A stretch of 64,000 nt of DNA. It comes from Negativicoccus succinicivorans (GTDB taxonomy: Bacteria; Bacillota; Negativicutes; Veillonellales; Negativicoccaceae). The position numbers were made by a program, and so were the translations under genes. Positions within the stretch are counted from its first letter, which is position 1, and every line of letters begins with the position of its first letter. This document shows, piece by piece, positions 1 through 64,000 of this stretch. The stretch lies in assembly GCF_014207605.1 (NCBI RefSeq), contig NZ_JACHHI010000003.1, positions 62,001 to 126,000 on the forward strand. The letters are read 5' to 3'. The notes under the pieces were generated by a model. It did no database searches. It had not been told where the DNA came from and saw only the letters and a program-made list of their open reading frames with translations.

Positions 1-1224
1 CGGCTGACGATTTGCGAAAAAATGTTGGCGCAGCTGCTGACCCGCAAAGCGGAAATCGTCGATATTGAAATCCAAGAACTCGGCGCGCCGAGTCAAATGG
101 CCGAAACGGTTCATTTCGATTTCCAGGTGGAACGCATGCGTACCTTCATGCGCCTTGCGCAAGAAATCGAATTTCGAGAAGAGTTGGAGCATTCGACATT
201 GTACCGTGAGCCGGTCGGTGTAGTCGCGGCCATTACGCCGTGGAACTATCCGCTCGGTCAGGTCGTGCAGAAAATTATGCCGGCCATTTTGATGGGCAAT
301 ACCGTCGTGTTGAAACCGAGTCAGCACACGCCGCTTTCCGTATACTACTTGGTGGACGCGTTCCATCAGGCGGGACTGCCTAAAGGCGTTTTGAATCTCG
401 TCACGGGTCGCGGCGGCGACGTCGGCAACGTCTTGGCTTCGCATCCGCTGGTCGACATGGTTTCCTTCACCGGTTCCACTACCGGCGGCATTGAAGTCGG
501 TAAGCACGGTTTGGATTCGGTGAAAAAAATCCACTTGGAACTCGGCGGCAAATCGCCTTGCGTGATCCTGCCGGGCGCCGATATCGATCAGGCGATTCGG
601 GCCTGCTTCAATTCGCTCCTCTTGAATTGCGGTCAAACGTGCTCGGCGCTGTCTCGCTTGTTGATCCTGGAAGATCAAAAAGAAGCCATTGAAGCGCGCT
701 TGGTGGAAATTCTGCAAGAATATCCGGTCGGCGATCCTCGTGCAGAAGGCACGAAGATCGGGCCGCTGGCCAGTGAAAAACAGTTCACTAAAGTAAAAAA
801 ATATATTGAAACGGGTCTTGCCGAAGGCGCGCGCATGCTCACCGGTAGTGTGCCCACCGAACCGATCGGCGGCTACTACGTCCAACCCGTGATTTTCACC
901 GATGTCACCAACGATATGCAAATCGCGCAGGAAGAAATTTTCGGTCCCGTGCTGTGCGTCATTACGTACAAGGACCTGCCGGATGCGTTGCACATCGCCA
1001 ACGATACGATTTACGGTCTGAATGCCGCGGTGCACGGACCGTTTGATGAGGCCGTCGCGTTCGCGCGCCGCATTAAATCGGGCAATGTGTATATCAACGA
1101 CAGCGCGCGCGATGTAACCGCGCCGTTCGGCGGTTACAAAATGAGCGGCATCGGCCGCGAAGGAGGAATCGAGGGTATCTTGGAATTTACCCAGAGTAAA
1201 GTCCTCTTTGATCATGACGCGTAA
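1..1224 (+). CDS. NAD(P)-dependent aldehyde dehydrogenase, 5' end outside window
   Basis: Oxidises an aldehyde to the acid with NAD(P); the substrate is not predictable. The frame is open from base 1, so the N-terminus lies upstream and about 407 residues are visible of a usual 450-490. Family landmarks are clear: ITPWNYPLGQ and KPSQHTPLS of the nucleotide-binding region, FTGSTTGG, the glutamate motif LELGGKSPCV, the catalytic cysteine in NCGQTCSA, and EEIFGPVL. The C-terminus is intact. A bidirectional terminator follows the stop, and the next gene is convergent. It resembles class 3-like or succinate-semialdehyde-type enzymes, but I would not go further. Confidence 0.9.
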   Translation, partial: RLTICEKMLAQLLTRKAEIVDIEIQELGAPSQMAETVHFDFQVERMRTFMRLAQEIEFREELEHSTLYREPVGVVAAITPWNYPLGQVVQKIMPAILMGNTVVLKPSQHTPLSVYYLVDAFHQAGLPKGVLNLVTGRGGDVGNVLASHPLVDMVSFTGSTTGGIEVGKHGLDSVKKIHLELGGKSPCVILPGADIDQAIRACFNSLLLNCGQTCSALSRLLILEDQKEAIEARLVEILQEYPVGDPRAEGTKIGPLASEKQFTKVKKYIETGLAEGARMLTGSVPTEPIGGYYVQPVIFTDVTNDMQIAQEEIFGPVLCVITYKDLPDALHIANDTIYGLNAAVHGPFDEAVAFARRIKSGNVYINDSARDVTAPFGGYKMSGIGREGGIEGILEFTQSKVLFDHDA

Positions 1225-1235
1225 TTTACGCCAAT

Positions 1236-1268
1236 AAAAAAAGAACCGCAGTTGCGGTTCTTTTTTTA
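1236..1268. terminator. Bidirectional intrinsic terminator
   Basis: A nine-pair stem (AAGAACCGC with GCGGTTCTT, loop AGTT) is flanked by A-run and T-run, so it can stop transcription of the aldehyde dehydrogenase on the plus strand and of the S55 peptidase gene on the minus strand. Confidence 0.9.
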
Positions 1269-1270
1269 TG

Positions 1271-3208
1271 TCATTTTTTATCTTTCGCCGGGCGCTTGTC
1301 AGCTTGCGGCTCTTTGTTCGCGTCTTTATTTTCCTGGTCATTGTCCGCTTCGGCATCGTTTTCCGTCACTTTTTCCCGCAGCTGCGCCATGATTTCTTTC
1401 ACCGCATCGCGACGGCGGCGATCGTTGGGCGCTACCACTTCAAACTCGAATTGGCCGTCGCCTTTGATAATGTACGGCATCGTGACGCGCGTTTTGGCTT
1501 TTTCGTCCTCATCACCACCCGCCAACGTATCCGCGTCGGTCTTTTTACCCTTGTGCAAATAGTCCGGCAGCGTTTCTTTCGCCGGTTCCTGCAACTGCGC
1601 ATGATGCCCCGCGGACTTTTCATCCGGTACCATGCTGACATTATCTTCCAGAATTTCCACGATCAGCTCGTTATTTTTGTCTTCCTTCTGCAGCTTGTTC
1701 AGAAAATCGCGGAAATCTTTATACTTTCGCAACCGATCAATAATTTCATCCGTCAAATTGAGTTGCTGCTTTTGGATCAGGTACGGCAACGGTACGACAC
1801 CGCCGCCGCGCACTTCCAGCGTCATCGGCCCAAGCGGCTGATCGGCGGGCACCGTAAAGGCGAGCGTCTTGGAAACGACTTCGCCGCGGTACGGACGCAG
1901 TTTCACATTGACATAGATGATGTCGCCCGGGCTCACAATCCCCGGCCGCGCTTTCGCGTCGATGATTTCCGCGACTTCTTTATCTTCCGTCAGCGAAAGC
2001 GACAAGTTAATGCCGCGCAACGCGTATTTTTGAAACGGATTTTTCGCCAGCGCCTCGAGCACGTTGTACAGTTCATCCACAGAACGTTCGCTGACGCTTT
2101 TAGACGAGTAGTACATATTATCGCGCTTAAATGTCGGCAGGGACGTATCCTGCGGCAAAAATTCATAGCTGAGTTTGACCGTGCCGCGACCGCCGCGATC
2201 AATCGTTTTTTTGACAAGATCGTACGCGGTCGTCGCCGCCAAAATCGGCGTCAAATCATGATCTTCGACCATGCGCACATTCGCCGCGCGATCCGTTTGC
2301 GTATCGCGATCCGTCACGTTGACCTGCATCGCCACGGCTTTCGGCGCGCGCCCCTCGATACCGGCAATCCCCGCGCCGCGATCCTGATAAATCTTACCGA
2401 TCTCGCTGCCGATGGAACCGATCTTAAACGCAGAATTCACTGACGGTACCACCGTGAAAATGTACGAATTGTGCATGAAATAATCCAATTCGCCGCGCTT
2501 TAAAAACGGATGCCCGAACGCCACGATGCGATTTTCATCGGCGTACGTAACCGTACCGATCGCGCCCAATTTCAAATCGCCGGTGACGAGCGTCACCGCG
2601 ACCGCGCTGCCCGGTTGCAACGCATGCGGCGCGGCGTCATAATTTCCCGCGCCGGCTGTCGCTTGCGGCTGCAAGCCGAACGGCGCCAATTTTTGCGTCA
2701 GATATTGCAACGACTCGGGCGTAAATCCCGCCGCCATCAACGGCGTGCCCATCGGAATCAGCGGCGGCTCTACCGACGGCGCTTCATCGTGCGCCGCTTT
2801 ATCCGGCAGCGCCCACAGTTTCAGCATGTCGCCGATCGGCGTCACCATGCCCACCGTGCCGTCCGCAAACCCCCAGCCGTACCCGATCGCGCCGACAAGT
2901 TTACCGTCAATATACACGGGACTGCCGCTCATGCCCTGCGCGATGCCGCCGGTTTTTTCAATCACCGGGCCGCTGACTTTGACCAAAATTAAGTCCCCTG
3001 AAGGACCGCGCTGTTGGAGTACTCCAAGCACATTGACGTCAAATTCTTCAATTGTGTCGCCCTGCACCACCGTCTTGGCCACACCGCGCATGCCTTCCCG
3101 CACATCCGACGGCGGCATGATATCGACCGCGTTGGCGAAGCCGGTTACTAATGTAAAGAGAAGCGTCAGCAACCATACCGATCGCCGACGCTTTTTGAAT
3201 ACGTTCAT
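1271..3208 (-). CDS. SpoIVB-type peptidase S55 domain protein, exported
   Basis: Likely an exported serine peptidase, 645 aa. The start is the ATG at 3208 with AGGAGCG before it; the longer frame would run into the upstream gene. Residues 6-27 form a signal or anchor segment (basic start, then a hydrophobic stretch). Residues 84-100 carry the S55 signature TGGIAQGMSGSPVYIDG with the nucleophile serine in GMSGSP. The region to about residue 260 matches the SpoIVB peptidase domain. The middle and C-terminal thirds are not recognised, and the last 35 residues are highly charged and acidic/lysine-rich. In spore formers SpoIVB cleaves SpoIVFA; no sporulation partner is visible here, so a different envelope role is inferred. 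Confidence 0.8.
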   Translation of the reverse strand: MNVFKKRRRSVWLLTLLFTLVTGFANAVDIMPPSDVREGMRGVAKTVVQGDTIEEFDVNVLGVLQQRGPSGDLILVKVSGPVIEKTGGIAQGMSGSPVYIDGKLVGAIGYGWGFADGTVGMVTPIGDMLKLWALPDKAAHDEAPSVEPPLIPMGTPLMAAGFTPESLQYLTQKLAPFGLQPQATAGAGNYDAAPHALQPGSAVAVTLVTGDLKLGAIGTVTYADENRIVAFGHPFLKRGELDYFMHNSYIFTVVPSVNSAFKIGSIGSEIGKIYQDRGAGIAGIEGRAPKAVAMQVNVTDRDTQTDRAANVRMVEDHDLTPILAATTAYDLVKKTIDRGGRGTVKLSYEFLPQDTSLPTFKRDNMYYSSKSVSERSVDELYNVLEALAKNPFQKYALRGINLSLSLTEDKEVAEIIDAKARPGIVSPGDIIYVNVKLRPYRGEVVSKTLAFTVPADQPLGPMTLEVRGGGVVPLPYLIQKQQLNLTDEIIDRLRKYKDFRDFLNKLQKEDKNNELIVEILEDNVSMVPDEKSAGHHAQLQEPAKETLPDYLHKGKKTDADTLAGGDEDEKAKTRVTMPYIIKGDGQFEFEVVAPNDRRRRDAVKEIMAQLREKVTENDAEADNDQENKDANKEPQADKRPAKDKK

Positions 3209-3215
3209 ATCGCTC

Positions 3216-3521
3216 CTATTTGGTTTCCACGATCGCGACTTCGTCGCCTTTATTGATCGTTGCACCGACTTGCGTTTCCACTTTTGTTACTTTACCGTCT
3301 ACCGTAGCCCGCGCTGCCGGCATCGAACCGGCCAACGATTCGACGGAGACAAGCGGCGTGCCTTCTTTGACGTCCGTACCTACCGGCACGACATCGGTTA
3401 CTTTACCCGTTAATACGGTTGTATGAACCACAGCCTGCGCCATGACGCCGACCACGCCCAAAACAGCTAAGGCCGCGGTCAATAATAAGGACGCGCGCAT
3501 GCGTTTTTTGCTTTTTTTCAT
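3216..3521 (-). CDS. Small exported biotinyl/lipoyl-like (barrel-sandwich) protein
   Basis: A 101-aa protein with a basic start and one hydrophobic segment (residues 10-32), then a compact beta-rich domain (TGKVTDVVPVGTDVKEGTPL and ATVDGKVTKVETQVGATINK) typical of the barrel-sandwich fold of biotinyl, lipoyl and HlyD-type domains. The usual MKM attachment lysine is replaced by ATVDGK, so modification is doubtful. It may be a structural or adaptor domain outside the membrane. GAGGTG precedes the ATG. It lies 7 bp upstream of the S55 peptidase gene and is probably co-transcribed with it. Confidence 0.7.
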   Translation of the reverse strand: MKKSKKRMRASLLLTAALAVLGVVGVMAQAVVHTTVLTGKVTDVVPVGTDVKEGTPLVSVESLAGSMPAARATVDGKVTKVETQVGATINKGDEVAIVETK

Positions 3522-3536
3522 AGTATCACCTCACAC

Positions 3537-3548
3537 GCATATTATACC
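3537..3548 (-). promoter_or_regulatory. Extended -10 promoter for the biotinyl-like/S55 peptidase pair
   Basis: On the minus strand TGG-TATAAT (an extended -10) lies about 20 bases before the start codon of the 101-aa gene. No good -35 hexamer is seen, as expected for an extended -10 promoter. Confidence 0.55.
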
Positions 3549-3564
3549 ATATTGCCATCTGCGC

Positions 3565-4683
3565 TTACGCGGAGTGCGGATTTTCAAAGCCCAAAGAGTC
3601 ACGCAACAAGGGCATTTCCCACAGCGCTTTGCCCGCGCCGATGGCCACCGCATAGAGCGGATCTTCGCCGAGATACACCGGCACGCCGAGAAATTGTGTT
3701 AAGTAACGATCTAACCCGCGCAAAAGCGCGCCGCCACCGACCAGCATGATGCCGTGCGACGAAATCCATTGACTGAGTTCGGGGCGTGTTTGATGTAACA
3801 CTTCATGCAACGCCTGTGCGATCTGATGCGCGTAGGGAATCAGCGCCGGTCGCAACATGGCTGCCGTGATTTCCGTTTGCCGCGGTAAACCGGTTTGACT
3901 GTCTTTACCCGCGCATAGCGATGTGGCCATCGCGTTTTCATCGACATCGCAGAAACGCTGTTTCAAACGTTCACAGGTGAGGGGACCGAGCAACAATCCC
4001 GTTTCCTGTAAAACGATTTTCGCAATCGCCCGATCAATATCCATGCTGCCGAGCGGCAGCACTTCCGTATCCACCAAACCGTTCGCGTCCACCACGGCCA
4101 GATCCGTTTTGCCCGCGCCCAAATCGGCGACCAACAGTCCCGCTGTTTTGGCTTTATCCAAATCGGCGCCGTACGCCGCGGCAAGCGTTCCCGACAAGCG
4201 TACCGCTTTCCGCGCTCCGAGAGCCGCCGCCGTGCCCAACAAGGCCGCCGCAGCGACATCGCTTTGCCGTCCCGCCATCGTCATCACCAGGCGCGGACGT
4301 TTCCATAAACCCGAAACTTGTCGTCCGACAAGTTCACGCACCAAGTGCGCCGCCGCGGAAAAATCGGTGATGACACCGCGTTCCACCGGTCGCACCAAGG
4401 CAAGTTCCTGCGGTACGCGGCCGGCCAAGGCCGCCGCTTTCGTACCGAGCGCCACGACTTCACGCGTTTCCCGGTCGACTGCCAGCACCGAAGGCTCCCG
4501 TACCACGACACCCTCGCCGCGTACATACACTACCGTGTTGGCGGAGCCCAAATCGACAGCGATATCCGTCGCGCCGACACCGGCCAGCCAATCGAGCAGG
4601 GAGTGCGAGCGATGTTGCCGCGTCGCGGGCGGTGTCCGTCGCGCGCTTTTGCTCCGTACCGATTTACGTTTATTTCCGAACAA
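3565..4683 (-). CDS. MreB/Mbl-family actin-like protein, degenerate paralogue
   Basis: A 372-aa actin-fold protein of the MreB/Mbl family, which normally polymerises under the membrane to guide wall synthesis. Phosphate-1 ([18 protein letters not shown], residues 44-61) and the C-terminal [15 protein letters not shown] are conserved. Phosphate-2 reads DLGAGKTDL instead of DIGGGTTE, and the EEP motif holding the catalytic glutamate is replaced by SGT (residues 164-166), so ATP hydrolysis is probably lost. A basic 35-residue N-terminal extension is extra. The start is TTG at 4683 with GGGAG six bases upstream, overlapping the murA stop by 14 bp (translational coupling). Confidence 0.85.
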
Positions 4684-5920
4684 TGTCTGCTCCCAAACCG
4701 CTTAATTTTTCCACAAAACGGTCATAACCGCGATCGATGTGATGCAGATGTCCGACCGACGTCATTCCGTCCGCCACCAGACCGGCCAGCACCAAGGCGG
4801 CGCCGGCGCGCAAATCGGTCGCTTCAACCGGACAACCTTCCAAACGTTCCACGCCTTCGATCACCGCGCTGCCGCCTTCAATTTTAATTTTGGCGCCCAT
4901 GCGAGTCAACGCATCCACATGCATGAACCGATTTTCAAATACGGTTTCTTTGACCACGCTCGTGCCCTCGGCAATTGTCGTGAGCGCCATAAACTGCGCC
5001 TGCATATCGGTCGGAAAACCCGGATACGGCAATGTTTTCACGTCGACCGCCTGCAAGCGATCCGGACCGACTACGCGAATGCCGTTGATGTCTTCCACCA
5101 CGGCCGCGCCCGCTTCTTTTAACTTCGCGACCAGCGGTTTGACGTGCTCCGCCAACGCGTTTTCCACATACACATCCCCGCCCGTCATGGCCGCCGCCAC
5201 CATGAAAGTACCGGCTTCGATACGATCGGGAATGACACTATGCACGACACCATGCAGTTCTTTCACGCCTTCGATGCGGATCACATTCGTGCCCGCGCCG
5301 CGAATGTTCGCGCCCATGCTGTTCAAAAACATCACGAGATCGACAATTTCAGGCTCTTCCGCTGCATTTTCAATGACCGTGCGACCGTCGGCAAGGCATG
5401 CCGCCATCAACGCGTTTTCGGTCGCGCCGACACTCGGAAAATCGAGGTAAATCTGCGCGCCTTTTAAGCCGTTCGGTACGACGGCTTCCACGTAGCCGTG
5501 CCCCAAATTAATTTCCGCACCGAGCGCGGCGAACGCTTTCAAATGCAGATCAATCGGTCGGGTGCCGATCGCGCAACCGCCCGGCAGCGAAATTTTCGCC
5601 CGCCCCAAGCGTGCCAAAAGCGGCCCCATCACAAGGAACGAAGCCCGCATTTTGCTGACCCATTCGTACGGCGCCTCATAAGATGTCAACTGCGCCGCAT
5701 CAAAGCGTAATTCATTGTCCGTTTGGGAAACGACGACGCCGAGTTGCTCCAACACCTTGCAAATGGTCGTGACATCTTCCAAATGCGGAATCTCCGGCAA
5801 AGTGCTCGGAGTAATCGGCAGCATCGTCGCCGCAATAATCGGCAATACGGCGTTTTTGGCGCTCGACACGCGCACTTTGCCGGAAAGTCGGCGACCGCCT
5901 TTGATGAATAATTGTTCCAA
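4670..5920 (-). CDS. murA: UDP-N-acetylglucosamine 1-carboxyvinyltransferase
   Basis: First committed step of peptidoglycan synthesis: transfers enolpyruvate from PEP to UDP-GlcNAc in the cytoplasm. It is 416 aa, the usual length. Key residues are Lys22-Asn23 in SSAKNAVLP and the fosfomycin-target cysteine Cys116 in [15 protein letters not shown]. The start is TTG at 5920 with GGAGGA five bases upstream. It is first in a minus-strand group with the MreB paralogue, an order resembling the murA-spoIID-mbl neighbourhood of spore-forming Firmicutes with the spoIID part absent. Confidence 0.95.
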
Positions 5921-6047
5921 CTGGTTCCTCCACTATCGGGGTTATATTGTATAGTAATTGGCAAAAATAAAATCGATATTTTTATCTGTATTCGAGATAT
6001 TTATATAATAACAAGTATACCATGCGATTTCAATCGGCTTGAAAATG

Positions 6048-6080
6048 TAAAAAGAACACGGTTAACCGTGTTCTTTTTCT
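6048..6080 (-). terminator. Intrinsic terminator overlapping a stop codon
   Basis: AAAGAACACGG and CCGTGTTCTTT form an 11-bp stem with a TTAA loop. The stop codon of the upstream minus-strand gene (6062-6064) lies in the loop region, so the last codons form one stem arm. A T-rich stretch follows on the minus strand. Confidence 0.8.
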
Positions 6081-6427
6081 GTTTCCCAGTCGGAGCGCAC
6101 CACATGTTCTCCGTTATCACTGAGAAAATCACCGATCATGATATACAGTCGCTGCGTGTCTATTTCCAAAGGTTGTGTCAAATCATCCGCGCCTAACGGC
6201 TGGATCAATGTAATATCCCGATACACGGAAAACAGGTACGTTTCTCCGCTGTAAAAAGACGAGTCGTACTCGTAATCCAGCACCTCACTGATCGCCGTGC
6301 GAATCGCGTCTCCCTGCGTGCGCACATCAACGGCAAACACATCGCTTAAAAGCCCCAAAGGCGAAGCAAATATATACATCGTTTCCCGCCGTCCGTCCAG
6401 CATGACCCGGCGCTTTTTATAATCCAT
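6062..6427 (-). CDS. Hypothetical protein, 121 aa
   Basis: Family not recognised. The start is the ATG at 6427, which has GGAGTG six bases upstream; the in-frame ATG at 6448 has no ribosome site. The protein is soluble-looking and acidic (C-terminal WETEKEHG), with alternating hydrophobic strands (RETMYIFASPLGLLSDVFAVD, split by short turns) and no signal peptide or membrane segment. It is a single-gene unit with its own terminator, between murA and the divergent abgT promoter region. Confidence 0.6.
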   Translation of the reverse strand: MDYKKRRVMLDGRRETMYIFASPLGLLSDVFAVDVRTQGDAIRTAISEVLDYEYDSSFYSGETYLFSVYRDITLIQPLGADDLTQPLEIDTQRLYIMIGDFLSDNGEHVVRSDWETEKEHG

Positions 6428-6697
6428 AATCAGCACTCCAATTTGCATTCATTGTAAAATACTTTTCATAAAATTACAATCTGAATCCATGTAAATGCCT
6501 GTTTCTGAAGATCGAAAAGTAAATTTTATAGGATCAAACAAGGCCGTCGTTATCACGGTTGCCAAATTCGTATACTTTGTCGTCGAATGTTTTAACATTT
6601 TGATTGCTTTCCCGTAACACAAGCGTTTAGCATGTTGCGTTCAGCGCATGAAAGCGCTGTTGGGCGCGCGCTAAGGCCGCACGACGTAAGTTTTCTA
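6428..6697. other. Intergenic region upstream of abgT
   Basis: About 270 AT-rich bases with no credible gene. It contains a CAGCGC-ATGAAA-GCGCTG stem-loop near 6641-6659 and a GC-rich patch just after it. The promoter of abgT follows at 6698. Confidence 0.5.
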
Positions 6698-6726
6698 TTG
6701 CGATTTATGTCGCATAATCTTATACT
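6698..6726 (+). promoter_or_regulatory. Promoter of abgT-pepT with overlapping inverted repeat
   Basis: TTGCGA (6698-6703), a 17-bp spacer and TATACT (6721-6726). An inverted repeat TGCGA-TTTATG-TCGCA (6699-6714) covers the -35 and half the spacer, suggesting an operator. Confidence 0.7.
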
Positions 6727-6773
6727 AATGGACAATTGTGTTTTTATTATTTCTTTTTTAAGGATGGTGGATT

Positions 6774-8321
6774 ATGAAAACTGCTGTAGCGTCGGAAAGA
6801 CCCAAAGGAATTTTGGGCTGGATCGAGAGGGTGGGCAACCGCGTTCCCGATATCACGATTTTGTTTATCGGCGCCTTTTTGATTGTCTGCGTCATCTCCG
6901 CTCTGATGTCGCCGATCAACTTCTCGTATATTAATCCGGTCACCAAAGAACCGATTCGTATTATCAGCATGCTGGCGCCGAGTCAACTCGTCAAATTGAT
7001 GACGAAGATGGTCACGAATTACTCCGGCTTCCCGCCGCTCGGCATGGTCATCGTAGCGACATTGGGCATCGCCATCGCCGACGGCTCCGGCTATATCCGC
7101 GCGGGCCTGCGCAAGTTGCTCGCCGTCACGCCGAAAGCAGCGCTCTCGCCGATTATTATTTTGGCGGGTATGTTGAGCCATATCGGTCCGGATACCGGTT
7201 ACGTAATCATTATCCCGATTGCCGCCTACATGTTTTACGCGGTAGGCAAGCATCCGCTCGCCGGTATCGCCGCATCGTTCGCCGGCATCGCCGGCGCGTT
7301 TGCCGCCAACTACACGCCAAGCGCGATCGACCCCGTTATCCAGGGGTTCACGCAAAGCGCGGCGCAGATTATCGACCCTTCGTATCAAGTCAACATTTTG
7401 TGTAACTATTTCTACATGTTCGGCGCGACGTTCGTCGTCATCCCTTCCTGCTGGTACATCACCGAAAAAATCGTCGAACCGTGGCTGTGGAAAATGTATC
7501 CGCTTTCTACCGATGCTGATATTGAAGCGGAAACGAATACGCCGCTCACCGCGAAAGAAAATCGCGCGTTCTATGCCGCCAGCGCATTCCTCATTTTGTT
7601 CATGGTCGGTTTGTTCTGGGCGCTGTCCACGCCGGATTCCGTATGGCGCGCGCCGAACGGCACGATCGCAAGCTTTAAAGCGCCGGTCATGCAGTCCCTG
7701 GTTTCGTTGATCTTCGTCATCGCCGGCGGTACCGGTTTGATCTACGGCATTATGTCGGGTAAATTCAAAAGTCCGAAAGATGTCACCCGCGCGATGGAAG
7801 ATATGACGCATACTCTCGTGCAATTAATCGTATTCTACTTTTTCGCGGCGCAGTTCCTGTACGCGTTCAACGCGTCGCAGATCGGCGTTCTGCTCGCCGT
7901 TTCCGGCGCGGACTTCCTGCGTTCACTGGCGATGCCGCCGCAGCTTACGATCGGCGGAATCATTATCTTCGTCGGCCTCTTGAATTTAATCATTACTTCG
8001 GCTTCGGCGAAATGGGCCATCTTGGCGCCGATCTTCGTCCCGATGCTGATGGGCGTCGGTATCGCTCCGGAACTTACGCAGGTAGCGTTCCGCGTCAGCG
8101 ACTCGGCGGTCAACGTCGTCACGCCGATGTTCGCGTTTTATCCTTTGATCATTACGTACTGCCAAAAATACGTCAAAGAAGCCGGCATCGGCACGTTGAG
8201 TTCCATGATGCTTCCCTATACGATCGGCTTGCTGGTGACATTGTCCATAGTCCTCTACGTGTTCTGGGGTCTCGACCTGCCGCTCGGTCTGCAAGCTTCG
8301 TACTTATATCCGCGCCCGTAA
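6774..8321 (+). CDS. AbgT-family transporter (p-aminobenzoyl-glutamate type)
   Basis: Inner-membrane secondary transporter, 515 aa, with about 12 hydrophobic segments. The start IERVGNRVPDITILFIGAF, LSHIGPDTGYVIIIPIAAYMFY and the C-terminal ASAKWAILAPIFVPMLM / RVSDSAVNVVTPMF are typical of AbgT proteins, which move p-aminobenzoyl-glutamate or act as sulfonamide/antimetabolite exporters. AAGGATGGTGG precedes the ATG. A peptidase T gene follows 29 bp downstream in the same direction, which favours uptake of a glutamate- or peptide-containing compound that is then cleaved. The exact substrate is not known. Confidence 0.9.
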   Translation: MKTAVASERPKGILGWIERVGNRVPDITILFIGAFLIVCVISALMSPINFSYINPVTKEPIRIISMLAPSQLVKLMTKMVTNYSGFPPLGMVIVATLGIAIADGSGYIRAGLRKLLAVTPKAALSPIIILAGMLSHIGPDTGYVIIIPIAAYMFYAVGKHPLAGIAASFAGIAGAFAANYTPSAIDPVIQGFTQSAAQIIDPSYQVNILCNYFYMFGATFVVIPSCWYITEKIVEPWLWKMYPLSTDADIEAETNTPLTAKENRAFYAASAFLILFMVGLFWALSTPDSVWRAPNGTIASFKAPVMQSLVSLIFVIAGGTGLIYGIMSGKFKSPKDVTRAMEDMTHTLVQLIVFYFFAAQFLYAFNASQIGVLLAVSGADFLRSLAMPPQLTIGGIIIFVGLLNLIITSASAKWAILAPIFVPMLMGVGIAPELTQVAFRVSDSAVNVVTPMFAFYPLIITYCQKYVKEAGIGTLSSMMLPYTIGLLVTLSIVLYVFWGLDLPLGLQASYLYPRP

Positions 8322-8350
8322 GCGCTTAATCAAAGAGAGGAGTCCTGAAA

Positions 8351-9610
8351 TTGGAATACATGAGTCGTGAATCTTTACTGGAACGTTTCTTGCGTTATAT
8401 CTCGATCCCCAGCCAAAGCGATCCGACCGTCAGCGAAATCCCCAGCACGAAAATGCAGTGGGACATGGTACGCGAGTTGGAAACGGAATTAAAAGAACTG
8501 GGCTTGGAAGATATTCATGTGAGCGAACACGCGGTTTTGACCGCGCGTTTGGCCGCCACCTCCGACGCTCCGGAAGGCACGCCGGTCATCGGTTTTTGCA
8601 CCCACGTCGATACGGTAGACGTGCAGCTTGCTCCGGAAATTTCGCCGCAAGTCGTGGAAAATTATGACGGCGGCGTCATTACGCTCAACAAAGAAAAAAA
8701 TCTCGTGCTTGATCCGGAAACGGAAACCGCGTTGAAAAATTACGTCGGCGACACGATTGTGACGACGACCGGCAACTCCGTGCTCGGTTCCGATGACAAA
8801 GCGGGCGTCGCCGCGGTCATGGGCGCGATCACCGAACTGGTGAAAAGCGGCGCGCCGCACGGTGAAATTTACCTGGCATTCGTGCCGGATGAAGAAACCG
8901 GTTTGCGCGGCAGTAAAAAAATGGAGCTCGATCGTTTCCCCGTCGACTTCGCGTACACGCTTGATTGCTGCGAAATCGGCGAAGTCGTTTACGAAACGTT
9001 TAACGCCGGCAGCGCCGTGATCAACATCCAAGGTATCGCCGCGCACCCGATGTCCGCGAAAGGCAACATGGTCAATCCGGTACTGATCGCCTGCGATTTC
9101 GTGCAGTATTTTGATCGCCTGAAAACGCCGGAAAACACCGACGGTACCGACGGTTACATCTGGGTGCAGGGCATTTCGGGCAACCAGTCGAACGCGAGCG
9201 TCGAGCTCAACATCCGCGATCATCATCGTGATCGTTACCTCGGCTATAAAGATTACATCGAAAAAGCGGTCGCCTTCTTAAAAGAACGGTATCCGCGCGC
9301 GACAATCGAACTTTCGATGGAAGATGTCTACGCCAATATTAAAGACGCGAAAACACCGGCAAACGAATTCGCCGTTGATCATATTTACACCGCGATGGAA
9401 CGCCTCGGCATCACGCCGAAAACGCTTTCGATGCGCGGCGGCACCGACGGTTCGTACCTGTCCTCGCAAGGCATCTTCACGCCGAACTTCTTCACCGGCG
9501 GTCACAATTTCCACTCGGTCTACGAATATTTACCGCTTAATTCCTTAGTGAAATCGTCGGAAATGGTTCGCACCATTATCGATCTCGTTCAGGAAGACGC
9601 GAAAAAATAA
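8351..9610 (+). CDS. pepT: Peptidase T (tripeptide aminopeptidase), M20 family
   Basis: Cytoplasmic zinc aminopeptidase that removes the N-terminal residue of tripeptides, 419 aa. Metal and catalytic motifs are present: THVDTVD (His85, Asp87), GSDDKAGVAAV, PDEETG with the general-base glutamate, the dimerisation region with IAAHPMSAKGNMVNP, and GGHNFHSVYEY near the C-terminus. The start is TTG at 8351, eight bases after GAGAGGAG; the ATG at 8360 is too far from it. It is co-transcribed with abgT and ends at a strong terminator. Confidence 0.92.
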   Translation: MEYMSRESLLERFLRYISIPSQSDPTVSEIPSTKMQWDMVRELETELKELGLEDIHVSEHAVLTARLAATSDAPEGTPVIGFCTHVDTVDVQLAPEISPQVVENYDGGVITLNKEKNLVLDPETETALKNYVGDTIVTTTGNSVLGSDDKAGVAAVMGAITELVKSGAPHGEIYLAFVPDEETGLRGSKKMELDRFPVDFAYTLDCCEIGEVVYETFNAGSAVINIQGIAAHPMSAKGNMVNPVLIACDFVQYFDRLKTPENTDGTDGYIWVQGISGNQSNASVELNIRDHHRDRYLGYKDYIEKAVAFLKERYPRATIELSMEDVYANIKDAKTPANEFAVDHIYTAMERLGITPKTLSMRGGTDGSYLSSQGIFTPNFFTGGHNFHSVYEYLPLNSLVKSSEMVRTIIDLVQEDAKK

Positions 9611-9617
9611 CACAATT

Positions 9618-9648
9618 AAAAAGCATCGCCGCAAGGCGATGCTTTTTT
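9618..9648. terminator. Bidirectional intrinsic terminator
   Basis: AAGCATCGCC-GCAA-GGCGATGCTT stem with flanking A and T runs, between the convergent pepT and ECF S-component genes. Confidence 0.9.
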
Positions 9649-9658
9649 ATGTCGTATA

Positions 9659-10378
9659 TTACTCTTGCCGACGAGTCGGTTTGCGCATGAGCAAATTCAA
9701 CACGATCGGCGTGACAATCACGGCCGCGCCGATGGCTTCCGGAATGCCGTTGGCAATGCAAATGCCAATGATAATATTAACTACCTGATCGAGCGGAACA
9801 TGACGCATTTCCGCGAATTCTTTAGCGTACAAAATATACGTCAGGCCCATGACCATGATCGTATTCATCATCGATGTCACCAATGCGGACACCGCGATTT
9901 TAACGACCTGCGCTCCCGGCATAGCGCGGTACACGAGGTACGCGATCAAACCGAGCAGCACACGCGGCAAGACCGAAATGAGCGGGTTCAAAAACACAAT
10001 ACTCATCAGCGTCGGCGCCACAATATTTTGGAATAAGCTGAAGCAACCGAAAATCAAACCGGTCATCATGCCGACGCGCGGTCCTTCCACAATGCCGCCG
10101 ATAATCGTCGGAATATGCAGAATGGTCGCTTTCATATAAATGAGGTGAATAAAACCGTAGCCCGTCAAACCGAGCAACGCGGTAATACCGCCTAAAAGGC
10201 CGGTGATCACAAGCTGCCGCACCGTCATAAATGAACGCTTCGTCGGCGGCGCTACGCTCGGACGTTCGTCCGCGGGCCGCTCCGTTACTTGCGAATCCGC
10301 CTGCAAATCATTCACCGGTGATGTTGCTTCCGTCGCACGCGGCTTGTCCGCCGCCGGATCTTTTTGCCAATTTTCCAT
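9659..10378 (-). CDS. ECF transporter S component (substrate-binding membrane subunit)
   Basis: Integral membrane subunit that binds a vitamin or related small molecule and works with a shared EcfAA'T energising module. It is 239 aa with about six hydrophobic segments after an unusual 48-residue hydrophilic, Pro/Asp-rich N-terminal extension. The core (VITGLLGGITALLGLTGYG, ILHIPTIIGGIVEGPRVGMM) is of the general ECF_trnsprt family that includes folate and pantothenate carriers; the substrate cannot be read from sequence. CGGAGGAAC precedes the ATG. It is a single gene, transcribed from a strong promoter that shares its -35 with dedA. Confidence 0.8.
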   Translation of the reverse strand: MENWQKDPAADKPRATEATSPVNDLQADSQVTERPADERPSVAPPTKRSFMTVRQLVITGLLGGITALLGLTGYGFIHLIYMKATILHIPTIIGGIVEGPRVGMMTGLIFGCFSLFQNIVAPTLMSIVFLNPLISVLPRVLLGLIAYLVYRAMPGAQVVKIAVSALVTSMMNTIMVMGLTYILYAKEFAEMRHVPLDQVVNIIIGICIANGIPEAIGAAVIVTPIVLNLLMRKPTRRQE

Positions 10379-10471
10379 TTTGTTCCTCCGTTCTTATTCC
10401 TTTAGGGATATAAGTCGTTACCAGAACCGTACTATTGCGCTTGCCCATGCAAGCCGCCGCAAATCAAAAGC

Positions 10472-10522
10472 ATTATAGAGATAATCGCCTGCCTTGTCAA
10501 GACGGAGACCTGCCGTTATAAT
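10472..10522. promoter_or_regulatory. Divergent promoters sharing one -35 element
   Basis: The minus-strand promoter for the ECF S gene is TTGACA (10495-10500), 17 bp, TATAAT (10472-10477). The plus-strand promoter for dedA is TTGTCA (10494-10499), 17 bp, TATAAT (10517-10522). The two -35 hexamers occupy the same bases on opposite strands, so RNA polymerase can bind only one way at a time. Confidence 0.85.
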
Positions 10523-10619
10523 CAAATTTATACGATACGCGTCTTTCGGCATGACAGACGTTCCTATATAGTTTACGCGCAATGCGCATGCAAATAAATG
10601 AATCACGGAAGGAGTCCGT

Positions 10620-11243
10620 ATGGATTGGCTTTATCTTTTCATGGAAGATTACGGCTACTGGGCGCTGTTTTTAACCATGGTTGCGGAAAATATGAATATC
10701 CCGATTCCGAGCGAAGTCGTTTTAGGCTTCGCCGGTTATCTCGTACACCGCGGTATTTTCACCTACACGCTCGCCTGCGTGGTCGGCGTCGCGGCGGGGC
10801 TGGTGGGATCGCTGCTGTCGTACGCTATCGGTTACTACGGCGGCCGTCCTTTCTTACAAAAACATAAACATCTCTTTTTTCTCTCGCAAACGAAACTTTC
10901 TTCGGCGGATGATTGGTTTGCCCGCTACGGCGGCATTGCCGTTTTGACCGGCCGTCTGTTACCGGGCATACGCACATTTATTTCGCTGCCCGCCGGAATG
11001 GCTCGCTATCCGCTCAAACCGTTCATCTGGTATACCATCATAGGCACCATTCCCTGGACGATGCTGCTCGTTTGGCTCGGGTTCCAGCTGGGCGAGCATT
11101 GGGAAGATCTTCTGACCTACGATATGGAACTGTTTATCGGTTCCGTCGTCGTGGCCGCCCTCGCCTACGCCTATTACCACTACCTGCGCAAACGTCGCTC
11201 CCGAAATTCGGAAAACGCAAACCGCTCCCATGACGACAAATAA
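10620..11243 (+). CDS. DedA/VTT-domain membrane protein
   Basis: Inner-membrane protein of the DedA superfamily, linked to recycling of undecaprenyl phosphate and other lipid carriers. It is 207 aa with hydrophobic segments near residues 10-60, 130-160 and 165-185. Family motifs are present: the acidic ENMNIPIPSEVVLGFAG re-entrant loop and GRLLPGIRTFISLPAGM with the essential arginines. AAGGAG precedes the ATG. The C-terminus ends in a basic, polar tail. It is transcribed divergently from the ECF S gene from the shared -35 promoter. Confidence 0.88.
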   Translation: MDWLYLFMEDYGYWALFLTMVAENMNIPIPSEVVLGFAGYLVHRGIFTYTLACVVGVAAGLVGSLLSYAIGYYGGRPFLQKHKHLFFLSQTKLSSADDWFARYGGIAVLTGRLLPGIRTFISLPAGMARYPLKPFIWYTIIGTIPWTMLLVWLGFQLGEHWEDLLTYDMELFIGSVVVAALAYAYYHYLRKRRSRNSENANRSHDDK

Positions 11244-11364
11244 AGATTAAATTCGTCGCGCATGTTGCCGTTTGCCGCATTTTCATGCATTGACTTTGCA
11301 CAAGCATAACAATCCGCGAGATTTGCGAGAAAAATAATTGCCGACCGCCCGAAACACGGTCAAC

Positions 11365-11435
11365 TTGACGTCTCGCGCCATTCTTTTATAAAAACAGCCG
11401 TCTCTTCGGAGACGGTTTTATGATGCCGGCATCAT
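11365..11435 (+). promoter_or_regulatory. Promoter, hairpin and palindrome upstream of ywiB-like gene
   Basis: TTGACG (11365-11370) and TATAAA (11387-11392) are 16 bp apart. A stem CCGTCTC-TTCG-GAGACGG followed by TTTTA lies at 11398-11419, then a perfect 16-bp palindrome ATGATGCCGGCATCAT at 11420-11435. The hairpin may simply terminate dedA readthrough; alternatively it attenuates transcription from this promoter. Confidence 0.45.
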
Positions 11436-11491
11436 AGATTTTTTCCCTTATAAATGATAGAATTATATAGTTAATATTACGGAGGTGCGTG

Positions 11492-11919
11492 ATGAAGGCG
11501 GTCATTATTACCGTGAACACGCTGCAACGCGATGAGAACGGCCAGGAAGAGAGTATTGAACTGACCACAAAGGGCACGTACGAAAAACAAGGCGACGTGC
11601 AAATTTTGTGTTACGACGAATCTTCTCTGACCGGACTTACGGGAACGCGGACAACGTTACAATTGTTTCCGCATTCGCTCGTGCTGATGCGCGACGGTAA
11701 GATCACCCAGCAACAGGAATTTTTGCCGGGAACCTCGCAAAAATCACTGTATGAGACCCCCTTTGGCAACGTCACGCTGACGATGTACACGCATGAGCTG
11801 ACGCATACGCTCACGAACGGCGAGGGAGAAATTGCACTCCGTTACGACGTCGCGCTGGAAGGCGTCCATGCGAATTATAACGAACTGATCATACGCTCAC
11901 GAGAGGACGGAACGAACTG

Positions 11920-11920
<1 letters not shown>
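11492..11920 (+). CDS. DUF1934 (YwiB-like) beta-barrel protein
   Basis: A 142-aa lipocalin-like protein of the DUF1934/YwiB family, function unknown. Strands such as ILCYDESSLTGLTGTRTTLQL, FGNVTLTMYT and GEIALRYDVAL are characteristic. The ATG at 11492 is used: GGAGGTG ends five bases before it, while an adjacent GTG at 11489 is too close. Its stop overlaps the argS start by one base, as in the ywiB-argS pair of Bacillus, so translation is coupled. Confidence 0.8.
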
Positions 11921-15196
<3,276 letters not shown>

Positions 15197-15200
15197 AATC

Positions 15201-15231
15201 AAAAAACACCGGAAATCTCCGGTGTTTTTTT
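15201..15231 (+). terminator. Intrinsic terminator of ywiB-argS-pyrG
   Basis: ACACCGGA-AA-TCTCCGGTGT stem followed by seven T. Confidence 0.92.
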
Positions 15232-15235
15232 GCAC

Positions 15236-15267
15236 AAAAAAAAAGAGCTGCCGCGGCAGCTCTTTTT
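15236..15267 (-). terminator. Intrinsic terminator of the aminotransferase-ykvI unit
   Basis: Palindromic stem AAGAGCTGCC-GGCAGCTCTT with a T-run on the minus strand, back to back with the pyrG terminator. Confidence 0.9.
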
Positions 15268-15277
15268 CTTTTTTCGT

Positions 15278-16402
15278 TTACTCTTTCATTAACTCTGCTT
15301 TTCGTGCGCCCGCGCGCAGGAATACCACCGGAATCATAATAAGTCCGACTTGTCCCATCAGCGGATACAGAATGCCGATCAATTTACCGAAACCGATCTG
15401 CGCGCCGAAGTACGCCACAATCCCCAAGACCACCGTCACCGCAAGCATCGGCGTACGGCCAAGGCCAAAGCCCTGAATGCGGTTCAGCACGAGCCAAAAC
15501 ATCGGCGCCGCCGTGGAGTAAATCCCCAACAAAAGCACCACGGAGAAAATCATCGCGAGAATCGGCAGATGTTGTTCCGCCAGGAACAAGTTCGGCACTT
15601 CGTAGGTCACGATCTGATCCGGATAGCAAAGCATCGCAAAGACGATCATGATGACCGACAGCATCAGGAAAACGCCGCCCATCACGCCGCCCCAAATCGC
15701 TTCCCGGCGATTGCGCGCGCGCGTGCCGAGTCCGGCGAGAAAAGGAATTCCGCCCAAAACCATGCAAGCGGCATACAACACGCCGCTGAACCAAGCGGTA
15801 TCCAACCATTCATACGCCCCGAACCACCAGCCGGCGGTCGCGCGCAAATCGAAGAGCGCCTGCACTTGCGCCCCCGTCAAATCATTGCCGTAGTACGTGC
15901 TGGTCACCGCGGTCACGATACCGATTAAAATCGTAAACACGGTGATGACCGGTCCGATCGCACCGATAATATCGACCAAACCGTTCAAACCGAGCAACAC
16001 GGTCATGACGCAAAGAATCGCCATGCCGAGTTTGCCGATTTCCGCACCGACGCCGAAGTATTCGCCGGCTACGGCGCCGGATCCGGCGAACATAATGGAA
16101 ACGACGCAAAAAAGGCAAATGATCGTGAAAATTTCCAAAATATAACCGATATATTTACCGCAATAGTAGCGGAAAATTTCCGTCTGTACGGTCAATTTCA
16201 ATTCATGTCCTTTGACCATCAGGGCCGCGCCCATCGCGGCGAAAAGAAACATGCTGACGAGCGCGCCGATGTAACCCGCCGGTCCGTACGATGTGAAAAA
16301 TTGCAACACTTCCTGGCCGGTCGCAAATCCCGAACCGATCGTAAACGCGATGTAAGCTCCCGCCAGTTTCACGACATTCCAAATGCTTACCTGCTGCTGC
16401 AT
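15278..16402 (-). CDS. YkvI-family membrane transporter (APC superfamily)
   Basis: Polytopic membrane protein, 374 aa, about ten hydrophobic segments, of the YkvI/COG3949 group. AYIAFTIGSGFATGQEVLQFF at the N-terminus is the family hallmark and resembles the unwound helix 1 of LeuT-fold amino-acid transporters. The substrate is unknown, probably an amino acid or amine. The start ATG at 16402 lies inside the end of the preceding aminotransferase gene with GGAGGGAG upstream, so the two are translationally coupled; a shared substrate is a reasonable inference. Confidence 0.85.
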   Translation of the reverse strand: MQQQVSIWNVVKLAGAYIAFTIGSGFATGQEVLQFFTSYGPAGYIGALVSMFLFAAMGAALMVKGHELKLTVQTEIFRYYCGKYIGYILEIFTIICLFCVVSIMFAGSGAVAGEYFGVGAEIGKLGMAILCVMTVLLGLNGLVDIIGAIGPVITVFTILIGIVTAVTSTYYGNDLTGAQVQALFDLRATAGWWFGAYEWLDTAWFSGVLYAACMVLGGIPFLAGLGTRARNRREAIWGGVMGGVFLMLSVIMIVFAMLCYPDQIVTYEVPNLFLAEQHLPILAMIFSVVLLLGIYSTAAPMFWLVLNRIQGFGLGRTPMLAVTVVLGIVAYFGAQIGFGKLIGILYPLMGQVGLIMIPVVFLRAGARKAELMKE

Positions 16403-17505
16403 GGCGCTCCCTCCACTTCTTTTTCCACGGCCGCCAAACGCGGCAGAAGTTCCGTCAAATCGCGCGGCACACGCAAACGGATATGGCGTTTACCGATCCC
16501 GTCAAAATCTTCGCCGCGTTCGGTGATAATGCCGTGCCGCAGCATCACGTCAAATAAATTAAGATCGCGTTCCGTATACAAAAGCACGATCGGCACCGTA
16601 TCGCCAGTAACGGATGCCTGCAATACGGAAAGTGCCTCCAGCACGCGTGCTTTATTCGCCGCGATCTGCGTTTTGGAGCGCGTGATATGTTCGCGATCAC
16701 GTAAGGCGATCGGCGTCAAACGGGCGGCGGTTTCGGTGACGACCATTTCCGCCGGCAACTTCTGCATGATCGGCATAAATGCTTGCGGCAATACCGCGTA
16801 ACCAGTCCGCAGGCCGGCCAATCCGAACCCTTTCGAAAGCGTTTTGACGACGATCACATTCGGATACTTATTAACCAAGGCGACCGCCGAATTTTCCAGC
16901 GGCATAAAATCGCCGTACGCTTCATCGACGATCACCATCGTGTCCTGCGCCGCCGCTTTTTGCGCCAGCTGCTCGATGTCCGCCAGCGGAATCATTTGAC
17001 CGGTCGGGTTATTCGGATTATCCAAATACACGAGCGTATGCTCCGGACGCAGCGCTTCGATAAAACGCGCGACGGAAAAACGGAACTGCTCTTCTTCCCG
17101 CAACGCGACGACGGTGAGTTGCGCGCCCATCGCGCGCATATCGGTAGTCGCGGAAGAAAACGTCGGTTCACCGACGAGAACATGCGTTCCCTCATCGATA
17201 AAGAGTCGGTTCAGATCGATCAGCATGCCCATCGATCCCGTGTGAATCGCAAGTTGTTCCGGCGCAATTTTCGCCGCCGGCGCGAGGTATTCGCAAATCG
17301 CCGCGCGCAGTTCACGGTACGGATAGCTCGGATACGGCGAGATGCCGCTGAATGTCTCCCGATACAACTCCTCCGTCAGTTGCGGCGTGTAGCCGAACGG
17401 ATTAATCCCGAGCGAACAATCGATCGCGTCATCGGTAATTGTGTCACCGTGCACGTAACTTTGCACCTTATAATCTGCCAAACTGTGTCGAATTCTGTAT
17501 TTCAT
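16387..17505 (-). CDS. PLP-dependent class I/II aminotransferase, HisC/CobD-like
   Basis: Fold-type I aminotransferase, 372 aa. The PLP lysine is in VVKTLSKGFGLAGLRTGY, the cofactor-ring aspartate in VIVDEAYGDF, NPNNPTGQ binds substrate/PLP, and the C-terminal arginine is in HIRLRVPRD. The overall pattern (SLGINPFG, HTGSMGMLIDLNRLF) fits the histidinol-phosphate aminotransferase/CobD group. No histidine or cobalamin genes are nearby; coupling to a YkvI transporter suggests amino-acid catabolism or salvage. GTAGGAGGGG precedes the ATG. Confidence 0.85.
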   Translation of the reverse strand: MKYRIRHSLADYKVQSYVHGDTITDDAIDCSLGINPFGYTPQLTEELYRETFSGISPYPSYPYRELRAAICEYLAPAAKIAPEQLAIHTGSMGMLIDLNRLFIDEGTHVLVGEPTFSSATTDMRAMGAQLTVVALREEEQFRFSVARFIEALRPEHTLVYLDNPNNPTGQMIPLADIEQLAQKAAAQDTMVIVDEAYGDFMPLENSAVALVNKYPNVIVVKTLSKGFGLAGLRTGYAVLPQAFMPIMQKLPAEMVVTETAARLTPIALRDREHITRSKTQIAANKARVLEALSVLQASVTGDTVPIVLLYTERDLNLFDVMLRHGIITERGEDFDGIGKRHIRLRVPRDLTELLPRLAAVEKEVEGAPCSSR

Positions 17506-17550
17506 ACTGCCCCTCCTACCATGCTGCGACTTTGTCGATTAATTCTTATT

Positions 17551-17579
17551 ATTATAATATGATCCCCGCTGTTACGCAA
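17551..17579 (-). promoter_or_regulatory. Promoter of the aminotransferase-ykvI unit
   Basis: TTGCGT (17574-17579 on the minus strand), a 17-bp spacer and TATAAT (17551-17556). Confidence 0.65.
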
Positions 17580-17591
17580 TGCGCGATGTTT

Positions 17592-18275
17592 TCAGTAACT
17601 GTACGTCAAGCGCAGATACAGGCTGACCGCAACGCCCGCCGTCAGCAGCGCCATTACCAAGTAATCGCGCTGTTGTGGCGTCACGGCGCGGGTAAAGCGC
17701 GTGGTGCCGGCACCGAAGCCGCGAAGCTCCAGCGAAAGCGCCATCGTTTCCGAACGCGCGAGCGATTTCAAAACGAGGGGCTGTACCACGCCGAGATACG
17801 CTTTGCTGCGGCGCAGATAGTGTCCGTTCTGCGGCACGCCGCGGCAAGCCTGCGCCTCGAGTACCGCTTTATTTTCCGCCAGAAAATCCGGCACGAAACG
17901 CAGCGCCGCCGTGAACATGAACGCGTATTCATACGGGATGTGCAACTGCGTCACGACCGCGGCCGTCAGATCCTGCAAGCGCGTCGTCGTCAACACCAAG
18001 AGGAAAACGCCCGCCAACGCCAACATCCGTAAACTCGCGACATACGCGGACTGCAACGTACCGCCGCCAAGGTATTGAATGACGCCCAAAAGGATCGCGA
18101 AGAAAATAAATGCCAATAACGCTTTGCGATTTTGTTGCAACACGCCGGCGGCGATAAAAATGACGATTTCCGCGAGAAACAGCGCAAAGAGCGCCGGCGG
18201 ACTTTGCAAAAACAAAACGGCGAGCGACACCGCGACAATCATGAAAATTTTTGTTAAAGGAACCAAGCGCGTCAT
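17592..18275 (-). CDS. ECF transporter T component (EcfT/CbiQ family)
   Basis: Membrane scaffold that couples the ATPases to the S component; 227 aa with four to five hydrophobic segments in the first 110 residues plus the C-terminal coupling region. The two Ala-Arg-Gly-type coupling motifs are seen as EAQACRGVP and ALSLELRGFG, both slightly altered. It overlaps the ATPase gene by four bases and is third in a T-box-led operon. It is probably dedicated to the fused tryptophan-type S component, since all parts are in one unit. Confidence 0.88.
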   Translation of the reverse strand: MTRLVPLTKIFMIVAVSLAVLFLQSPPALFALFLAEIVIFIAAGVLQQNRKALLAFIFFAILLGVIQYLGGGTLQSAYVASLRMLALAGVFLLVLTTTRLQDLTAAVVTQLHIPYEYAFMFTAALRFVPDFLAENKAVLEAQACRGVPQNGHYLRRSKAYLGVVQPLVLKSLARSETMALSLELRGFGAGTTRFTRAVTPQQRDYLVMALLTAGVAVSLYLRLTYSY

Positions 18276-19003
18276 TTTGCACCTCCGTCATCGGTATAAT
18301 GGGAAACGTCCCGCCCACCGCGATACATGCTTGCTAAAAATTTTTGCGGCTCGCCGTTATAAACGACGCGACCGTCGGCGAGCATCACGACGTGTTGCGC
18401 GTACCGTCTTACCACATCGGGCGCGTGCGTGACCAAAATAATTCCCAATCCCGCGGCCGTCAATTTTGTTAAAATCTGCATCAGCTGTCGGATATCCGCC
18501 GGCGAAATACCGCTCGTCGGTTCATCAAGGATGAGAAATTCCGCTCCGAGCGCTACCGCCGAAGCCAATGCGACGCGTTGCTTTTTCGCCCGCGGAAGAA
18601 GCGGCGGGTACGCGTCCCGTTCTTCTTCCAGTCCGCATAACTTCAGCGCCGCCTCCGCTTTCTCGCGAGTCTCTACCTTGTCGCGTCCCTGCTCGAGCGG
18701 GCCGAATGCGATTTCATCGTACACCGTGGTACAAAAAAGTTGTCGATCCGCCTGTTGAAATACGTAGCCCAAAACACGACTGCGTTCACTCGCGGATAAT
18801 CTCGTCAGTTCCCGACCGTTCAGCTCGATGCGTCCGGAGGTCGGCCGTTCCAGTCCCATCAAAAGTCGTGTCAATGTCGTTTTACCGCTGCCGTTTTTGC
18901 CGACTAAAGCGGTGATTTCACCGGCCGCAAACGCCAGCGAAAGATCATGAATCACTTCGTGACCGTCGGCGTACGCAAAACACAGATGCGCCGTTTTCAG
19001 CAT
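18272..19003 (-). CDS. ECF transporter ATPase (EcfA) with altered signature motif
   Basis: ABC-type nucleotide-binding subunit, 243 aa. Walker A GKNGSGKTT (residues 35-43), Q-loop Gln82, Walker B LILDEPTSG with Glu160 and switch His192 are canonical. The ABC signature LSGGQ is replaced by LPRAKKQR (residues 135-142). Its partner ATPase, fused to the S component just upstream, has a normal LSGGQ but lacks Q-loop and switch residues, so the pair would make one good and one poor ATP site. Overlaps neighbours by 4-7 bp on both sides. Confidence 0.88.
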   Translation of the reverse strand: MLKTAHLCFAYADGHEVIHDLSLAFAAGEITALVGKNGSGKTTLTRLLMGLERPTSGRIELNGRELTRLSASERSRVLGYVFQQADRQLFCTTVYDEIAFGPLEQGRDKVETREKAEAALKLCGLEEERDAYPPLLPRAKKQRVALASAVALGAEFLILDEPTSGISPADIRQLMQILTKLTAAGLGIILVTHAPDVVRRYAQHVVMLADGRVVYNGEPQKFLASMYRGGRDVSHYTDDGGAK

Positions 19004-20394
19004 GTCACCCTCCCCGCGACGACTGCCGATGCCGTCGCTTCCTGATACCGATCGGGCAACAAATCACGGAACGTGGCGTCCGCCTGCATGCGGCCGACCA
19101 CTTCATCGAATGCACCCACCATGACCAAACGTCCTTCATCCAACAGCGCGGCGCGCTTGGCGTACGGCGCGACTTCCGCCAACTGCGACTCGGTAACGAC
19201 AACGGTCAGACCGTCTCGCCGATTCAACATGCCGAGCAATTCGTAAAACGCTTGCGTGCCTTCCGGATCGAGCGCCGAGGTCGGCTCATCGATGACCAAT
19301 ATTTGCGGTTCCGTCGCGAGCACCGACGCGATGACCAAGCGCTGACGCTGACCGCCGGAAAGCGTCGCCACATTGCGTTCCTCCAAGCCGCTCAACTCGA
19401 CTTTCGCCAACGCCTCCGCGCTGCGGCGCGTAATTTCCGCGGCAGCGTAACCGCGATTTTCCAACGCGAATTCCATTTCTTCAGCGACGGTTAACGTCAC
19501 CAGCTGCGCATCGTAATCCGGTAAAATCGTGCCGACTTTGGTCGCGATCTCCGCGATGCTGTGCTGCGTGATCGCCAGATCTTCCACAAAAACCATGCCG
19601 CGCATGACGCCGCCGTAGTAATGCGGAACCGCTCCGCAGAGCGCGGACATCAGCGTCGTTTTACCGGCTCCCGCCGCGCCCGCCAACACCAGAAAGTCGC
19701 CGTGTTCGACCGTCAGATTGATATCCTGCAACGCGTCCGCTGTCGTCTGCGGATAGCGATAACTCAAATGCTCGATAGAAAACGCCGCATCCTGTTGCGG
19801 CCGTAAAGCAAGTCCCGCGTGCGACACGGTGGCGACTTCCGCTTGCGTCGCCAGCGAAGCATGCAGCAGCCGTTGCGCCGGCGCGTACAGGACCGGCGTG
19901 ATAATACCGTTAATGACCGCGACCAAGCCGACCGCCGGGAGCATCGCATACAAATATACATTGGTCGCAATCCCGAGCATGTATGTCATCAGCGATACAA
20001 AAACGAAACCGCTGATCAATGTGGCGACGCCGCCGCAGATCGCGCTCAGGATGCTTTTTTGCCGAACGTGCGGCAAAATCATGTGCGCGAAACACGCAGC
20101 CGTCATCGCGCCCAACGGTTCGCTGATCAGATTGCCGTAGGGAAAGCCCGATTTCGAAGTCAGAATTTCGATGCAGGCCGCCACCATGCCGATGCCGAAA
20201 CATTGACGATACGTCGGTTTCGTCAGTAAAATCGCCACGCAATACGTCGCGATCATCCAATTCGGCGTGAACCCCGCGATGGAGGGGGACGCGATATGTA
20301 AAATCGTCCCGATGGAAAGTAACAAAGTCGAAACGGTCAACCAGCGAAATTGCCCGCCGCGTGTTTTTTGAAATACCAATGTTTGTGTTTGCAT
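18997..20394 (-). CDS. Fused ECF S component (TrpP-like) and ATPase
   Basis: A 465-aa fusion. Residues 15-175 are a six-segment membrane S component resembling the tryptophan transporter TrpP (IGTILHIASPSIAGFTPNWM, FPYGNLISEPLGA). Residues 203-465 are an EcfA-type ATPase with Walker A GAAGAGKTT (239-247), LSGGQ (345-349) and Walker [13 protein letters not shown] (Glu370). The Q-loop glutamine position holds Pro292 and the switch histidine position holds Glu402. The start is the ATG at 20394 after GGAAAGGAG; the longer frame would begin inside the T-box terminator. The UGG-type T-box upstream supports tryptophan as substrate. Confidence 0.85.
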   Translation of the reverse strand: MQTQTLVFQKTRGGQFRWLTVSTLLLSIGTILHIASPSIAGFTPNWMIATYCVAILLTKPTYRQCFGIGMVAACIEILTSKSGFPYGNLISEPLGAMTAACFAHMILPHVRQKSILSAICGGVATLISGFVFVSLMTYMLGIATNVYLYAMLPAVGLVAVINGIITPVLYAPAQRLLHASLATQAEVATVSHAGLALRPQQDAAFSIEHLSYRYPQTTADALQDINLTVEHGDFLVLAGAAGAGKTTLMSALCGAVPHYYGGVMRGMVFVEDLAITQHSIAEIATKVGTILPDYDAQLVTLTVAEEMEFALENRGYAAAEITRRSAEALAKVELSGLEERNVATLSGGQRQRLVIASVLATEPQILVIDEPTSALDPEGTQAFYELLGMLNRRDGLTVVVTESQLAEVAPYAKRAALLDEGRLVMVGAFDEVVGRMQADATFRDLLPDRYQEATASAVVAGRVTC

Positions 20395-20420
20395 GTTATC
20401 TCCTTTCCGATGCGGACAAT

Positions 20421-20715
20421 AAAAAAGCCTCCCGTCCACATCCATATCCAAATGATATGGGGACGAAAGGTATCCTTCCGCGGTGCCACCCCGCTTGACT
20501 GGTATCAGTCCGGCTTACTACGTACGGCGATTTGCGATACGCGCTTCGGGATAGCGGCCGAAGATGCCGTCGACGCCTACCCCGCGCAGCGGATCGGGTC
20601 GTATCTCCCGGGCCCATTCGCGTCGTCCTCCCGCGCCGATCTTCCACTGTCATCGGCTCGCTTTAGCGTTTGTTACGACGGTACTCTTCCCGTTCATCGA
20701 TGATTTCATTTAATT
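20421..20715 (-). promoter_or_regulatory. T-box riboswitch, predicted tryptophan-specific
   Basis: The leader RNA senses uncharged tRNA and controls the fused S-ATPase operon. The T-box core GGGTGGCACCGCGG is at 20478-20491. Stem I elements (GGGAAGAGTA, AGCGAGCC, GTGGAAG) lie at 20640-20695. The specifier is read as TGG (Trp) at 20614-20616 after GCGAA. A terminator stem (CCTTTCGTCC with GGACGGGAGG, plus an inner CCATATC/GATATGG arm) ends in T6 at 20421-20470. The specifier assignment is by alignment to known T-boxes by eye. Confidence 0.88.
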
Positions 20716-20721
20716 ACAGGT

Positions 20722-20750
20722 AGAATAGCACAAAAAAATAACACTGTCAA
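20722..20750 (-). promoter_or_regulatory. Promoter of the T-box ECF operon
   Basis: TTGACA (20745-20750 on the minus strand), 17-bp spacer, TATTCT (20722-20727), immediately upstream of the T-box leader. Confidence 0.8.
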
Positions 20751-20820
20751 TTTTTCTCCAAAATATTTTTAACTTGCATCATGACTGTCACAACGAATCC
20801 GCGTGAGCACGGTTTCCCGA

Positions 20821-20829
20821 TGTTATAAT
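20821..20829 (+). promoter_or_regulatory. Extended -10 promoter of the SSS symporter
   Basis: TGT-TATAAT at 20821-20829, with no clear -35, 40 bases before the GTG start. Confidence 0.5.
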
Positions 20830-20868
20830 AAAAAAAGAATGGATTGTCTGTAGTATATAGGAGGCAAT

Positions 20869-22248
20869 GTGAGCTCATTTACCGTGTGGCATTGGGGCGG
20901 AATTTTTCTCGCCTTCGCCGCCGTCTTTATCGCGATTTTTGCGACAGCGCAAAAATCATCCTTAGAAAACTTCAGTGTCGGCGGTCGCGCGTCCGGTCCG
21001 TGGCTTGTCGCCGGCGCGCTTGTCGGCACGATCGTCGGCGGCTCGGCCACCGTCGGTACCGCCCAAGGCGCCGTGAGCGCCGGTTTTTCCGCCTGGTGGT
21101 TTACTTTCGGCTCAACGCTCGGCTTTATTCTGTTGGGTAAAGTATACGCCGGACCGTTGCGCGCAAGCGGCTTAAAAACCATCGCCGAGTATATGGCGGC
21201 GCGCTACGGCAAAATGGCAGGCGTAGCGACTTCCATCGTGTCCGTTTTGGGAATTTTCTTTTCGCTCGTCGCGAGCGGCTTGGCCGGCATTCATTTCATG
21301 CAAATTTTATTTCCCGTCTCGGAACTGACGGGCACTGTATTGCTGCTCGTCATTGTCGTGTTGTACGTTTTGGCCGGCGGCATTCGCGGCACGGCGGTAT
21401 CCGGCATCGTCAAAACGGTGTTGCTCTACAGCACGTTGATTATCGCGGGCGTTTACGCCTGGCGCGGCTTGGCGCAACTTCCCGCGACCACGGTGTGGCA
21501 CGCCGACTGGCTTTGGCCGCAGGGCGGCAACAGCTGGCGCATGTTCGCCACGAACTGTCTTTCCGTCATTATCGGTGTCGCCGTGACGCAATCGTATGCG
21601 CAGGCGCTGTACAGCGCGCGTGACGCCGAAACCGCGGCGCGCGGCAGTTACTTGGCGGCCGCGCTTTGCATGCCGGTCGGTTTGCCGCTGATTTTAATCG
21701 GCATCCATACGCATTTTATGACGCCGTCGATCGACGCCGTCACCGCATTGCCGATGTTTATGCAGATGCACTTGCCGGCGCTTTTGGCGGGGTTGGGAGT
21801 CGGCGCGATTTTACTTTCCATCATCGGATCGATCGCCGGACTGTCGTTGGGCGCCGCCACCTCGATCGCCGTCGACATCTTCGAGTCGGGCTTCGGCGTA
21901 AAGGGACAAAAGCGGCTGCTCTTCATTTTGCAGGCGGCGCTGATTATGCTTGTGCTCGCCGCTTTTTCGGTTTCGTTATACCGCTACCACTCCCAGATTC
22001 TCTACTGGAATTTCCTTTCCTTTTCGCTGCGCGGCGCGGGCGTTTTCTTACCCTTTTTACTCGCCATTTACGCCAAAGGACCGACCTCGGAAAAAAGCAC
22101 GACGGCGAATATTCTTTTCTCCACTCTGATCGCCGTGCTTTCCATCGGTAACGATACCTTCACGCTCAATCCTCTCTACGTGGGCATCGGCACCTCCGCC
22201 TGCTGGCTGCTCGTGGAAACGATTTGGCGGCGCATTGATCGTCACTAA
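20869..22248 (+). CDS. Sodium:solute symporter family protein
   Basis: Sodium-driven membrane transporter of the SSS family, 459 aa with about 13 hydrophobic segments. ENFSVGGRASGPWLVAGALVG, the TVGTAQGAVSAG segment and LAGGIRGTAVSGIVKTVLL are the typical helix 1-6 features. The substrate cannot be told; related proteins carry pantothenate, proline or short-chain acids. The start is GTG at 20869 with AGGAGG five bases upstream; the overlapping ATG is out of frame. Monocistronic, followed by a RibU-like gene with its own -10. Confidence 0.88.
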   Translation: MSSFTVWHWGGIFLAFAAVFIAIFATAQKSSLENFSVGGRASGPWLVAGALVGTIVGGSATVGTAQGAVSAGFSAWWFTFGSTLGFILLGKVYAGPLRASGLKTIAEYMAARYGKMAGVATSIVSVLGIFFSLVASGLAGIHFMQILFPVSELTGTVLLLVIVVLYVLAGGIRGTAVSGIVKTVLLYSTLIIAGVYAWRGLAQLPATTVWHADWLWPQGGNSWRMFATNCLSVIIGVAVTQSYAQALYSARDAETAARGSYLAAALCMPVGLPLILIGIHTHFMTPSIDAVTALPMFMQMHLPALLAGLGVGAILLSIIGSIAGLSLGAATSIAVDIFESGFGVKGQKRLLFILQAALIMLVLAAFSVSLYRYHSQILYWNFLSFSLRGAGVFLPFLLAIYAKGPTSEKSTTANILFSTLIAVLSIGNDTFTLNPLYVGIGTSACWLLVETIWRRIDRH

Positions 22249-22249
22249 G

Positions 22250-22280
22250 TTGCCGGATTTCATCATCGCAATGCTATAAT
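22250..22280 (+). promoter_or_regulatory. Promoter of the RibU-like gene
   Basis: Extended -10 TGC-TATAAT (22272-22280) with TTGCCG 19 bp upstream (22250-22255). The spacing is long, so the -35 is doubtful. No FMN riboswitch fits in the 78-base gap. Confidence 0.45.
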
Positions 22281-22326
22281 AAAATCAATTCGAATTCGGT
22301 TATATGTTCAGAAACGGTTATTCATT

Positions 22327-22893
22327 ATGAAAAAACACAATCTTCGTTGGTTCGCGCGCGTCAGTCTGCTCGCGGCCATTGCCGCCGTATTGATGCTGTG
22401 GCAATTTCCGCTGCCGCTGATGCCCGCTTTTTTAACGCTGGATATCAGCGATGTGCCTGTCGTCGTCGGCGCGCTTTTATTCGGCTGGCCCGCCGGCGCC
22501 GCCATCGCCATCTTAAAAAATCTATTGCATCTGCCCGTGTCATCCACTTTCGGTATCGGTGAAATCGCCAACGCGACGTTGGCGCTCACTTATATTACCG
22601 TTGCAACGCTGCTGCGCCGTTGGGGATGGCTCGCATATGTGGCGGCCACCTGCGCCATTGCCGGTGTCGCCGTATTTCTCAACTTTACGTTGCTGCTGCC
22701 GCTCTATCAATCCGCATTCGGCATCTCGACCGCGCAACTTTTGGCCATGTCCGCGCGCGCCGGTTCCCAACTCATCACCGTCTGGGATTTCATGTGGTGG
22801 GTGATCGTGCCTTTCAATCTCATCAAAGGCGGCTTGATCACACTCCTTGCCCTGCCGATTTACCGCCGTCTGCGTACGATGCCGCGGCAATAA
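22327..22893 (+). CDS. ECF transporter S component, RibU-like (riboflavin)
   Basis: Membrane substrate-binding subunit, 188 aa with six hydrophobic segments. LPLMPAFLTLDISDVPVVVGALLFG, LKNLLHLPVSSTFGIGEIAN and VPFNLIKGGLITLL closely follow the riboflavin-carrier RibU pattern, including the lysine-asparagine in the central loop. No ATPase or T gene adjoins, so it must use a module encoded elsewhere. The ribosome site is weak. It ends at a strong terminator. Confidence 0.8.
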   Translation: MKKHNLRWFARVSLLAAIAAVLMLWQFPLPLMPAFLTLDISDVPVVVGALLFGWPAGAAIAILKNLLHLPVSSTFGIGEIANATLALTYITVATLLRRWGWLAYVAATCAIAGVAVFLNFTLLLPLYQSAFGISTAQLLAMSARAGSQLITVWDFMWWVIVPFNLIKGGLITLLALPIYRRLRTMPRQ

Positions 22894-22923
22894 AAAAGTC
22901 CTCGCCAAGCGAGGACTTTTTTA
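22892..22923 (+). terminator. Intrinsic terminator
   Basis: AGTCCTCGC-CAA-GCGAGGACT stem with flanking A6 and T7. Confidence 0.92.
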
Positions 22924-23105
22924 TTGACTTTCGTAAATTTATAATTACAAAAATCTTTTGTTTAGCTACATTATATTCCTTATATATATTTTTGCAATGT
23001 TTTTTCTCACATCTTTTTTGTCTATTCTTTTTACAGTTTTCAACAAAAAACTTCCAAGATTATTACAATCCCAGAAGTTATCCCCTATATTTTTACTTAT
23101 TCTAA
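22924..23105. other. AT-rich intergenic stretch
   Basis: About 180 bases of strongly AT-rich sequence between the RibU-like terminator and the lemA-like gene. No gene or clear terminator for the minus-strand unit is seen. Confidence 0.4.
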
Positions 23106-23684
23106 TTATTTAACGTCGTAGTCAAATTCATTGATCGATCTTTTGCTGTCTATGTTTTGTTCTTTAAGAAATTCCATTTCTTTCAATCCTTTAGATTTTG
23201 CGACAACTGATTTAGGAAACGACACGATTTCTTGATTTATTATGCTGATATTGTTATTGACGATTCTTTTCGCAGCTGCTAATTGTTCATTTTCGTCGCT
23301 GATTTCATCTTGTAAATTGATGAATTCTTGTGATGATTTAAGGTCCGGGTAGCTTTCAGCAAGTGCAAATATTTTGCTGATTTCTTTGTCTTGGTTTTGT
23401 ATTGTGGCGTTGAATTCTTTGATATTTGCATTTTGGCGAAGTTGAATTACATCTGAAAAAGTTGAGGCTTCATGTTTTGCGTATGATTTGGCTACTTTTA
23501 TCATTTCACAAATTGTGTCGTATCTTTTAGCTAGTGCAATGTCCACGTTTTTCTTGGATTCGTCTATTACGACTTTGTATCGGTTAAATCTATTCGATGT
23601 TTTTACCCACCAAATTAATACTATTAAAATGATTAATGCAATTATTCCAATTGCTGTGAATTCCGAATTTAAAAATCTGTCCAT
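23106..23684 (-). CDS. LemA-family protein
   Basis: Membrane-anchored helical protein of the LemA family, 192 aa. One N-terminal membrane segment (residues 9-27) is followed by the helical bundle with YKVVIDESKKNVDIALAKRYDTI, the LemA signature region. AAGGAG precedes the ATG. It follows a DUF3137 gene by nine bases. LemA and DUF3137 proteins commonly neighbour each other; the function is unclear. The pair is far more AT-rich than the rest of the window and uses AT-ending codons, a sign of horizontal transfer. Confidence 0.85.
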   Translation of the reverse strand: MDRFLNSEFTAIGIIALIILIVLIWWVKTSNRFNRYKVVIDESKKNVDIALAKRYDTICEMIKVAKSYAKHEASTFSDVIQLRQNANIKEFNATIQNQDKEISKIFALAESYPDLKSSQEFINLQDEISDENEQLAAAKRIVNNNISIINQEIVSFPKSVVAKSKGLKEMEFLKEQNIDSKRSINEFDYDVK

Positions 23685-23693
23685 AATTTCTCC

Positions 23694-24668
23694 TTATAAT
23701 TTTTCACCTATTATATCTATTAGAGAGTAAAATCCAGATAATTTTTCTCTAACTTTTTCGTATTCTGTTGAAAGCGACAATTCATCAACTTGTTTTTTCG
23801 TTTGTGGTAAAGCAAATAAAAATGCATTTGATTCAAATGATACGGAGATGTATTGTTCATTCATGTATAAGCACACTCTCATTTTTTCTTTCCAATCGTT
23901 CAATAACTCTATAATTTTAGGATCTAAAATTAGTCTTGTGTAGAAATCATCTGTTGAATATATTGCGTATGAGTTGTTAAATTCAATGGATTCCGTCTCA
24001 ATTTCTTTTTCTATTTTGGTTTTCTTTCCGTAGCTTCCATGATTTCTTACCCCAAGTACTTTACCTTTTTTTATGGGAACTACTCTTATGTGTCCATTTA
24101 TTTTAGTGTCAAATTTCGCCATCAAAACCTGTCCACAAAAATCAATAGTTTGTCGTGTGTGTCCTTCACTATCTTCAGTTTCTGTGTATGCTTGCATATT
24201 AGAAAACTCTGTTTTGTAATCATCACCAAATACTATGTGGCAGTTTCCAAAATAATACTGAGAATCAGGAACCAACCTTTTCATTGCTTTCAAATCAATT
24301 TTCTTAGAATAATCAATTGTTGTATCAGGCAAGATTTCATTCAACACTGGTAATAGGAAATTATCAATGTAGGATTTTGCAAGATCATTTCTTCGTTGTT
24401 TTCTTCGTTGTTCTGAATATTTTTCCCCAAAATACACTATAGCAGCCATTACAAGAAGCGAATAAATATCTAGCATCGCGCGCATCGCGCTTAATGCAAT
24501 AAATCCGAACATGGCACCTATAACTAATACAAATGGATTAATAATGTTGTTCTTCATTCCATTTTTTACTAAAAGTAGTTTTGATTGCATTTGTGGAGAA
24601 TTTTCTATTTGTTCAATTCGTTTTACGATTTCGGGATTGGTAAATTTATCCCTGTATTTTTTCCTCAC
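23694..24668 (-). CDS. DUF3137-family membrane protein
   Basis: About 324 aa. Two membrane segments (near residues 45-85: NPFVLVIGAMFGFIAL and IYSLLVMAAIVYFG) are followed by a cytoplasmic domain of the DUF3137 type with ETEDSEGHTRQTIDFCGQVLMAKFD. The start is most likely GTG at 24668, preceded by AAAGGA; a TTG at 24683 has no ribosome site. It is first in a two-gene unit with the LemA gene in an AT-rich island. Function unknown. Confidence 0.75.
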   Translation of the reverse strand: MRKKYRDKFTNPEIVKRIEQIENSPQMQSKLLLVKNGMKNNIINPFVLVIGAMFGFIALSAMRAMLDIYSLLVMAAIVYFGEKYSEQRRKQRRNDLAKSYIDNFLLPVLNEILPDTTIDYSKKIDLKAMKRLVPDSQYYFGNCHIVFGDDYKTEFSNMQAYTETEDSEGHTRQTIDFCGQVLMAKFDTKINGHIRVVPIKKGKVLGVRNHGSYGKKTKIEKEIETESIEFNNSYAIYSTDDFYTRLILDPKIIELLNDWKEKMRVCLYMNEQYISVSFESNAFLFALPQTKKQVDELSLSTEYEKVREKLSGFYSLIDIIGEKL

Positions 24669-24708
24669 TTTTTTTCCTTTCAATCACTTTAATTGCACTT
24701 CTTTCATT

Positions 24709-24736
24709 TATAATTATACCCGTATAATTATACCCG
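24709..24736. repeat. Tandem 14-bp repeat with promoter-like palindromes
   Basis: Two exact copies of TATAATTATACCCG (24709-24722 and 24723-24736). Each holds the palindrome TATAATTATA, giving two -10-like TATAAT boxes per strand. Lies about 40 bases upstream of the DUF3137 start. Confidence 0.8.
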
Positions 24737-24810
24737 ATTATTCGCGAAAAATAAGCTATTTATACGAATTTTCGATATTTTTACAAATATTTTACATGTA
24801 TTTATTTACG

Positions 24811-24862
24811 AAAAAAATCGTGATGACAGAAGTATCATTTACTTCTACCAACACGATTTATT
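24811..24862 (-). terminator. Terminator of tatAC
   Basis: On the minus strand AAATCGTG pairs with CACGATTT around an inner AGAAGTA/TACTTCT hairpin, followed by a T-run. It is about 17 bases after the tatC stop. Confidence 0.7.
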
Positions 24863-24875
24863 ATAGACCCTTTTT

Positions 24876-25604
24876 TTATTTGTGTAAACCGTAGCGAATA
24901 ATCAATCGGCTGATTTCGTATAAAAGCAAAATGGGAATGGCCAGCAGCGTTTGCGAAACCAGGTCGGTCGTCGGTGTAATAAGCGCCGCCGCGATAAACG
25001 CCAGCAAGATGACAAAGCGGCGTTGCGCTTTGAGCCATGCGGACGACACCACATCCATTTCAGCAAGCGCCAAAAGAACCAGCGGCAAATTAAACACGAA
25101 CCCGAACGGCAGGATCAGCATCAACGCGAAATCCAAATAACTTTCCATGGAGATCAGCGGTTGCACCGTGCTGTCGCCGAAGGAAAGAAAAAAATGCAGC
25201 CCCTGCGGCAAGACAACGAAAAAGCCGAACGCCGTTCCCGCTAAAAAAAGCAGTAGCGAACCGGGAACCAACAGCGCCAGAATCGCGTGTTCTTTTTGCG
25301 TAAACGCCGGCACCAAAAACGCCCAGAATTCATAAAACAACACCGGCGCGGCAAAGACAATACCCGCCACCATCGCCACTTTAACATAAATAAAAAATGC
25401 TTCCGCCGGTCGCAGATAATACAGTTGGCCCGCAGGCGCCGTGATGAACGCCACAATGAAATCGATGAAACAGCCGCTCACCGCCATGCCGACCACGGCC
25501 GCCAGAATGGCGCGGATCAGCCGCCGTCGCAACTCCCCGAGATGATCGATCAGCGTCATCTCCTGCGGATCGGCGAAGCAGGCCGCGGAGGTCGCGCTTT
25601 TCAT
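24876..25604 (-). CDS. tatC: Twin-arginine translocase subunit TatC
   Basis: Receptor core of the Tat system that exports folded proteins; 242 aa with six membrane segments. [17 protein letters not shown] is the conserved cytoplasmic start, followed by [16 protein letters not shown] and the periplasmic-loop/helix region [14 protein letters not shown]. Its ATG overlaps the tatA stop by four bases. Together with a single tatA this is a minimal TatAC system. The divergent neighbour encodes a protein with a perfect Tat signal. Confidence 0.95.
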
Positions 25605-25801
25605 TCTTTCGGCGGTAACGACGAAGCGACGGTAACGTCTTTATGCGCTTCTGCGGTCGTTTCATTGCCGTTGATCGCGTCTTTAAATTCGTGCATGCTT
25701 TTGCCCATCGCTTTACCGATTTCCGGCAGTTTACCCGGTCCGAACAACACCAGGCCGATCACCAAAATTAAGATAAGTTCAGGAATGCCCAAGCCGAACA
25801 T
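25601..25801 (-). CDS. tatA: Twin-arginine translocase subunit TatA
   Basis: Pore-forming Tat component, 66 aa: one short membrane helix (residues 4-20, [17 protein letters not shown]), the [17 protein letters not shown] hinge and amphipathic helix, and a short polar tail. GGAGGG precedes the ATG. A bifunctional TatA/TatE-type subunit is inferred because no tatB is present. Confidence 0.95.
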
Positions 25802-26029
25802 AGTAAACCCTCCTTTGATTTATGGTACTTGGTTTCCTTCTGAGGATACAGAGTCAATATCGTTTTACGGTGAAAAAATCTTTTAAAATTTGTAAAATTC
25901 AGTTTCAAAGAGCGATTTCCGTAATTTTGCGTATTTTTACCGAAACCCAAACAAATTATAAATAAACCTCCTTTATAGTTACGTTTATCTATGGACGAAT
26001 CCATACAGGGTAACAAAGGAGGAATTACT

Positions 26030-27202
26030 ATGTCTACCGAAGAAATGCACGCAACGCCCGCGACAATGTCGCGCCGCGGCTTTTTGAAATTGGCCGCCGG
26101 CTCCGCATTGGGCGCGGCCATGCTCTCCATGCCGTCCTTTGCATTGGCGCGCGAGCTGGAAGTGAAATCGCGTCAGCTGAAACCGGTCATGTACGACGCG
26201 ATTCCGCAAAACGCCATCGCATGCGGCCAACAGGCGCCGCTGATCGAAGGTTGCTACCGTTCGATCCTGGGTTACGCGGAAAAAATTCGTGATGCGGGAC
26301 TGCGGCGCGAAGTCACCGACCTCATCCAAAATCCGGCGCTGCGTTTCTTGCAGGAATACAGTTCACCGGCGGCGCGTCATCGCATCTACACGCAGCTGGC
26401 CAACCAAGGCTTGGTCGATACCGCAAAAACCGACGAGGCGCATTTCTTCCCCGTCTCCGACGGCAAAATTCAGGAATTCCGCACGGCGCCGGGCAGCGGT
26501 TACGGCAGTCACCATCCGTACCCTGGCGGCTTGGCTACGCACGTCAACGCCAACATGCACATCACGGAAGCCGTCTGCAATACATACCGGGATGTTTTCA
26601 TGTATAACGTCAATCGCGACATCGCATTCGGCGCGGAACTTCTGCACGATATCGCGAAGCCGTTCGTTTTCGCCTGGCAGAAAAACGGCCGTTCGCTGCA
26701 GGAATATACGATTGCGGGCACCGGCGCTCACCATATTTTCTCCATCGCGGAAATTATTTACCGCGGTTTCCCTGCGGATTTCGTCGTCGCCCAGGCTTGC
26801 GCACATGAAGCGCCGAACTCGGCGAAAGGTAATGAAACCGTCGCCGGCTGGCTGAAAGCCGGCGCAATGATCGCCGGTAAAGATCCCTTCGCGTACGGTT
26901 TGTTGAACAAAACCGGTGACGGCATTCGTGACCCGCACCGTCAGGAAGGCTACATCGTTCACTTGGGCGACCATGACTGGGTGCTCTCTTCGCCGGCCGC
27001 GCAAAAGAGCGTGGCGATTCTGAAAGAAATCGCCAAACGCGATTACGGCATGAGCGCTGCCGATCTCGAAGGCGCGCGTTTCAACCACTTCCGCAACTAT
27101 ATCGGCTCGCAACTTTCCTACATGTTCCTCAACATGCTCGCCGCGGAACCGAACGGTGAAAAACTTATCGCGGCCCAGGTCCACAAAGTCATTTTGAAAT
27201 AA
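26030..27202 (+). CDS. Tat-exported HD-domain protein
   Basis: A 390-aa protein with a textbook Tat signal: SRRGFLK (Arg15-Arg16), a hydrophobic stretch 21-33 and an ALA cleavage site near residue 40. The mature part has HD-phosphohydrolase-like metal residues: YPGGLATH (His171), ELLHDIAKP (His206-Asp207), GAHHIFSIAEII (His234-His235) and ACAHE (His259). A metal-dependent phosphohydrolase acting outside the cytoplasm is inferred; the substrate is unknown. The start is the ATG at 26030 after AAAGGAGG. It is divergent from tatAC, implying it is a main cargo. Confidence 0.8.
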   Translation: MSTEEMHATPATMSRRGFLKLAAGSALGAAMLSMPSFALARELEVKSRQLKPVMYDAIPQNAIACGQQAPLIEGCYRSILGYAEKIRDAGLRREVTDLIQNPALRFLQEYSSPAARHRIYTQLANQGLVDTAKTDEAHFFPVSDGKIQEFRTAPGSGYGSHHPYPGGLATHVNANMHITEAVCNTYRDVFMYNVNRDIAFGAELLHDIAKPFVFAWQKNGRSLQEYTIAGTGAHHIFSIAEIIYRGFPADFVVAQACAHEAPNSAKGNETVAGWLKAGAMIAGKDPFAYGLLNKTGDGIRDPHRQEGYIVHLGDHDWVLSSPAAQKSVAILKEIAKRDYGMSAADLEGARFNHFRNYIGSQLSYMFLNMLAAEPNGEKLIAAQVHKVILK

Positions 27203-27231
27203 TGGAAAAGCGTCGCGACGCTTACCTTCAC

Positions 27232-27260
27232 TTGGTAGAGGACGGTAAATATGCTATAAT
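27232..27260 (+). promoter_or_regulatory. Promoter of tRNA-Gly
   Basis: TTGGTA (27232-27237), 17-bp spacer ending TGC, TATAAT (27255-27260), 12 bases before the tRNA. Confidence 0.8.
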
Positions 27261-27272
27261 ATGTACCGTCAA

Positions 27273-27347
27273 GCGGGTGTAGTTCATCGGTAGAACGTCA
27301 GCTTCCCAAGCTGAATGTAGAGGGTTCGATTCCCTTCACCCGCTCCA
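27273..27347 (+). tRNA. tRNA-Gly (anticodon CCC)
   Basis: Full cloverleaf: acceptor GCGGGTG/CACCCGC, D-arm GTTC/GAAC, anticodon stem TCAGC/GCTGA with loop TTCCCAA (anticodon CCC, reads GGG), T-arm GAGGG/CCCTT with TTCGATT loop, and an encoded CCA end at 27345-27347. Confidence 0.97.
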
Positions 27348-27373
27348 ATTTTATATTGATTCCGATGACGTTC

Positions 27374-27400
27374 AAAGCTCCCGATTCCGGGAGCTTTTTT
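27374..27400 (+). terminator. Terminator of tRNA-Gly
   Basis: AAGCTCCCG-ATT-CGGGAGCTT stem followed by T6. Confidence 0.9.
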
Positions 27401-27562
27401 GTTGCGCAAACGTGCCATGTTTCTTTTGCGGCGCCAGGAAAGGCTTCCTTCCCGATACATTCGCGCCGTTCATCCGGCAGAACGCGCCGTCAGTGGTATA
27501 ATAACGGTAAGAATTATTTGTTTTAATTGGCGCGTAAAGGATTCGGCAAAGGCGGTACCATA

Positions 27563-28984
27563 TTGACTACATTAAAATTTTTCAGTTGGCTGAGGCAACC
27601 GCGCAATACCATTTGGTGGCAACCCGCCAAAGGCGCACTGTTTGTTATCGTATATGTCATCGCGGTGCTCGTCAGCACACGGTATCTGCCGACCAACTTG
27701 TTTCCCGATATTCCGTCGCGCACGATCGATGGCCTGTTGACCATTTTGGCGTCAAGCATGCTGGCGGTCACCACGTTTTCTCTTTCCATTATGGAGAATG
27801 CGTTTTCTTCCGCGTCACGCGGTGCGACCCCGCGTTCCGTCGAACTCGTCATGGCGGACGACAGCACCCGACTCGCCATCGCCAGTTTCATTTCGACATT
27901 TATTTATGCCATTATCACAAAGATCGCCTTAGGAAGCGGTTCCTTCGCGCAAAACGGCCGCTTCCTCTTTTTCCTCAGCACGATTGTCGTCATCGCCTAC
28001 CTGATTGTTGTACTGATCCGCTGGGTGCAGGTACTATCAACACTCGGACACTTGGGCGACACGATGGGTAAGGTATATGCCAAAGCGGCAGAGACCATGC
28101 GCCGTTATCGCAGTCTGCCTAACCTCGGCGCCACATGGGTGCCGGCTAAAGACGCGCTGCCGGACGCGCATTTTATTTGCGCCGAGACCGGTCAGTTCGC
28201 GCAGCTTCATTTGGACCTTTTACAGGAGTGGGCGAAAAAACATGACGCGCATGTTTTCATTCGCTTGAATCCGGGTGACTTTCTGTATCGAGGCGAACCG
28301 CTGGCGGATATTTACCTGAATGACGGTTCGAACTCGTTGACGGAAGAAGATCTGTCGCTTTTACGCAGTTTCTTTATCGTTAAGCCGACGCGCAGTTATG
28401 AACAGGATCCTCGTTTCGGTTTTATCGTCTTAAAAGAAATCGCGCAACGCTCAATTTCCCCCTCGATGAACGATCCCGGTTCGGTGATAGCGGTGATGAA
28501 TCTGATGGCGAAATTGCTGCTGGACGCTACCGCGCCGCGCGACAACATGACCGTATACGATCGCATCGGCATACAACCTCTGCAGGAAGCGGATTTCATC
28601 TATCGTTCCTTTGACGGCATCATTCGCGACAGCGACCAAAATGCTGGTATATCCATGCAGGCGTTGCACATTATGTATGCGGTTTCGCGCCATGCTCCCG
28701 AGGAAACGATTCGCAAAGCGGCGCGTATTCAGGCGCGCTTGATTTTAGAACACGCACGCCGAACATTCAGCGCCCGTCAGGATTTGTTTCGCGTGGAAAG
28801 CGCCTATGTCCGATATTTTCCGGATGATACGCCGATCGAAGCCTCCTCGTATTTTCCCGATGACGAAGCGGCGGAACGTCAAAAATCATTAGCGGATGCC
28901 GACCTGACGGCTCTTTTTGAAGAGCCGCGTGACGAAAACGATCGGACGAAAACGATCGACAGTAAAGTAAAACAAAGGAAATAA
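27563..28984 (+). CDS. DUF2254-family membrane protein
   Basis: About 473 aa. Four membrane segments in the first 165 residues (FVIVYVIAVLVSTRY, LLTILASSMLAVTTFSLSIM, FISTFIYAIITKI, FLSTIVVIAYLIVVLIRW) precede a large soluble domain with RSISPSMNDPGSVIAV, the DUF2254 hallmark. Function unknown. Start choice is uncertain: TTG at 27563 has AAGGCGG upstream, TTG at 27527 has nothing. A TGG-TATAAT extended -10 lies at 27494-27502. The C-terminal 50 residues are acidic. Two bases separate it from the next gene. Confidence 0.75.
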   Translation: MTTLKFFSWLRQPRNTIWWQPAKGALFVIVYVIAVLVSTRYLPTNLFPDIPSRTIDGLLTILASSMLAVTTFSLSIMENAFSSASRGATPRSVELVMADDSTRLAIASFISTFIYAIITKIALGSGSFAQNGRFLFFLSTIVVIAYLIVVLIRWVQVLSTLGHLGDTMGKVYAKAAETMRRYRSLPNLGATWVPAKDALPDAHFICAETGQFAQLHLDLLQEWAKKHDAHVFIRLNPGDFLYRGEPLADIYLNDGSNSLTEEDLSLLRSFFIVKPTRSYEQDPRFGFIVLKEIAQRSISPSMNDPGSVIAVMNLMAKLLLDATAPRDNMTVYDRIGIQPLQEADFIYRSFDGIIRDSDQNAGISMQALHIMYAVSRHAPEETIRKAARIQARLILEHARRTFSARQDLFRVESAYVRYFPDDTPIEASSYFPDDEAAERQKSLADADLTALFEEPRDENDRTKTIDSKVKQRK

Positions 28985-28985
28985 T

Positions 28986-30638
28986 ATGAACCGAACTTCT
29001 TCTCACTTATCTTGGTGGCGTCGCTACGGCGGCTGGTTGCTGCTTGGCGCTGCGTTTATCTACATGTTCGCTCTGAACAACTGGACGCCTTGGCACCGCG
29101 ATGATTATGAGTACGCGCTGATTTGGCAAACGCTGGTGCCGATCGAAAGTTTTCATGACGTCATGACATCCCTCGCGCGTCACTACCAAATGCACGGCGG
29201 ACGCATGGTCGCTTTTTTTGTGTTGGATAATTTTTTGCGCTGGCCCAAGATTTGGTTCAATATTGCCAACGCGCTTTGCTTCATTTTGATGGCGCTCGGT
29301 CTCAGCTGGCATAGCGCGGGACGTATTGAAAAATCACCCGCGCCGGTGCGCATAGCCGCCGTACTGCTCGCGCTTTGGTATACGCTGCCGCACTTTGGTG
29401 AGGTGGCAGTGTGGATGTGCGGTTCGACCGTATATTTGTGGACGATGACTATCATGGTCTGGTTTCTTTTGCCGTACCATTTTTCTCTGCGTCCGACACG
29501 AACGCTTGCCAACAGTTATTGGGCGGCAGGCGCTATGTTTTTACTCGGCATTCTCGCCGGTTGGGGCGAAGAAAACGCTTCGCTTGCGACCATCGTCGCG
29601 GCGACCGCGGTGACGCTGTACAGTTGGCGTAAAGGTCAGCGGTATCGCTGGCAGATCGCCGGCGTCGTCGGCAGCGTACTCGGTTTTATCGCGCTGGTCG
29701 TCGCGCCCGGTAATTTTGTCCGCGTGGCGGAGGTGTCCGCTTCCATCGGCCGAAGGATCGGCAATCAGTTCGCGGGAAACGGCGAGATGATGCTCTATAT
29801 TTTGCCGCTGATTTTCATGTGGATGTTAGCCTATCGACAAATCGCGATATCGCGTTACGGGCGCAACGCGACAACGCCATCCGGCTCGAAGCGTCCGCTG
29901 TATATCGCCGGCGCTCTCGCGGCGGTACTCGCGGTGTCATATGCTACCGACGGTTTTGTCGGGCGTTGGTTTGGCGACGGCTTAATCGCAATCGTTCACG
30001 CGCTCGGTTTGCTCAAGCCGAAAACGGTGCACCTTCTGCAAAATCTCGGTTCCGGCGTCGAGGAGATGGGGCTTTACCTCTTACTTATTTGGCTCGTGTA
30101 TCGTCTTTTGCGCCGCCGCCTCATGCTCACACCGGCGGTAACGAAAACCGCCGGCTGGCGGCTGACATTCCGCACGCTTTGGAATCAATATCCCCCCGTG
30201 CGCTTTTTATTGATTACCGCAGCGCTTGCCGCCGTCAGCAATCTCGCGATGCTCGGCGCGCCGACTTTTCCCGCTCGTGCATCGATGTTCGCCGTGCTGT
30301 GCCTGATCGCCGGCACGGTCGGTTTGTATGACGTGCCCGTGGTTCGCCGCGCATTCGCGCGGGAACAACGTTTCGTTGTCGGTATCGTTTTGTTGATTAC
30401 GCTGCCGTTTTTGCTCGGCACATTGTATTTCACCGTGAGAATTTACGAAATCGATCAGGCGCGCATGGCCTATATCCGCGACGCGCGAGCGCAAGGCTAT
30501 ACCTCCGTCGAGCTCGAGGCGCTTCCCTTTACGCAGCGCATGCTGCGACATATCTTCTATGTGGAACTCGATAACGGCGTTTCCCAATACGGTTTGAAAC
30601 GCTACTACGGTTTGGAGGAGTTAACGATCCGCAAATAA
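28986..30638 (+). CDS. Polytopic membrane protein, DUF6056-like (GT-C-type glycosyltransferase fold)
   Basis: A 550-aa protein with about 11 hydrophobic segments. The acidic motif after the first segment (HRDDYEYAL), the arrangement WYTLPHFGEVAVWMCGSTVYLWT and the WGEEN motif resemble DUF6056/GT-C membrane glycosyltransferases that use polyprenyl-linked sugars. The donor and acceptor are unknown, and an oligosaccharide or cell-surface role is inferred only. AAAGGAAATAAT precedes the ATG. It is coupled to the DUF2254 gene. Confidence 0.65.
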   Translation: MNRTSSHLSWWRRYGGWLLLGAAFIYMFALNNWTPWHRDDYEYALIWQTLVPIESFHDVMTSLARHYQMHGGRMVAFFVLDNFLRWPKIWFNIANALCFILMALGLSWHSAGRIEKSPAPVRIAAVLLALWYTLPHFGEVAVWMCGSTVYLWTMTIMVWFLLPYHFSLRPTRTLANSYWAAGAMFLLGILAGWGEENASLATIVAATAVTLYSWRKGQRYRWQIAGVVGSVLGFIALVVAPGNFVRVAEVSASIGRRIGNQFAGNGEMMLYILPLIFMWMLAYRQIAISRYGRNATTPSGSKRPLYIAGALAAVLAVSYATDGFVGRWFGDGLIAIVHALGLLKPKTVHLLQNLGSGVEEMGLYLLLIWLVYRLLRRRLMLTPAVTKTAGWRLTFRTLWNQYPPVRFLLITAALAAVSNLAMLGAPTFPARASMFAVLCLIAGTVGLYDVPVVRRAFAREQRFVVGIVLLITLPFLLGTLYFTVRIYEIDQARMAYIRDARAQGYTSVELEALPFTQRMLRHIFYVELDNGVSQYGLKRYYGLEELTIRK

Positions 30639-30699
30639 AAAGAAAAACAGCATGCTATAATGGAAAAAAATGATTCTTTATTTCGAAAGGAGTGGACTC

Positions 30700-31920
30700 A
30701 TGTTTCCTGCATTTCGTAAATATACCGCGGCGTTCCTCGCCGCGTGTTTCTTAACGATGCCGCTGGCGGCGCCGGTGGAGGCTTCGTGGGGCGGTATCGG
30801 CGCCTCCGTACTCAAAGGCGCGGTAGAAATGGGCATGATTCGCGAGCAATTGCGCGAACTTGACGAAAACGGCCAGGAAGAAGTTCTCGCCAACGCCAAA
30901 GAGCAAAGCGGTTACTATGATAATGCCGCCTATCAGGAGCGCGCCCAACGCATTTTGGATTCCCTTGTGAAAAGCGGCGTGCCCAAGCGGAAGTATGTCA
31001 TTTTTGTGAACCCCTCCGATGATATCAATGCGTACTGCACGCTCGCTGCCGTGCTTTCCGTCAACAAAGGCACGCTGGACGTGCTGGACGATCAACAGCT
31101 GGCGTTTGTCCTCGCCCATGAAGTCAGCCACGGCGAAAATCGCGACATCGTCAACGGCGTAACCAAAAAGCTCAGTCTTGCCGTCGCCGGTTCCACCGTT
31201 CTTTCCGGCGGTGATTCATCTGCCGTCCAAACGCTGCTGATGAATTTAGGTCTGAACTATATCAACAACGAAGTATTCACGATGGGTCAGGAAAAAGCTG
31301 CGGATGACCTTGGTTTTACCATTCTGGAAAAAACGGATTACAATCTCGGCGGCGCTCCCGCCGCGATGCGCGCGTTATTGAAAAAATACGGTCCCGGTTT
31401 CAATGACGGTATCACTCGCGTTATTGCGCCGAACTCGCATCCGCGCAACGAATCGCGCGTTACGGAAGCGGTCAACCGCATGCAGGCGTATTCCGGTAAC
31501 CGCGTCACCGTCAAAGGCGCCGATGTGATCGTCAACGACAAGACCGTATTGACACCGATCAAAGTCGGAAATTATGATGCCGAAACACGCGCGTACTACG
31601 TTGCGGGTCGCCTGGCGCGTCTTTTCCATGATCATAAAATGCAACCGGCGCGATTGGACGGCGGCTCGATTTACGTGGGCAACCAATCGCTGTACACCCT
31701 TTCCTCCGGTGAAGACGGCAACGCAATCGTCAATCGTTTGAACGCGGCCGTTACCCCCGAAGCGAAAACCAAAGAAGAAAAAATTGACAAAACATCCGAG
31801 AAAATGAAAAAGCCAGACGCAACCAAACCGGCGCAAGACGTTAAAAAGGCCGCGCCGAAAAAAGCTTCGGAAGGCAACATTAAAGATCGCGTCAACGCGA
31901 TTCTCGGCCGCAAAAATTAA
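30700..31920 (+). CDS. Exported M48-family zinc metalloprotease
   Basis: A 406-aa secreted peptidase. Signal peptide at residues 1-29 ending in AAPVEAS. The catalytic zinc site is HEVSHGENRD, with the third ligand glutamate in MGQEKAADDLG, as in BepA/Ste24-like M48 enzymes. There are no further membrane segments. The last 60 residues form a Lys/Ala/Pro-rich low-complexity tail (KKPDATKPAQDVKKAAPKK). The start is the ATG at 30700 after AAAGGAG; an upstream in-frame ATG has no ribosome site. A TGC-TATAAT extended -10 lies just upstream (30651-30660). Confidence 0.88.
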   Translation: MFPAFRKYTAAFLAACFLTMPLAAPVEASWGGIGASVLKGAVEMGMIREQLRELDENGQEEVLANAKEQSGYYDNAAYQERAQRILDSLVKSGVPKRKYVIFVNPSDDINAYCTLAAVLSVNKGTLDVLDDQQLAFVLAHEVSHGENRDIVNGVTKKLSLAVAGSTVLSGGDSSAVQTLLMNLGLNYINNEVFTMGQEKAADDLGFTILEKTDYNLGGAPAAMRALLKKYGPGFNDGITRVIAPNSHPRNESRVTEAVNRMQAYSGNRVTVKGADVIVNDKTVLTPIKVGNYDAETRAYYVAGRLARLFHDHKMQPARLDGGSIYVGNQSLYTLSSGEDGNAIVNRLNAAVTPEAKTKEEKIDKTSEKMKKPDATKPAQDVKKAAPKKASEGNIKDRVNAILGRKN

Positions 31921-31925
31921 ATACC

Positions 31926-31956
31926 AAAAAAGCGCTTACCGCGGTAAGCGCTTTTT
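31926..31956. terminator. Bidirectional intrinsic terminator
   Basis: AAGCGCTTACC-GCGGTAAGCGCTT stem with A6 and T5 flanks, between convergent genes. Confidence 0.9.
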
Positions 31957-31964
31957 GTTTGCTC

Positions 31965-32813
31965 TCATTCGTCTGCCGTCCATTTTTTTACCGTCGCTTG
32001 CAACGCGCCGCGAAGTACCAAGCCGTTGCCTGCGTTGCTTTTCTGCGCTTGCGTTTCACGCAGTGCGAATTCAATGAATCGCGCCGACGTCTTCACCGCC
32101 TGCGCGAGCGACTCACCGCGCAGCAACACCGCGAGCAGTACCGCATTGAAATAATCGCCGCTGCCGCTGAAATTCGGTGCCAGGCGCGCAAAATCGACAG
32201 CGCCCGTGTGACCGTCCGCCGACCGATAATAAGCGGTTCCGACGTTCGCGTCAAGATTTCCCACGCCCGTGATGACGCAGGCTCTTGCTCCCAACGCGCA
32301 TAAACGTTTGAGCCATTGCGGCGCGACGCGTTGCTCACACGCGGGATCTTCCCCCAAAAGCAACGCCGCTTCCGTCCAGTTCGGCGTAATGATATCCGCC
32401 ACCGGCAAAAGCGTGCGCATTTCCGTGACGAGTTCCCGCGGCAATGTGGGATACAAGGCGCCGTTATCCCCCATCACGGGATCCACCAGAATAAACGAAC
32501 CTTGCGCGCGCCATTTCGGTAACGCTTGTCGCAGCAACGCAAATTGTTCCAAACTGCCGAGGCTGTCGATAAAACCGGTCGCCACCGCGGCAAACGTGAA
32601 ACCCTGTTTCTCCCAAAGCGGCAAGGTCCGCCGCAGATGTTCCGTCAGCGGAAAATAGTCATAGTCTCCGTACTCGAAACTGTGGCTCATTACCGCCGTC
32701 AGCAATCCCGACACGGGATAACCGAGAGCGCGCAAAATCGGCTCCAGCACATTCATATTCGACGTACCATGCTCGATATAGTCATTGATTAAAAGAACGG
32801 GCCATGGCGTCAT
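31965..32813 (-). CDS. Pyridoxal/pyridoxamine kinase, ribokinase superfamily
   Basis: Phosphorylates vitamin B6 vitamers in the salvage route to PLP; 282 aa. ILVDPVMGDNGALYPTL and the anion hole/catalytic region NFSGSGDYFNAVLLAVL (GSGDYF in place of the usual GTGDLF) identify the family, with the N-terminal HGTSNMNVLEPILRALG for substrate binding. It is last in a six-gene operon and overlaps the yfbR-like gene by four bases. PdxK/PdxY cannot be distinguished. Confidence 0.85.
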   Translation of the reverse strand: MTPWPVLLINDYIEHGTSNMNVLEPILRALGYPVSGLLTAVMSHSFEYGDYDYFPLTEHLRRTLPLWEKQGFTFAAVATGFIDSLGSLEQFALLRQALPKWRAQGSFILVDPVMGDNGALYPTLPRELVTEMRTLLPVADIITPNWTEAALLLGEDPACEQRVAPQWLKRLCALGARACVITGVGNLDANVGTAYYRSADGHTGAVDFARLAPNFSGSGDYFNAVLLAVLLRGESLAQAVKTSARFIEFALRETQAQKSNAGNGLVLRGALQATVKKWTADE

Positions 32814-33409
32814 TTTTCTTCCTTCGCATTCGCATTGAGCGCGTCCAAGGTCAGCATGAAGCTCGGCGCAAAGATCGCGAGAAAATCATGCACTTCCGGT
32901 ACGGGCGACTGTTCCAATTTTTTACGAATCGTCGCGTACGCTTCATCAAACTCCGGATTGCCCGCGGTGCGTTCCTCAACGCATTTTAAATAGGCGCTGA
33001 GCGTATCCGCCGCCTTCGCCAATTCCCACAGGGGATCTTCTTCCGGCGTCAAAATACACGCCCGATACGCGTCGCGCAGGTCAGCGGGCAACGTGGCGAA
33101 CAATTTTTCCACGGCCGCCTGCTCGATCGTGCCGTACATCGCACGAATATCTTCATTAAAATATTTGACCGGCGTCGGCATATCGCCGGTGAACACTTCG
33201 CTGACATCATGGTACATACCGAGAACGGCCGCCCGTTCCGGATCGACATGACCGCCGTAACGGACATTGCGAAGTACCGCCAGCATATGCGCGATCATCG
33301 CCGTCTGCAAACTGTGTTCCTGAATATTTTCCGGCATCGTGTTTTTCATCAGGCCCCAGCGCTTGATGAATTTCATCCGTGCCAAATAGGCAAAAAAGTG
33401 ACTGTGCAA
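32810..33409 (-). CDS. HD-domain 5'-deoxynucleotidase, YfbR family
   Basis: Removes phosphate from deoxynucleoside monophosphates; 199 aa. HFFAYLARMKFIKRWGLM, ENIQEHSLQTA, GMYHDVSEVFTGDMPTPVKYFN and the AAKAADTLSAYLKC helix match YfbR, with the HD metal site in YHD. The start is TTG at 33409 with GGGAG seven bases upstream, immediately after the sixA-like stop. Confidence 0.9.
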   Translation of the reverse strand: MHSHFFAYLARMKFIKRWGLMKNTMPENIQEHSLQTAMIAHMLAVLRNVRYGGHVDPERAAVLGMYHDVSEVFTGDMPTPVKYFNEDIRAMYGTIEQAAVEKLFATLPADLRDAYRACILTPEEDPLWELAKAADTLSAYLKCVEERTAGNPEFDEAYATIRKKLEQSPVPEVHDFLAIFAPSFMLTLDALNANAKEEK

Positions 33410-33410
33410 T

Positions 33411-33902
33411 TTATTTCTCCCACAATGACGGCGTCAAATACGCCACCAACTTTGATTTTTTGCCGCGGCGCAAATCGATGACCGCGACGCTGCTTTGTTT
33501 GAAGGAAAGGCTGACCCCGGTCAGTCCGTACAACCACGCTTCCAAAAACGGTTGATGACTAACGAAGAAGACATGCTCGGGACCGCCGGAGGCCGTCAGA
33601 TTGATCAGATGATTATCAAGCGGCTCCCAATTGTCACGCGCCAACGCATACAACGTCCCGCTCGTCACATCGGCAGCCGCGCGACCGTCGCGCAAAGTCC
33701 GCGCCAAAATCTCGCCGGTCTGTTGCGTGCGCACCAGCGGACTCAAATAAATTCCGACCGCCTGATCCGGCAGCATTTCCTTCAGGTGGCGTCCCATTTT
33801 TTCCGTTTCCGCGATGCCGGTATCCGTCAGCGGACGATGAAAATTGTCCAACGCCGCCCGTTCTTTGACGGCATGACCATGGCGCATCAAATACAGCCGC
33901 AT
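33411..33902 (-). CDS. Histidine phosphatase superfamily protein, SixA-like
   Basis: A 163-aa phosphatase. MRLYLMRHGHA carries the catalytic RHG motif, then SPLVRTQQTGEIL and VFFVSHQPFLEAWLYGL with the second catalytic histidine. The size and pattern fit SixA-type phosphohistidine phosphatases. The target here is unknown. Tightly packed between the arsR-like and yfbR-like genes. Confidence 0.88.
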   Translation of the reverse strand: MRLYLMRHGHAVKERAALDNFHRPLTDTGIAETEKMGRHLKEMLPDQAVGIYLSPLVRTQQTGEILARTLRDGRAAADVTSGTLYALARDNWEPLDNHLINLTASGGPEHVFFVSHQPFLEAWLYGLTGVSLSFKQSSVAVIDLRRGKKSKLVAYLTPSLWEK

Positions 33903-33904
33903 GG

Positions 33905-34273
33905 CTACTCCTCTCCCCGATGCGCGGCATGGTTGAGGCCCTGCTCAAGCAAGTGCACCACGTGCGCGTCATCCAAAAAATAGCAGGCATTTTTACCGAT
34001 TTTACGAAAATCCACCAAGTGCGCCTGGCGAAGAATGCGCAGCTGGTGACTGACCGCGGACGCTTCCATATCAATTGCTTCCGCCAGCTCGTTCACGCAA
34101 CACTCGCCTTGCCAAAGCACACGCAAAATTTTCAGCCGCGTCGGCTCGCCGAGCACTTTAAAAATATCCGCCAACCGTAGTAACAGCCGGCGTTTTTCTT
34201 CCGTATCCAACGTGCCCGCCAACCAAGCCGCGGCTTCATGCGACAATGCGTCCGTACTTGTATTCACTTTCAC
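33905..34273 (-). CDS. ArsR-family winged-helix regulator
   Basis: Small DNA-binding repressor, 122 aa. FKVLGEPTRLKILRVLWQGECCVNELAEAIDMEASAVSHQLRILRQA, read across residues 40-85, is the ArsR helix-turn-helix; ECCVNEL places a cysteine pair where arsenic/metal sensors bind ligands, and HAAHRGEE supplies C-terminal histidines. Metal sensing is possible but not shown. It overlaps the GDYXXLXY gene by four bases and may control its own operon. Confidence 0.88.
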   Translation of the reverse strand: MKVNTSTDALSHEAAAWLAGTLDTEEKRRLLLRLADIFKVLGEPTRLKILRVLWQGECCVNELAEAIDMEASAVSHQLRILRQAHLVDFRKIGKNACYFLDDAHVVHLLEQGLNHAAHRGEE

Positions 34274-35019
34274 GCTTTCTTTGCTCCTTCTGTTGTAGGG
34301 ATAATTTCAACGGTCGCCGGCGCCGCGCTCGTCTGATACCAACCGGAAAGCGGATGTCCGTCCACATACACTTCCGTGATCACGCCGTGACCGTCCGCCA
34401 ATTTAAATTCCGCGATGATTTGATGCCGCGGCACGGAAATCGGTTCAGCGACGGCTTTATGTCGGGCAATTTCCGCGCGCATATCCGCCGCTTCCGGTGA
34501 TGCTTCCGCGCGCGCCAGCTCCGCTTCTTTTTGCTCCACCTGTTCCGGTGTCAACGGATCAAACGCCATGAATTCATCCCATGGCAGGTCCTGTAATTGG
34601 TAACCGGGTAAATAGAAACGCATGAACGGAATGGGGAAGGATACCACGCCATTATCGACGCCCCAAGCGATTGTTTTAATATAATCGCCTTGCGCCGGTT
34701 TTTTCAGATCCGCGCCCTTCACCATCAGCATACCGTTTTTATCGTGCGCCACGGCGACGTAAATCGTTTCTCGATTCTCCGGTAAGTTTTCACCGAGCCA
34801 TTTGGCTCTGCTTAAAGGTTCCGCCACAAAGGGGTCGATATTTTCCCGTAAACGGATACGGACATAATCATCGCGCGTACCGGCGATCATCGCGGGCGAT
34901 TGGTACGTGATCCCGTTGTTCAATACTTCTTCAAATTGACTGCGCTCGCTGAAGATGACCCCCAACTGCACCAGCGCGAGGACGAGAAACGCGAGCAGGT
35001 ATTTCCATTTGGTCGCCAT
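34270..35019 (-). CDS. GDYXXLXY-domain protein
   Basis: A 249-aa protein with one N-terminal membrane anchor (residues 7-23) and an extracytoplasmic domain. The name-giving motif is degenerate (RDDYVRIRLREN for GDYVxLRY), while MRFYLPGYQL matches the RYYVPEG region. A helical insertion (EQVEQKEAELARAEASPEAADM) follows. Such proteins are nearly always encoded beside DUF2157 proteins, as here. Function unknown. GAGGAT precedes the ATG. Confidence 0.75.
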   Translation of the reverse strand: MATKWKYLLAFLVLALVQLGVIFSERSQFEEVLNNGITYQSPAMIAGTRDDYVRIRLRENIDPFVAEPLSRAKWLGENLPENRETIYVAVAHDKNGMLMVKGADLKKPAQGDYIKTIAWGVDNGVVSFPIPFMRFYLPGYQLQDLPWDEFMAFDPLTPEQVEQKEAELARAEASPEAADMRAEIARHKAVAEPISVPRHQIIAEFKLADGHGVITEVYVDGHPLSGWYQTSAAPATVEIIPTTEGAKKA

Positions 35020-36555
35020 TTATTTATCCTCCTCTTGCGTATCGCTGTGCCAAGTCGGTCGCGGCGGTAATGACGGCATTTGCGGCGGGCGACGCGGCGG
35101 CAACTCCGCGCGCGAAGTCCGCTCTTTCGTTGTCGTCTGTTCGTTAACTGTCGGCGACGTCATCGAGCCGCGCACGCGCGGCGGCCGCACCGATGCTGCC
35201 GAATGATCCTGCGCAGGCGCGCTGCGTCGAGCCGCTTCCTGCCGACGAGCGCGACGTACGCGTTGGTTCGTGTGTTCCCGTTGCTTGCGTTGCCATGTGG
35301 CCATCGCCAAATGCCCCGCCAAAATCAACACGCCCATCACGATGAATGCCGTGCCGCGCTGCAGCAAGGTGAACGACTCATCACTGAGCCGCACCACAAT
35401 AAAGAGCGCTAGCAAAAGCAGCGCGCCGTCCGTCAGCCAAAGCGAACTGCGGCGCAAACCGTTGATCAGTAACGCGATAACCCCGCCCAAGTAGTAAATC
35501 ATAAAGACAATGGCCAAAAATGTGTAGCCGTAACCGAGTGCCGCAATAAAGGTCGCCAGCGTCACGCACAAAGGCACGGCCGCGACCGTCACCAGCATAT
35601 ACTCGCGACGTAACATCAGGCGCCAGCAAAGCACGCCGGTGGCAAATAGCAGCAATACCAACACAACGATGGGCAACACCTGCGGTATCGCGCGGGATAT
35701 GCCCACCCACAGCGAGCGTTGCGTAGCCAACAGCACGCATACCGCCAGCGCGCCGCCGCCCAATATGCGAAACGGCATGCCCCAGCGGATTTGTTTGCCG
35801 ACCATCGCCCCGACGAGAAACGTAAACGCGGCAATGATCGTGGCGAGCGCCAAACTGACAACCGCGACATCCGCCAACGCCACCAGCGCGGCGTAGAAAA
35901 TCGTCAACGCATAAATCCAGCTGAAAATCAGCAGCGAAAGTTCCCGGAAACCGTCACGATACAAAATGTAAAAATACGGTGCGGCGAGCGCCAGCCAAAT
36001 CCATACCTGCTGCGCGCCGAGCCACGCGTTCCTGACGCCGAAAGAGCTCACAAACATGCCCGTCAAAATCAGATAGATCGACGCCAATGCCGTCGAGCGC
36101 ACAATGTACACCGCGGGCAAGAGCAGCGCAAGCGACCAAATCGTCCACGCGATCTGATTCCACTCCGATAGTTGATAAATATCGCCCGCGAGCTGTAGCG
36201 CTCCGGGAATCGCAATCCCCAAAAACGCGCCGGCCGCCTCACGCCAAGCGATCGACTTCGGCTCGAGTAGCAACACGGCCGCCACCGCCAACTGCGCCGC
36301 CACCGCCAGCGCGACTACCCAGTTAAAGCGCACGCCGTGCGCCAGCGAGTACCATTGATTGGATAAAATCAACAGCGCGCCGAACGCGACCAATACCGCC
36401 GCGAGCACCAGCCAAATAATCCGGCCCCAGCGCAGACCCGGCGCCGCCACTTCACCGTAGCGGGCGCGCAAACGGTCGGCCGCCTCCGGCGTCAAAATCC
36501 CTTCGCTTACCCATTTGGGAAGCTCTTCATATAGCCAGCGAATACGTTGCTCCAT
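35020..36555 (-). CDS. DUF2157 membrane protein
   Basis: About 511 aa. The soluble N-terminal DUF2157 domain (WLYEELPKWVSEGILTPEAADRLRARYG) is followed by some 12 hydrophobic segments and a basic, proline-rich cytoplasmic tail of about 90 residues. Function unknown. The start is the ATG at 36555 with GGGGGAT upstream; the in-frame TTG at 36567 has no site. It is first of a six-gene operon running to the pyridoxal kinase. Confidence 0.82.
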   Translation of the reverse strand: MEQRIRWLYEELPKWVSEGILTPEAADRLRARYGEVAAPGLRWGRIIWLVLAAVLVAFGALLILSNQWYSLAHGVRFNWVVALAVAAQLAVAAVLLLEPKSIAWREAAGAFLGIAIPGALQLAGDIYQLSEWNQIAWTIWSLALLLPAVYIVRSTALASIYLILTGMFVSSFGVRNAWLGAQQVWIWLALAAPYFYILYRDGFRELSLLIFSWIYALTIFYAALVALADVAVVSLALATIIAAFTFLVGAMVGKQIRWGMPFRILGGGALAVCVLLATQRSLWVGISRAIPQVLPIVVLVLLLFATGVLCWRLMLRREYMLVTVAAVPLCVTLATFIAALGYGYTFLAIVFMIYYLGGVIALLINGLRRSSLWLTDGALLLLALFIVVRLSDESFTLLQRGTAFIVMGVLILAGHLAMATWQRKQREHTNQRVRRARRQEAARRSAPAQDHSAASVRPPRVRGSMTSPTVNEQTTTKERTSRAELPPRRPPQMPSLPPRPTWHSDTQEEDK

Positions 36556-36581
36556 AGGATCCCCCAAGTATTCTTTCTACT

Positions 36582-36606
36582 AAAAAAACGGACGGTTGCC
36601 CGTCCG
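36582..36606 (-). terminator. Terminator after the first usp gene
   Basis: CGGACGG-GCAA-CCGTCCG stem followed by T7 on the minus strand. Confidence 0.88.
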
Positions 36607-36611
36607 CTTTC

Positions 36612-37058
36612 TTATTTTACAATCAAAACCGGGCATTTCGCGTGGCTGACGATGTAACTCGAAACCGAGCCCATGAAAATGCCTTTCAGCGGCCCTAAGC
36701 CGCGGCTTCCCATGACGATCAAGTCCACGTTGTATTTTTCGGCGATCGCGGACAAAGTCGGTCCGGGAGAACCTACTTCAAAAATGGTCTTGACCGGAAT
36801 ATCCGCCGGCACCATACGAACCAATTTTTCCAGAATCTCTTTCCCTTTTTCTTCCAGATCCTCGGCCATCTGCTCGCTGACATAGCCGGAGCCGCTGGGA
36901 ATTTGATCAAACCCCGAAATCACCGATACCACATTCGCCACATGGCAAATCAAGAGTGTTCCGCCGGACAATTTCACCAGCTCGATGGCATGCTGTAACG
37001 CGCGCACGCCGTTTTCCGAGCCGTCGGCCGGTAACAGCACTTCATTAAAATGGATCAC
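36612..37058 (-). CDS. Universal stress protein (UspA family)
   Basis: A 148-aa alpha/beta nucleotide-binding-fold protein. VLLPADGSENGVRAL at the start and IVMGSRGLGPLKGIFMGSVSSYIVSHAKCPVLIVK at the end form the ATP-binding Usp pattern (G-2x-G-9x-G-S/T). The start is GTG at 37058, eight bases after GGAAGGGG; the family normally begins directly with the first strand. A TGT-TATAAT extended -10 lies at about 37104-37112 on the minus strand, so it has its own promoter. Confidence 0.9.
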   Translation of the reverse strand: MIHFNEVLLPADGSENGVRALQHAIELVKLSGGTLLICHVANVVSVISGFDQIPSGSGYVSEQMAEDLEEKGKEILEKLVRMVPADIPVKTIFEVGSPGPTLSAIAEKYNVDLIVMGSRGLGPLKGIFMGSVSSYIVSHAKCPVLIVK

Positions 37059-37132
37059 AGTCCGCACCCCTTCCACCGTTTCATGTGTTGATTAGTTTTA
37101 CTCATTATAACACAGCTCACGGTGGCCGGCGT

Positions 37133-37630
37133 TTATTTTACTACCAAAACGGGACGCGTGGCATGCTGCAATACGTATTGCGATGCCGCTCCCAAAACCA
37201 AACCTTTGACAGAACCCAAACCGCGACTGCCGATCACGATCAAATCCGCATTCAGTTCATCCGCCACCGTTAGAATCGTTTCCCGTACATCGCCGACGGC
37301 GAAAAACATGCGCAGCGGAACATCTTGCGGGAGCGTTGCCGCTTCGCGGCGTAGCCCCTCACGAACCTGCGCCATTTGATGCTCCGGCAAACCCGAGTCG
37401 ACGCGTTCTTCCGCATCCGGCGTACGGCTTACTTCGACCACGCCCGAATACAAACGCTCCCCGGCGCCCCGGCCGATCAGATTTCCCGCATACAACCGAT
37501 CTTCCAACACGGTCAACAATTGCAGCTCCGCGCCGAATTTCATCGCCAGCTGCGCAGCTTCATGAAGTGCCCGACGGGCGTTTTCAGAACCGTCCGTTGG
37601 CACAAGAATACGTTGCCAAGAACTTTTCAT
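37133..37630 (-). CDS. Universal stress protein (UspA family)
   Basis: A 165-aa Usp-domain protein (ILVPTDGSENARRAL; LIVIGSRGLGSVKGLVLGAASQYVLQHATRPVLVVK). The start is the ATG at 37630, six bases after GGAGGG; the ATG at 37636 abuts the site. Second of three usp genes in a row; they differ too much to be a recent duplication. Confidence 0.9.
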   Translation of the reverse strand: MKSSWQRILVPTDGSENARRALHEAAQLAMKFGAELQLLTVLEDRLYAGNLIGRGAGERLYSGVVEVSRTPDAEERVDSGLPEHQMAQVREGLRREAATLPQDVPLRMFFAVGDVRETILTVADELNADLIVIGSRGLGSVKGLVLGAASQYVLQHATRPVLVVK

Positions 37631-37643
37631 TGTCATCCCTCCG

Positions 37644-38129
37644 TCACTGTTTGATAACCAATACCGGCACTTCCGCGTGTTGCACCACGTAGGACGAAAC
37701 CGAGCCGACCAACATGCTCGCTAATGTTCCCATGCCGCGACTGCCCATAACGATCAGATCCGCCTTATATGTGTCCGCCATTTTGAGAAGATCTTCCCGC
37801 GGCGAGCCGACCGTATACGCGATTTCATAATCGATTCCCGCCGGTACATGATCTTTCGCCGTCGCCAAAATCCGGCGACCGAATTCTCTCTGGTAATCCG
37901 TCGTTTCTTTCAATTTGGCTTCCGTATCCGGCTTGTAGTCAACACGATCATCCGCTTCGCTCCGCGTGCGCGGCGGTTCAAACCAAGCCGTTGTGAAGTA
38001 CTGGATATCCATAATATGAGTAAGAATCAACCGGCTGCCGAATTTCTCCGCCAAGGTCACTGCGGCCTCCAATGCAAGCTGGGCATGATCCGAACCGTCC
38101 AGTGCCACCAGAATCGTCTGATATCTCAT
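37644..38129 (-). CDS. Universal stress protein (UspA family)
   Basis: A 161-aa Usp-domain protein (ILVALDGSDHAQLAL; LIVMGSRGMGTLASMLVGSVSSYVVQHAEVPVLVIK). The start is the ATG at 38129 after AAGGAGGGAT. Long middle loop (FEPPRTRSEADDRVDYKPD) compared with the other two. First of the tandem trio, with a good promoter upstream. Confidence 0.92.
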   Translation of the reverse strand: MRYQTILVALDGSDHAQLALEAAVTLAEKFGSRLILTHIMDIQYFTTAWFEPPRTRSEADDRVDYKPDTEAKLKETTDYQREFGRRILATAKDHVPAGIDYEIAYTVGSPREDLLKMADTYKADLIVMGSRGMGTLASMLVGSVSSYVVQHAEVPVLVIKQ

Positions 38130-38172
38130 TGCTATCCCTCCTTCATATAAATTTAATAACCTTTCTCTTTTC

Positions 38173-38201
38173 ATCATATAGCGGTCCGGGTGGAACGTCA
38201 A
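38173..38201 (-). promoter_or_regulatory. Promoter of the usp cluster
   Basis: TTGACG (38196-38201 on the minus strand), 17-bp spacer, TATGAT (38173-38178). Confidence 0.7.
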
Positions 38202-38316
38202 GCCGAGCCAACGCGGGCAGGCATCGGCTCGTTGTGCAAAAAGTATCGTTTTTATTTTATCTGCATGTAAAATTTTTCTTTACTTTGACACAAATCCGTT
38301 TGGAAATTGACAACAT

Positions 38317-38334
38317 CGCTCTATGCTTAGAGCG
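38317..38334. promoter_or_regulatory. Inverted repeat upstream of the phytase-like esterase gene
   Basis: Perfect seven-bp arms CGCTCTA-TGCT-TAGAGCG, next to a TTGACA at 38307-38312; it could be an operator or a 5' mRNA hairpin. Confidence 0.4.
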
Positions 38335-38361
38335 TGAAACAAAAGGAGGAATATCAGAAAC

Positions 38362-39705
38362 ATGATGAAACGTACTTTTTTGTGGAGCGCGGTTGCGCTC
38401 AGCCTGCTTGCCGGAAGCGTTGCGTTTGCCGCGCCGACGCCCGCCATTGATCGTTATACCGTAGAACTGCCCGCTCACGAATATCTCACCGCGCCGGGTC
38501 AAACGAAACATGCCATCCCCCTCGGCTATGGTTCGGCCTTGACCTACAAAGGAACGACTCCTGACGGCGCGATTGAATTTTACGGCGTCACGGATCGCGG
38601 CCCGAATTTAGACAGCGTCCAATATCATGACGGCGATCAAAAGCTCAGCAGTAAAATTTTCCCCGTTCCCGATTACGCGCCGCGCATCGGCGTCATTCGC
38701 GTCAAAGACGGGAAAGCGACGGTCGTTTCATCATTTTCTTTGAAAAATAAAGCAGGCCAAGATATCAGCGGTCGTCCGATACCGCAAGGCGCTCTTGGTA
38801 ATACCGGCGAAATCGGCTTGGATCTGCAGTTCCGGCCGCTCGCCTATGACAAAAACGGTTTGGATCCGGAAGGACTTGCCGTCGATGCGCAAGGTCACTT
38901 CTGGCTGACCGATGAATACGGCCCGTTCCTTATCGAATACGACAGACAAGGTCGCGAACTTCGCCGCTTTGCTCCGGGCCAAGGCTTACCGAAAATTTTA
39001 CAGGAACGTCAACCCAACCGCGGCGCGGAAGGTTTGGCGATCACTCCCGCCGGCAAATTAATGGTGATGGTACAAAGCACGCTCAACGTCGGCGGCAAAA
39101 CGAAAAACGTCGCCAACTTTACCCGTCTCGTTCTCGTCGATCCGAAATCGGGCGACGTCAAAACATACGCTTACCCGATCACGCCAGGCTCTTATAAAAA
39201 GAACTCCGCGATGAAACTCGGCGACATCGCCGCCATCAATGATCACCAATTCCTGGTCATTGAGCAGGGTAAAGACGCGCAGGGAACGATGCAAAACCGC
39301 ATCTACAAAATCGATATCGCGAAAGCGACCGATATTACCGACATGACGTCCGGTCAGAACGCGCTGGAAGCGGATCAAGACGCGCTCGGCAAACTTTTCC
39401 AACCGGTGCAAAAAGATCTTTTCCTCGATCTCCGTCAGCATGGCTGGACGGTGGAAAAAGCGGAAGGTATCGTGCTTTTACCGGATAAAAAGACGCTCGC
39501 CATTGCAAATGACAATGACTTCGGCATCGCTCTCAAAATCGAAGGCGCCGCTGCCGGTCAAGATGATATTACGGAATATACTTACGATGCCAACCAACAA
39601 ATCCTCCGCGGCGCCGACGGCACGCCGACCCGTATTCGGGCGACGATGTCCGAAGGCCCCGACCCCTCGGTGTTGTGGCTGATCCACCTGCCGCAACCGC
39701 TTTGA
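38362..39705 (+). CDS. Exported esterase-like activity of phytase family protein
   Basis: A 447-aa secreted protein, signal peptide at residues 1-24 (SLLAGSVAFA/AP). The body is a beta-propeller-like esterase-like_phytase domain: GVTDRGPNLD, DPEGLAVDAQGHFWLTDEYGP, RGAEGLAITPAG, VEKAEGIVLL and IANDNDFGI repeat the blade pattern. The likely role is hydrolysis of a phosphoester or ester outside the membrane; the substrate is unknown. AAAGGAGG lies 12 bases before the ATG, longer than usual. Confidence 0.82.
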   Translation: MMKRTFLWSAVALSLLAGSVAFAAPTPAIDRYTVELPAHEYLTAPGQTKHAIPLGYGSALTYKGTTPDGAIEFYGVTDRGPNLDSVQYHDGDQKLSSKIFPVPDYAPRIGVIRVKDGKATVVSSFSLKNKAGQDISGRPIPQGALGNTGEIGLDLQFRPLAYDKNGLDPEGLAVDAQGHFWLTDEYGPFLIEYDRQGRELRRFAPGQGLPKILQERQPNRGAEGLAITPAGKLMVMVQSTLNVGGKTKNVANFTRLVLVDPKSGDVKTYAYPITPGSYKKNSAMKLGDIAAINDHQFLVIEQGKDAQGTMQNRIYKIDIAKATDITDMTSGQNALEADQDALGKLFQPVQKDLFLDLRQHGWTVEKAEGIVLLPDKKTLAIANDNDFGIALKIEGAAAGQDDITEYTYDANQQILRGADGTPTRIRATMSEGPDPSVLWLIHLPQPL

Positions 39706-39801
39706 TAACCAGGTACCCCCTTGTAGGCCCGGCCGTGCAGAATCGACACCGCGCGGCCGGATTGCTATGTACGCGCATTCCCCTTTCTTTCTCCTTTTCT
39801 A

Positions 39802-39838
39802 AAGAAAATACATCGCAAATGCGGTGTATTTTCTTTTA
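39802..39838 (+). terminator. Terminator of the phytase-like gene
   Basis: Long stem AAAGAAAATACA-CGCAAATGCG-TGTATTTTCTTT. Another GC-rich inverted repeat (CCGGCCG/CGGCCGG, 39729-39760) lies just after the stop without a T-run. Confidence 0.85.
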
Positions 39839-39896
39839 GGGAATATTCGTGTGCGTTCACTCCGCAATTTCGTCCGATGACGCTTGATTTTCACAT

Positions 39897-39925
39897 TTGA
39901 CATATTGCAGCATTTCCTCTACACG
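39897..39925 (+). promoter_or_regulatory. Promoter of candidate small RNA 1
   Basis: TTGACA (39897-39902), 17-bp spacer, TACACG (39920-39925). The spacer is nearly identical to that of the second promoter at 40059. Confidence 0.6.
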
Positions 39926-39930
39926 ACAAC

Positions 39931-40021
39931 AAGGAGCTGATTTTGGCGTTTTGGTCTCGTCTCCGTGGCAACTCAGATTGCAGGAACGAGTTATCCACGT
40001 TAAATATCGGCTCTGTTTTTA
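39931..40021 (+). ncRNA. Candidate small RNA 1
   Basis: No reading frame. Closing stem GAGCTGAT (39934-39941) with ATCGGCTC (40006-40013) followed by TGTTTTTA. Inside is a second arm CGTGG-CA-ACTC / GAGT-TAT-CCACG and a T/G-rich 5' single strand. It begins seven bases after a -10 element. Family not recognised. Confidence 0.5.
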
Positions 40022-40058
40022 TTGTCTGTGAATCTTTTCAAATCATACATCTTCACAT

Positions 40059-40087
40059 TTGACACTTTGCAGCATTTCCTCTACACT
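40059..40087 (+). promoter_or_regulatory. Promoter of candidate small RNA 2
   Basis: TTGACA (40059-40064), 17-bp spacer, TACACT (40082-40087). Together with the 39897 copy it forms a roughly 35-bp direct repeat that includes upstream TTCACATT and the whole spacer. Confidence 0.65.
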
Positions 40088-40092
40088 ACGAG

Positions 40093-40178
40093 CATAAGAA
40101 GCTGCTATCGATGAGGTATCAGTTACGGCGGAGCGATCCTCCCCGGCTGGTTTAAGCCCGGTAGCGGCTTCTATTTTT
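40093..40178 (+). ncRNA. Candidate small RNA 2
   Basis: A continuous 14-bp closing helix pairs 40097-40110 (AGAAGCTGCTATCG) with 40159-40172 (CGGTAGCGGCTTCT; three G-U pairs), followed by ATTTTTGTT. Inside are GGAG-CGATC-CTCC and GGCT-GGTTTA-AGCC hairpins and a short GAT/ATC arm, giving a multibranched shape. It does not match any riboswitch I know. Confidence 0.55.
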
Positions 40179-40180
40179 GT

Positions 40181-40303
40181 TACCTGCCAATTTTTTCAAA
40201 CTATATTTCCCGTAAGTTCCTACCGCCTTGCATCGTCATTGTATACGCCCGAAAACGCGCAAATGCTCCGCGCACTTTCTTTCCATATCGTTTTTACGCA
40301 AGC
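40181..40303. other. Intergenic sequence, nothing recognised
   Basis: About 120 bases between candidate small RNA 2 and the ABC operon terminator with no gene, repeat or clear signal. Confidence 0.4.
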
Positions 40304-40333
40304 AAAAAGCCCCGTTATAACGGGGTTTTTTAT
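40304..40333. terminator. Bidirectional intrinsic terminator
   Basis: Palindromic CCCCGTTATAACGGGG stem with A5 and T6 flanks; ends the amino-acid ABC operon on the minus strand. Confidence 0.9.
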
Positions 40334-40335
40334 TT

Positions 40336-41100
40336 TTATCGGTTGCCGATCATGGACGCGAGAAACGCCTGCGTGCGTTCACTCCGCGGGGCAGTGAAAA
40401 TTTGCTCGGGCGTACCTTCTTCTTCCACTACGCCGTCAACCATAAATAAAATCTGGTCGGCGACCGAACGGGCAAAAGCCATCTCGTGCGTCACGAGAAT
40501 CATCGTGAGTTTTTCTTCCGCGAGCCGCTGAATAGTTTTTAAGACTTCACCGGTAAGTTCCGGATCCAGCGCGGACGTCGGTTCATCAAAGAGCATGATT
40601 TGCGGCTCCATCGCCAAGGCGCGGGCAATGGCGACACGCTGCTTCTGCCCGCCGGAGAGTTGGCTCGGATACACATCTTTTTTCGTGTAAAGACCGACGC
40701 GTTCGAGTTGCGCTTCCGCCATCGGCAAAATGTCCTGTTTTTTCATGCCCTTGACAATTTGCGGCGCGATCATAATGTTATCCAATACCGTCATGTGCGG
40801 GAAAAGATTAAACTGCTGAAAGACCATGCCCATTTTACGGCAAATCTTTTGAATTTCTTCCGGTTTGGCATATACGCTGCCGGCTTCGCTGTCGGTCGCG
40901 AGCGCTTTACCGTCGACCAAAATCGTGCCTCGGTCAATGGTTTCCAAGTGGCACAGACAACGCAGAAATGTGCTTTTGCCGCTGCCGGACGGACCGATGA
41001 CCGAGGTCACGCCGCCGCGCTCGCGCAGCAACGTGCAGCCGCGCAAGACTTCTGTCGTACCGAATTTTTTGTGGATATTTTCCATTTCAATAAAAGCCAT
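40336..41100 (-). CDS. Polar amino-acid ABC transporter ATPase (GlnQ-like)
   Basis: Cytoplasmic energising subunit, 254 aa. Walker [11 protein letters not shown]-loop [13 protein letters not shown], signature LSGGQKQR, Walker [15 protein letters not shown] and switch histidine in VTHEMAFA are canonical, with the GlnQ-type C-terminus. It is nine bases downstream of the permease gene. The 10-residue insertion [13 protein letters not shown] before the Q-loop is uncommon but seen in some family members. Confidence 0.95.
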
Positions 41101-41109
41101 ACGTGCCTC

Positions 41110-41763
41110 CTAATCTTCGTACACAGCGAAGTGTTTTTCCAGTCGCGTTAAAATTTTCGTCAGGAAGAACGTACAGATGAGGTAAATCACGCCCGCCACG
41201 AAAAACGCGGTCGTATCGAAATCGCGCTGCACGACGCTGCGTGTCAGTCGCATCAAATCGTCCATCGCGAGTACATAGACCAAGGACGTATCTTTCAAGA
41301 GAGTAATGGTTTCGTTACCGACCGGAGCGAGAACCCGTTTGACGACCTGCGGCAAAATGATGTAACGCATCGTTTGCGGGTACGTGAAGCCGAGCACCTT
41401 GGCCCCTTCATACTGACCGCGGCTGATGTTTTGGATGCCGCCGCGGAAAATTTCCGCAAAGTACGCCGCATAGTTGGCGACGAACGCGATCAGGGCCGCC
41501 GTAAAGTCCCCGAACTGGATGGAAACGCCGGGAATGAGCGGCAATCCGTAATAGATGAACAGGATCTGCAGCATCAGCGGCGTACCGCGCATAACGTAAA
41601 TATAGGCCGCCACGAGTTCGCGGATCGGTTTCCAGCTGCGCACGCGGAAAATCGCCAGCAAAACGCCAAGCGGTAACGATAAGACGATCGTCAGGAAAAA
41701 AATTTCCGCCGTCACCTTTAAGCCCGACAACAACGTCGGTAAAATTGAAACAATGTAATCCAT
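41110..41763 (-). CDS. Polar amino-acid ABC transporter permease
   Basis: Membrane subunit of the HisMQ/GlnP type, 217 aa with five membrane segments. The EAA coupling loop is GAKVLGFTYPQTMRYIILPQVVKRVLAPVGNE (residues ~137-168), preceded by the FRGGIQNISRGQYEGA motif. A homodimer is inferred as there is one permease gene. Translation follows an intercistronic hairpin. Confidence 0.93.
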   Translation of the reverse strand: MDYIVSILPTLLSGLKVTAEIFFLTIVLSLPLGVLLAIFRVRSWKPIRELVAAYIYVMRGTPLMLQILFIYYGLPLIPGVSIQFGDFTAALIAFVANYAAYFAEIFRGGIQNISRGQYEGAKVLGFTYPQTMRYIILPQVVKRVLAPVGNETITLLKDTSLVYVLAMDDLMRLTRSVVQRDFDTTAFFVAGVIYLICTFFLTKILTRLEKHFAVYED

Positions 41764-41781
41764 TTTCTATCCTCTCTCAGC

Positions 41782-41808
41782 AAACAGGCCGGTCATCCCG
41801 GCCTGTTT
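41782..41808. promoter_or_regulatory. Intercistronic stem-loop between binding protein and permease
   Basis: Perfect 11-bp arms AAACAGGCCGG/CCGGCCTGTTT with a TCATC loop. On the minus strand only three T follow, so it is more likely an mRNA-stabilising or attenuating hairpin than a full terminator. Confidence 0.6.
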
Positions 41809-41834
41809 TTACTTGGTTATGCGCTTTCCTTCGC

Positions 41835-42635
41835 TCAGTTCATGACATCTTTGCCGAACCATTTTTTGGAGATCTTCTCTCCCGTTCCATCGGCTTTGAT
41901 TTCACCGATCGCCCGATCAATCGCCTTTTTGAGTTCGGCGGAATCTTTACGCATGCCCACGCCGTATACTTCGGTCGCCAAGACCTTCGGCAATTCATAG
42001 AAAGTATCCGGTTTCTTCGTCATGTAGTAACGTCCGACAACGCCGTCCACCAACACCGCATCAATACGGCCGATTTCCAAGTCCATCAACGCATCCGTAT
42101 AGACCGCATACAGGCGTAATTCTTTAAAGGAATTTTTCAAATCCGGCAATTTCGCCAGCGCGTCAATTCCCGTGCCGCCTTCCTGCGTGCCGACAATTTT
42201 ACCAGCCAGCGAATCTATATCCTTCAAATCCGCGCGGGATTTCAATGTAACGATAATCTGATCATTGTGCATGTAAGGTTCGGAGAAATCGATTTTTTCT
42301 TTACGTTGATCCGTAATCGTCAGCCCGTTCCAAAGAAGGTCAACGCGTTTGGCGGTAAGTTCCGCTTCCTTGCTCGCCCAATCAATCGGTTTGAATTCCA
42401 TTTGTATGCCGGTACGTTTACCGACTTCTTTCGCCAGCTCGATATCAAAGCCTGTCAATTCGCCTTTTTCATCGCGGAAGCCCATCGGCGGGAAATTATC
42501 GTCTAAGCCGACAACGACTTTCGTCGGTAATTTTGTGTCCGCTGCGGCCGGTTTCGCATCGTTACCGCAACCTGCCAACACGCCGACTACACCGAGACCG
42601 ATTAATGCTGTGACTGTCATTTTTTTCCAGTTCAT
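41835..42635 (-). CDS. Amino-acid ABC transporter substrate-binding lipoprotein
   Basis: A 266-aa binding protein. Lipoprotein signal with lipobox VLAGC (Cys at about residue 23). The SBP_bac_3 fold is clear: VGLDDNFPPMGFRDEKGELTGFDIELAKEVGKR, DLLWNGLTITDQRKEKIDFSEPY, GTQEGGTGID and the C-terminal ISKKWFG. Ligand probably a polar amino acid such as cystine, glutamine or arginine. The start is the ATG at 42635 after AGGAGGT. It heads the operon after a short leader peptide. Confidence 0.93.
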   Translation of the reverse strand: MNWKKMTVTALIGLGVVGVLAGCGNDAKPAAADTKLPTKVVVGLDDNFPPMGFRDEKGELTGFDIELAKEVGKRTGIQMEFKPIDWASKEAELTAKRVDLLWNGLTITDQRKEKIDFSEPYMHNDQIIVTLKSRADLKDIDSLAGKIVGTQEGGTGIDALAKLPDLKNSFKELRLYAVYTDALMDLEIGRIDAVLVDGVVGRYYMTKKPDTFYELPKVLATEVYGVGMRKDSAELKKAIDRAIGEIKADGTGEKISKKWFGKDVMN

Positions 42636-42689
42636 GAGAATACCTCCTATACGTGACTTTTCTGTCATAAATAATTTTGCATTTTATTT

Positions 42690-42800
42690 TTATATCATTT
42701 CGCGGGTCGCATGATGTCGCGCACCACCCGCCGTTTCCAACGCTCGCTCGAGCGCTACTACCGTGCCTGAAAAACGATTCAAGGCAATCCGCCATCGCAT
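42690..42800 (-). CDS. Candidate 36-aa leader peptide
   Basis: ATG at 42800 with AAAGGAG nine bases upstream; ends with TAA at 42690. The peptide starts MRWRIALNRFSGTVVALERA and is Arg/Ala-rich. It is a GC-rich patch inside very AT-rich flanks, as expected for coding sequence, and lies between the operon promoter and the binding-protein gene. A regulatory uORF for the amino-acid transporter is inferred; no matching terminator hairpin is seen. Confidence 0.5.
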   Translation of the reverse strand: MRWRIALNRFSGTVVALERALETAGGARHHATREMI

Positions 42801-42832
42801 GTGACCACACTCCTTTATCTGATGATATGACT

Positions 42833-42862
42833 ATAATACTTTACTTTGATAAAAAAGTAAAG
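42833..42862 (-). promoter_or_regulatory. Promoter and operator of the amino-acid ABC operon
   Basis: TTTACT (42856-42861 on the minus strand), 17-bp spacer, TATTAT (42833-42838). A perfect inverted repeat CTTTACTTT-N6-AAAGTAAAG (42839-42862) fills the spacer and covers the -35, a likely repressor site. Confidence 0.7.
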
Positions 42863-42911
42863 AGATAAATTAATTTTTCTAAAAATTTTTTTGTATTTAA
42901 ATTTTTTGCAC

Positions 42912-42940
42912 AAAAAAAGAATGCCCTACGGCATTCTTTT
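42912..42940 (-). terminator. Terminator of the purine operon and DUF456 gene
   Basis: AAGAATGCC-GTA-GGGCATTCTT stem followed by T-run on the minus strand, overlapping the stop of the DUF456 gene. Confidence 0.88.
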
Positions 42941-43466
42941 AATGGATCGTCGCGCCTGTCTGCGCAACAATGGCGATGAAAACCACCGTCGTTAAAACAA
43001 AAAGTGAAATCACCACTTTGAGTCCCGTCCCGATCAGTTGCGCTATCGCGGCGCTGATCGCTACCGATTTCGCGGCCTGCTGATCTTTATGCTCATAATA
43101 AACGGCCGCATAGGTGGCGACAAACACGCCGATGACGACGCCGATCAGCGAGCCGACAATCGGCAAGATGCCGCTGCCTATGATGCCGCCCAAAATACCG
43201 CCGCCCACGGCGATCATTTGCGTTTTCCAGCCGCGCCGCTTACGCCGCACACCGATCATGCCCGCAAGGAATTCGATGACTTCCCCCAAGACGAGCGCGC
43301 CGACCAGCAACGCGACCGCCGTCACGGAAAATAAACGAAAACCGTCCAGCAGACCGAAGCCCACCAGCACCAGCATCATAGCGTAGTTGCCCGGCAACCC
43401 CGCCGCCGTCGCCGCGATGCAGCAAATCAGGAGAAAGACGAGGATAAATACCAAGATTGTGTTCAC
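42939..43466 (-). CDS. DUF456 membrane protein
   Basis: A 175-aa membrane protein with about five hydrophobic segments; GNYAMMLVLVGFGLLDGF, ALVLGEVIEFLAGMIGVRRK and the glycine-rich IAVGGGILGGIIGSGI stretch are typical of DUF456. Function unknown. The start is GTG at 43466 after GGGAGGG. It follows purD by 25 bases and shares the terminator, so it is probably the last gene of the purine operon. Confidence 0.85.
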   Translation of the reverse strand: MNTILVFILVFLLICCIAATAAGLPGNYAMMLVLVGFGLLDGFRLFSVTAVALLVGALVLGEVIEFLAGMIGVRRKRRGWKTQMIAVGGGILGGIIGSGILPIVGSLIGVVIGVFVATYAAVYYEHKDQQAAKSVAISAAIAQLIGTGLKVVISLFVLTTVVFIAIVAQTGATIH

Positions 43467-43491
43467 AGTTCGTCCCTCCCGTCACGCGCAC

Positions 43492-44769
43492 TTATTTTTG
43501 CGTACGCAATAATTCTTTATCGGCAATATCCGTACGAAATTGCATGCCGTCAAATTCAATTTTCGAAAGAGCCTGATAGGCGGCTTCTTTCGCTTCCGCC
43601 AACCCGGGGCGTACGGCGACAACGTCCAAGACTCGACCGCCGTCGGTAAAATACGAGTCATCGATATGACGCGTTCCCGCGTGAAAGACGAGCGCATCCT
43701 GCGCGGCCGCCTCGGCAAGCCCCGTGATGCGATCACCGCGGTACGTTTTGCGCGGATAGCCGAACGATGCCGCCACTACGCACACCGCATGCGCGTTCAG
43801 CCAACGCAAACGCACCTGATCAATATGTCCCGTGCAAATTTTTTCCATGATATCCGCAAGATCACTGTCCAAAAGCGGCAACAATACCTGCGTTTCCGGA
43901 TCGCCGAAACGGCAGTTAAATTCCACCACTTTCGGCCCGTCCGCCGTGATCATCAACCCCGCGTATAATACGCCGCGGAACGGTGATCCTTCCGCCACGA
44001 GAGCGGCCGCCGTCGGTTTCAAAATTTGTTCCACCGCGGCTTCGTACACCGCGTCCGTCACCACCGCGGCCGGCGCGAACGCGCCCATGCCGCCGGTATT
44101 CGGACCGCGATCATCGGTCAACAAACGTTTATGATCCTGCGCGGGAATCATGGGGATGACCGTTTCCCCGTCGACGAATGCCAACAGGCTCGCTTCTTCG
44201 CCGACCATGAATTCTTCAATAATAATTTTTTCACCGGCGCTGCCGAACGCGTCACCGGTCAACATGGAGTGAATCGCCTCCACCGCGTCTTCATACGTCT
44301 CCGCAATGACAACGCCCTTACCGGCCGCCAGACCGTCCGCTTTGATTACATACGGCGCCTGCATTTCATCCAAAAAGGCAATGGCTTTATCGGCATCGGT
44401 AAAACTGCCGTACGCCGCCGTCGGAATGTGGTAACGAGCGAAAAGATCTTTGGCGAACACCTTGGAACTTTCAATGCGCGCCGCCGCCTGCGTCGGGCCG
44501 AAAACGAGAATTTCCCGTTTTGTGAGCACATCGACGATACCGTCGGCCAACGGTCCTTCACTGCCGACCACGACGAGATCCGGCGCCTGCATCGTAATAA
44601 TATCCGCCAGTTCCGCCGTGCTGTTCCAATCCAACGGCAAATATTCCGCCACTTCATGCATGCCGTAACGACCGGGAACGGCCACGATTTCGCTGACGCG
44701 TTCACTCTGCGCAAGCTTCCAGGCGAGTGCGTGTTCACGACCGCCGTTACCTACCAAGACGATTTTCAT
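43492..44769 (-). CDS. purD: Phosphoribosylamine-glycine ligase
   Basis: Second step of purine synthesis (PRA + glycine + ATP to GAR); 425 aa. MKIVLVGNGGREHALAWKLAQS is the standard start, followed by the ATP-grasp motifs YVIKADGLAAGKGV, DHKRLLTDDRGPNTGGMGA and VVEFNCRFGDPETQ. The start is the ATG at 44769 after AAGGAG; a much longer upstream frame overlaps purH antisense-free but lacks homology. Last pur gene of the operon. Confidence 0.96.
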   Translation of the reverse strand: MKIVLVGNGGREHALAWKLAQSERVSEIVAVPGRYGMHEVAEYLPLDWNSTAELADIITMQAPDLVVVGSEGPLADGIVDVLTKREILVFGPTQAAARIESSKVFAKDLFARYHIPTAAYGSFTDADKAIAFLDEMQAPYVIKADGLAAGKGVVIAETYEDAVEAIHSMLTGDAFGSAGEKIIIEEFMVGEEASLLAFVDGETVIPMIPAQDHKRLLTDDRGPNTGGMGAFAPAAVVTDAVYEAAVEQILKPTAAALVAEGSPFRGVLYAGLMITADGPKVVEFNCRFGDPETQVLLPLLDSDLADIMEKICTGHIDQVRLRWLNAHAVCVVAASFGYPRKTYRGDRITGLAEAAAQDALVFHAGTRHIDDSYFTDGGRVLDVVAVRPGLAEAKEAAYQALSKIEFDGMQFRTDIADKELLRTQK

Positions 44770-44797
44770 ACCATTGCTCCTTATATTTGTGTTCGTA

Positions 44798-46363
44798 TCA
44801 GCCGTGTCGGAAATGCCGCGTACCCGTGCAAACCATTGCGATACCAGCAGCATCCGCCGCCGCAATAGATTCCTGATCGCGAATGGATCCGCCCGGTTGA
44901 ATGATCGCCGTGATGCCGGCTTGCGCCGCCGTTTCCACGGTATCACCGAACGGGAAAAACGCATCGGAAGCAAGCACCGCGCCTTTTGCCTTCGCGCCTG
45001 CCTGTTCCAAGGCGATCTTCGCCGCGCCGACACGATTCATCTGTCCCGCGCCAATCCCGAGCGTCGCTTTCGCGTCGGTCACGACAATCGCATTCGATTT
45101 GACATGACGCACGACCGCCCAAGCGAGACGCAGGGCTTGCATTTCTTCCGCCGTCGGTTGCCGCTTGGTAACGACCTGCCATGTCGCTTCGTCGTCCTGA
45201 CGGTCATCGGCGTCTTGCAACAAAAGGCCGCCGGAAATGTGTTTCAGCTGCCAATCGCCTTCCTGCGGAGCATCGGCTTCCAATAAGCGAATATTTTTCT
45301 TTTCCGATAACAATGCCAACGCGTCGGGGCTGAACTTCGGCGCGATGACGACTTCAAAAAAGATCGGACGCATTTTTTCCGCGGCCGCCAGATCCACTTC
45401 ACGATTGCAAGCGACAATGCCGCCGTACGCGGAAACATCATCCGCGGCAAACGCCCGCGTAAAGGCTTCGGCCATATCTTCGCCGACGGCAAAACCGCAC
45501 GGATTCGTATGTTTTATAATAGCACAACTCGGCGTTGTAAGGGAACACGCAAGCTGCCAAGCCGCTTCCGTATCGACCAAGTTATTATAGGAAAGTTCTT
45601 TGCCGTGAAGCTGCTTGGCGTTGGCTACGCCGCCTTTGCTGCCGGGCGTCCGGTAAAACGCCGCCTGCTGATGCGGATTTTCACCGTAACGCAGATCCAT
45701 GACCTTTTCCATATGCAGCTCAAATTGCTGCGGAAATGCCGATTCTGACGTTTTTGCCGGCGTCTCGGTCGATTCTTCGTCCGGTGACTGCGCCGCCAAA
45801 TATTGCGCGATTTTCGCATCGTACGCCGCGGTATGCGCAAACGCGGCCTGCGCCAATCCGAACCGATAGTGATCACTGACCGTACCTTCACTGACATGTT
45901 CCGCCAGATCCTCGTACTGCGCGGGGCTGGTGACGACAAGCACATCGCGCCAGTTTTTGGCCGCCGCGCGAATCATCGACGGCCCGCCGATATCGATCTG
46001 TTCGATCGCGTCCGCCAATGTCACGCCGGGCTTGGCGATCGTTTCCGCAAACGGATACAAATTGACGACGACAATATCGATCGGCGTAATGCCGTGCTGC
46101 GCCAGCGCCTCCATATGATCCGGATGATCGCGCCGCGCCAGGATCCCGGCATGCACCATGGGGTGCAGCGTTTTGACGCGACCGTCGAGCATTTCGGGAA
46201 ATTGCGTGACCGTTTCGACCGGAGTCACTTCCACTCCCGCCTTTTGCAACGCGGCCAATGTTCCTCCCGTGGAAATTAATTCATACCCCGCCCCTGAAAG
46301 TTGCTGCGCAAGTTTCACAATCCCCGTTTTATCGGAGACACTCAGTAAAGCCCGTCTGGCCAT
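44798..46363 (-). CDS. purH: Bifunctional AICAR transformylase/IMP cyclohydrolase
   Basis: Final two steps to IMP; 521 aa. N-terminal MGS-like cyclohydrolase (ALLSVSDKTGIVKLAQQL, RVKTLHPMVHAGIL) and C-terminal transformylase (LRYGENPHQQAAFY, SNAIVVTDAKATLGIGAGQMNRV, DAFFPFGDTVE). The start is the ATG at 46363 after GGGAGGAG. About 45 acidic residues (SPDEESTETPAKTSES) sit between the domains. Two bases follow the purN stop. Confidence 0.96.
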   Translation of the reverse strand: MARRALLSVSDKTGIVKLAQQLSGAGYELISTGGTLAALQKAGVEVTPVETVTQFPEMLDGRVKTLHPMVHAGILARRDHPDHMEALAQHGITPIDIVVVNLYPFAETIAKPGVTLADAIEQIDIGGPSMIRAAAKNWRDVLVVTSPAQYEDLAEHVSEGTVSDHYRFGLAQAAFAHTAAYDAKIAQYLAAQSPDEESTETPAKTSESAFPQQFELHMEKVMDLRYGENPHQQAAFYRTPGSKGGVANAKQLHGKELSYNNLVDTEAAWQLACSLTTPSCAIIKHTNPCGFAVGEDMAEAFTRAFAADDVSAYGGIVACNREVDLAAAEKMRPIFFEVVIAPKFSPDALALLSEKKNIRLLEADAPQEGDWQLKHISGGLLLQDADDRQDDEATWQVVTKRQPTAEEMQALRLAWAVVRHVKSNAIVVTDAKATLGIGAGQMNRVGAAKIALEQAGAKAKGAVLASDAFFPFGDTVETAAQAGITAIIQPGGSIRDQESIAAADAAGIAMVCTGTRHFRHG

Positions 46364-46365
46364 AG

Positions 46366-46986
46366 TCACTCCTCCCCCGACGCCATACGCCGTACCACTT
46401 TCCGTTTCACTATGCAAAGTTCATCACGGCATAACGCCGCCATCGCCTCTACATAGGTCGGATGTTCTACTGTTAAAATACGTTCGGCAAGCGATGTTTC
46501 GTCATCACTTGCAAATACCGGTACCACCGTCTGCATAATAATCGGACCGCTGTCCATGCCCGCGTCGACAAAATGCACGGTGCAACCGCTCACTTTAACG
46601 CCGGCATCAATCGCCTGACGTTGCGCATGCAATCCGGGGAATGACGGTAAAAGCGCCGGATGAATATTGACGATCCGCCCCTCGTACACCGCTAAAATCG
46701 GCGCGCCGACAATCCGCATATAGCCCGCCAGGCAAATATAATCGGGCGCATACGGGCGCAGCATTTCCACGACCGCGTTTTCGTAAGCGGCTTTATCCGC
46801 AAATTCCCGCGGCGCAAACGCGTGGCAATCGACGCCCGCCGCCCGCGCCATCGCAAGCGCGGGGGCGTCGGGGTGATCGCTGAACAAAACGACCGGCCGC
46901 GCCTCGATCAAACCGCTGCGGCACGCGTCGATCAGCGCCCGGGCATTCGAGCCGCGCCCGGACGCGAAGATAGCTAACTTTTTCAT
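46366..46986 (-). CDS. purN: Phosphoribosylglycinamide formyltransferase
   Basis: Transfers formyl from 10-formyl-THF to GAR; 206 aa. MKKLAIFASGRGSNARALIDAC, the catalytic NIHPALLPSFPGLHAQRQAIDAGVKVSGCTVHFVDAGMDSGPII (Asn-His-Asp) are standard. The ATG at 46986 begins one base after the purM stop; no separate ribosome site is seen, so it probably relies on reinitiation. Confidence 0.95.
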   Translation of the reverse strand: MKKLAIFASGRGSNARALIDACRSGLIEARPVVLFSDHPDAPALAMARAAGVDCHAFAPREFADKAAYENAVVEMLRPYAPDYICLAGYMRIVGAPILAVYEGRIVNIHPALLPSFPGLHAQRQAIDAGVKVSGCTVHFVDAGMDSGPIIMQTVVPVFASDDETSLAERILTVEHPTYVEAMAALCRDELCIVKRKVVRRMASGEE

Positions 46987-46987
46987 A

Positions 46988-48034
46988 CTACACACCGCTG
47001 ACGACGACTTCGCCGTCCGTTGTGACTTCCCCTACGCGATACGCGGTTTCGCCGCGATCCGCCAAGTTTTGCAAGGTTTTTTCCGCGTCTTCGGGCGCGA
47101 CGATGACGAGCATGCCGAGGCCCATGTTAAACGTGCGGTACATCTCATGCTGCGAGACATTGCCCCAGGACGCAAGCGAGCTGAAAACCGGCGGCACCGG
47201 ATAACTCGTGCCGTCAATATGCGCGCCCAAACCTTTCGGCAACACGCGCGGAATATTATCGTAAAATCCGCCGCCGGTAATATGCACCATGCCTTTGACA
47301 TCGACCGCGTCCAAAAGCGGCAAAATCGCTTTCGGATACAAGCGCGTCGGCGTGAGCAATTCCTCACCGAGCGAACGTTCCAAACCCGGATAGACTTGGT
47401 CCAATTGGAGCTCTTCACGTGAAATAATGCGCCGCACGAGCGAATAACCGTTCGAATGCACGCCGCTCGACGGCAAACCGATAATAACATCGCCCGCCGC
47501 AATGCGTTCACCGGTGATGATTTTTTCACGATCGACGAGACCGACGGCGAATCCCGCCAGGTCATAATCGCCCGGCGCGTAGAAGCCGGCCATTTCTGCC
47601 GTTTCCCCACCCAAAAGCGCGCAGCCGGATTCCTGACAGGCCGCCGCGACACCTTTCACAATGGTTGCGATCTGTTCGGGAACGAGTTCACCGGTCGCAA
47701 TATAGTCGAGGAAGAAAAGCGGACGCGCGCCCTGCACGAGCACGTCATTCACGCACATCGCCACGCAGTCCTGCCCGATCGTGGTATGTTCGCCGCGATC
47801 AATGGCTAACCGCAACTTGGTGCCGACACCATCCGTACCGGCCACCAGCACCGGTTCTTTCATGGCAATCGCCCCCAGCGAAAAAAGTCCGCCGAAACCG
47901 CCGACATCACCCAACACTCCATCGGTATAGGTCGCCTTCACGGCATCTTTCATCAGTTCCACCGCCCGATTTCCGGCGTCAATATTGACGCCGGCGGCGG
48001 CATACGTCAGTGCTTCCCGTTCGTTTACGGACAT
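46988..48034 (-). CDS. purM: Phosphoribosylformylglycinamidine cyclo-ligase
   Basis: AIR synthetase, 348 aa. YAAAGVNIDAGNRAVELMK, GTDGVGTKLRLA, GQDCVAMCVNDVLVQGARPLFFLDY and ITGGGFYDNIPRVLP identify it. GGAGGAAG precedes the ATG, and it overlaps the purF stop by ten bases. Confidence 0.96.
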   Translation of the reverse strand: MSVNEREALTYAAAGVNIDAGNRAVELMKDAVKATYTDGVLGDVGGFGGLFSLGAIAMKEPVLVAGTDGVGTKLRLAIDRGEHTTIGQDCVAMCVNDVLVQGARPLFFLDYIATGELVPEQIATIVKGVAAACQESGCALLGGETAEMAGFYAPGDYDLAGFAVGLVDREKIITGERIAAGDVIIGLPSSGVHSNGYSLVRRIISREELQLDQVYPGLERSLGEELLTPTRLYPKAILPLLDAVDVKGMVHITGGGFYDNIPRVLPKGLGAHIDGTSYPVPPVFSSLASWGNVSQHEMYRTFNMGLGMLVIVAPEDAEKTLQNLADRGETAYRVGEVTTDGEVVVSGV

Positions 48035-49431
48035 ACTTCCTCCTGTTCCGGGATCGGTCCCCGATAATCGCCGTCAAAGCAGGCAAAGCAAAGATCCTCT
48101 TTACGCAAACCCGCAATCGCTTTGGCCAAACCTTCCTGCGACAGGAAATGCAATCGGTCGGCGCCGATATGTTCGCGAATTTCTTCCACCGTATGCGTGA
48201 CCGCGATCAGCTGGTTCCGCTCCGAAGTATCGATGCCGAAATAGCAAGGATATTCCACCGTCGGTGAAGAAACGCAAAGCGCGATTTCTTTGGCGCCCGC
48301 GTTGCGCAGTAAATTAATAATAATCCCGCTCGTCGTGCCGCGCACAATCGAGTCGTCGATTAAAACGACGCGTTTGCCGGCGACGTTATTGATGACCGGG
48401 TTAAGTTTCATTTTGACGGAACGTTCCCGCATGGCCTGCGTCGGCTGAATAAAGGTGCGTCCCATGTAGCGGTTTTTAATCAGGCCTTCCGCGTAGGGAA
48501 TGCCTGACGCGCGCGCATAGCCGATCGCCGCGACGTTGCCGGAGTCCGGCACGCTCATGACGATATCGCCCGTGAAGCCGCATTCTTCCCATAACCGGGC
48601 CCCCATGTTGAGGCGCGCATCGTACACGCTTTCCCCGTCCAAAACCGAATCGGGGCGCGCGAAATACACGTATTCAAACGAGCAGCGCGCTTGCCGGCGC
48701 TTGCTTTGCGGCGTGACAAGAGAGCTGAAATGCGGACCGTCGGCGGCGATACGCACGATTTGTCCCGGCGCGATGTCGCGGACGAATTTCGCGCCGACCG
48801 AATCCAGCGCGCAAGTTTCGGACGCCAAGACCCAGCCGGTATCCGTAGCCCCGAGGCACAACGGACGATAGCCTTGCGGATCGCGTACGCCGTACAGTTC
48901 CGTCGCCGTCGCGACCACTAAGCAGTACGCGCCGTCGATTTGCTGACACACATCTTGCAAACGTTCCGTGACATCTTTGCCCACGGAGCGCGCGAGTAAA
49001 TTGACAATGACTTCCGTGTCCATCGTCGTGCGAAATGTCGTGCCGAGTTTAATTTGTTTTTCCCGCAACAAGCGCGCGTTCACAAGGTTGCCGTTATGCG
49101 CGATCGCAACCGGACCGAGGTCCGTTTCCACCTGCAACGGCTGCACGTTTTCTTTAATGCTGGCGCCGGTCGTGGAGTAACGCACATGACCGATCGCGAT
49201 TTTGCCGTTATCCGCCGGCAAATCCCGGAACACTTCCGTGACCAGACCCATGCCCGCCTGCGTCGTCATCGTTTGGCCGTCGGCGACCGTGATCCCGGCA
49301 CTTTCCTGACCGCGATGCTGCAACGCAAACAAACCGTAGTAGGCGGACAGGGGCACCGAGGTGTCGGGGTCATAGATCCCGAACACCCCGCACTCTTCCT
49401 CAATGCGGTCCCAGATAGAGTCGTACGCCAT
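48025..49431 (-). CDS. purF: Amidophosphoribosyltransferase
   Basis: First committed step of purine synthesis; 468 aa. A 13-residue propeptide precedes the catalytic Cys14 (EEECGVFGIY), freed by autoprocessing. Glutaminase features (HRGQESAGI, GHVRYSTTG) and the PRPP loop VVLIDDSIVRGTTSG are present. Cysteines near residue 258 (ARCSFEY) and in LCFACFDGDY fit the Fe-S cluster type of Bacillus. It overlaps the purC gene end by one base. Confidence 0.96.
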   Translation of the reverse strand: MAYDSIWDRIEEECGVFGIYDPDTSVPLSAYYGLFALQHRGQESAGITVADGQTMTTQAGMGLVTEVFRDLPADNGKIAIGHVRYSTTGASIKENVQPLQVETDLGPVAIAHNGNLVNARLLREKQIKLGTTFRTTMDTEVIVNLLARSVGKDVTERLQDVCQQIDGAYCLVVATATELYGVRDPQGYRPLCLGATDTGWVLASETCALDSVGAKFVRDIAPGQIVRIAADGPHFSSLVTPQSKRRQARCSFEYVYFARPDSVLDGESVYDARLNMGARLWEECGFTGDIVMSVPDSGNVAAIGYARASGIPYAEGLIKNRYMGRTFIQPTQAMRERSVKMKLNPVINNVAGKRVVLIDDSIVRGTTSGIIINLLRNAGAKEIALCVSSPTVEYPCYFGIDTSERNQLIAVTHTVEEIREHIGADRLHFLSQEGLAKAIAGLRKEDLCFACFDGDYRGPIPEQEEVCP

Positions 49432-50147
49432 CAGTTTTCTTTTCCTGTCAAGCGGCGCAGCATTTCATGATACGCCTCTTCCACATTACCGAGATCGCGA
49501 CGGAAACGATCTTTGTCGAGTTTTTCCAAGGTGTTGGCATCCCAGAAACGGCAGGTGTCCGGAGAGATTTCATCGCCGAGCAGAATGTTGCCTTTCGTGT
49601 CTTTGCCGAATTCCAATTTGAAGTCGACCAAAATAACTTCCTTTTCCGCCAGGAATTTTTTCAGAACATCATTGACTTTGAACGCGAGTTTCGTGATGGT
49701 GTCCAAGTCTTCCTGCGACGCGATGTTGAGCGCGCGAATGTGGTACGTGTTGATCAGCGGATCGTCGAGATCATCATCTTTCAGGCAGAATTCAATCGTC
49801 GGGAAAGCGAGTTCTTCGCCTTCTTCGCGGCCGTAACGTTTCGCCATCGAGCCGGCGCAGCGGTTGCGGATAATGACTTCCAACGGAACGATCGAAAGTT
49901 TTTTGACGCGCTGTTCACGATCATCCAAGCGTTCGATAAAATGCGTCGGCACACCGTTTTTCGCCAAAAGATCAAAGAAAAAAGTCGTAATCTTATTATT
50001 TAATACGCCTTTGTCGGTAATGGTGCCTTTTTTCGCGCCGTTGAATGCCGTCGCGTCGTCTTTATAACGAACGATAACTTCGTCGTCGCGATCCGTTTTG
50101 AATACCTGTTTCGCTTTGCCTTCGTACATCATTTCCAATTTTTCCAT
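49431..50147 (-). CDS. purC: SAICAR synthetase
   Basis: Ligates aspartate to CAIR; 238 aa. [33 protein letters not shown]-type [20 protein letters not shown] region and [11 protein letters not shown] are the family motifs. The start ATG at 50147 is six bases after GAGGGT; the adjacent upstream ATG is too close. Confidence 0.95.
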
Positions 50148-50198
50148 CATGACCCTCTTTCTCCGTCGTTCGGCGGAATCAATAAATGACCGTTCTGA

Positions 50199-50681
50199 TT
50201 ATAATTCAGCTTGCAGTTTCTGATCTTTCTTTTCCACTTTTTCGGCCTGTTCTTTGCGATAATCGGCAAATTGCCGCGCGAGTTTTTCATCGCTTGCCGC
50301 GCCGATTTGGATCGCGAGCAGCGCCGCGTTTTTCGCGCCGCCGATGGCCACCGTCGCTACCGGCATGCCGCTCGGCATCTGCACAATGGCCAGCAACGCA
50401 TCAAGCCCGCCTAAGCTGGCCGCCAACGGTACGCCGATCACGGGGCGGCAGGTCAAGCTTGCCACTACCCCCGGTAAATGCGCGGCCGCGCCCGCGCCCG
50501 CGATAAAGCAGGTCGCACCGGCCGCTTCTTCATCATGCACAAATTGCGCCAATTTTTCCGGCGTGCGATGCGCCGACGCAATCGCTACACGATGTTCGAC
50601 ACCGAATTCTTTCAGGATGTTGACAGCGCCCTGCATAACTTTCCAATCGGAGTCGCTGCCCATAACTACCGCTACTCTCAT
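50199..50681 (-). CDS. purE: N5-carboxyaminoimidazole ribonucleotide mutase
   Basis: Class I PurE, 160 aa. VVMGSDSDWKVM, the catalytic SAHRTPEK, AGAGAAAHLPGVVAS and GVPLAASLGGLDALLAIVQMP-type motifs are present. No purK follows, so either it lies elsewhere or CO2 is used directly. AAGGAGGAT precedes the ATG. It lies nine bases after the permease gene. Confidence 0.95.
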   Translation of the reverse strand: MRVAVVMGSDSDWKVMQGAVNILKEFGVEHRVAIASAHRTPEKLAQFVHDEEAAGATCFIAGAGAAAHLPGVVASLTCRPVIGVPLAASLGGLDALLAIVQMPSGMPVATVAIGGAKNAALLAIQIGAASDEKLARQFADYRKEQAEKVEKKDQKLQAEL

Positions 50682-50690
50682 AGATCCTCC

Positions 50691-52064
50691 TTATTCGCTT
50701 AAAAAGACATAGCGAGCTACAATGAGCACCGCCAAGACATAGACGATCGGATGAACTTCCCGCGCTTTGCCCGTCACTATTTTCATCAACGGATAGGCGA
50801 CCAGACCGGCCGAAATACCGTTGGCAATGCTGTACGTAAACGGCATCATGACAATGGTCAAAAACGCCGGGAATACTTCCGTAAAATCGGAAAAATCAAT
50901 TTGCTGCACGCCTTCGAGCATCAATGCGCCGACCAAAATCAGCGCCGGACTCGTCGCTACATCCGGAATCAAAAGCATGACCGGTGTTAAGAATAAACTG
51001 ATAATAAATAAAATGCCGCAAGTGACCGCGGTCAGACCAGTGCGTCCGCCCGCGCCGACGCCGGCCGCGCTTTCGACGAACGCCGTGACCGTGCTCGCGC
51101 CCAAAAGCGAACCGAGCGATACGCCGCACGCATCGACAAATAACGCCTTGCCCATGCCGGGGAAGCGTCCCGTTTTCGGATCGACGAGACCCGCTTTCGT
51201 CGCCGTGCCGATCATCGTGCCCATCGAGTCAAACAGTTCCACAAAGGTAAACGTAAAGATGATCGTAATCAGACCCATGTGAACCGCGCCTAAAATATCC
51301 AACTGGAAGACCGCGTTATTGCTGAAATCCGGCAACATGAACGGCGTGAAGTTCGGCGGCAACTGCGCCACTCCCGTCGCGTACGCGACTACCGTCGTCG
51401 TCAAAATGCCGATCAAAATCGAACCGTTAATCCCGCGGCCCATTAAAAGCGCGGTAAACAAAAGTCCGAACACCGTCACCAAGTGGCGCGGATTATCCAG
51501 CGCGCCCAGTGTAAATAATGTATCATTCGTCGTCGCGACCGTATGTCCGGCGCCGGCCACCGCCGCCGCCAGCGTATCCGGTGAAAGCGATAAGACGACT
51601 GTCATCAGGCCGCTCATTTTCAAACCGATAATCGTGATGAAAAGACCGATCCCGACGGTAATCGCCGCTTTCAAACCGTTGGGGATGCCTTCAATAATCA
51701 TTTGCCGCACATGCGTGAGCGTCAATACCAAGAAGACGAGTCCGGAAATAAAAACGGCGCCCAATGCGGTTTGCCAAGGCACGCCCATGCCCAGCACCAC
51801 GGTAAACGCATAAAAGGCGATCAAGCCGACGCCCGGCGCCAAACAAATCGGGTAATTTACGAACAATCCCATCGCGATCGTAATGATGCCCGACGCGAGA
51901 CAAGTCGCGATCAGCACCGCGTTTTTATCCATCCCCGCCGCACCCATGACGCTCGGTGCCACAAAGAGGATGTACGCCATAGTGATGAACGTCGTAATCC
52001 CCGCCATGATCTCCGTCTTGACATCCGTATTGCGCTCTGTCAGCGCAAACAATTTCTCCAGCAT
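50691..52064 (-). CDS. Purine permease, AzgA/PbuG family (NCS2)
   Basis: Membrane transporter for hypoxanthine, guanine or adenine; 457 aa with about 12 segments. MAGITTFITMAYILFVAP, NYPICLAPGVGLIAFYAF, GIPNGLKAAITVGIGLFI and SAAGVGAGGRTGL are diagnostic. First gene of the purine operon, so uptake and synthesis are co-expressed. The 5' untranslated region is only about 50 bases, too short for a purine riboswitch. Confidence 0.92.
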   Translation of the reverse strand: MLEKLFALTERNTDVKTEIMAGITTFITMAYILFVAPSVMGAAGMDKNAVLIATCLASGIITIAMGLFVNYPICLAPGVGLIAFYAFTVVLGMGVPWQTALGAVFISGLVFLVLTLTHVRQMIIEGIPNGLKAAITVGIGLFITIIGLKMSGLMTVVLSLSPDTLAAAVAGAGHTVATTNDTLFTLGALDNPRHLVTVFGLLFTALLMGRGINGSILIGILTTTVVAYATGVAQLPPNFTPFMLPDFSNNAVFQLDILGAVHMGLITIIFTFTFVELFDSMGTMIGTATKAGLVDPKTGRFPGMGKALFVDACGVSLGSLLGASTVTAFVESAAGVGAGGRTGLTAVTCGILFIISLFLTPVMLLIPDVATSPALILVGALMLEGVQQIDFSDFTEVFPAFLTIVMMPFTYSIANGISAGLVAYPLMKIVTGKAREVHPIVYVLAVLIVARYVFLSE

Positions 52065-52121
52065 AATTCCCTGCTTTCCGCCGCATTCACAGCTATAATT
52101 TCGAGGCTAAATCCTTACTTT

Positions 52122-52150
52122 ATTGTACAAAGCCGAGCGAATAATGTCAA
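52122..52150 (-). promoter_or_regulatory. Promoter of the purine operon
   Basis: TTGACA (52145-52150 on the minus strand), 17-bp spacer, TACAAT (52122-52127). Confidence 0.8.
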
Positions 52151-52179
52151 CGAAAAATCAGAATGTGAACTTAGATTTT

Positions 52180-52773
52180 CTATTTATCGTTCTCTATGTT
52201 CCGAACATTTTTATTATTTTTCCATTGTGCCGCGATCGTTTCCAAATCATCGCTGATGGTTAAAATAGATTGTTCATCCGCCGGCAAAAAGCCCGACTGC
52301 AGCACGCGCTCGAAAAGTTGCGCCGCGCCGTCGTAAAAACCGCCGACATTGTACATGGAAACGCTGCCGTCAACCAGCGCCAAATGTCGCCACGAAAGCA
52401 CTTCATAAATTTCTTCCAGCGTGCCGACACCGCCGGGCAGCGCCACAAAATGATCCCCGAGCTCGATCATGCGCGCTTTGCGCTCGTGCATCGTGGAAAC
52501 GATTTCAAGCCGATCCAAGCCGCGATGCGCCTGCTCTTTATCGACCAGAAAACGCGGCATGATGCCCCAGGTTTTGCCGCCCGCCGCCATGACGCTGTCG
52601 GCGACAACGCCCATCAGGCCGATTTTGCCGCCGCCAAAAACGAGCGTCGCGCCGAGCTCGCCGATGCGCGTTCCCAAAGCGACCGCCGCGTCACGGTACA
52701 TGGCCTCATTACCGAAGCGCGAACCGCAATACACAACAATTTTCAAAGTGTTTTTCAGATCTGCCGCGGTCAT
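52180..52773 (-). CDS. LOG-family protein (cytokinin riboside monophosphate hydrolase-like)
   Basis: A 197-aa nucleotide-hydrolase-fold protein of the TIGR00730/LOG family, probably releasing a base from a nucleoside monophosphate. VYCGSRFG at the start, FGGGKIGLMG, the PRFLVDKEQAHR segment and the signature LPGGVGTLEEIYEVLSW are present. Its ATG overlaps the RidA gene stop by four bases. Confidence 0.88.
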   Translation of the reverse strand: MTAADLKNTLKIVVYCGSRFGNEAMYRDAAVALGTRIGELGATLVFGGGKIGLMGVVADSVMAAGGKTWGIMPRFLVDKEQAHRGLDRLEIVSTMHERKARMIELGDHFVALPGGVGTLEEIYEVLSWRHLALVDGSVSMYNVGGFYDGAAQLFERVLQSGFLPADEQSILTISDDLETIAAQWKNNKNVRNIENDK

Positions 52774-53153
52774 TGGGCGCCCTCATCATACGCGATGACA
52801 TCGACAACGACGGCGCCGCCTTTCGGCAGTGCGGAAACTTCCACGCAAGTGCGCGCCGGCTTGGTCGCTCCGAAAAATTCCGCGTACGCTTCGTTGAGCG
52901 TTTGAAACCCGCCCATGTCGGTAATATAAAGCGTTACTTTGACAATATCTTCTTTTGAAAGTCCGGCCGCCTCCAAAATCGCCGCCGCATTGGTAAGCGC
53001 CTGCACGAGTTGCGCGACCGCATCGTTTGGCAGTTCGCCCGTGGCGGGATCCAATCCCAACTGACCCGACACATAGCACCAGCCGTTCGCCGTTTTCCCC
53101 TGTACATACGGGCCGACTGCCGCCGGCGCCTGATCGGTAATAATATTCGCCAT
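52770..53153 (-). CDS. RidA-family enamine/imine deaminase
   Basis: A 127-aa trimeric detoxifying enzyme that hydrolyses reactive enamines from PLP enzymes. AAVGPYVQGKTANGWCYVSGQLGLDPATGEL, VKVTLYITDM, and the active-site arginine in TKPARTCVEVSALPKGG-type region are standard. The start is the ATG at 53153 after AAGGAGGAAAT. Confidence 0.92.
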   Translation of the reverse strand: MANIITDQAPAAVGPYVQGKTANGWCYVSGQLGLDPATGELPNDAVAQLVQALTNAAAILEAAGLSKEDIVKVTLYITDMGGFQTLNEAYAEFFGATKPARTCVEVSALPKGGAVVVDVIAYDEGAQ

Positions 53154-53232
53154 ATTGATTTCCTCCTTAATGTTCATCTGAGTATGTTTCTATTCGTATC
53201 ATAGCGGAAACGCCGACGAGCTGCAAACGCGC

Positions 53233-53261
53233 TTGACAGCCTTCCGACCGTCGGCTATAAT
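53233..53261 (+). promoter_or_regulatory. Promoter of the TetR gene with spacer inverted repeat
   Basis: TTGACA (53233-53238), 17-bp spacer, TATAAT (53256-53261). The spacer holds CCGAC-C-GTCGG, a probable operator. The 5' untranslated region is about 165 bases with no recognised element. Confidence 0.75.
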
Positions 53262-53433
53262 TTTTTTGCTTTATCCGTCGAAAGTTGCAGTAAGATTAAC
53301 GCTTTGCTAAAATACATGTAAACAAATGATCGTTATAAACGCTGATTTTTCACTGCATTTCATTTTCTCATTTCGTTGTTCATGAGTTACGGCCAGTTGA
53401 TTTTTTACGGACAGCCGTGTGAGGAGACGTATT

Positions 53434-54063
53434 ATGAATCGCAAATTAACAGGCAAAGGCTTACGAGTTCGCGACCGTATGATCCAGGAGACCGCGCGCA
53501 TTATCCGCGAACAGGGCTTTAAGCAAGCGACCGTCCGCGCCATTTCCGAACGCGCCGGCGTGAATATCGCTTCGATCCGCTACTATTTCGGTTCGAAAGA
53601 TGAATTAATCGGCGCGGCCATTGACTATTTGATGGACAATTTCGAAAATATTGTTCACTACTTGGAAAAAGGGGACGTCGCTCCGGAAGATCGATTATTT
53701 TCGTTTATGCGCAATTACTTCCGCTTAGCGAATATTCACCCGGCGCTGTACCGCTCGATTTCGTATTCGCCGACCGAAGACCATCAGAATACGTATTTCA
53801 TCTACACCAACTTACTGCATGACCGTTGCTGGGATCCGATTCTGCGGACGATTTCCGAATACACCGGCGTGCGTGATCAAGCGCTTTTGCAAATCAAAAC
53901 GCTCCAGCTTTTCGCGTCCCTCGAGTATCCGCTGATCCTCCATTCCAATCGATCCGAAGGACCGGGCCTCGCCTACATTTACCCGAACCATTTGGATGAT
54001 TACATTCGCGTACTGATCGCCTCTCTGAAAACGGTTCAAAACATTTCGGCGGGCAAAAAATAA
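53434..54063 (+). CDS. TetR-family transcriptional regulator
   Basis: A 209-aa repressor-type protein. The helix-turn-helix (RMIQETARIIREQGF, ATVRAISERAGVNIASIRYYFGSKDELIGAAI) is at residues 15-60. The C-terminal ligand domain is unlike well-known subfamilies but matches the CecR/YbiH-like length. The start is the ATG at 53434 with GAGGAG upstream. Monocistronic; no target gene can be assigned apart from possible autoregulation. Confidence 0.88.
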   Translation: MNRKLTGKGLRVRDRMIQETARIIREQGFKQATVRAISERAGVNIASIRYYFGSKDELIGAAIDYLMDNFENIVHYLEKGDVAPEDRLFSFMRNYFRLANIHPALYRSISYSPTEDHQNTYFIYTNLLHDRCWDPILRTISEYTGVRDQALLQIKTLQLFASLEYPLILHSNRSEGPGLAYIYPNHLDDYIRVLIASLKTVQNISAGKK

Positions 54064-54079
54064 AACACAATCAACCGGC

Positions 54080-54111
54080 AAAAAACACCTCGCTTGGCGA
54101 GGTGTTTTTTA
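54080..54111. terminator. Bidirectional intrinsic terminator
   Basis: AACACCTCGC-TTG-GCGAGGTGTT stem with A/T runs, between the convergent TetR and ileS genes. Confidence 0.92.
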
Positions 54112-54112
54112 T

Positions 54113-56920
54113 TTATTCCTGAACGGATTCTTCGGCAAGCACGCGAGCGCAACGCGCGCATACGGTCGGATGCTCCGCCGAGTCCCCGACGGTTTCGCTG
54201 TGGATCCAGCAACGTTCACATTTCGGGGCCGTTGATTTTTGAATTTCACAAATAAGATCCGGCGTCGTTTCGGCTTTCATGCCGGCAGCGCCTGCCGTGC
54301 CTTCAACGACTTCGACTTCCGAAACGATGGCGAGTGCCGCGAGGTCGTCGACGATCCGCATCAGTTCGTCATACGTTTCGCCGGCGGCGTGCAGGACGAC
54401 TTTGGCATCGAGCGGATGACCGATGACTTTATCTTGGCGCGCCGCTTCCAGCGCTTTTAAGATATCCGTGCGCAAGGTGAGACGTTTTTCCCAGCGTTGA
54501 CCGAGTTCGGCATCGCGATGTTCCGCCGCCGCTTCCGGCCAATCGGTCAGGTGCACGCTTTCCGCTTTAGCGTCGACCGCCGGCATCGCCTGCCAAATTT
54601 CTTCGGCGGTGAAGCTCAGTACCGGCGCGATCAGGCGCACGAGCGTTTGCAGGATTTGATAAAGCACTGTCTGCGCGGCGCGACGCGTCACGGAGGTCGC
54701 CGTTTCCGCGTACAGACGATCTTTGACGATGTCGAGATACATCGCGGAGAGATCGACCGTGCAATAGTTATGAATGACGTGGTACATCACATGGAATTCA
54801 TAGTTCTCATACGCCTGCGTCACTTTTTCACGCACTTCTTCCAAACGCAAAAGCGCCCAGCGATCGATTTCTTCCAGTTGTTCATACGCCACGTCGTCGA
54901 CACCCGGTCGGAAATCGCTCAGGTTACCGAGCAGGAAACGGAACGTGTTACGGATTTTGCGATACACATCGCTCATCTGCTTGACGATTTTCGGCGACAA
55001 GCGCACATCGCTCTGGTAGTCCGCGCTGGATACCCAAAGACGCATCACGTCCGCGCCGAATTGGTTGATGATTTCCTGCGGCGCCACCGTATTGCCGAGC
55101 GACTTACTCATCTTGCGGCCTTCGCCGTCCATCGTAAAGCCGTGCGTCAAGACTGTTTTATACGGCGCGTGTCCGTTGACGGCGACCGACGTCAGCAAAG
55201 ACGACTGGAACCAGCCGCGATGCTGGTCACTGCCTTCAAGGTACATCGAGGCCGGGTACAACTCCGAATCCTCCTGTTCGAGCACGCCGCTCCAAGTCGA
55301 TCCGGAATCGAACCACACGTCCATGATGTTCGATTCTTTGGTAAACTCATGACCGCCGCAATGCGGACAGGCAAAATTTTCCGGCAACAGATCTTTCGCC
55401 TCGTATTTCCACCAGGCGTCTGTGCCTTCTTCCCGCACTTTGGCGCGAACGGTCGCCATCGTTTCATCGGTGATGACGGCTTCATGGCAATCGTTGCAAT
55501 AGAAAATCGGAATCGGCACGCCCCAAACGCGTTGGCGCGAGATGCACCAGTCCTGGCGATCGGCGACCATGTTGTAGAGGCGTTCCCGGCCCCAGCTCGG
55601 GATAAATTCCGTATCGTTGACGGCTTTTAACGCGTCGTCGCGGAAATCATCGACAGAGGCGAACCATTGTTCCGTCGCCCGATAGATCACCGGATTTTTA
55701 CTGCGCCAGCAGTGGGCGAATTGGTGATGCAACGTGCTCTTGCCGAGAAGCTTGCCGGCATGCGCGAGTTTTTTGATGACCGCCACATCGGCGCCGTCCA
55801 AAACATTTAAGCCGGCGAGATCTTCGCCCGCCTCGGCGGTAAGGTTGCCCTTGTCGTCAACCGGCGAGAGAATGTCCAAGCCGTACTTTTTGCCGACTTC
55901 AAAGTCTTCGACACCGTGGCCCGGCGCGGTGTGGACGCAACCCGTGCCGGCGTCAAGCGTGACGTGCTCACCCAAGATCACGGACGACGTGCGTTCGAGG
56001 AACGGATGATGGAAGACCATGCCTTCCAGTTCCTGTCCCTTCTTCGGTTCGCTGACCACTTCGTAGTCGGCGATTTTGCACGCACCCAGCGCGGATTCCA
56101 CCAGATCCTGCGCCATCAGGTAGTACTCTTCTCCCGCCTTGATCCAGACGTAGTCAATTTCCGGATGCATGGCGATCGCCATATTGGCCGGCAAGGTCCA
56201 CGGCGTCGTCGTCCAAATGACGCAGAACGCATTGTCTTCGTTCGCGCCTTCCGGCAGGAATCCGCGCGCGTCGATCAGCGGGAATTTGACGAAGATCGAA
56301 AACGATTTTTTATCCGCGTATTCGATTTCCGCTTCCGCCAGCGCCGTTTCACACACCGGACACCAGTACACGGTTTTGCGGCCTTTATAAATGTAACCTT
56401 TTTTCGCCATCTCACCGAATACGGCGAGTTCACGATCTTCCAATTTCGGATCGAACGTCAAATACGGACGATCCCAATCGCCCATGACGCCGAAACGAAT
56501 GAAGTCTTTCTTTTGAATTTCGATAAATTCTTTCGCGTAGGCGAGACATTTAGCGCGCAATTCCAACGGCGACATTTCCGCGCGATTGAGACCCGTGTTT
56601 TTGATGACGGCGTGTTCAATCGGCAAGCCGTGCGTATCCCAGCCCGGACGATACGGCGTGTAGTAGCCGCGCATCGTTTTGTATTTCATGATGATATCTT
56701 TCAGCGTTTTATTCATCGCGTGACCGATGTGCAGGTAGCCGTTGGCGTACGGCGGGCCGTCATGCAACACGAATGACTCCGCGCCTTCCCGTTGCGCTAA
56801 CCGTTTTTTATAAATATCATGTTCCTGCCAAAAATCCAGCCATTGCGGTTCCCGTTTCGGCAAGTTGCCACGCATCGGAAATTCCGTTTGCGGCAAATGT
56901 AATGTTTTCCCGTAATCCAT
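54113..56920 (-). CDS. ileS: Isoleucyl-tRNA synthetase
   Basis: Charges tRNA-Ile and edits valine; 935 aa. HIGH motif at residues 64-67 (NGYLHIGHAMNK), editing-domain TTTPWTLPANMA, KMSKSLGNTV, and a C-terminal zinc finger CERCWIHSETVGDSAEHPTVCARC-type cluster (four cysteines). The start is the ATG at 56920 after GGGAGGACGCT; the longer frame runs into the T-box leader and is not translated. Regulated by a T-box. Confidence 0.97.
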   Translation of the reverse strand: MDYGKTLHLPQTEFPMRGNLPKREPQWLDFWQEHDIYKKRLAQREGAESFVLHDGPPYANGYLHIGHAMNKTLKDIIMKYKTMRGYYTPYRPGWDTHGLPIEHAVIKNTGLNRAEMSPLELRAKCLAYAKEFIEIQKKDFIRFGVMGDWDRPYLTFDPKLEDRELAVFGEMAKKGYIYKGRKTVYWCPVCETALAEAEIEYADKKSFSIFVKFPLIDARGFLPEGANEDNAFCVIWTTTPWTLPANMAIAMHPEIDYVWIKAGEEYYLMAQDLVESALGACKIADYEVVSEPKKGQELEGMVFHHPFLERTSSVILGEHVTLDAGTGCVHTAPGHGVEDFEVGKKYGLDILSPVDDKGNLTAEAGEDLAGLNVLDGADVAVIKKLAHAGKLLGKSTLHHQFAHCWRSKNPVIYRATEQWFASVDDFRDDALKAVNDTEFIPSWGRERLYNMVADRQDWCISRQRVWGVPIPIFYCNDCHEAVITDETMATVRAKVREEGTDAWWKYEAKDLLPENFACPHCGGHEFTKESNIMDVWFDSGSTWSGVLEQEDSELYPASMYLEGSDQHRGWFQSSLLTSVAVNGHAPYKTVLTHGFTMDGEGRKMSKSLGNTVAPQEIINQFGADVMRLWVSSADYQSDVRLSPKIVKQMSDVYRKIRNTFRFLLGNLSDFRPGVDDVAYEQLEEIDRWALLRLEEVREKVTQAYENYEFHVMYHVIHNYCTVDLSAMYLDIVKDRLYAETATSVTRRAAQTVLYQILQTLVRLIAPVLSFTAEEIWQAMPAVDAKAESVHLTDWPEAAAEHRDAELGQRWEKRLTLRTDILKALEAARQDKVIGHPLDAKVVLHAAGETYDELMRIVDDLAALAIVSEVEVVEGTAGAAGMKAETTPDLICEIQKSTAPKCERCWIHSETVGDSAEHPTVCARCARVLAEESVQE

Positions 56921-56933
56921 AGCGTCCTCCCTG

Positions 56934-57170
56934 TAATAAAAAAACGCCTCATCCCTAAGGGACGAGAACGTTGTTTCCCGCGGTACCACCCTACTGGTCA
57001 TTGCTGACCGCTCAAGCGCGATAACGGTGCGACCGGCGAACACTTGCGGCATTCGCGACTCCCGAGTGATCCGCACCTATCGCATCCGCTCGGCTTCCAC
57101 CGCCCCGAGCTCTCTATGGTCTGCTGATATATGCCGTCTCGTTCATTGTCTTCTGTCAAAAATAGGTTTA
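56934..57170 (-). promoter_or_regulatory. T-box riboswitch of ileS
   Basis: T-box core AGGGTGGTACCGCGG at 56978-56992. Stem I elements AGAGAGCTCGGGGCGGTGG (57097-57115). The specifier is probably ATC (Ile) at 57068-57070, inside GCGGATCACTCGGG. The terminator is the CGTCCC-TTA-GGGATG stem with flanking pairs and T7 (56934-56973). Confidence 0.92.
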
Positions 57171-57174
57171 AACC

Positions 57175-57203
57175 ATTATACGCAAAAAAAAGAACAGCGT
57201 CAA
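57175..57203 (-). promoter_or_regulatory. Promoter of ileS
   Basis: TTGACG (57198-57203 on the minus strand), 17-bp spacer, TATAAT (57175-57180). Confidence 0.85.
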
Positions 57204-57226
57204 GAAATTCCCCAGCCGCGCAAAAT

Positions 57227-57257
57227 AAAAAGCGACCTCACAAGAGGCCGCTTTTTT
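57227..57257 (-). terminator. Terminator of the 510-aa repeat protein gene
   Basis: AAGCGGCCTC-TTGT-GAGGTCGCTT stem (one G-U pair) with T5 on the minus strand, just upstream of the ileS promoter. Confidence 0.85.
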
Positions 57258-57263
57258 CATTCC

Positions 57264-58796
57264 TTATTTACCGTAATTTTTATCGGCTTTGACTTCGATG
57301 CGGAATGCGTTTTCTCCCAGGGATACGCGATCGACATCATATACATCTTCGCCGTATTTCTGATCGAGGTAGTATTCCACCGCGTTTTCCGCCTGATCGG
57401 AAAGCGAATCGGGGGTCGCGCCATACGTGTATTTACCGAGAATTTCCGTGATCGCCGCGCGGTCTTCCGCCGGCAACGCTTTCGTGTAATCCATCAGTTC
57501 CAGGACCGTATGATCTTTGACGGCGGCCGGTTGTTCCGCCGCTACCTGCCGTTCGATAAAACTCGAACCCATGCGAATTTCCATCCGATACGCATTCGTT
57601 TCCAAACGATTAACGGCGGCTTTGTACGTTTCCTCACCGTACGTTTGGTTCAAATAGTGTTGCACTTCATTGCGAGCTTTTTCCACAAGGTTAGCCGCCG
57701 TGTCGCCGGCGACATACTGATTCAGGATATGCGTAATGTTATTACGGTCAGTGTCGGTCATTTGGCTCGTGAAGTCCGTCAATTCATATACGAATGCGGC
57801 GGCCGGCGCGGTCGGTTGCGCCGGAGCGACTGCCGCGCCCGGCGATTTATAATGATCGTCAGCTTTGATCTGTACATCATATGCGCCGTTTTCCAGTTTC
57901 TTCACGTCGACATCATAGAAGTCGTTGCCGTATTTCTGATCCAGGTAATGCTCAACGGCATCTTCCGCACGTTTCGCCAAATTAGCGGCGCTGTCACCGT
58001 ACGTATAGTTGCCGAGAATCGCCGTGATCTGTTCACGATCAGCCGCGGCCATTTCCTTCGTGAAGTCCGTCAGCTGCAAAACGATGCTCGCCGTGGCCGG
58101 TGCTACGTTCGATTGCGCCGGAGCGACTGCCGCGCCCGGCGATTTATAATGATCGTCAGCTTTGATCTGAACGTCGTAAGCGCCGTCTTCCAGTTTCTTC
58201 ACGTCGACATCATAGAAGTCTTCGCCGTATTTCTGACCCAAGTAATGTTCAACGGCGTCTTCCGCACGTTCCGCCAAGTTAGCGGCGCTGTCACCGTACG
58301 TATAGTTGCCGAGAATCGCCGTGATCTGTTCACGATCGGCCGCGGCCATTTCCTTCGTGAAGTCCGTCAACTGCAAGACGATACCGCCGTCAGCCAATAC
58401 GGTCGACGCGGGCACTGCAGCCGGTTCCGTCGGAGCGGGCGCTACGGTCGGTTGTGCCGGAGCCGGTTGAGCCGGAACCTGGTTAGCATCTTTGGTAACG
58501 TAAATATTCATGTGGTGGTCACTCACATCTTTATCCGTATAAACAAAGTATTGACCTTCCCCATATTTTTGGTTCAAGAAATTCTGAATATCAGCTACCG
58601 CCTGATCCACCGCGCCTTCACTGACGCCGCGTCCCAAGTAGGGTACCGCAAGATCACCGGTGTGTTGCTTATCTTCTACGGTCAGCGTCTTGCTCTGGTC
58701 ACGGAGATAATACATATCAACATCGTAATAGTTCGTCGCCATGGCGCTTGCGCCTATGGCCGCCAATACGGTTAATGCTAACGCTGTTTTTCTCAT
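57264..58796 (-). CDS. Exported protein with four tandem ~80-aa modules
   Basis: A 510-aa exported protein of no recognised family. Signal peptide at residues 1-20 (LAAIGASAMA). A divergent N-terminal module (24-105) and a Pro/Ala linker (106-140) precede four modules, near 142-225, 240-322, 335-410 and 425-510. Each follows the pattern L.DfT..m...dR..It.iL..Y..GdtaanL...A..aVehYL.QkYGe..YdVdv..le..aYdv.Ikad..Y. Modules 1 and 2 are nearly identical. The start is the ATG at 58796 after AAAGGAGG. It shares its leader RNA with two downstream-cluster genes, and the module with two others. An envelope or extracellular binding role is only inferred. Confidence 0.75.
   Translation of the reverse strand: MRKTALALTVLAAIGASAMATNYYDVDMYYLRDQSKTLTVEDKQHTGDLAVPYLGRGVSEGAVDQAVADIQNFLNQKYGEGQYFVYTDKDVSDHHMNIYVTKDANQVPAQPAPAQPTVAPAPTEPAAVPASTVLADGGIVLQLTDFTKEMAAADREQITAILGNYTYGDSAANLAERAEDAVEHYLGQKYGEDFYDVDVKKLEDGAYDVQIKADDHYKSPGAAVAPAQSNVAPATASIVLQLTDFTKEMAAADREQITAILGNYTYGDSAANLAKRAEDAVEHYLDQKYGNDFYDVDVKKLENGAYDVQIKADDHYKSPGAAVAPAQPTAPAAAFVYELTDFTSQMTDTDRNNITHILNQYVAGDTAANLVEKARNEVQHYLNQTYGEETYKAAVNRLETNAYRMEIRMGSSFIERQVAAEQPAAVKDHTVLELMDYTKALPAEDRAAITEILGKYTYGATPDSLSDQAENAVEYYLDQKYGEDVYDVDRVSLGENAFRIEVKADKNYGK
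57841..58372. repeat. Tandem DNA repeat, period 297 bp
   Basis: Two near-identical in-frame copies (57841-58137 and 58138 to about 58372, the second partial at its upstream end) encoding modules 2 and 1 of the 510-aa protein; a 99-codon period indicates recent duplication. Confidence 0.75.
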
Positions 58797-58817
58797 CTTC
58801 CAGCCTCCTTTGGCAAT

Positions 58818-58884
58818 GTCTGTCACTGTAATATAAAACTTTCAGCTGATCGCAGGGACGATCAATTGCAAACAACGGACAGAC
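58818..58884 (-). promoter_or_regulatory. Structured leader RNA, copy A
   Basis: On the minus strand GTCTGTC (58878-58884) pairs with GACAGAC (58818-58824). Inside is a GATCG/CGATC hairpin (58848-58863) and a U-rich strand. The 3' arm ends about 12 bases before AGGAGG of the 510-aa repeat protein gene. Shared with copies B and C. Confidence 0.7.
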
Positions 58885-58918
58885 TTCTGCTGCTCACATT
58901 AATACATTGTATACTTTT

Positions 58919-58947
58919 ATTATACATTTTTGTACAAAAATCGTCAA
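58919..58947 (-). promoter_or_regulatory. Promoter of the 510-aa repeat protein gene
   Basis: TTGACG (58942-58947 on the minus strand), 17-bp spacer, TATAAT (58919-58924). The spacer contains the perfect palindrome TTTTTGTACAAAAA. The promoter at 60701 is a homologous copy. Confidence 0.8.
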
Positions 58948-59147
58948 ATATTCACTCTTGTTGAGCTATTTTTGACTCAAAAATAAATTAAAGAAAATTT
59001 GCGCAGACGAGTTTTCCGATATCCGACGCGCCAGTCGGAACACTCCCGGAATATCATTTTGACCGGAAGCATTGGCGTAAAAATGTTTTACTTTTAGCCG
59101 AGGACCTGATCTATTTTTACAGATAAACAAGTCGCAAAATGCGGCAC
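58948..59147. other. Intergenic sequence, nothing recognised
   Basis: About 200 bases between a promoter and the previous gene's terminator. AT-rich in the first half; no gene or repeat seen. Confidence 0.4.
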
Positions 59148-59178
59148 AAAAAAACAGCTCCTTGCGGAGCCGTTTTTT
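59148..59178 (-). terminator. Terminator of the frameshifted repeat gene
   Basis: GGCTCC-GCAA-GGAGCT stem followed by T7 on the minus strand. Confidence 0.85.
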
Positions 59179-59183
59179 ATTTG

Positions 59184-59627
59184 TTATTGCTGTTCTTTCG
59201 CAGCCTTTGTATTCAGACGATGCTTCAAGTAGTTACGCCCGACCATCACCCGATACTGAGCCTTGCCGTTATCCGACGTGACGAATACGACTTCAAATAC
59301 ATGCTCGCCGTATTTCTGCGCCAAATATTTCGCCGCCGCTTCACAAGCCTCTTGCGGCCGGTAGCCTTCAAAATAGCCACGCAACTCTTTCTGATCCTGC
59401 GCGCTCAGACGTTTCGTGCAGTCCACGAACACGCCGCGCGAATCGGGTTGCGGCGGTACAATTTGCGCGTCGTAAGCGCCGTTAAAATAGTTGGCATCGG
59501 CTTGCATGTACTGGCCCATGCGCACGCCGTACTCATTGTAGTAGGCGCGACCGTCGGTGTAACCGTTCGGCGTTTCACCGGCTTGGCGCGGCGGTACGCC
59601 TTTCGCCGCCGGAATTACTTGTTTTTT
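59184..59627 (-). CDS. -1-frame continuation of the motif-repeat protein
   Basis: About 147 codons open from the frameshift site to TAA at 59184. It begins with a third copy of the motif repeat (GVPPRQAGETPNGYTDG, then RAYYNEYGVRMGQYMQADA) and ends with a ~75-residue module matching those of the neighbouring repeat proteins (FVDCTKRLSAQDQKELRGYF, YLAQKYGEHVFEVVF). A GTG at 59525 could start a shorter protein but has no ribosome site. Joined to the upstream frame by -1 frameshifting it would give a 341-aa exported protein. Confidence 0.65.
   Translation of the reverse strand, partial: KKQVIPAAKGVPPRQAGETPNGYTDGRAYYNEYGVRMGQYMQADANYFNGAYDAQIVPPQPDSRGVFVDCTKRLSAQDQKELRGYFEGYRPQEACEAAAKYLAQKYGEHVFEVVFVTSDNGKAQYRVMVGRNYLKHRLNTKAAKEQQ
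59578..59627 (-). promoter_or_regulatory. Predicted -1 ribosomal frameshift signal
   Basis: Slippery heptamer A AAA AAC in phase with the upstream frame (59621-59627), eight-base spacer containing the in-frame TAA, then a stacked hairpin: CCGGC/GCCGG outer arm, GGCG/CGCC, and an inner GGCG-TAC-CGCC (59578-59612). Confidence 0.65.
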
Positions 59628-60208
59628 TCGGAGTTCTCCTGCTTTTTTTCCGGCGCTACCTGCGGCGGCATGTTCGGATACATATCTTTGTTTTCCGCCA
59701 TCTTGTCCGTCATCGGGCGGGCGTCCGGATCGAAGTAACGAGCGTCCGCCTGCATGTATTGGCCCATGCGTACGCCGTGTTCATTGTAATACGCCTGACC
59801 GTCGGTATAACCGTTCATGGTTTGACCGGGGGCATACGGCTGTACGCCTTTTGCCATCGGTTTTACTTCCGGTTTTACTTCCTCTTTAACGTTCTTGTCT
59901 TGTTTTTCTTGCGGCGCTACCTGCGGCGGCACGTTCGGATAAAGATCTTTGTTTTCCGCCATCTTGTCCGTCATCGGTCTGGCATCCGGATCAAAGTAAC
60001 GAGCGTCCGCCTGCATGTACTGGCCCATGCGTACGCCGTGTTCATTGTAATACGCCTGACCGTCGGTATAACCGTTCATGGTTTGCCCTGCGGCATACGG
60101 TTGTACGCCTTGCGCCGCCGGCGTAACCTGTGCCGGAGCGTTGTCCGCGGCCAATACGCTGCCGCTGATTGCTGCCAATGCAGCCATTGCGAGTAATGTC
60201 TTTTTCAT
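59615..60208 (-). CDS. Exported motif-repeat protein, zero-frame product
   Basis: A 197-aa exported protein. Signal peptide at residues 1-21 (AAISGSVLA/AD). Two copies of a ~75-residue unit follow: GVQPYA.GQTMNGYTDGQAYYNEHGVRMGQYMQADARYFDPDARPMTDKMAENKD (broken here into its motifs GYTDGQAYYNEHGVRMGQY and DPDARPMTDKMAENKD), separated by a Lys/Glu/Pro linker. It stops at TAA 59615, right after A AAA AAC, with the third repeat in the -1 frame. AAAGGAGG precedes the ATG at 60208, and leader copy B lies upstream. Function unknown. Confidence 0.75.
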   Translation of the reverse strand: MKKTLLAMAALAAISGSVLAADNAPAQVTPAAQGVQPYAAGQTMNGYTDGQAYYNEHGVRMGQYMQADARYFDPDARPMTDKMAENKDLYPNVPPQVAPQEKQDKNVKEEVKPEVKPMAKGVQPYAPGQTMNGYTDGQAYYNEHGVRMGQYMQADARYFDPDARPMTDKMAENKDMYPNMPPQVAPEKKQENSEKNK

Positions 60209-60227
60209 CTTGCTGCCTCCTTTGTTC

Positions 60228-60296
60228 GTCTGTCGCTGGAATAAAATTCTTTCGACTGATCGCCAATGCGATCCATTTTCCAAGAACCGGACAGAC
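60228..60296 (-). promoter_or_regulatory. Structured leader RNA, copy B
   Basis: GTCTGTC (60290-60296) pairs with GACAGAC (60228-60234); inner hairpin GATCGC-ATTG-GCGATC (60258-60273). No promoter is seen directly upstream, so it is probably transcribed from 60701 through the preceding gene. Confidence 0.7.
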
Positions 60297-60320
60297 CTTC
60301 TACTTCTTTCATTAATCGAA

Positions 60321-60596
60321 CTAACGAGCGTTCGCCTGCATGTATTGGCCCATGCGCACGCAGTGTTCATTGTAATACGCCTGACCGTCGGTGTAACCGT
60401 GCATGTATTTACCCATGCGCACGCAGTGTTCATTGTAATACGCCTGACCGTCGGTATAACCGTTGATGGTCTGACCCGCGGCACACGGGTGTACCCCTTG
60501 CGCGACCGGCGTAGCCGGTACCTGAGCGTTGGCCGCGGCCAATACGCTGCCGCTGATTGCTGCCAATGCAGCCATTGCGAGTAATGTCTTTTTCAT
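60321..60596 (-). CDS. Truncated duplicate of the motif-repeat protein
   Basis: A 91-aa exported protein. The first 20 residues are identical to the downstream paralogue's signal peptide. It has two shortened copies of the motif (GYTDGQAYYNEHCVRMG, with Cys in place of Gly) and ends at QANAR. The stop is TAG where the paralogue has TAC (Tyr), followed by the same TTCGAT, so it looks like a nonsense-truncated copy. AAAGGAGG and leader copy C precede the ATG. It may still be made as a small cysteine-containing secreted peptide. Confidence 0.65.
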   Translation of the reverse strand: MKKTLLAMAALAAISGSVLAAANAQVPATPVAQGVHPCAAGQTINGYTDGQAYYNEHCVRMGKYMHGYTDGQAYYNEHCVRMGQYMQANAR

Positions 60597-60615
60597 CTTG
60601 CTGCCTCCTTTGTAC

Positions 60616-60686
60616 GTCTGTCAGTGGAATAAAATTTCGTTTCGGCGGACCGCCAACGCGATCCATTTTCCAACAACTGGACAGAC
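60616..60686 (-). promoter_or_regulatory. Structured leader RNA, copy C
   Basis: GTCTGTC (60680-60686) pairs with GACAGAC (60616-60622); inner hairpin GATCGC-GTTG-GCGGTC (60648-60663) keeps pairing through a G-U. Confidence 0.7.
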
Positions 60687-60700
60687 CTCCTGCTACTTTC

Positions 60701-60729
60701 ATTATACGTTTCGTACCAAAAAGCGTCAA
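60701..60729 (-). promoter_or_regulatory. Promoter of the motif-repeat genes
   Basis: TTGACG (60724-60729 on the minus strand), 17-bp spacer, TATAAT (60701-60706). Sequence around it, GAATATTTGACG and the spacer, is homologous to the promoter at 58919. Confidence 0.8.
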
Positions 60730-60795
60730 ATATTCCTTCCGTTAAAAGCAAACATATCGTTTTCAAGCGACCGCTTAGCACCGGCCTTTTTCCGT

Positions 60796-62055
60796 TCAGT
60801 CGTCCGCGCGACCGCGTCCCGGCCATCCGTCGACGCCTTCCAGGATATCCCAAATGATTCGACCGACACCGTCTTCCAACCATTCCGGGCGACGGTCGTC
60901 CGCACGATCACTTGCGATTTCGATGCGATAGACATGCGCATTCACGCGTTCGTAACTGACGTCGTAGGCCCGATAGCCGTACGCACGTTCCAAGTAACGT
61001 TCCACATCGGCCGCCGCGTGCTGCGCCAGCCGCTCCGCATCCCGACCTGTCGCGTAGCTGTCCAAGATGCGACGAATTTCACTGCGATCGCGATTTGTCA
61101 AATCCGACGTGCGATCGCGCAATTCAAAAATGACATCGACTTTCTGCCGATCGCCTTGTTTGGCTTTCACATCAATACGGAATTCGAAGCGATTTTTATG
61201 CCCGGTCTGCACGCGCACCACATCGACATCGAAACGATCGCGGCCGTACGTTTGGTCCAGGTATTCTGCGACGGCCTGTTTAGCCGCTGCGGCATAACGG
61301 CGCGCGAAGCGGTCTTCATTGGCGCCCGTCCTCAGACCGTCGGTCGCGTCCTGAATACGTTCCGCGATGAGCCATTGATCGCGGTGCGTCAATTGGCCGG
61401 AGAAATCACGCAAATTATAGTTGGCAGAGAAGTAATATTCCCGCTGCGTGTCTTGGTAGTTTTTGTCGCCCCGCACGATGACCCGATACGCATTGCTCGA
61501 GAGCCACTTCGTTTCCACGCGGTAGTGGCGGCTGCCATAAGCGCGATCCAAATAATGCTGGACGGATTGACGCGCCTGTTCCGCAAGTTTTGCGGTCGTG
61601 TCGCCGGCCGTGTAGCGACCGAGCAAACCGCGAATGTCGGAACGCTGCGTTTCCGTCAGCGAATTCGTTTCATCTTCAAATTCAAGAATCATGTACGCGG
61701 GCGCGTTCTGATCTTTCGCATGCGCACGCCGGTTATCATCGTAACGTACATACAGATCCAATCGACCCGAGCGCGTCCGATCCGCCGCAGCGACGTCATA
61801 CACATCGCGACCGTAAGCGGAATCCAGATACCTTTCGAGCTCGTCTTCCAAACGATTCATATCGCGTTCGGAAATGCGACCGCCCGCATACGGACGCGCC
61901 GCGCGGTTCAAGTGCACGCGGTCACGGACCGACAGGCTGCCCGTCTGATCGACTACGGAAAACGCACGGACATCATAGTAATCCGCGGCAAACGCGCTGC
62001 CCGCGACGCAAAGAAGCGTCAACATCGATACTAATGTTTTTTTCGTTCGTTTCAT
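60796..62055 (-). CDS. Exported Arg-rich protein with tandem ~80-aa modules
   Basis: A 419-aa exported protein, signal peptide 1-23 (CVAGSAFA/AD). It has an N-terminal module (YYDVRAFSVVDQTGSLSVRDR, YLDSAYGRDVYDV) and three further modules of the same family as the 510-aa protein (LTETQRSDIRGLLGRYTAGDTTAKLAEQARQSVQHYL and LTNRDRSEIRRILDSYATG-type segments). It is strikingly Arg/Asp-rich and Lys-poor compared with its relatives. The start is the ATG at 62055 after AGGAGGG. No leader of the A/B/C type and no clear terminator are seen. Function unknown. Confidence 0.72.
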   Translation of the reverse strand: MKRTKKTLVSMLTLLCVAGSAFAADYYDVRAFSVVDQTGSLSVRDRVHLNRAARPYAGGRISERDMNRLEDELERYLDSAYGRDVYDVAAADRTRSGRLDLYVRYDDNRRAHAKDQNAPAYMILEFEDETNSLTETQRSDIRGLLGRYTAGDTTAKLAEQARQSVQHYLDRAYGSRHYRVETKWLSSNAYRVIVRGDKNYQDTQREYYFSANYNLRDFSGQLTHRDQWLIAERIQDATDGLRTGANEDRFARRYAAAAKQAVAEYLDQTYGRDRFDVDVVRVQTGHKNRFEFRIDVKAKQGDRQKVDVIFELRDRTSDLTNRDRSEIRRILDSYATGRDAERLAQHAAADVERYLERAYGYRAYDVSYERVNAHVYRIEIASDRADDRRPEWLEDGVGRIIWDILEGVDGWPGRGRADD

Positions 62056-62255
62056 CAAAGTCCCTCCTCACCGGGAATACGGTCTCACAGGATCGTCACC
62101 ATTGGGAAACGTACTTGTACTTGTCTTTGTCTATATTTTAGCACTCTTTGGTAAAAACCTCGCAAAGACGCGCCATTTTTGAGCCTTTTCTAATGTTTAA
62201 AACGCACTTCATCCTTTTGTTTCCAGACTTCTTTGTCATGTCAGGCGCCGACAAC

Positions 62256-62285
62256 TTGACGGACTTTTTTTATTTTGTGATAATT
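62256..62285 (+). promoter_or_regulatory. Promoter of xpt
   Basis: TTGACG followed after 17 bases by GATAAT (about 62256-62285), some 60 bases before the gene. No purine riboswitch is visible in the leader. Confidence 0.6.
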
Positions 62286-62347
62286 TAAATTAATATCCTG
62301 TCACGTGTAGTCAGCACGCGTCACCAACGTAGCGAAAAGAGGTCAGC

Positions 62348-62920
62348 ATGAACCAGTTAGAAACAAAAATTCAAACCGAAGGGCGCATCATTGATAACCG
62401 CATTTTGAAGGTCGACAGCTTCATCAATCAGCAACTCGATCCCGATATCTATCGGGAAATCGGCGTGCGCATGGCGGCGCAGTTCGCGCAAAGCAATATC
62501 ACGCGCATTTTGACGATCGAAGCCAGCGGCATCGCGGTGGCGCTCGCGACCGCGTACGAATTGCATTGTCCCGTCGTCTTCGCCAGAAAGCAAAAGCAAA
62601 GCGCGTTCAGCGATGAACTCTATGTGACGAAAATTCATTCGTACACGAAAAACACCGATTACCATGTGACCGTCTCCAAAGAATTTTTACCCGCCGGAGA
62701 ATCGGTGCTGATTGTCGATGATTTTCTCGCGCGCGGGGAAGCGAGCTTCGGCCTGGCGCGCCTGGTCGAGTCCTCCGGCTCCAAGGTCGCCGGCATCGGC
62801 ATCGTAATCGAAAAAAGCTTTCAGCCGGGCGGCCGACTGCTGCGCGAGGCCGGTTACGATTTACATTCGCTCGTAAAAATTAAAGCCTTTACGAATAACC
62901 AAGTCGTTTTTGACGAGTAA
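62348..62920 (+). CDS. xpt: Xanthine phosphoribosyltransferase
   Basis: Salvages xanthine to XMP with PRPP; 190 aa. ILKVDSFINQQLDPDIYREIG, TIEASGIAVALATA, VFARKQKQSAFSDELY and the PRPP-binding VLIVDDFLARGEAS are diagnostic of the Firmicutes Xpt group. AGAGGT precedes the ATG. Unlike many relatives it is not paired with pbuX here. Confidence 0.95.
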   Translation: MNQLETKIQTEGRIIDNRILKVDSFINQQLDPDIYREIGVRMAAQFAQSNITRILTIEASGIAVALATAYELHCPVVFARKQKQSAFSDELYVTKIHSYTKNTDYHVTVSKEFLPAGESVLIVDDFLARGEASFGLARLVESSGSKVAGIGIVIEKSFQPGGRLLREAGYDLHSLVKIKAFTNNQVVFDE

Positions 62921-62992
62921 CGATGGTGCCGACAGCGCCTCGCTGGCGGCAGCATATACCTTCGGAAGGCACAGTTTTTGGCGGAGGTTTCC

Positions 62993-63643
62993 ATGACACG
63001 TGAACTTCGCGCGGAAATCGGTAATATTGTCACTCATGCGCTCGGCATCATCATAAGTATTATCGCGCTCGGACTCGGCGTTTGGTCGCTTTGGCAGTTC
63101 CACGCCGCACCGCTTGCGCACGCCGCACTTTGGGTGTACGGTCTGTGCGCGATCCTGTTGTACACCGCCAGCACCGTGTATCACAGTTTATTCGCCGCGC
63201 CGTTGGCTCGCAAAGTGGCACGACGCTTTGACCATGCCGCGATTTATCTGATGATCGCCGGCTCGTACACGCCGTTTTTGTGGATCGCGCTGCATAACCG
63301 CGGCGGTTTTACCTGGAGTATTGTCATTTGGGGGATCGCCATCGTCGGGATCGTTTTCAAAGTCTTTTACGCGGGGCGTTTCAAAACGATCTCCACGCTT
63401 TTATACCTGGCGATGGGCTGGCTCGCCGTCGTCATGTGGCCGGATCTGACCGCGACCCTGCCGCCCGCCGCGATTCATTTATTGCTCGCCGGCGGCGTCG
63501 TCTATACATTGGGAAGTATTTTTTATCTCTGGCAAAAGCTTCCTTACCAGCACGTTATCTGGCACGTCTGCGTGTTGGCGGGAAGCATCCTGCAGTGGCT
63601 TGCCATTCAGTTGTATGTACTGCCTTTGGGAGGACTGCTTTGA
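62993..63643 (+). CDS. Hemolysin III / YqfA-family membrane protein
   Basis: A 216-aa protein with seven membrane segments, of the PAQR/HlyIII superfamily. EIGNIVTHALGIIIS, ASTVYHSLF, RRFDHAAIYLMIAGSYTPF and YQHVIWHVCVLAGSILQ hold the conserved histidines and aspartate of the putative metal site. Despite the name, lysis activity is unproven; a membrane lipid or metal hydrolase role is likely. The start is the ATG at 62993 after GGAGGT. It overlaps tadA by four bases. Confidence 0.88.
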   Translation: MTRELRAEIGNIVTHALGIIISIIALGLGVWSLWQFHAAPLAHAALWVYGLCAILLYTASTVYHSLFAAPLARKVARRFDHAAIYLMIAGSYTPFLWIALHNRGGFTWSIVIWGIAIVGIVFKVFYAGRFKTISTLLYLAMGWLAVVMWPDLTATLPPAAIHLLLAGGVVYTLGSIFYLWQKLPYQHVIWHVCVLAGSILQWLAIQLYVLPLGGLL

Positions 63644-64000
63644 GCGACGAACAGTTTATGCGTCAAGCGCTGGCGCTCGCGGATCGCGCCGCCGCCGTCG
63701 GAGAAATCCCCATCGGCGCGATTGTCGTGTGTGACGGCAAGGTGGTCGGCAGCGGTTACAACTTGCGCGAATCCATTCCCGACGCCACCGCGCACGCGGA
63801 AATGATCGCGCTGCGGGAAGCTTGCAAAAACTTGCAACGCTGGCGGCTTTCCGACTGCACGCTCTACGTCACGATTGAACCGTGTCCGATGTGCGCCGGC
63901 GCGATCGTCAACAGCCGCATCAAGCGGCTTGTCTACGGCGCCGCCGACAGCAAAGCGGGCGGTGTTGAAAGCATCTTTCGCATTGCGGATCATGACGCGC
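63640..64000 (+). CDS. tadA: tRNA-specific adenosine deaminase, 3' end outside window
   Basis: Converts A34 to inosine in tRNA-Arg(ACG). About 120 residues are visible. The start is TTG at 63640, overlapping the previous stop (TTGA), with GGGAGG seven bases upstream. The zinc-site motifs HAEMIALREA and PCPMCAGAI are present, along with the SRIKRLVYGA segment. The gene runs off the right edge, so the C-terminus is missing. Confidence 0.93.
   Translation, partial: MSDEQFMRQALALADRAAAVGEIPIGAIVVCDGKVVGSGYNLRESIPDATAHAEMIALREACKNLQRWRLSDCTLYVTIEPCPMCAGAIVNSRIKRLVYGAADSKAGGVESIFRIADHDA

Follow-up and report, generated by a model that had tools for sequence, protein, structure and literature searches.

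Three genes for exported proteins in Negativicoccus succinicivorans are preceded by copies of a short leader that is real, limited to one genus, spread by duplication and ordinary in kind, apparently an expression or stability element for which a regulatory role is a candidate only. The copies lie on the minus strand of the stretch of 64,000 nucleotides analysed here (the window), which comes from a genome of 1.4 Mb. As a structure, the leader is moderately supported.

A pattern search with GTCTGTC-N{35,65}-GACAGAC gave exactly three matches in the window, all on the minus strand (58818-58884, 60228-60296 and 60616-60686), whereas 100 shuffled windows gave a mean of 0.01 matches and never reached three. 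This agrees exactly with the first-pass annotation, which had placed three copies there, each containing an inner hairpin (with a G-U pair in the third) and each preceding an exported protein of a single cluster; the sequences bear out these features as well. In the sister species Negativicoccus massiliensis, the syntenic place carries two copies, an A-type and a B/C-type one. The arms of the three copies in the window are spaced as GTCTGTC-N53..57-GACAGAC, and each copy runs from GUCUGUC through an inner hairpin of 5-7 bp to GACAGAC, followed, after a short spacer, by AGGAGG and the start codon. Copy A (58797-58893, minus strand) is situated immediately 5' of the start codon of gene A (58796); its closing stem is formed by 58884-58878 with 58824-58818, its inner hairpin occupies 58864-58847 and AGGAGG is at 58809-58804. 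Directly 3' of the stop codon of gene C lies copy B (60209-60305, minus strand), with the closing stem at 60296-60290 and 60234-60228, the inner hairpin at 60273-60258 and AGGAGG at 60221-60216. The corresponding parts of copy C (60597-60695, minus strand) are found at 60686-60680 with 60622-60616, at 60664-60647 and at 60609-60604. The Shine-Dalgarno sequence is strong, and 8 nt (A) or 6 nt (B and C) separate it from the closing stem. The arms of the inner hairpin are GATCG/CGATC in A, GATCGC/GCGATC in B and GGATCGC/GCGGTCC, with the G-U pair, in C. An upstream ORF, which can be read in B from an ATG within the hairpin to a TGA overlapping the start codon, was rejected because, by eye, the ATG is missing in the B/C-type copy of N. 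massiliensis and the frame is different in C. An extra helix UGGAA/UUCCA inside B and C was also excluded, being missing in that N. massiliensis copy and mismatched in A.

Gene A (57264-58796, minus strand) encodes an exported protein of 510 aa in which a beta-alpha-alpha-beta-beta domain, weakly POTRA-like in prediction, recurs as four clear repeats and a weak fifth one. In Pfam and NCBIfam, nothing matched this domain above the curated cut-off. Among 61 genomes of the order, four have it, all from this family, according to a model that includes members from three of these four genomes; in the window, the repeat proteins of the cluster span 57264-62055 (minus strand). The fold predicted from a 16-row alignment is beta-alpha-alpha-beta-beta with a pLDDT of 84. 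When solved structures were searched with it, the best matches were the POTRA domains of FtsQ and BamA/TamA, all of them weak: the best E value is 0.027, none reaches 0.001, and the first ten have a TM by query of 0.42-0.60. The predicted POTRA-like fold is a lead, not a finding. Gene B (59615-60208, minus strand) encodes an exported protein of 197 aa with GYTDG repeats and is continued in the -1 frame to 59184. Gene C (60321-60596, minus strand) encodes a short exported protein of 91 aa and is a partial duplicate of gene B, with 82% identity over 66 residues. The GYTDG repeats of gene C contain cysteines (NEHCVRMG against NEHGVRMG in B) and the gene ends early; judging from its sequence, it is a decaying or diverging duplicate.

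Within gene B, a candidate programmed -1 frameshift was noticed at 59184-59640 (minus strand). It consists of AGGAG (59640-59636), the heptamer A_AAA_AAC (59627-59621), the stop codon TAA (59617-59615) and a hairpin (59612-59578). In both species, AGGAG lies 8 nt before the heptamer, TAA three bases after it and the hairpin 8 nt after it, and the hairpin folds moderately better than shuffles (z -1.28 and -1.62). In both species, 145 codons of the -1 frame are free of stops, against 5 and 9 stops in the other two frames. This frame starts with one more GYTDG repeat, recovered with the gene B protein at E = 4.1e-20 and 9.5e-21, and also contributes a domain alignable with the repeats of gene A. 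The dN and dS values are 0.036 and 0.076 after the shift against 0.041 and 0.243 before it, which suggests, weakly, purifying selection after the shift. PMC4066793 counts an A_AAA_AAC cluster of insertion sequences among the proven instances of frameshifting. Alternatively, a frameshift mutation may have been fixed in the common ancestor. Two T-box leaders were also seen in the window. The one at 57000-57155 (minus strand) reached 42.8 bits against an Rfam gathering score of 93 (E = 3.3e-7), its match being cut by the end of the stretch searched, and the gene 3' of it is presumably isoleucyl-tRNA-synthetase-like; the second, at 20456-20706, is above the Rfam gathering score.

The common position of the leaders upstream of the cluster genes is due to duplication. 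When 200 nt of upstream and 120 nt of coding sequence were aligned, the homology between the A-type and the B/C-type was found to run from the promoter to the signal-peptide codons and to be much lower beyond. Between the two N. massiliensis copies, 18, 15 and 15 of 20 positions are identical in the 20-nt blocks from -140 to -81, 7 and 11 of 20 in the mid-leader blocks, and 15, 15, 14, 13 and 12 of 20 in the blocks from -40 to +59; outside the homology, the values are 7, 9 and 4 of 20 before it and 9, 11 and 5 of 20 after it. The leader thus travelled with the promoter and the export signal, and copies A and B/C descend from a single duplicated cassette of promoter, leader, Shine-Dalgarno sequence and signal peptide. 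The earlier claim that the start of gene A is unrelated to those of B and C is contradicted by this homologous DNA. Copies B and C are a further tandem duplication, gene C being a partial copy of gene B. Their unpaired internal columns are alike at 32 of 41 positions, and each of them agrees with the N. massiliensis copy at 30 of 41. Since the divergence between B and C is near that to the N. massiliensis copy, the duplication is not very recent; it may have been lost in N. massiliensis.

Promoter-like sites (TTGACG-17-TATAAT, 11 of 12) were found on the minus strand upstream of copy C (60701-60729) and copy A (58919-58947). No sigma-70-like promoter of its own was found for copy B, where the -10 box is cut by the tandem-duplication junction, so that B is probably transcribed from the C promoter. 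The distance from the -10 box to the start of the stem is 14 nt in copy C and in both N. massiliensis copies, which places the stem close to the presumed 5' end of these transcripts; at copy A, extra DNA separates the promoter from the stem.

Among the genomes searched, the leader is limited to the genus Negativicoccus. The comparison within the genus comprises two genomes with five leader copies in all (3 + 2), and a search of genome contigs with protein A returned a single locus, LT700188.1 of N. massiliensis, with 92% identity. A covariance model was built from all five copies. In its own genome it found the three copies, with 90.7 bits for copy A, which is itself among the model's sequences, and the next best match had E = 1.74. 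Against 60 relatives, credible matches were obtained only in the two Negativicoccus genomes, with weak matches at E<=1 in 14 of the 58 others. Likewise, a survey of 300 genomes of the class gave credible matches only in the two Negativicoccus genomes and nothing credible among the other 298; at E<=0.05, five of these 298 match, which is fewer than the roughly 15 expected by chance. Five places with weak matches were viewed by eye and none was leader-like. Genes with repeats of the same kind as in the cluster do occur in the two other genera of the family, yet both genomes lack the arm pattern, and the model had no match in the stretches around these genes. Phage records gave no leader match. 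The leader had been called undescribed, which is in line with Rfam 15, where no family overlaps the leaders at the gathering score or at E<=5. No description of it was found in the portions of the literature that cover Negativicoccus riboswitches, Negativicutes structured RNA, the SLH motif and N. succinicivorans. The first-pass annotation had proposed a covariance-model search of related genomes and held that finding simple duplications only, or no covariation, would speak against the leader. Copies were indeed found in a second species, and none that is credible outside the genus; the copies are duplications of a larger cassette, which largely corresponds to the adverse outcome, but the inner hairpin shows covariation once the second species is included.

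That the closing stem could gate translation, as had also been suggested, is not borne out by the predictions. Folding of the five copies together with 60 nt of coding sequence left the Shine-Dalgarno sequence, which lies outside the closing stem, unpaired at 0.49-0.70 at 37 °C, against shuffled-leader means of 0.36-0.58. The predicted openness was higher in 5/5 copies, with 137-165 of 200 shuffles at or below the native value and no copy significant singly. Across the five copies, it ranged from 0.50 to 0.76 at 20 °C and from 0.51 to 0.77 at 50 °C. For copy C, folding with 60 nt of coding sequence gave a minimum-energy structure without the closing stem (ensemble 0.78), which counts against the stabiliser reading discussed below. 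An RNA thermometer is not supported, as the openness is nearly constant from 20 to 50 °C and the ribosome site is not paired in the stem, and neither is a terminator, as no terminator-like site was predicted to overlap the leaders. An open, temperature-insensitive Shine-Dalgarno sequence and the lack of such a site argue against a gate operated by temperature or by the closing stem, and fit a leader that would fold beside the ribosome site and hold it accessible. Further upstream, a gene of the same repeat family (60796-62055, minus strand) has a different leader at 62056-62130 (minus strand), in which UCCU can pair with the ribosome-site AGGA around a small ACCG/CGGU hairpin. This leader is conserved in N. 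massiliensis, folds no better than shuffles and is a likelier translational gate than the three GTCTGTC leaders.

Regulation could also take the form of a genus-specific riboswitch or protein-binding leader, in which the invariant GUCUGUC/GACAGAC stem and the inner loop would be a recognition site whose occupancy alters the translation of envelope proteins. The closing stem and the GAAA stretch are invariant in otherwise diverged leaders, beyond the needs of simple pairing, and the placing of the copies before several proteins of one cluster is regulon-like. However, the duplication explains that placing, no alternative structure, terminator or sequestered Shine-Dalgarno sequence was predicted that could be an expression platform, and copies are missing elsewhere in the genome and the class. 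Riboswitch aptamers are expected before different genes or lineages, whereas only five copies in two genomes of one genus were found. A regulated leader of this kind is rather unlikely. It is similarly doubtful that a genus-specific regulatory RNA, its invariant stem read by a protein or ligand, was spread by cassette duplication and jointly sets how much is made of several envelope proteins that carry predicted POTRA-like repeats. The case for a new class of regulatory RNA is weak, and regulated gating is unneeded to explain the data.

The case for structure rests on the substitution pattern and not on stability, because single-sequence folding energies are no better than those of shuffles (z -0.31, -0.70 and -0.47). 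This result, and the fact that the copies are duplicates, would suit a structure without function, i.e., leftover similarity of a duplicated upstream region. The consensus of the five-copy alignment has 17 pairs, three of them with two-sided changes. In the shuffle control, the number of pairs with a two-sided change and that of pair types were reached in 53/500, which again suits such leftover similarity; for the percentage paired, the cells with a two-sided change and the covariation score, the figure was 8/500 each, and sliding the pairing partners lowers all pairing measures. The covariation signal comes mainly from the inner hairpin. Every substitution in its core keeps pairing (U-A, U-G and C-G at one pair, C-G and U-G at two others), and with 4 of 12 columns variable, 30 of 30 cells are still paired. 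When these changes were placed at random, full pairing arose in 10 of 20000 trials, a figure that is optimistic since haplotypes were taken as independent and copy B as the reference; the two outermost, poorly kept pairs had been left out beforehand. On this comparative evidence, the inner hairpin is supported as an RNA structure. In the closing stem of the five copies, 14/14 columns are invariant, against 14/41 unpaired internal columns (Fisher p = 1.4e-5), and 7/7 pairs never vary, with no G-U pairs and no covariation. Such invariance indicates constraint, not pairing, and the closing stem is constrained yet unproven as a stem; with five related copies, selection on the stem and on its sequence cannot be told apart. 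The earlier view that pairing is kept across the copies is borne out for the inner hairpin, in two species. Leftover similarity alone is unlikely, given the pairing kept in the inner hairpin and the invariance of the closing stem relative to the rest of the interior. Quite improbable is a DNA-level site, in which GTCTGTC and GACAGAC would be the two halves of a site, immediately 3' of the promoter, for a DNA-binding regulator: invariant arms without G-U pairs would fit it, but the arms are 53-57 nt apart, GTCTGTC-N5..35-GACAGAC is missing from the genome, and the G-U pairs kept in the inner hairpin are meaningful in RNA only.

The reading that we prefer, with about an even chance of being correct, is that the leaders are 5'-UTR elements inherited with the duplicated cassette, which would act as a constitutive 5' stabiliser or translation enhancer for exported-protein mRNAs. 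The cassette, with its promoter, structured leader, strong Shine-Dalgarno sequence and signal peptide, would drive the exported-protein cluster in Negativicoccus. The leader RNA would fold near the 5' end of the mRNA, shield it from decay and keep the ribosome site single-stranded, and the outcome would be stable, well-translated mRNAs. Of the promoter-like sites upstream of A and C, that of C would put the leader near the 5' end. The extra DNA between promoter and stem in copy A counts against this reading, as does copy B, which has no such site and would lie between two cistrons of a C-B mRNA; a stabiliser that acts at the 5' end would require processing there. On this account, a bacterium can assemble a small group of co-expressed exported proteins by copying a ready-made expression and export cassette, and the compact leader of a little-studied diderm Firmicute would be usable for mRNA-stability tests.

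Several known systems resemble this leader. According to PMC6429828, the SLH motif is a candidate riboswitch that precedes genes for S-layer-homology proteins in Synergistaceae, Clostridia and Negativicutes; it resembles the present leader in that a structured element, known from Negativicutes, precedes surface proteins. When the stretches around the six SLH-domain matches in the N. succinicivorans genome were searched with the covariance model, nothing convincing turned up (best E = 3 with filters off). The RNA thermometers ROSE and fourU also have a 5'-UTR structure before the ribosome site, but the present leader differs in that its ribosome site is unpaired in the stem. The 5' mRNA stabiliser leaders of Bacillus subtilis aprE and Escherichia coli ompA share with it a stem-loop near the 5' end (a position that is presumed here), followed by a single-stranded, strong Shine-Dalgarno sequence, before exported proteins. 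The likeness to aprE and ompA noted here is one of layout, and it is these examples, together with the position of the leader, that suggest a stabilising role.

Follow-up and report, generated by a model that had tools for sequence, protein, structure and literature searches.

Reading frames and predicted products of the locus

We study a gene on the minus strand of the window, by which we mean the whole 64,000-nucleotide stretch of Negativicoccus succinicivorans DNA analysed here (the genome is 1.4 Mb in 10 contigs). Its coding sequence is divided between two overlapping reading frames, laid out as follows in the direction of reading:

60228..60296, minus strand: structured 5' leader (GTCTGTC...GACAGAC, with an inner hairpin), directly before the ORF1 ribosome-binding site
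59615..60208, minus strand: ORF1 (frame 0), 197 aa, signal peptide and two motif repeats; stop TAA at 59617-59615
59184..59621, minus strand: ORF2 (-1 frame), 145 codons after the shift, third motif repeat and POTRA-like C-terminal module
59187..59438, minus strand: the C-terminal module, predicted beta-alpha-alpha-beta-beta (AlphaFold2, pLDDT 88)
59151..59175, minus strand: intrinsic terminator read from the sequence after ORF2 (GCTCC GCAA GGAGC and a T-rich tail), the same in Negativicoccus massiliensis

By inspection, ORF1 begins with an evident Sec-type signal peptide (MKKTLLAMAALAAISGSVLA-AD); its two motif repeats are nearly identical, and its 3' end reads GAA AAA AAC AAG TAA. The -1 frame has CAA at 59621 as its first codon and stays open for 145 codons, to a stop that ends at 59184. 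Joining the 196 ORF1 codons through AAC to the 145 codons of ORF2 gives a predicted fusion of 341 aa. A preliminary description of this DNA had reported an in-phase A AAA AAC (59621-59627) followed by AAG TAA in the gene at 60208, a -1 frame that runs unbroken as far as 59184 and takes in a third repeat plus a C-terminal module shared with the neighbours, and predicted products of 197 aa and 341 aa; we find the same bases, an open frame and a matching module, and recover both lengths when we recompute them from the frames. Annotation pipelines would call this gene either a 197-aa protein or a pseudogene, and in both cases its second half would be lost.

The third motif repeat (NGYTDGRAYYNEYGVRMGQYMQADANYF) sits in the -1 frame. 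Compared over 28 codons with repeats 1 and 2, it carries 11-13 synonymous changes and only 5 nonsynonymous ones, and because the changes are mostly synonymous, the -1 frame was still coding long after the repeat was duplicated. Homologous protein sequence likewise runs on across the junction between ORF1 and ORF2. No family in Pfam or NCBIfam matches either ORF.

The C-terminal module has about 70 residues and recurs four or five times in each of the flanking exported proteins (57267-58796 and 60799-62058, minus strand). Two other genera of the family also have it, in proteins whose genes lie between ileS and xpt, but there the repeat gene itself is absent. By sequence, the module has no convincing match among solved structures; 2 of the 11 modules match Pfam POTRA_2, but below threshold (the better E is 0.07), and the Foldseek match of the module has an E of about 0.16. 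In the AlphaFold2 model the secondary structure elements fall at E3-6, H13-25, H28-43, E48-54 and E60-66, which is the arrangement of the POTRA fold, and the best 44 chains returned by VIA-align all contain POTRA domains, at middling Z of 4.9-6.7; for the POTRA domains of BamA, TamA, Toc75 and CdiB, Z is 5.0-6.7. The setting is not that of an Omp85/TpsB beta-barrel or an FtsQ-like protein: these are exported tandem modules with no evident barrel. We use 'POTRA-like' as a statement about the predicted fold and not about family membership. For the gene studied here, it is the proposed frameshift that would decide whether this module is attached.

Exported proteins built of two to five tandem POTRA-like modules occupy a conserved place near ileS/xpt in three genera of the family. 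Besides the two flanking proteins in the window, they are encoded at 4048-4593 of stretch L064 and at 3836-4876 of stretch L065, and no Pfam or NCBIfam family covers them.

The layout of the locus is that of a single transcription unit. No terminator is seen between ORF1 and ORF2 in either species, and the terminator hairpin after ORF2 can also be read on the plus strand. N. massiliensis has one promoter-like sequence (TTGACG-17-TATAAT) before the gene. In the window species the promoter precedes a truncated tandem copy (60596-60321, minus strand), and the intact gene lies behind that copy. The truncated copy encodes 91 aa with shortened repeats and a glycine-to-cysteine change in the motif, and has a leader of its own; it is absent in N. 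massiliensis, where the gene is single. The leader, with its inner hairpin followed by AAAGGAGG, occurs in exactly three genomic copies, each before a gene of the exported family (58818-58884, 60228-60296 and 60616-60686 of the window, minus strand), and two copies lie in the stretch of N. massiliensis that was read (L025, 10585-10652 and 11971-12041). All 13 of its pairs hold in all five copies, one pair with a two-sided change. There is no Rfam match to the leader, which may be a cis-regulatory RNA. The window also holds a T-box leader at 20456-20706 (minus strand, 101 bits).

Conservation of the frame break in N. massiliensis

Among 61 genomes of the order, the gene is present in only two, that of the window species and that of N. 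massiliensis Marseille-P2082 (LT700188.1, one contig of 1,360,589 bases). A contig search for further relatives carrying the gene returned N. massiliensis only, and the viral contigs searched yielded no copy. In N. massiliensis the gene shows about 94% identity, with its frame broken at the same base. The A7 run, the heptamer, AAG TAA, the 8-nt spacer and the stem are all shared; one substitution falls in the stem, which makes the apical helix one pair shorter and leaves the rest intact. Across these two species, then, both the frame transition and the open frame downstream of it are conserved. The preliminary description had named a run of eight A with a continuous frame, or loss of the heptamer and stem from strains that keep the stop, as observations that would speak against a frameshift, and neither is seen in N. 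massiliensis.

This comparison bears directly on one explanation of the locus, namely that the run is really A8 and the gene has no break. Homopolymer errors commonly cause apparent frameshifts, and the break here does lie at a homopolymer. However, two separate assemblies from two species (one in 10 contigs, the other in a single contig) have the same A7, and the remaining A-runs nearby all fall within uninterrupted genes. Because the A7, heptamer, stop, spacer and stem are the same in the second species, a sequencing error shared by both is very unlikely; we regard a sequencing or assembly error as scarcely credible and dropped this explanation.

Another way to account for a conserved break is an old one-base deletion that predates the species split, in which case only the 197-aa protein would matter and ORF2 would be a remnant, or would be reinitiated separately. 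Here the divergence of ORF2 is informative. Between the species, 20 of the 438 ORF2 positions differ (4.6%) and neither an indel nor an internal stop occurs, whereas the intergenic 200 bp between the ORF2 terminator and the next promoter have diverged by 21.9%, which indicates that ORF2 is maintained and is not decaying. The nonsynonymous divergence of ORF2 (pN 0.035) is like that of ORF1 (pN 0.040, with pN/pS 0.19) and far under the baseline pS of 0.166, the mean synonymous divergence of 55 window ORFs that include a few spurious overlapping ones. The old deletion draws some support from the pN/pS of ORF2 itself, which at 0.49 is not sharply below 1 (this value comes from 19 changes and is not significant alone). 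As for separate initiation, neither the sequence nor the ORF list shows a credible start close to the junction from which ORF2 could be read independently. The earliest candidate is a GTG at 59525, in the middle of the repeat, whose product would have no signal peptide; the AGGAG upstream of the junction stands some 20 nt away from the closest ATT of the -1 frame, which is too far. With no suitable start codon or ribosome-binding site, we rejected separate initiation of ORF2, and we consider the old deletion as a whole quite improbable.

Quantitative inspection of ORF2 reveals a further detail. Its first 53 codons contain no synonymous change in 35 sites, where neighbouring genes have a mean of 6.3 synonymous changes per 53-codon window and reach zero in 71 of 15,069 windows. 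This synonymous quiet suggests a constraint at the level of the RNA around and past the junction, although it could possibly reflect chance or local gene conversion.

Low divergence of ORF2 would also be expected if the A7 were a mutable switch, so that some cells carried A8 and made the long protein, and if that long form were often selected; both sequenced strains would then happen to be in the short state. A homopolymer in a gene for an exported protein is the usual setting of a slipped-strand switch (PMC3711429). Yet the two species agree in their state at this A-run, and phase-variable tracts tend to be longer than A7, a length that is common in this genome. Nor would such a switch explain the lack of synonymous change past the junction, the stem or the AGGAG. 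We judge phase variation to be unlikely.

Sequence elements around the junction

The candidate signals surrounding the frame break, all on the minus strand, are:

59645..59651, minus strand: upstream A-run, also in phase, reading A AAA AAG (A AAA AAA in N. massiliensis), judged not to be the main site
59636..59640, minus strand: Shine-Dalgarno-like AGGAG, 8 nt before the heptamer, kept in both species
59628-59622, minus strand: A7 run in the sequence, containing most of the heptamer
59627-59621, minus strand: slippery heptamer A AAA AAC, in phase as X XXY YYZ, identical in N. massiliensis
59578..59612, minus strand: stacked GC-rich hairpin (CCGGC/GCCGG, GGCG/CGCC, GGCG/CGCC), 8 nt past the heptamer

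The heptamer has the X XXY YYZ form of dnaX-type -1 signals and stands in the phase of the upstream frame. In-phase A AAA AAG/C is rare, with 3 occurrences in 16,719 codons of the long ORFs of the window. In E. coli, A_AAA_AAC is much less shift-prone than A_AAA_AAG (PMC5009743; PMC4066793), and some insertion sequences naturally use A_AAA_AAC at low efficiency (PMC4066793). We also considered that a lack of queuosine could make AAC shifty; the tgt gene is present in the genome, which rules this out. In N. massiliensis, the ORF at 1204-1971 of L025 (minus strand), which matches the purC-like ORF at 49431-50150 of the window, carries G GGA AAA in phase, 13 nt ahead of its stop, and an open -1 frame of 404 codons, probably a case of merely overlapping genes.

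The upstream A-run, 24 nt before the heptamer, and the AGGAG were both absent from the preliminary description. A -1 shift at either A-run opens onto ORF2, raising the question of which of the two would be the site. The species differ by two substitutions between the runs, each of which is silent in frame 0 but would change the amino acid in the -1 frame; moreover, the frame-0 peptide encoded there resembles the linker of repeats 1 and 2. Since these changes are synonymous in frame 0 only, frame 0 would be read up to A AAA AAC, and the two substitutions together with the linker-like peptide favour this heptamer as the probable point of the shift. For a shift at the upstream run, which we rejected, the stem would in addition be more than 30 nt off.

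The same pair of runs could serve RNA polymerase, which by adding one A at the A7 (or at the upstream A7/A8) in part of the transcripts would yield the 341-aa protein. The tandem arrangement of the runs, the upstream one being A8 in N. massiliensis, agrees with such slippage, as does the fact that an extra A in either run opens onto ORF2, and rescue of this kind is known in bacteria (PMC4256274; PMC1088944). However, it is usually at runs of nine A that selection against slippage becomes apparent (PMC1088944), and the transition here carries A7 at the site and A7/A8 upstream where about nine A/T would be typical of transcriptional slippage. Our background rates are based on the window together with 400 kb of sequence from N. 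massiliensis. We count 71 A7 runs in about 350 kb of coding sequence and find no A9 in the long ORFs examined; with A7 common and A9 absent, A7 is not evidently slippery for the polymerase. Slippage would also leave the conserved stem and AGGAG unneeded, and the changes between the runs fit frame 0 and not the -1 frame. We therefore hold polymerase slippage to be rather unlikely.

The heptamer is followed by a spacer of 8 nt (AAGTAATT) and then by the hairpin, both present as the preliminary description had reported them. Downstream structures of this class lie about 5-9 nt after the heptamer; the linker of the dnaX stem, AGUGA, has 5 nt (PMC7282821). The predicted minimum free energy of the hairpin is about -20 kcal/mol in both species. 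This stem is moderately unusual, falling in the 1.7% tail of GC-matched 48-mers, and against shuffles of the 81-nt region its z is only -0.98, which is not significant. Taken alone, the stem is weak evidence. The AGGAG is an optional element in this class of signal; its distance of 8 nt to the heptamer compares with 9-14 nt reported for Shine-Dalgarno sequences that stimulate -1 shifts (PMC5009743), so this spacing, like that of the stem, falls at the edge of what dnaX-like signals show. The chance of such a pentamer within 10 nt is about 3%, and across the genome AGGAG followed by A6[G/C] occurs 8 times against 8 for the reversed control, so there is no excess. Each element of the candidate signal is thus modest alone, and the case rests on their conjunction beside a conserved frame break.

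Candidate mechanism and closest known systems

Drawing on this conjunction, we infer that the shift is ribosomal, and we take dnaX-like programmed -1 frameshifting to be the probable and best reading of the locus. The preliminary description had likened the heptamer, spacer and stem to signals such as that of dnaX, and conservation in two species together with the constraint on ORF2 lends this support. In the mechanism we propose, a single transcript would span ORF1 and ORF2, and most ribosomes would stop at the TAA and so release an exported protein of 197 aa that contains two motif repeats. A smaller share would be paused at A AAA AAC by the GC-rich hairpin ahead, a pause to which pairing of the AGGAG with 16S rRNA behind them probably adds, and would slip back by one base so that AAA AAC re-pairs as AAA AAA. 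Slipped ribosomes would bypass the TAA, one codon off, and read through repeat 3 and the POTRA-like module to give a 341-aa exported protein. Because A_AAA_AAC is weak in E. coli, we expect the long form to be the minor one.

On this reading of conserved sequence, the cell probably makes the short and long versions on purpose, and presumably the two forms serve to keep envelope proteins that carry the POTRA-like module at a fixed ratio to those that lack it. We would put forward more tentatively, as possible, a broader claim: that a diderm Firmicute has a cellular gene, non-mobile and confined to the genus, in which a dnaX-like shift fixes the ratio of two exported envelope proteins, the longer alone bearing a POTRA-like module, with RNA constraint extending about 150 nt past the slip site. 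To our knowledge, proven bacterial -1 frameshifts are mostly those of mobile elements or dnaX, and few are well supported in ordinary cellular genes. We searched the literature on frameshifting in exported bacterial proteins and found nothing of use. If the reading is true, a shift that controls the presence of a POTRA-like module on an exported envelope protein would be a new use of frameshifting.

The closest known system is E. coli dnaX, with which the locus shares an in-phase A-run heptamer, an upstream Shine-Dalgarno-like sequence and a downstream GC-rich stem-loop (PMC5009743), as well as two products that differ in their C-terminal part. The E. coli signal reads AGGGAG-10 nt-AAAAAAG. 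The heptamer here ends in C and not G, the spacers are 8 and 8 nt and not 10 and 5, it is the shifted product, not the frame-0 one, that is the longer, and the gene encodes an exported protein where dnaX encodes a polymerase subunit. Nearer in layout is the reversed arrangement of dnaX in which the gamma stop lies in frame 0 (PMC5009743): there, as here, termination just past the shift site gives the short product and shifting the long one, although the protein here is unrelated and is extended by a repeat and a POTRA-like module. Transposases of the IS3/IS911 type also shift just before the stop of ORF1 and so fuse ORF1 to a downstream -1 ORF (PMC4066793), but the gene here is non-mobile and its ORF2 supplies a further repeat and a module, not a catalytic domain. 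Finally, Citrobacter rodentium tssM is reported (PMC4256274) to be likewise a prematurely interrupted envelope-related gene with two length variants; the agent described there is RNA polymerase slippage, whereas A7, stem and AGGAG together point here to ribosomes.
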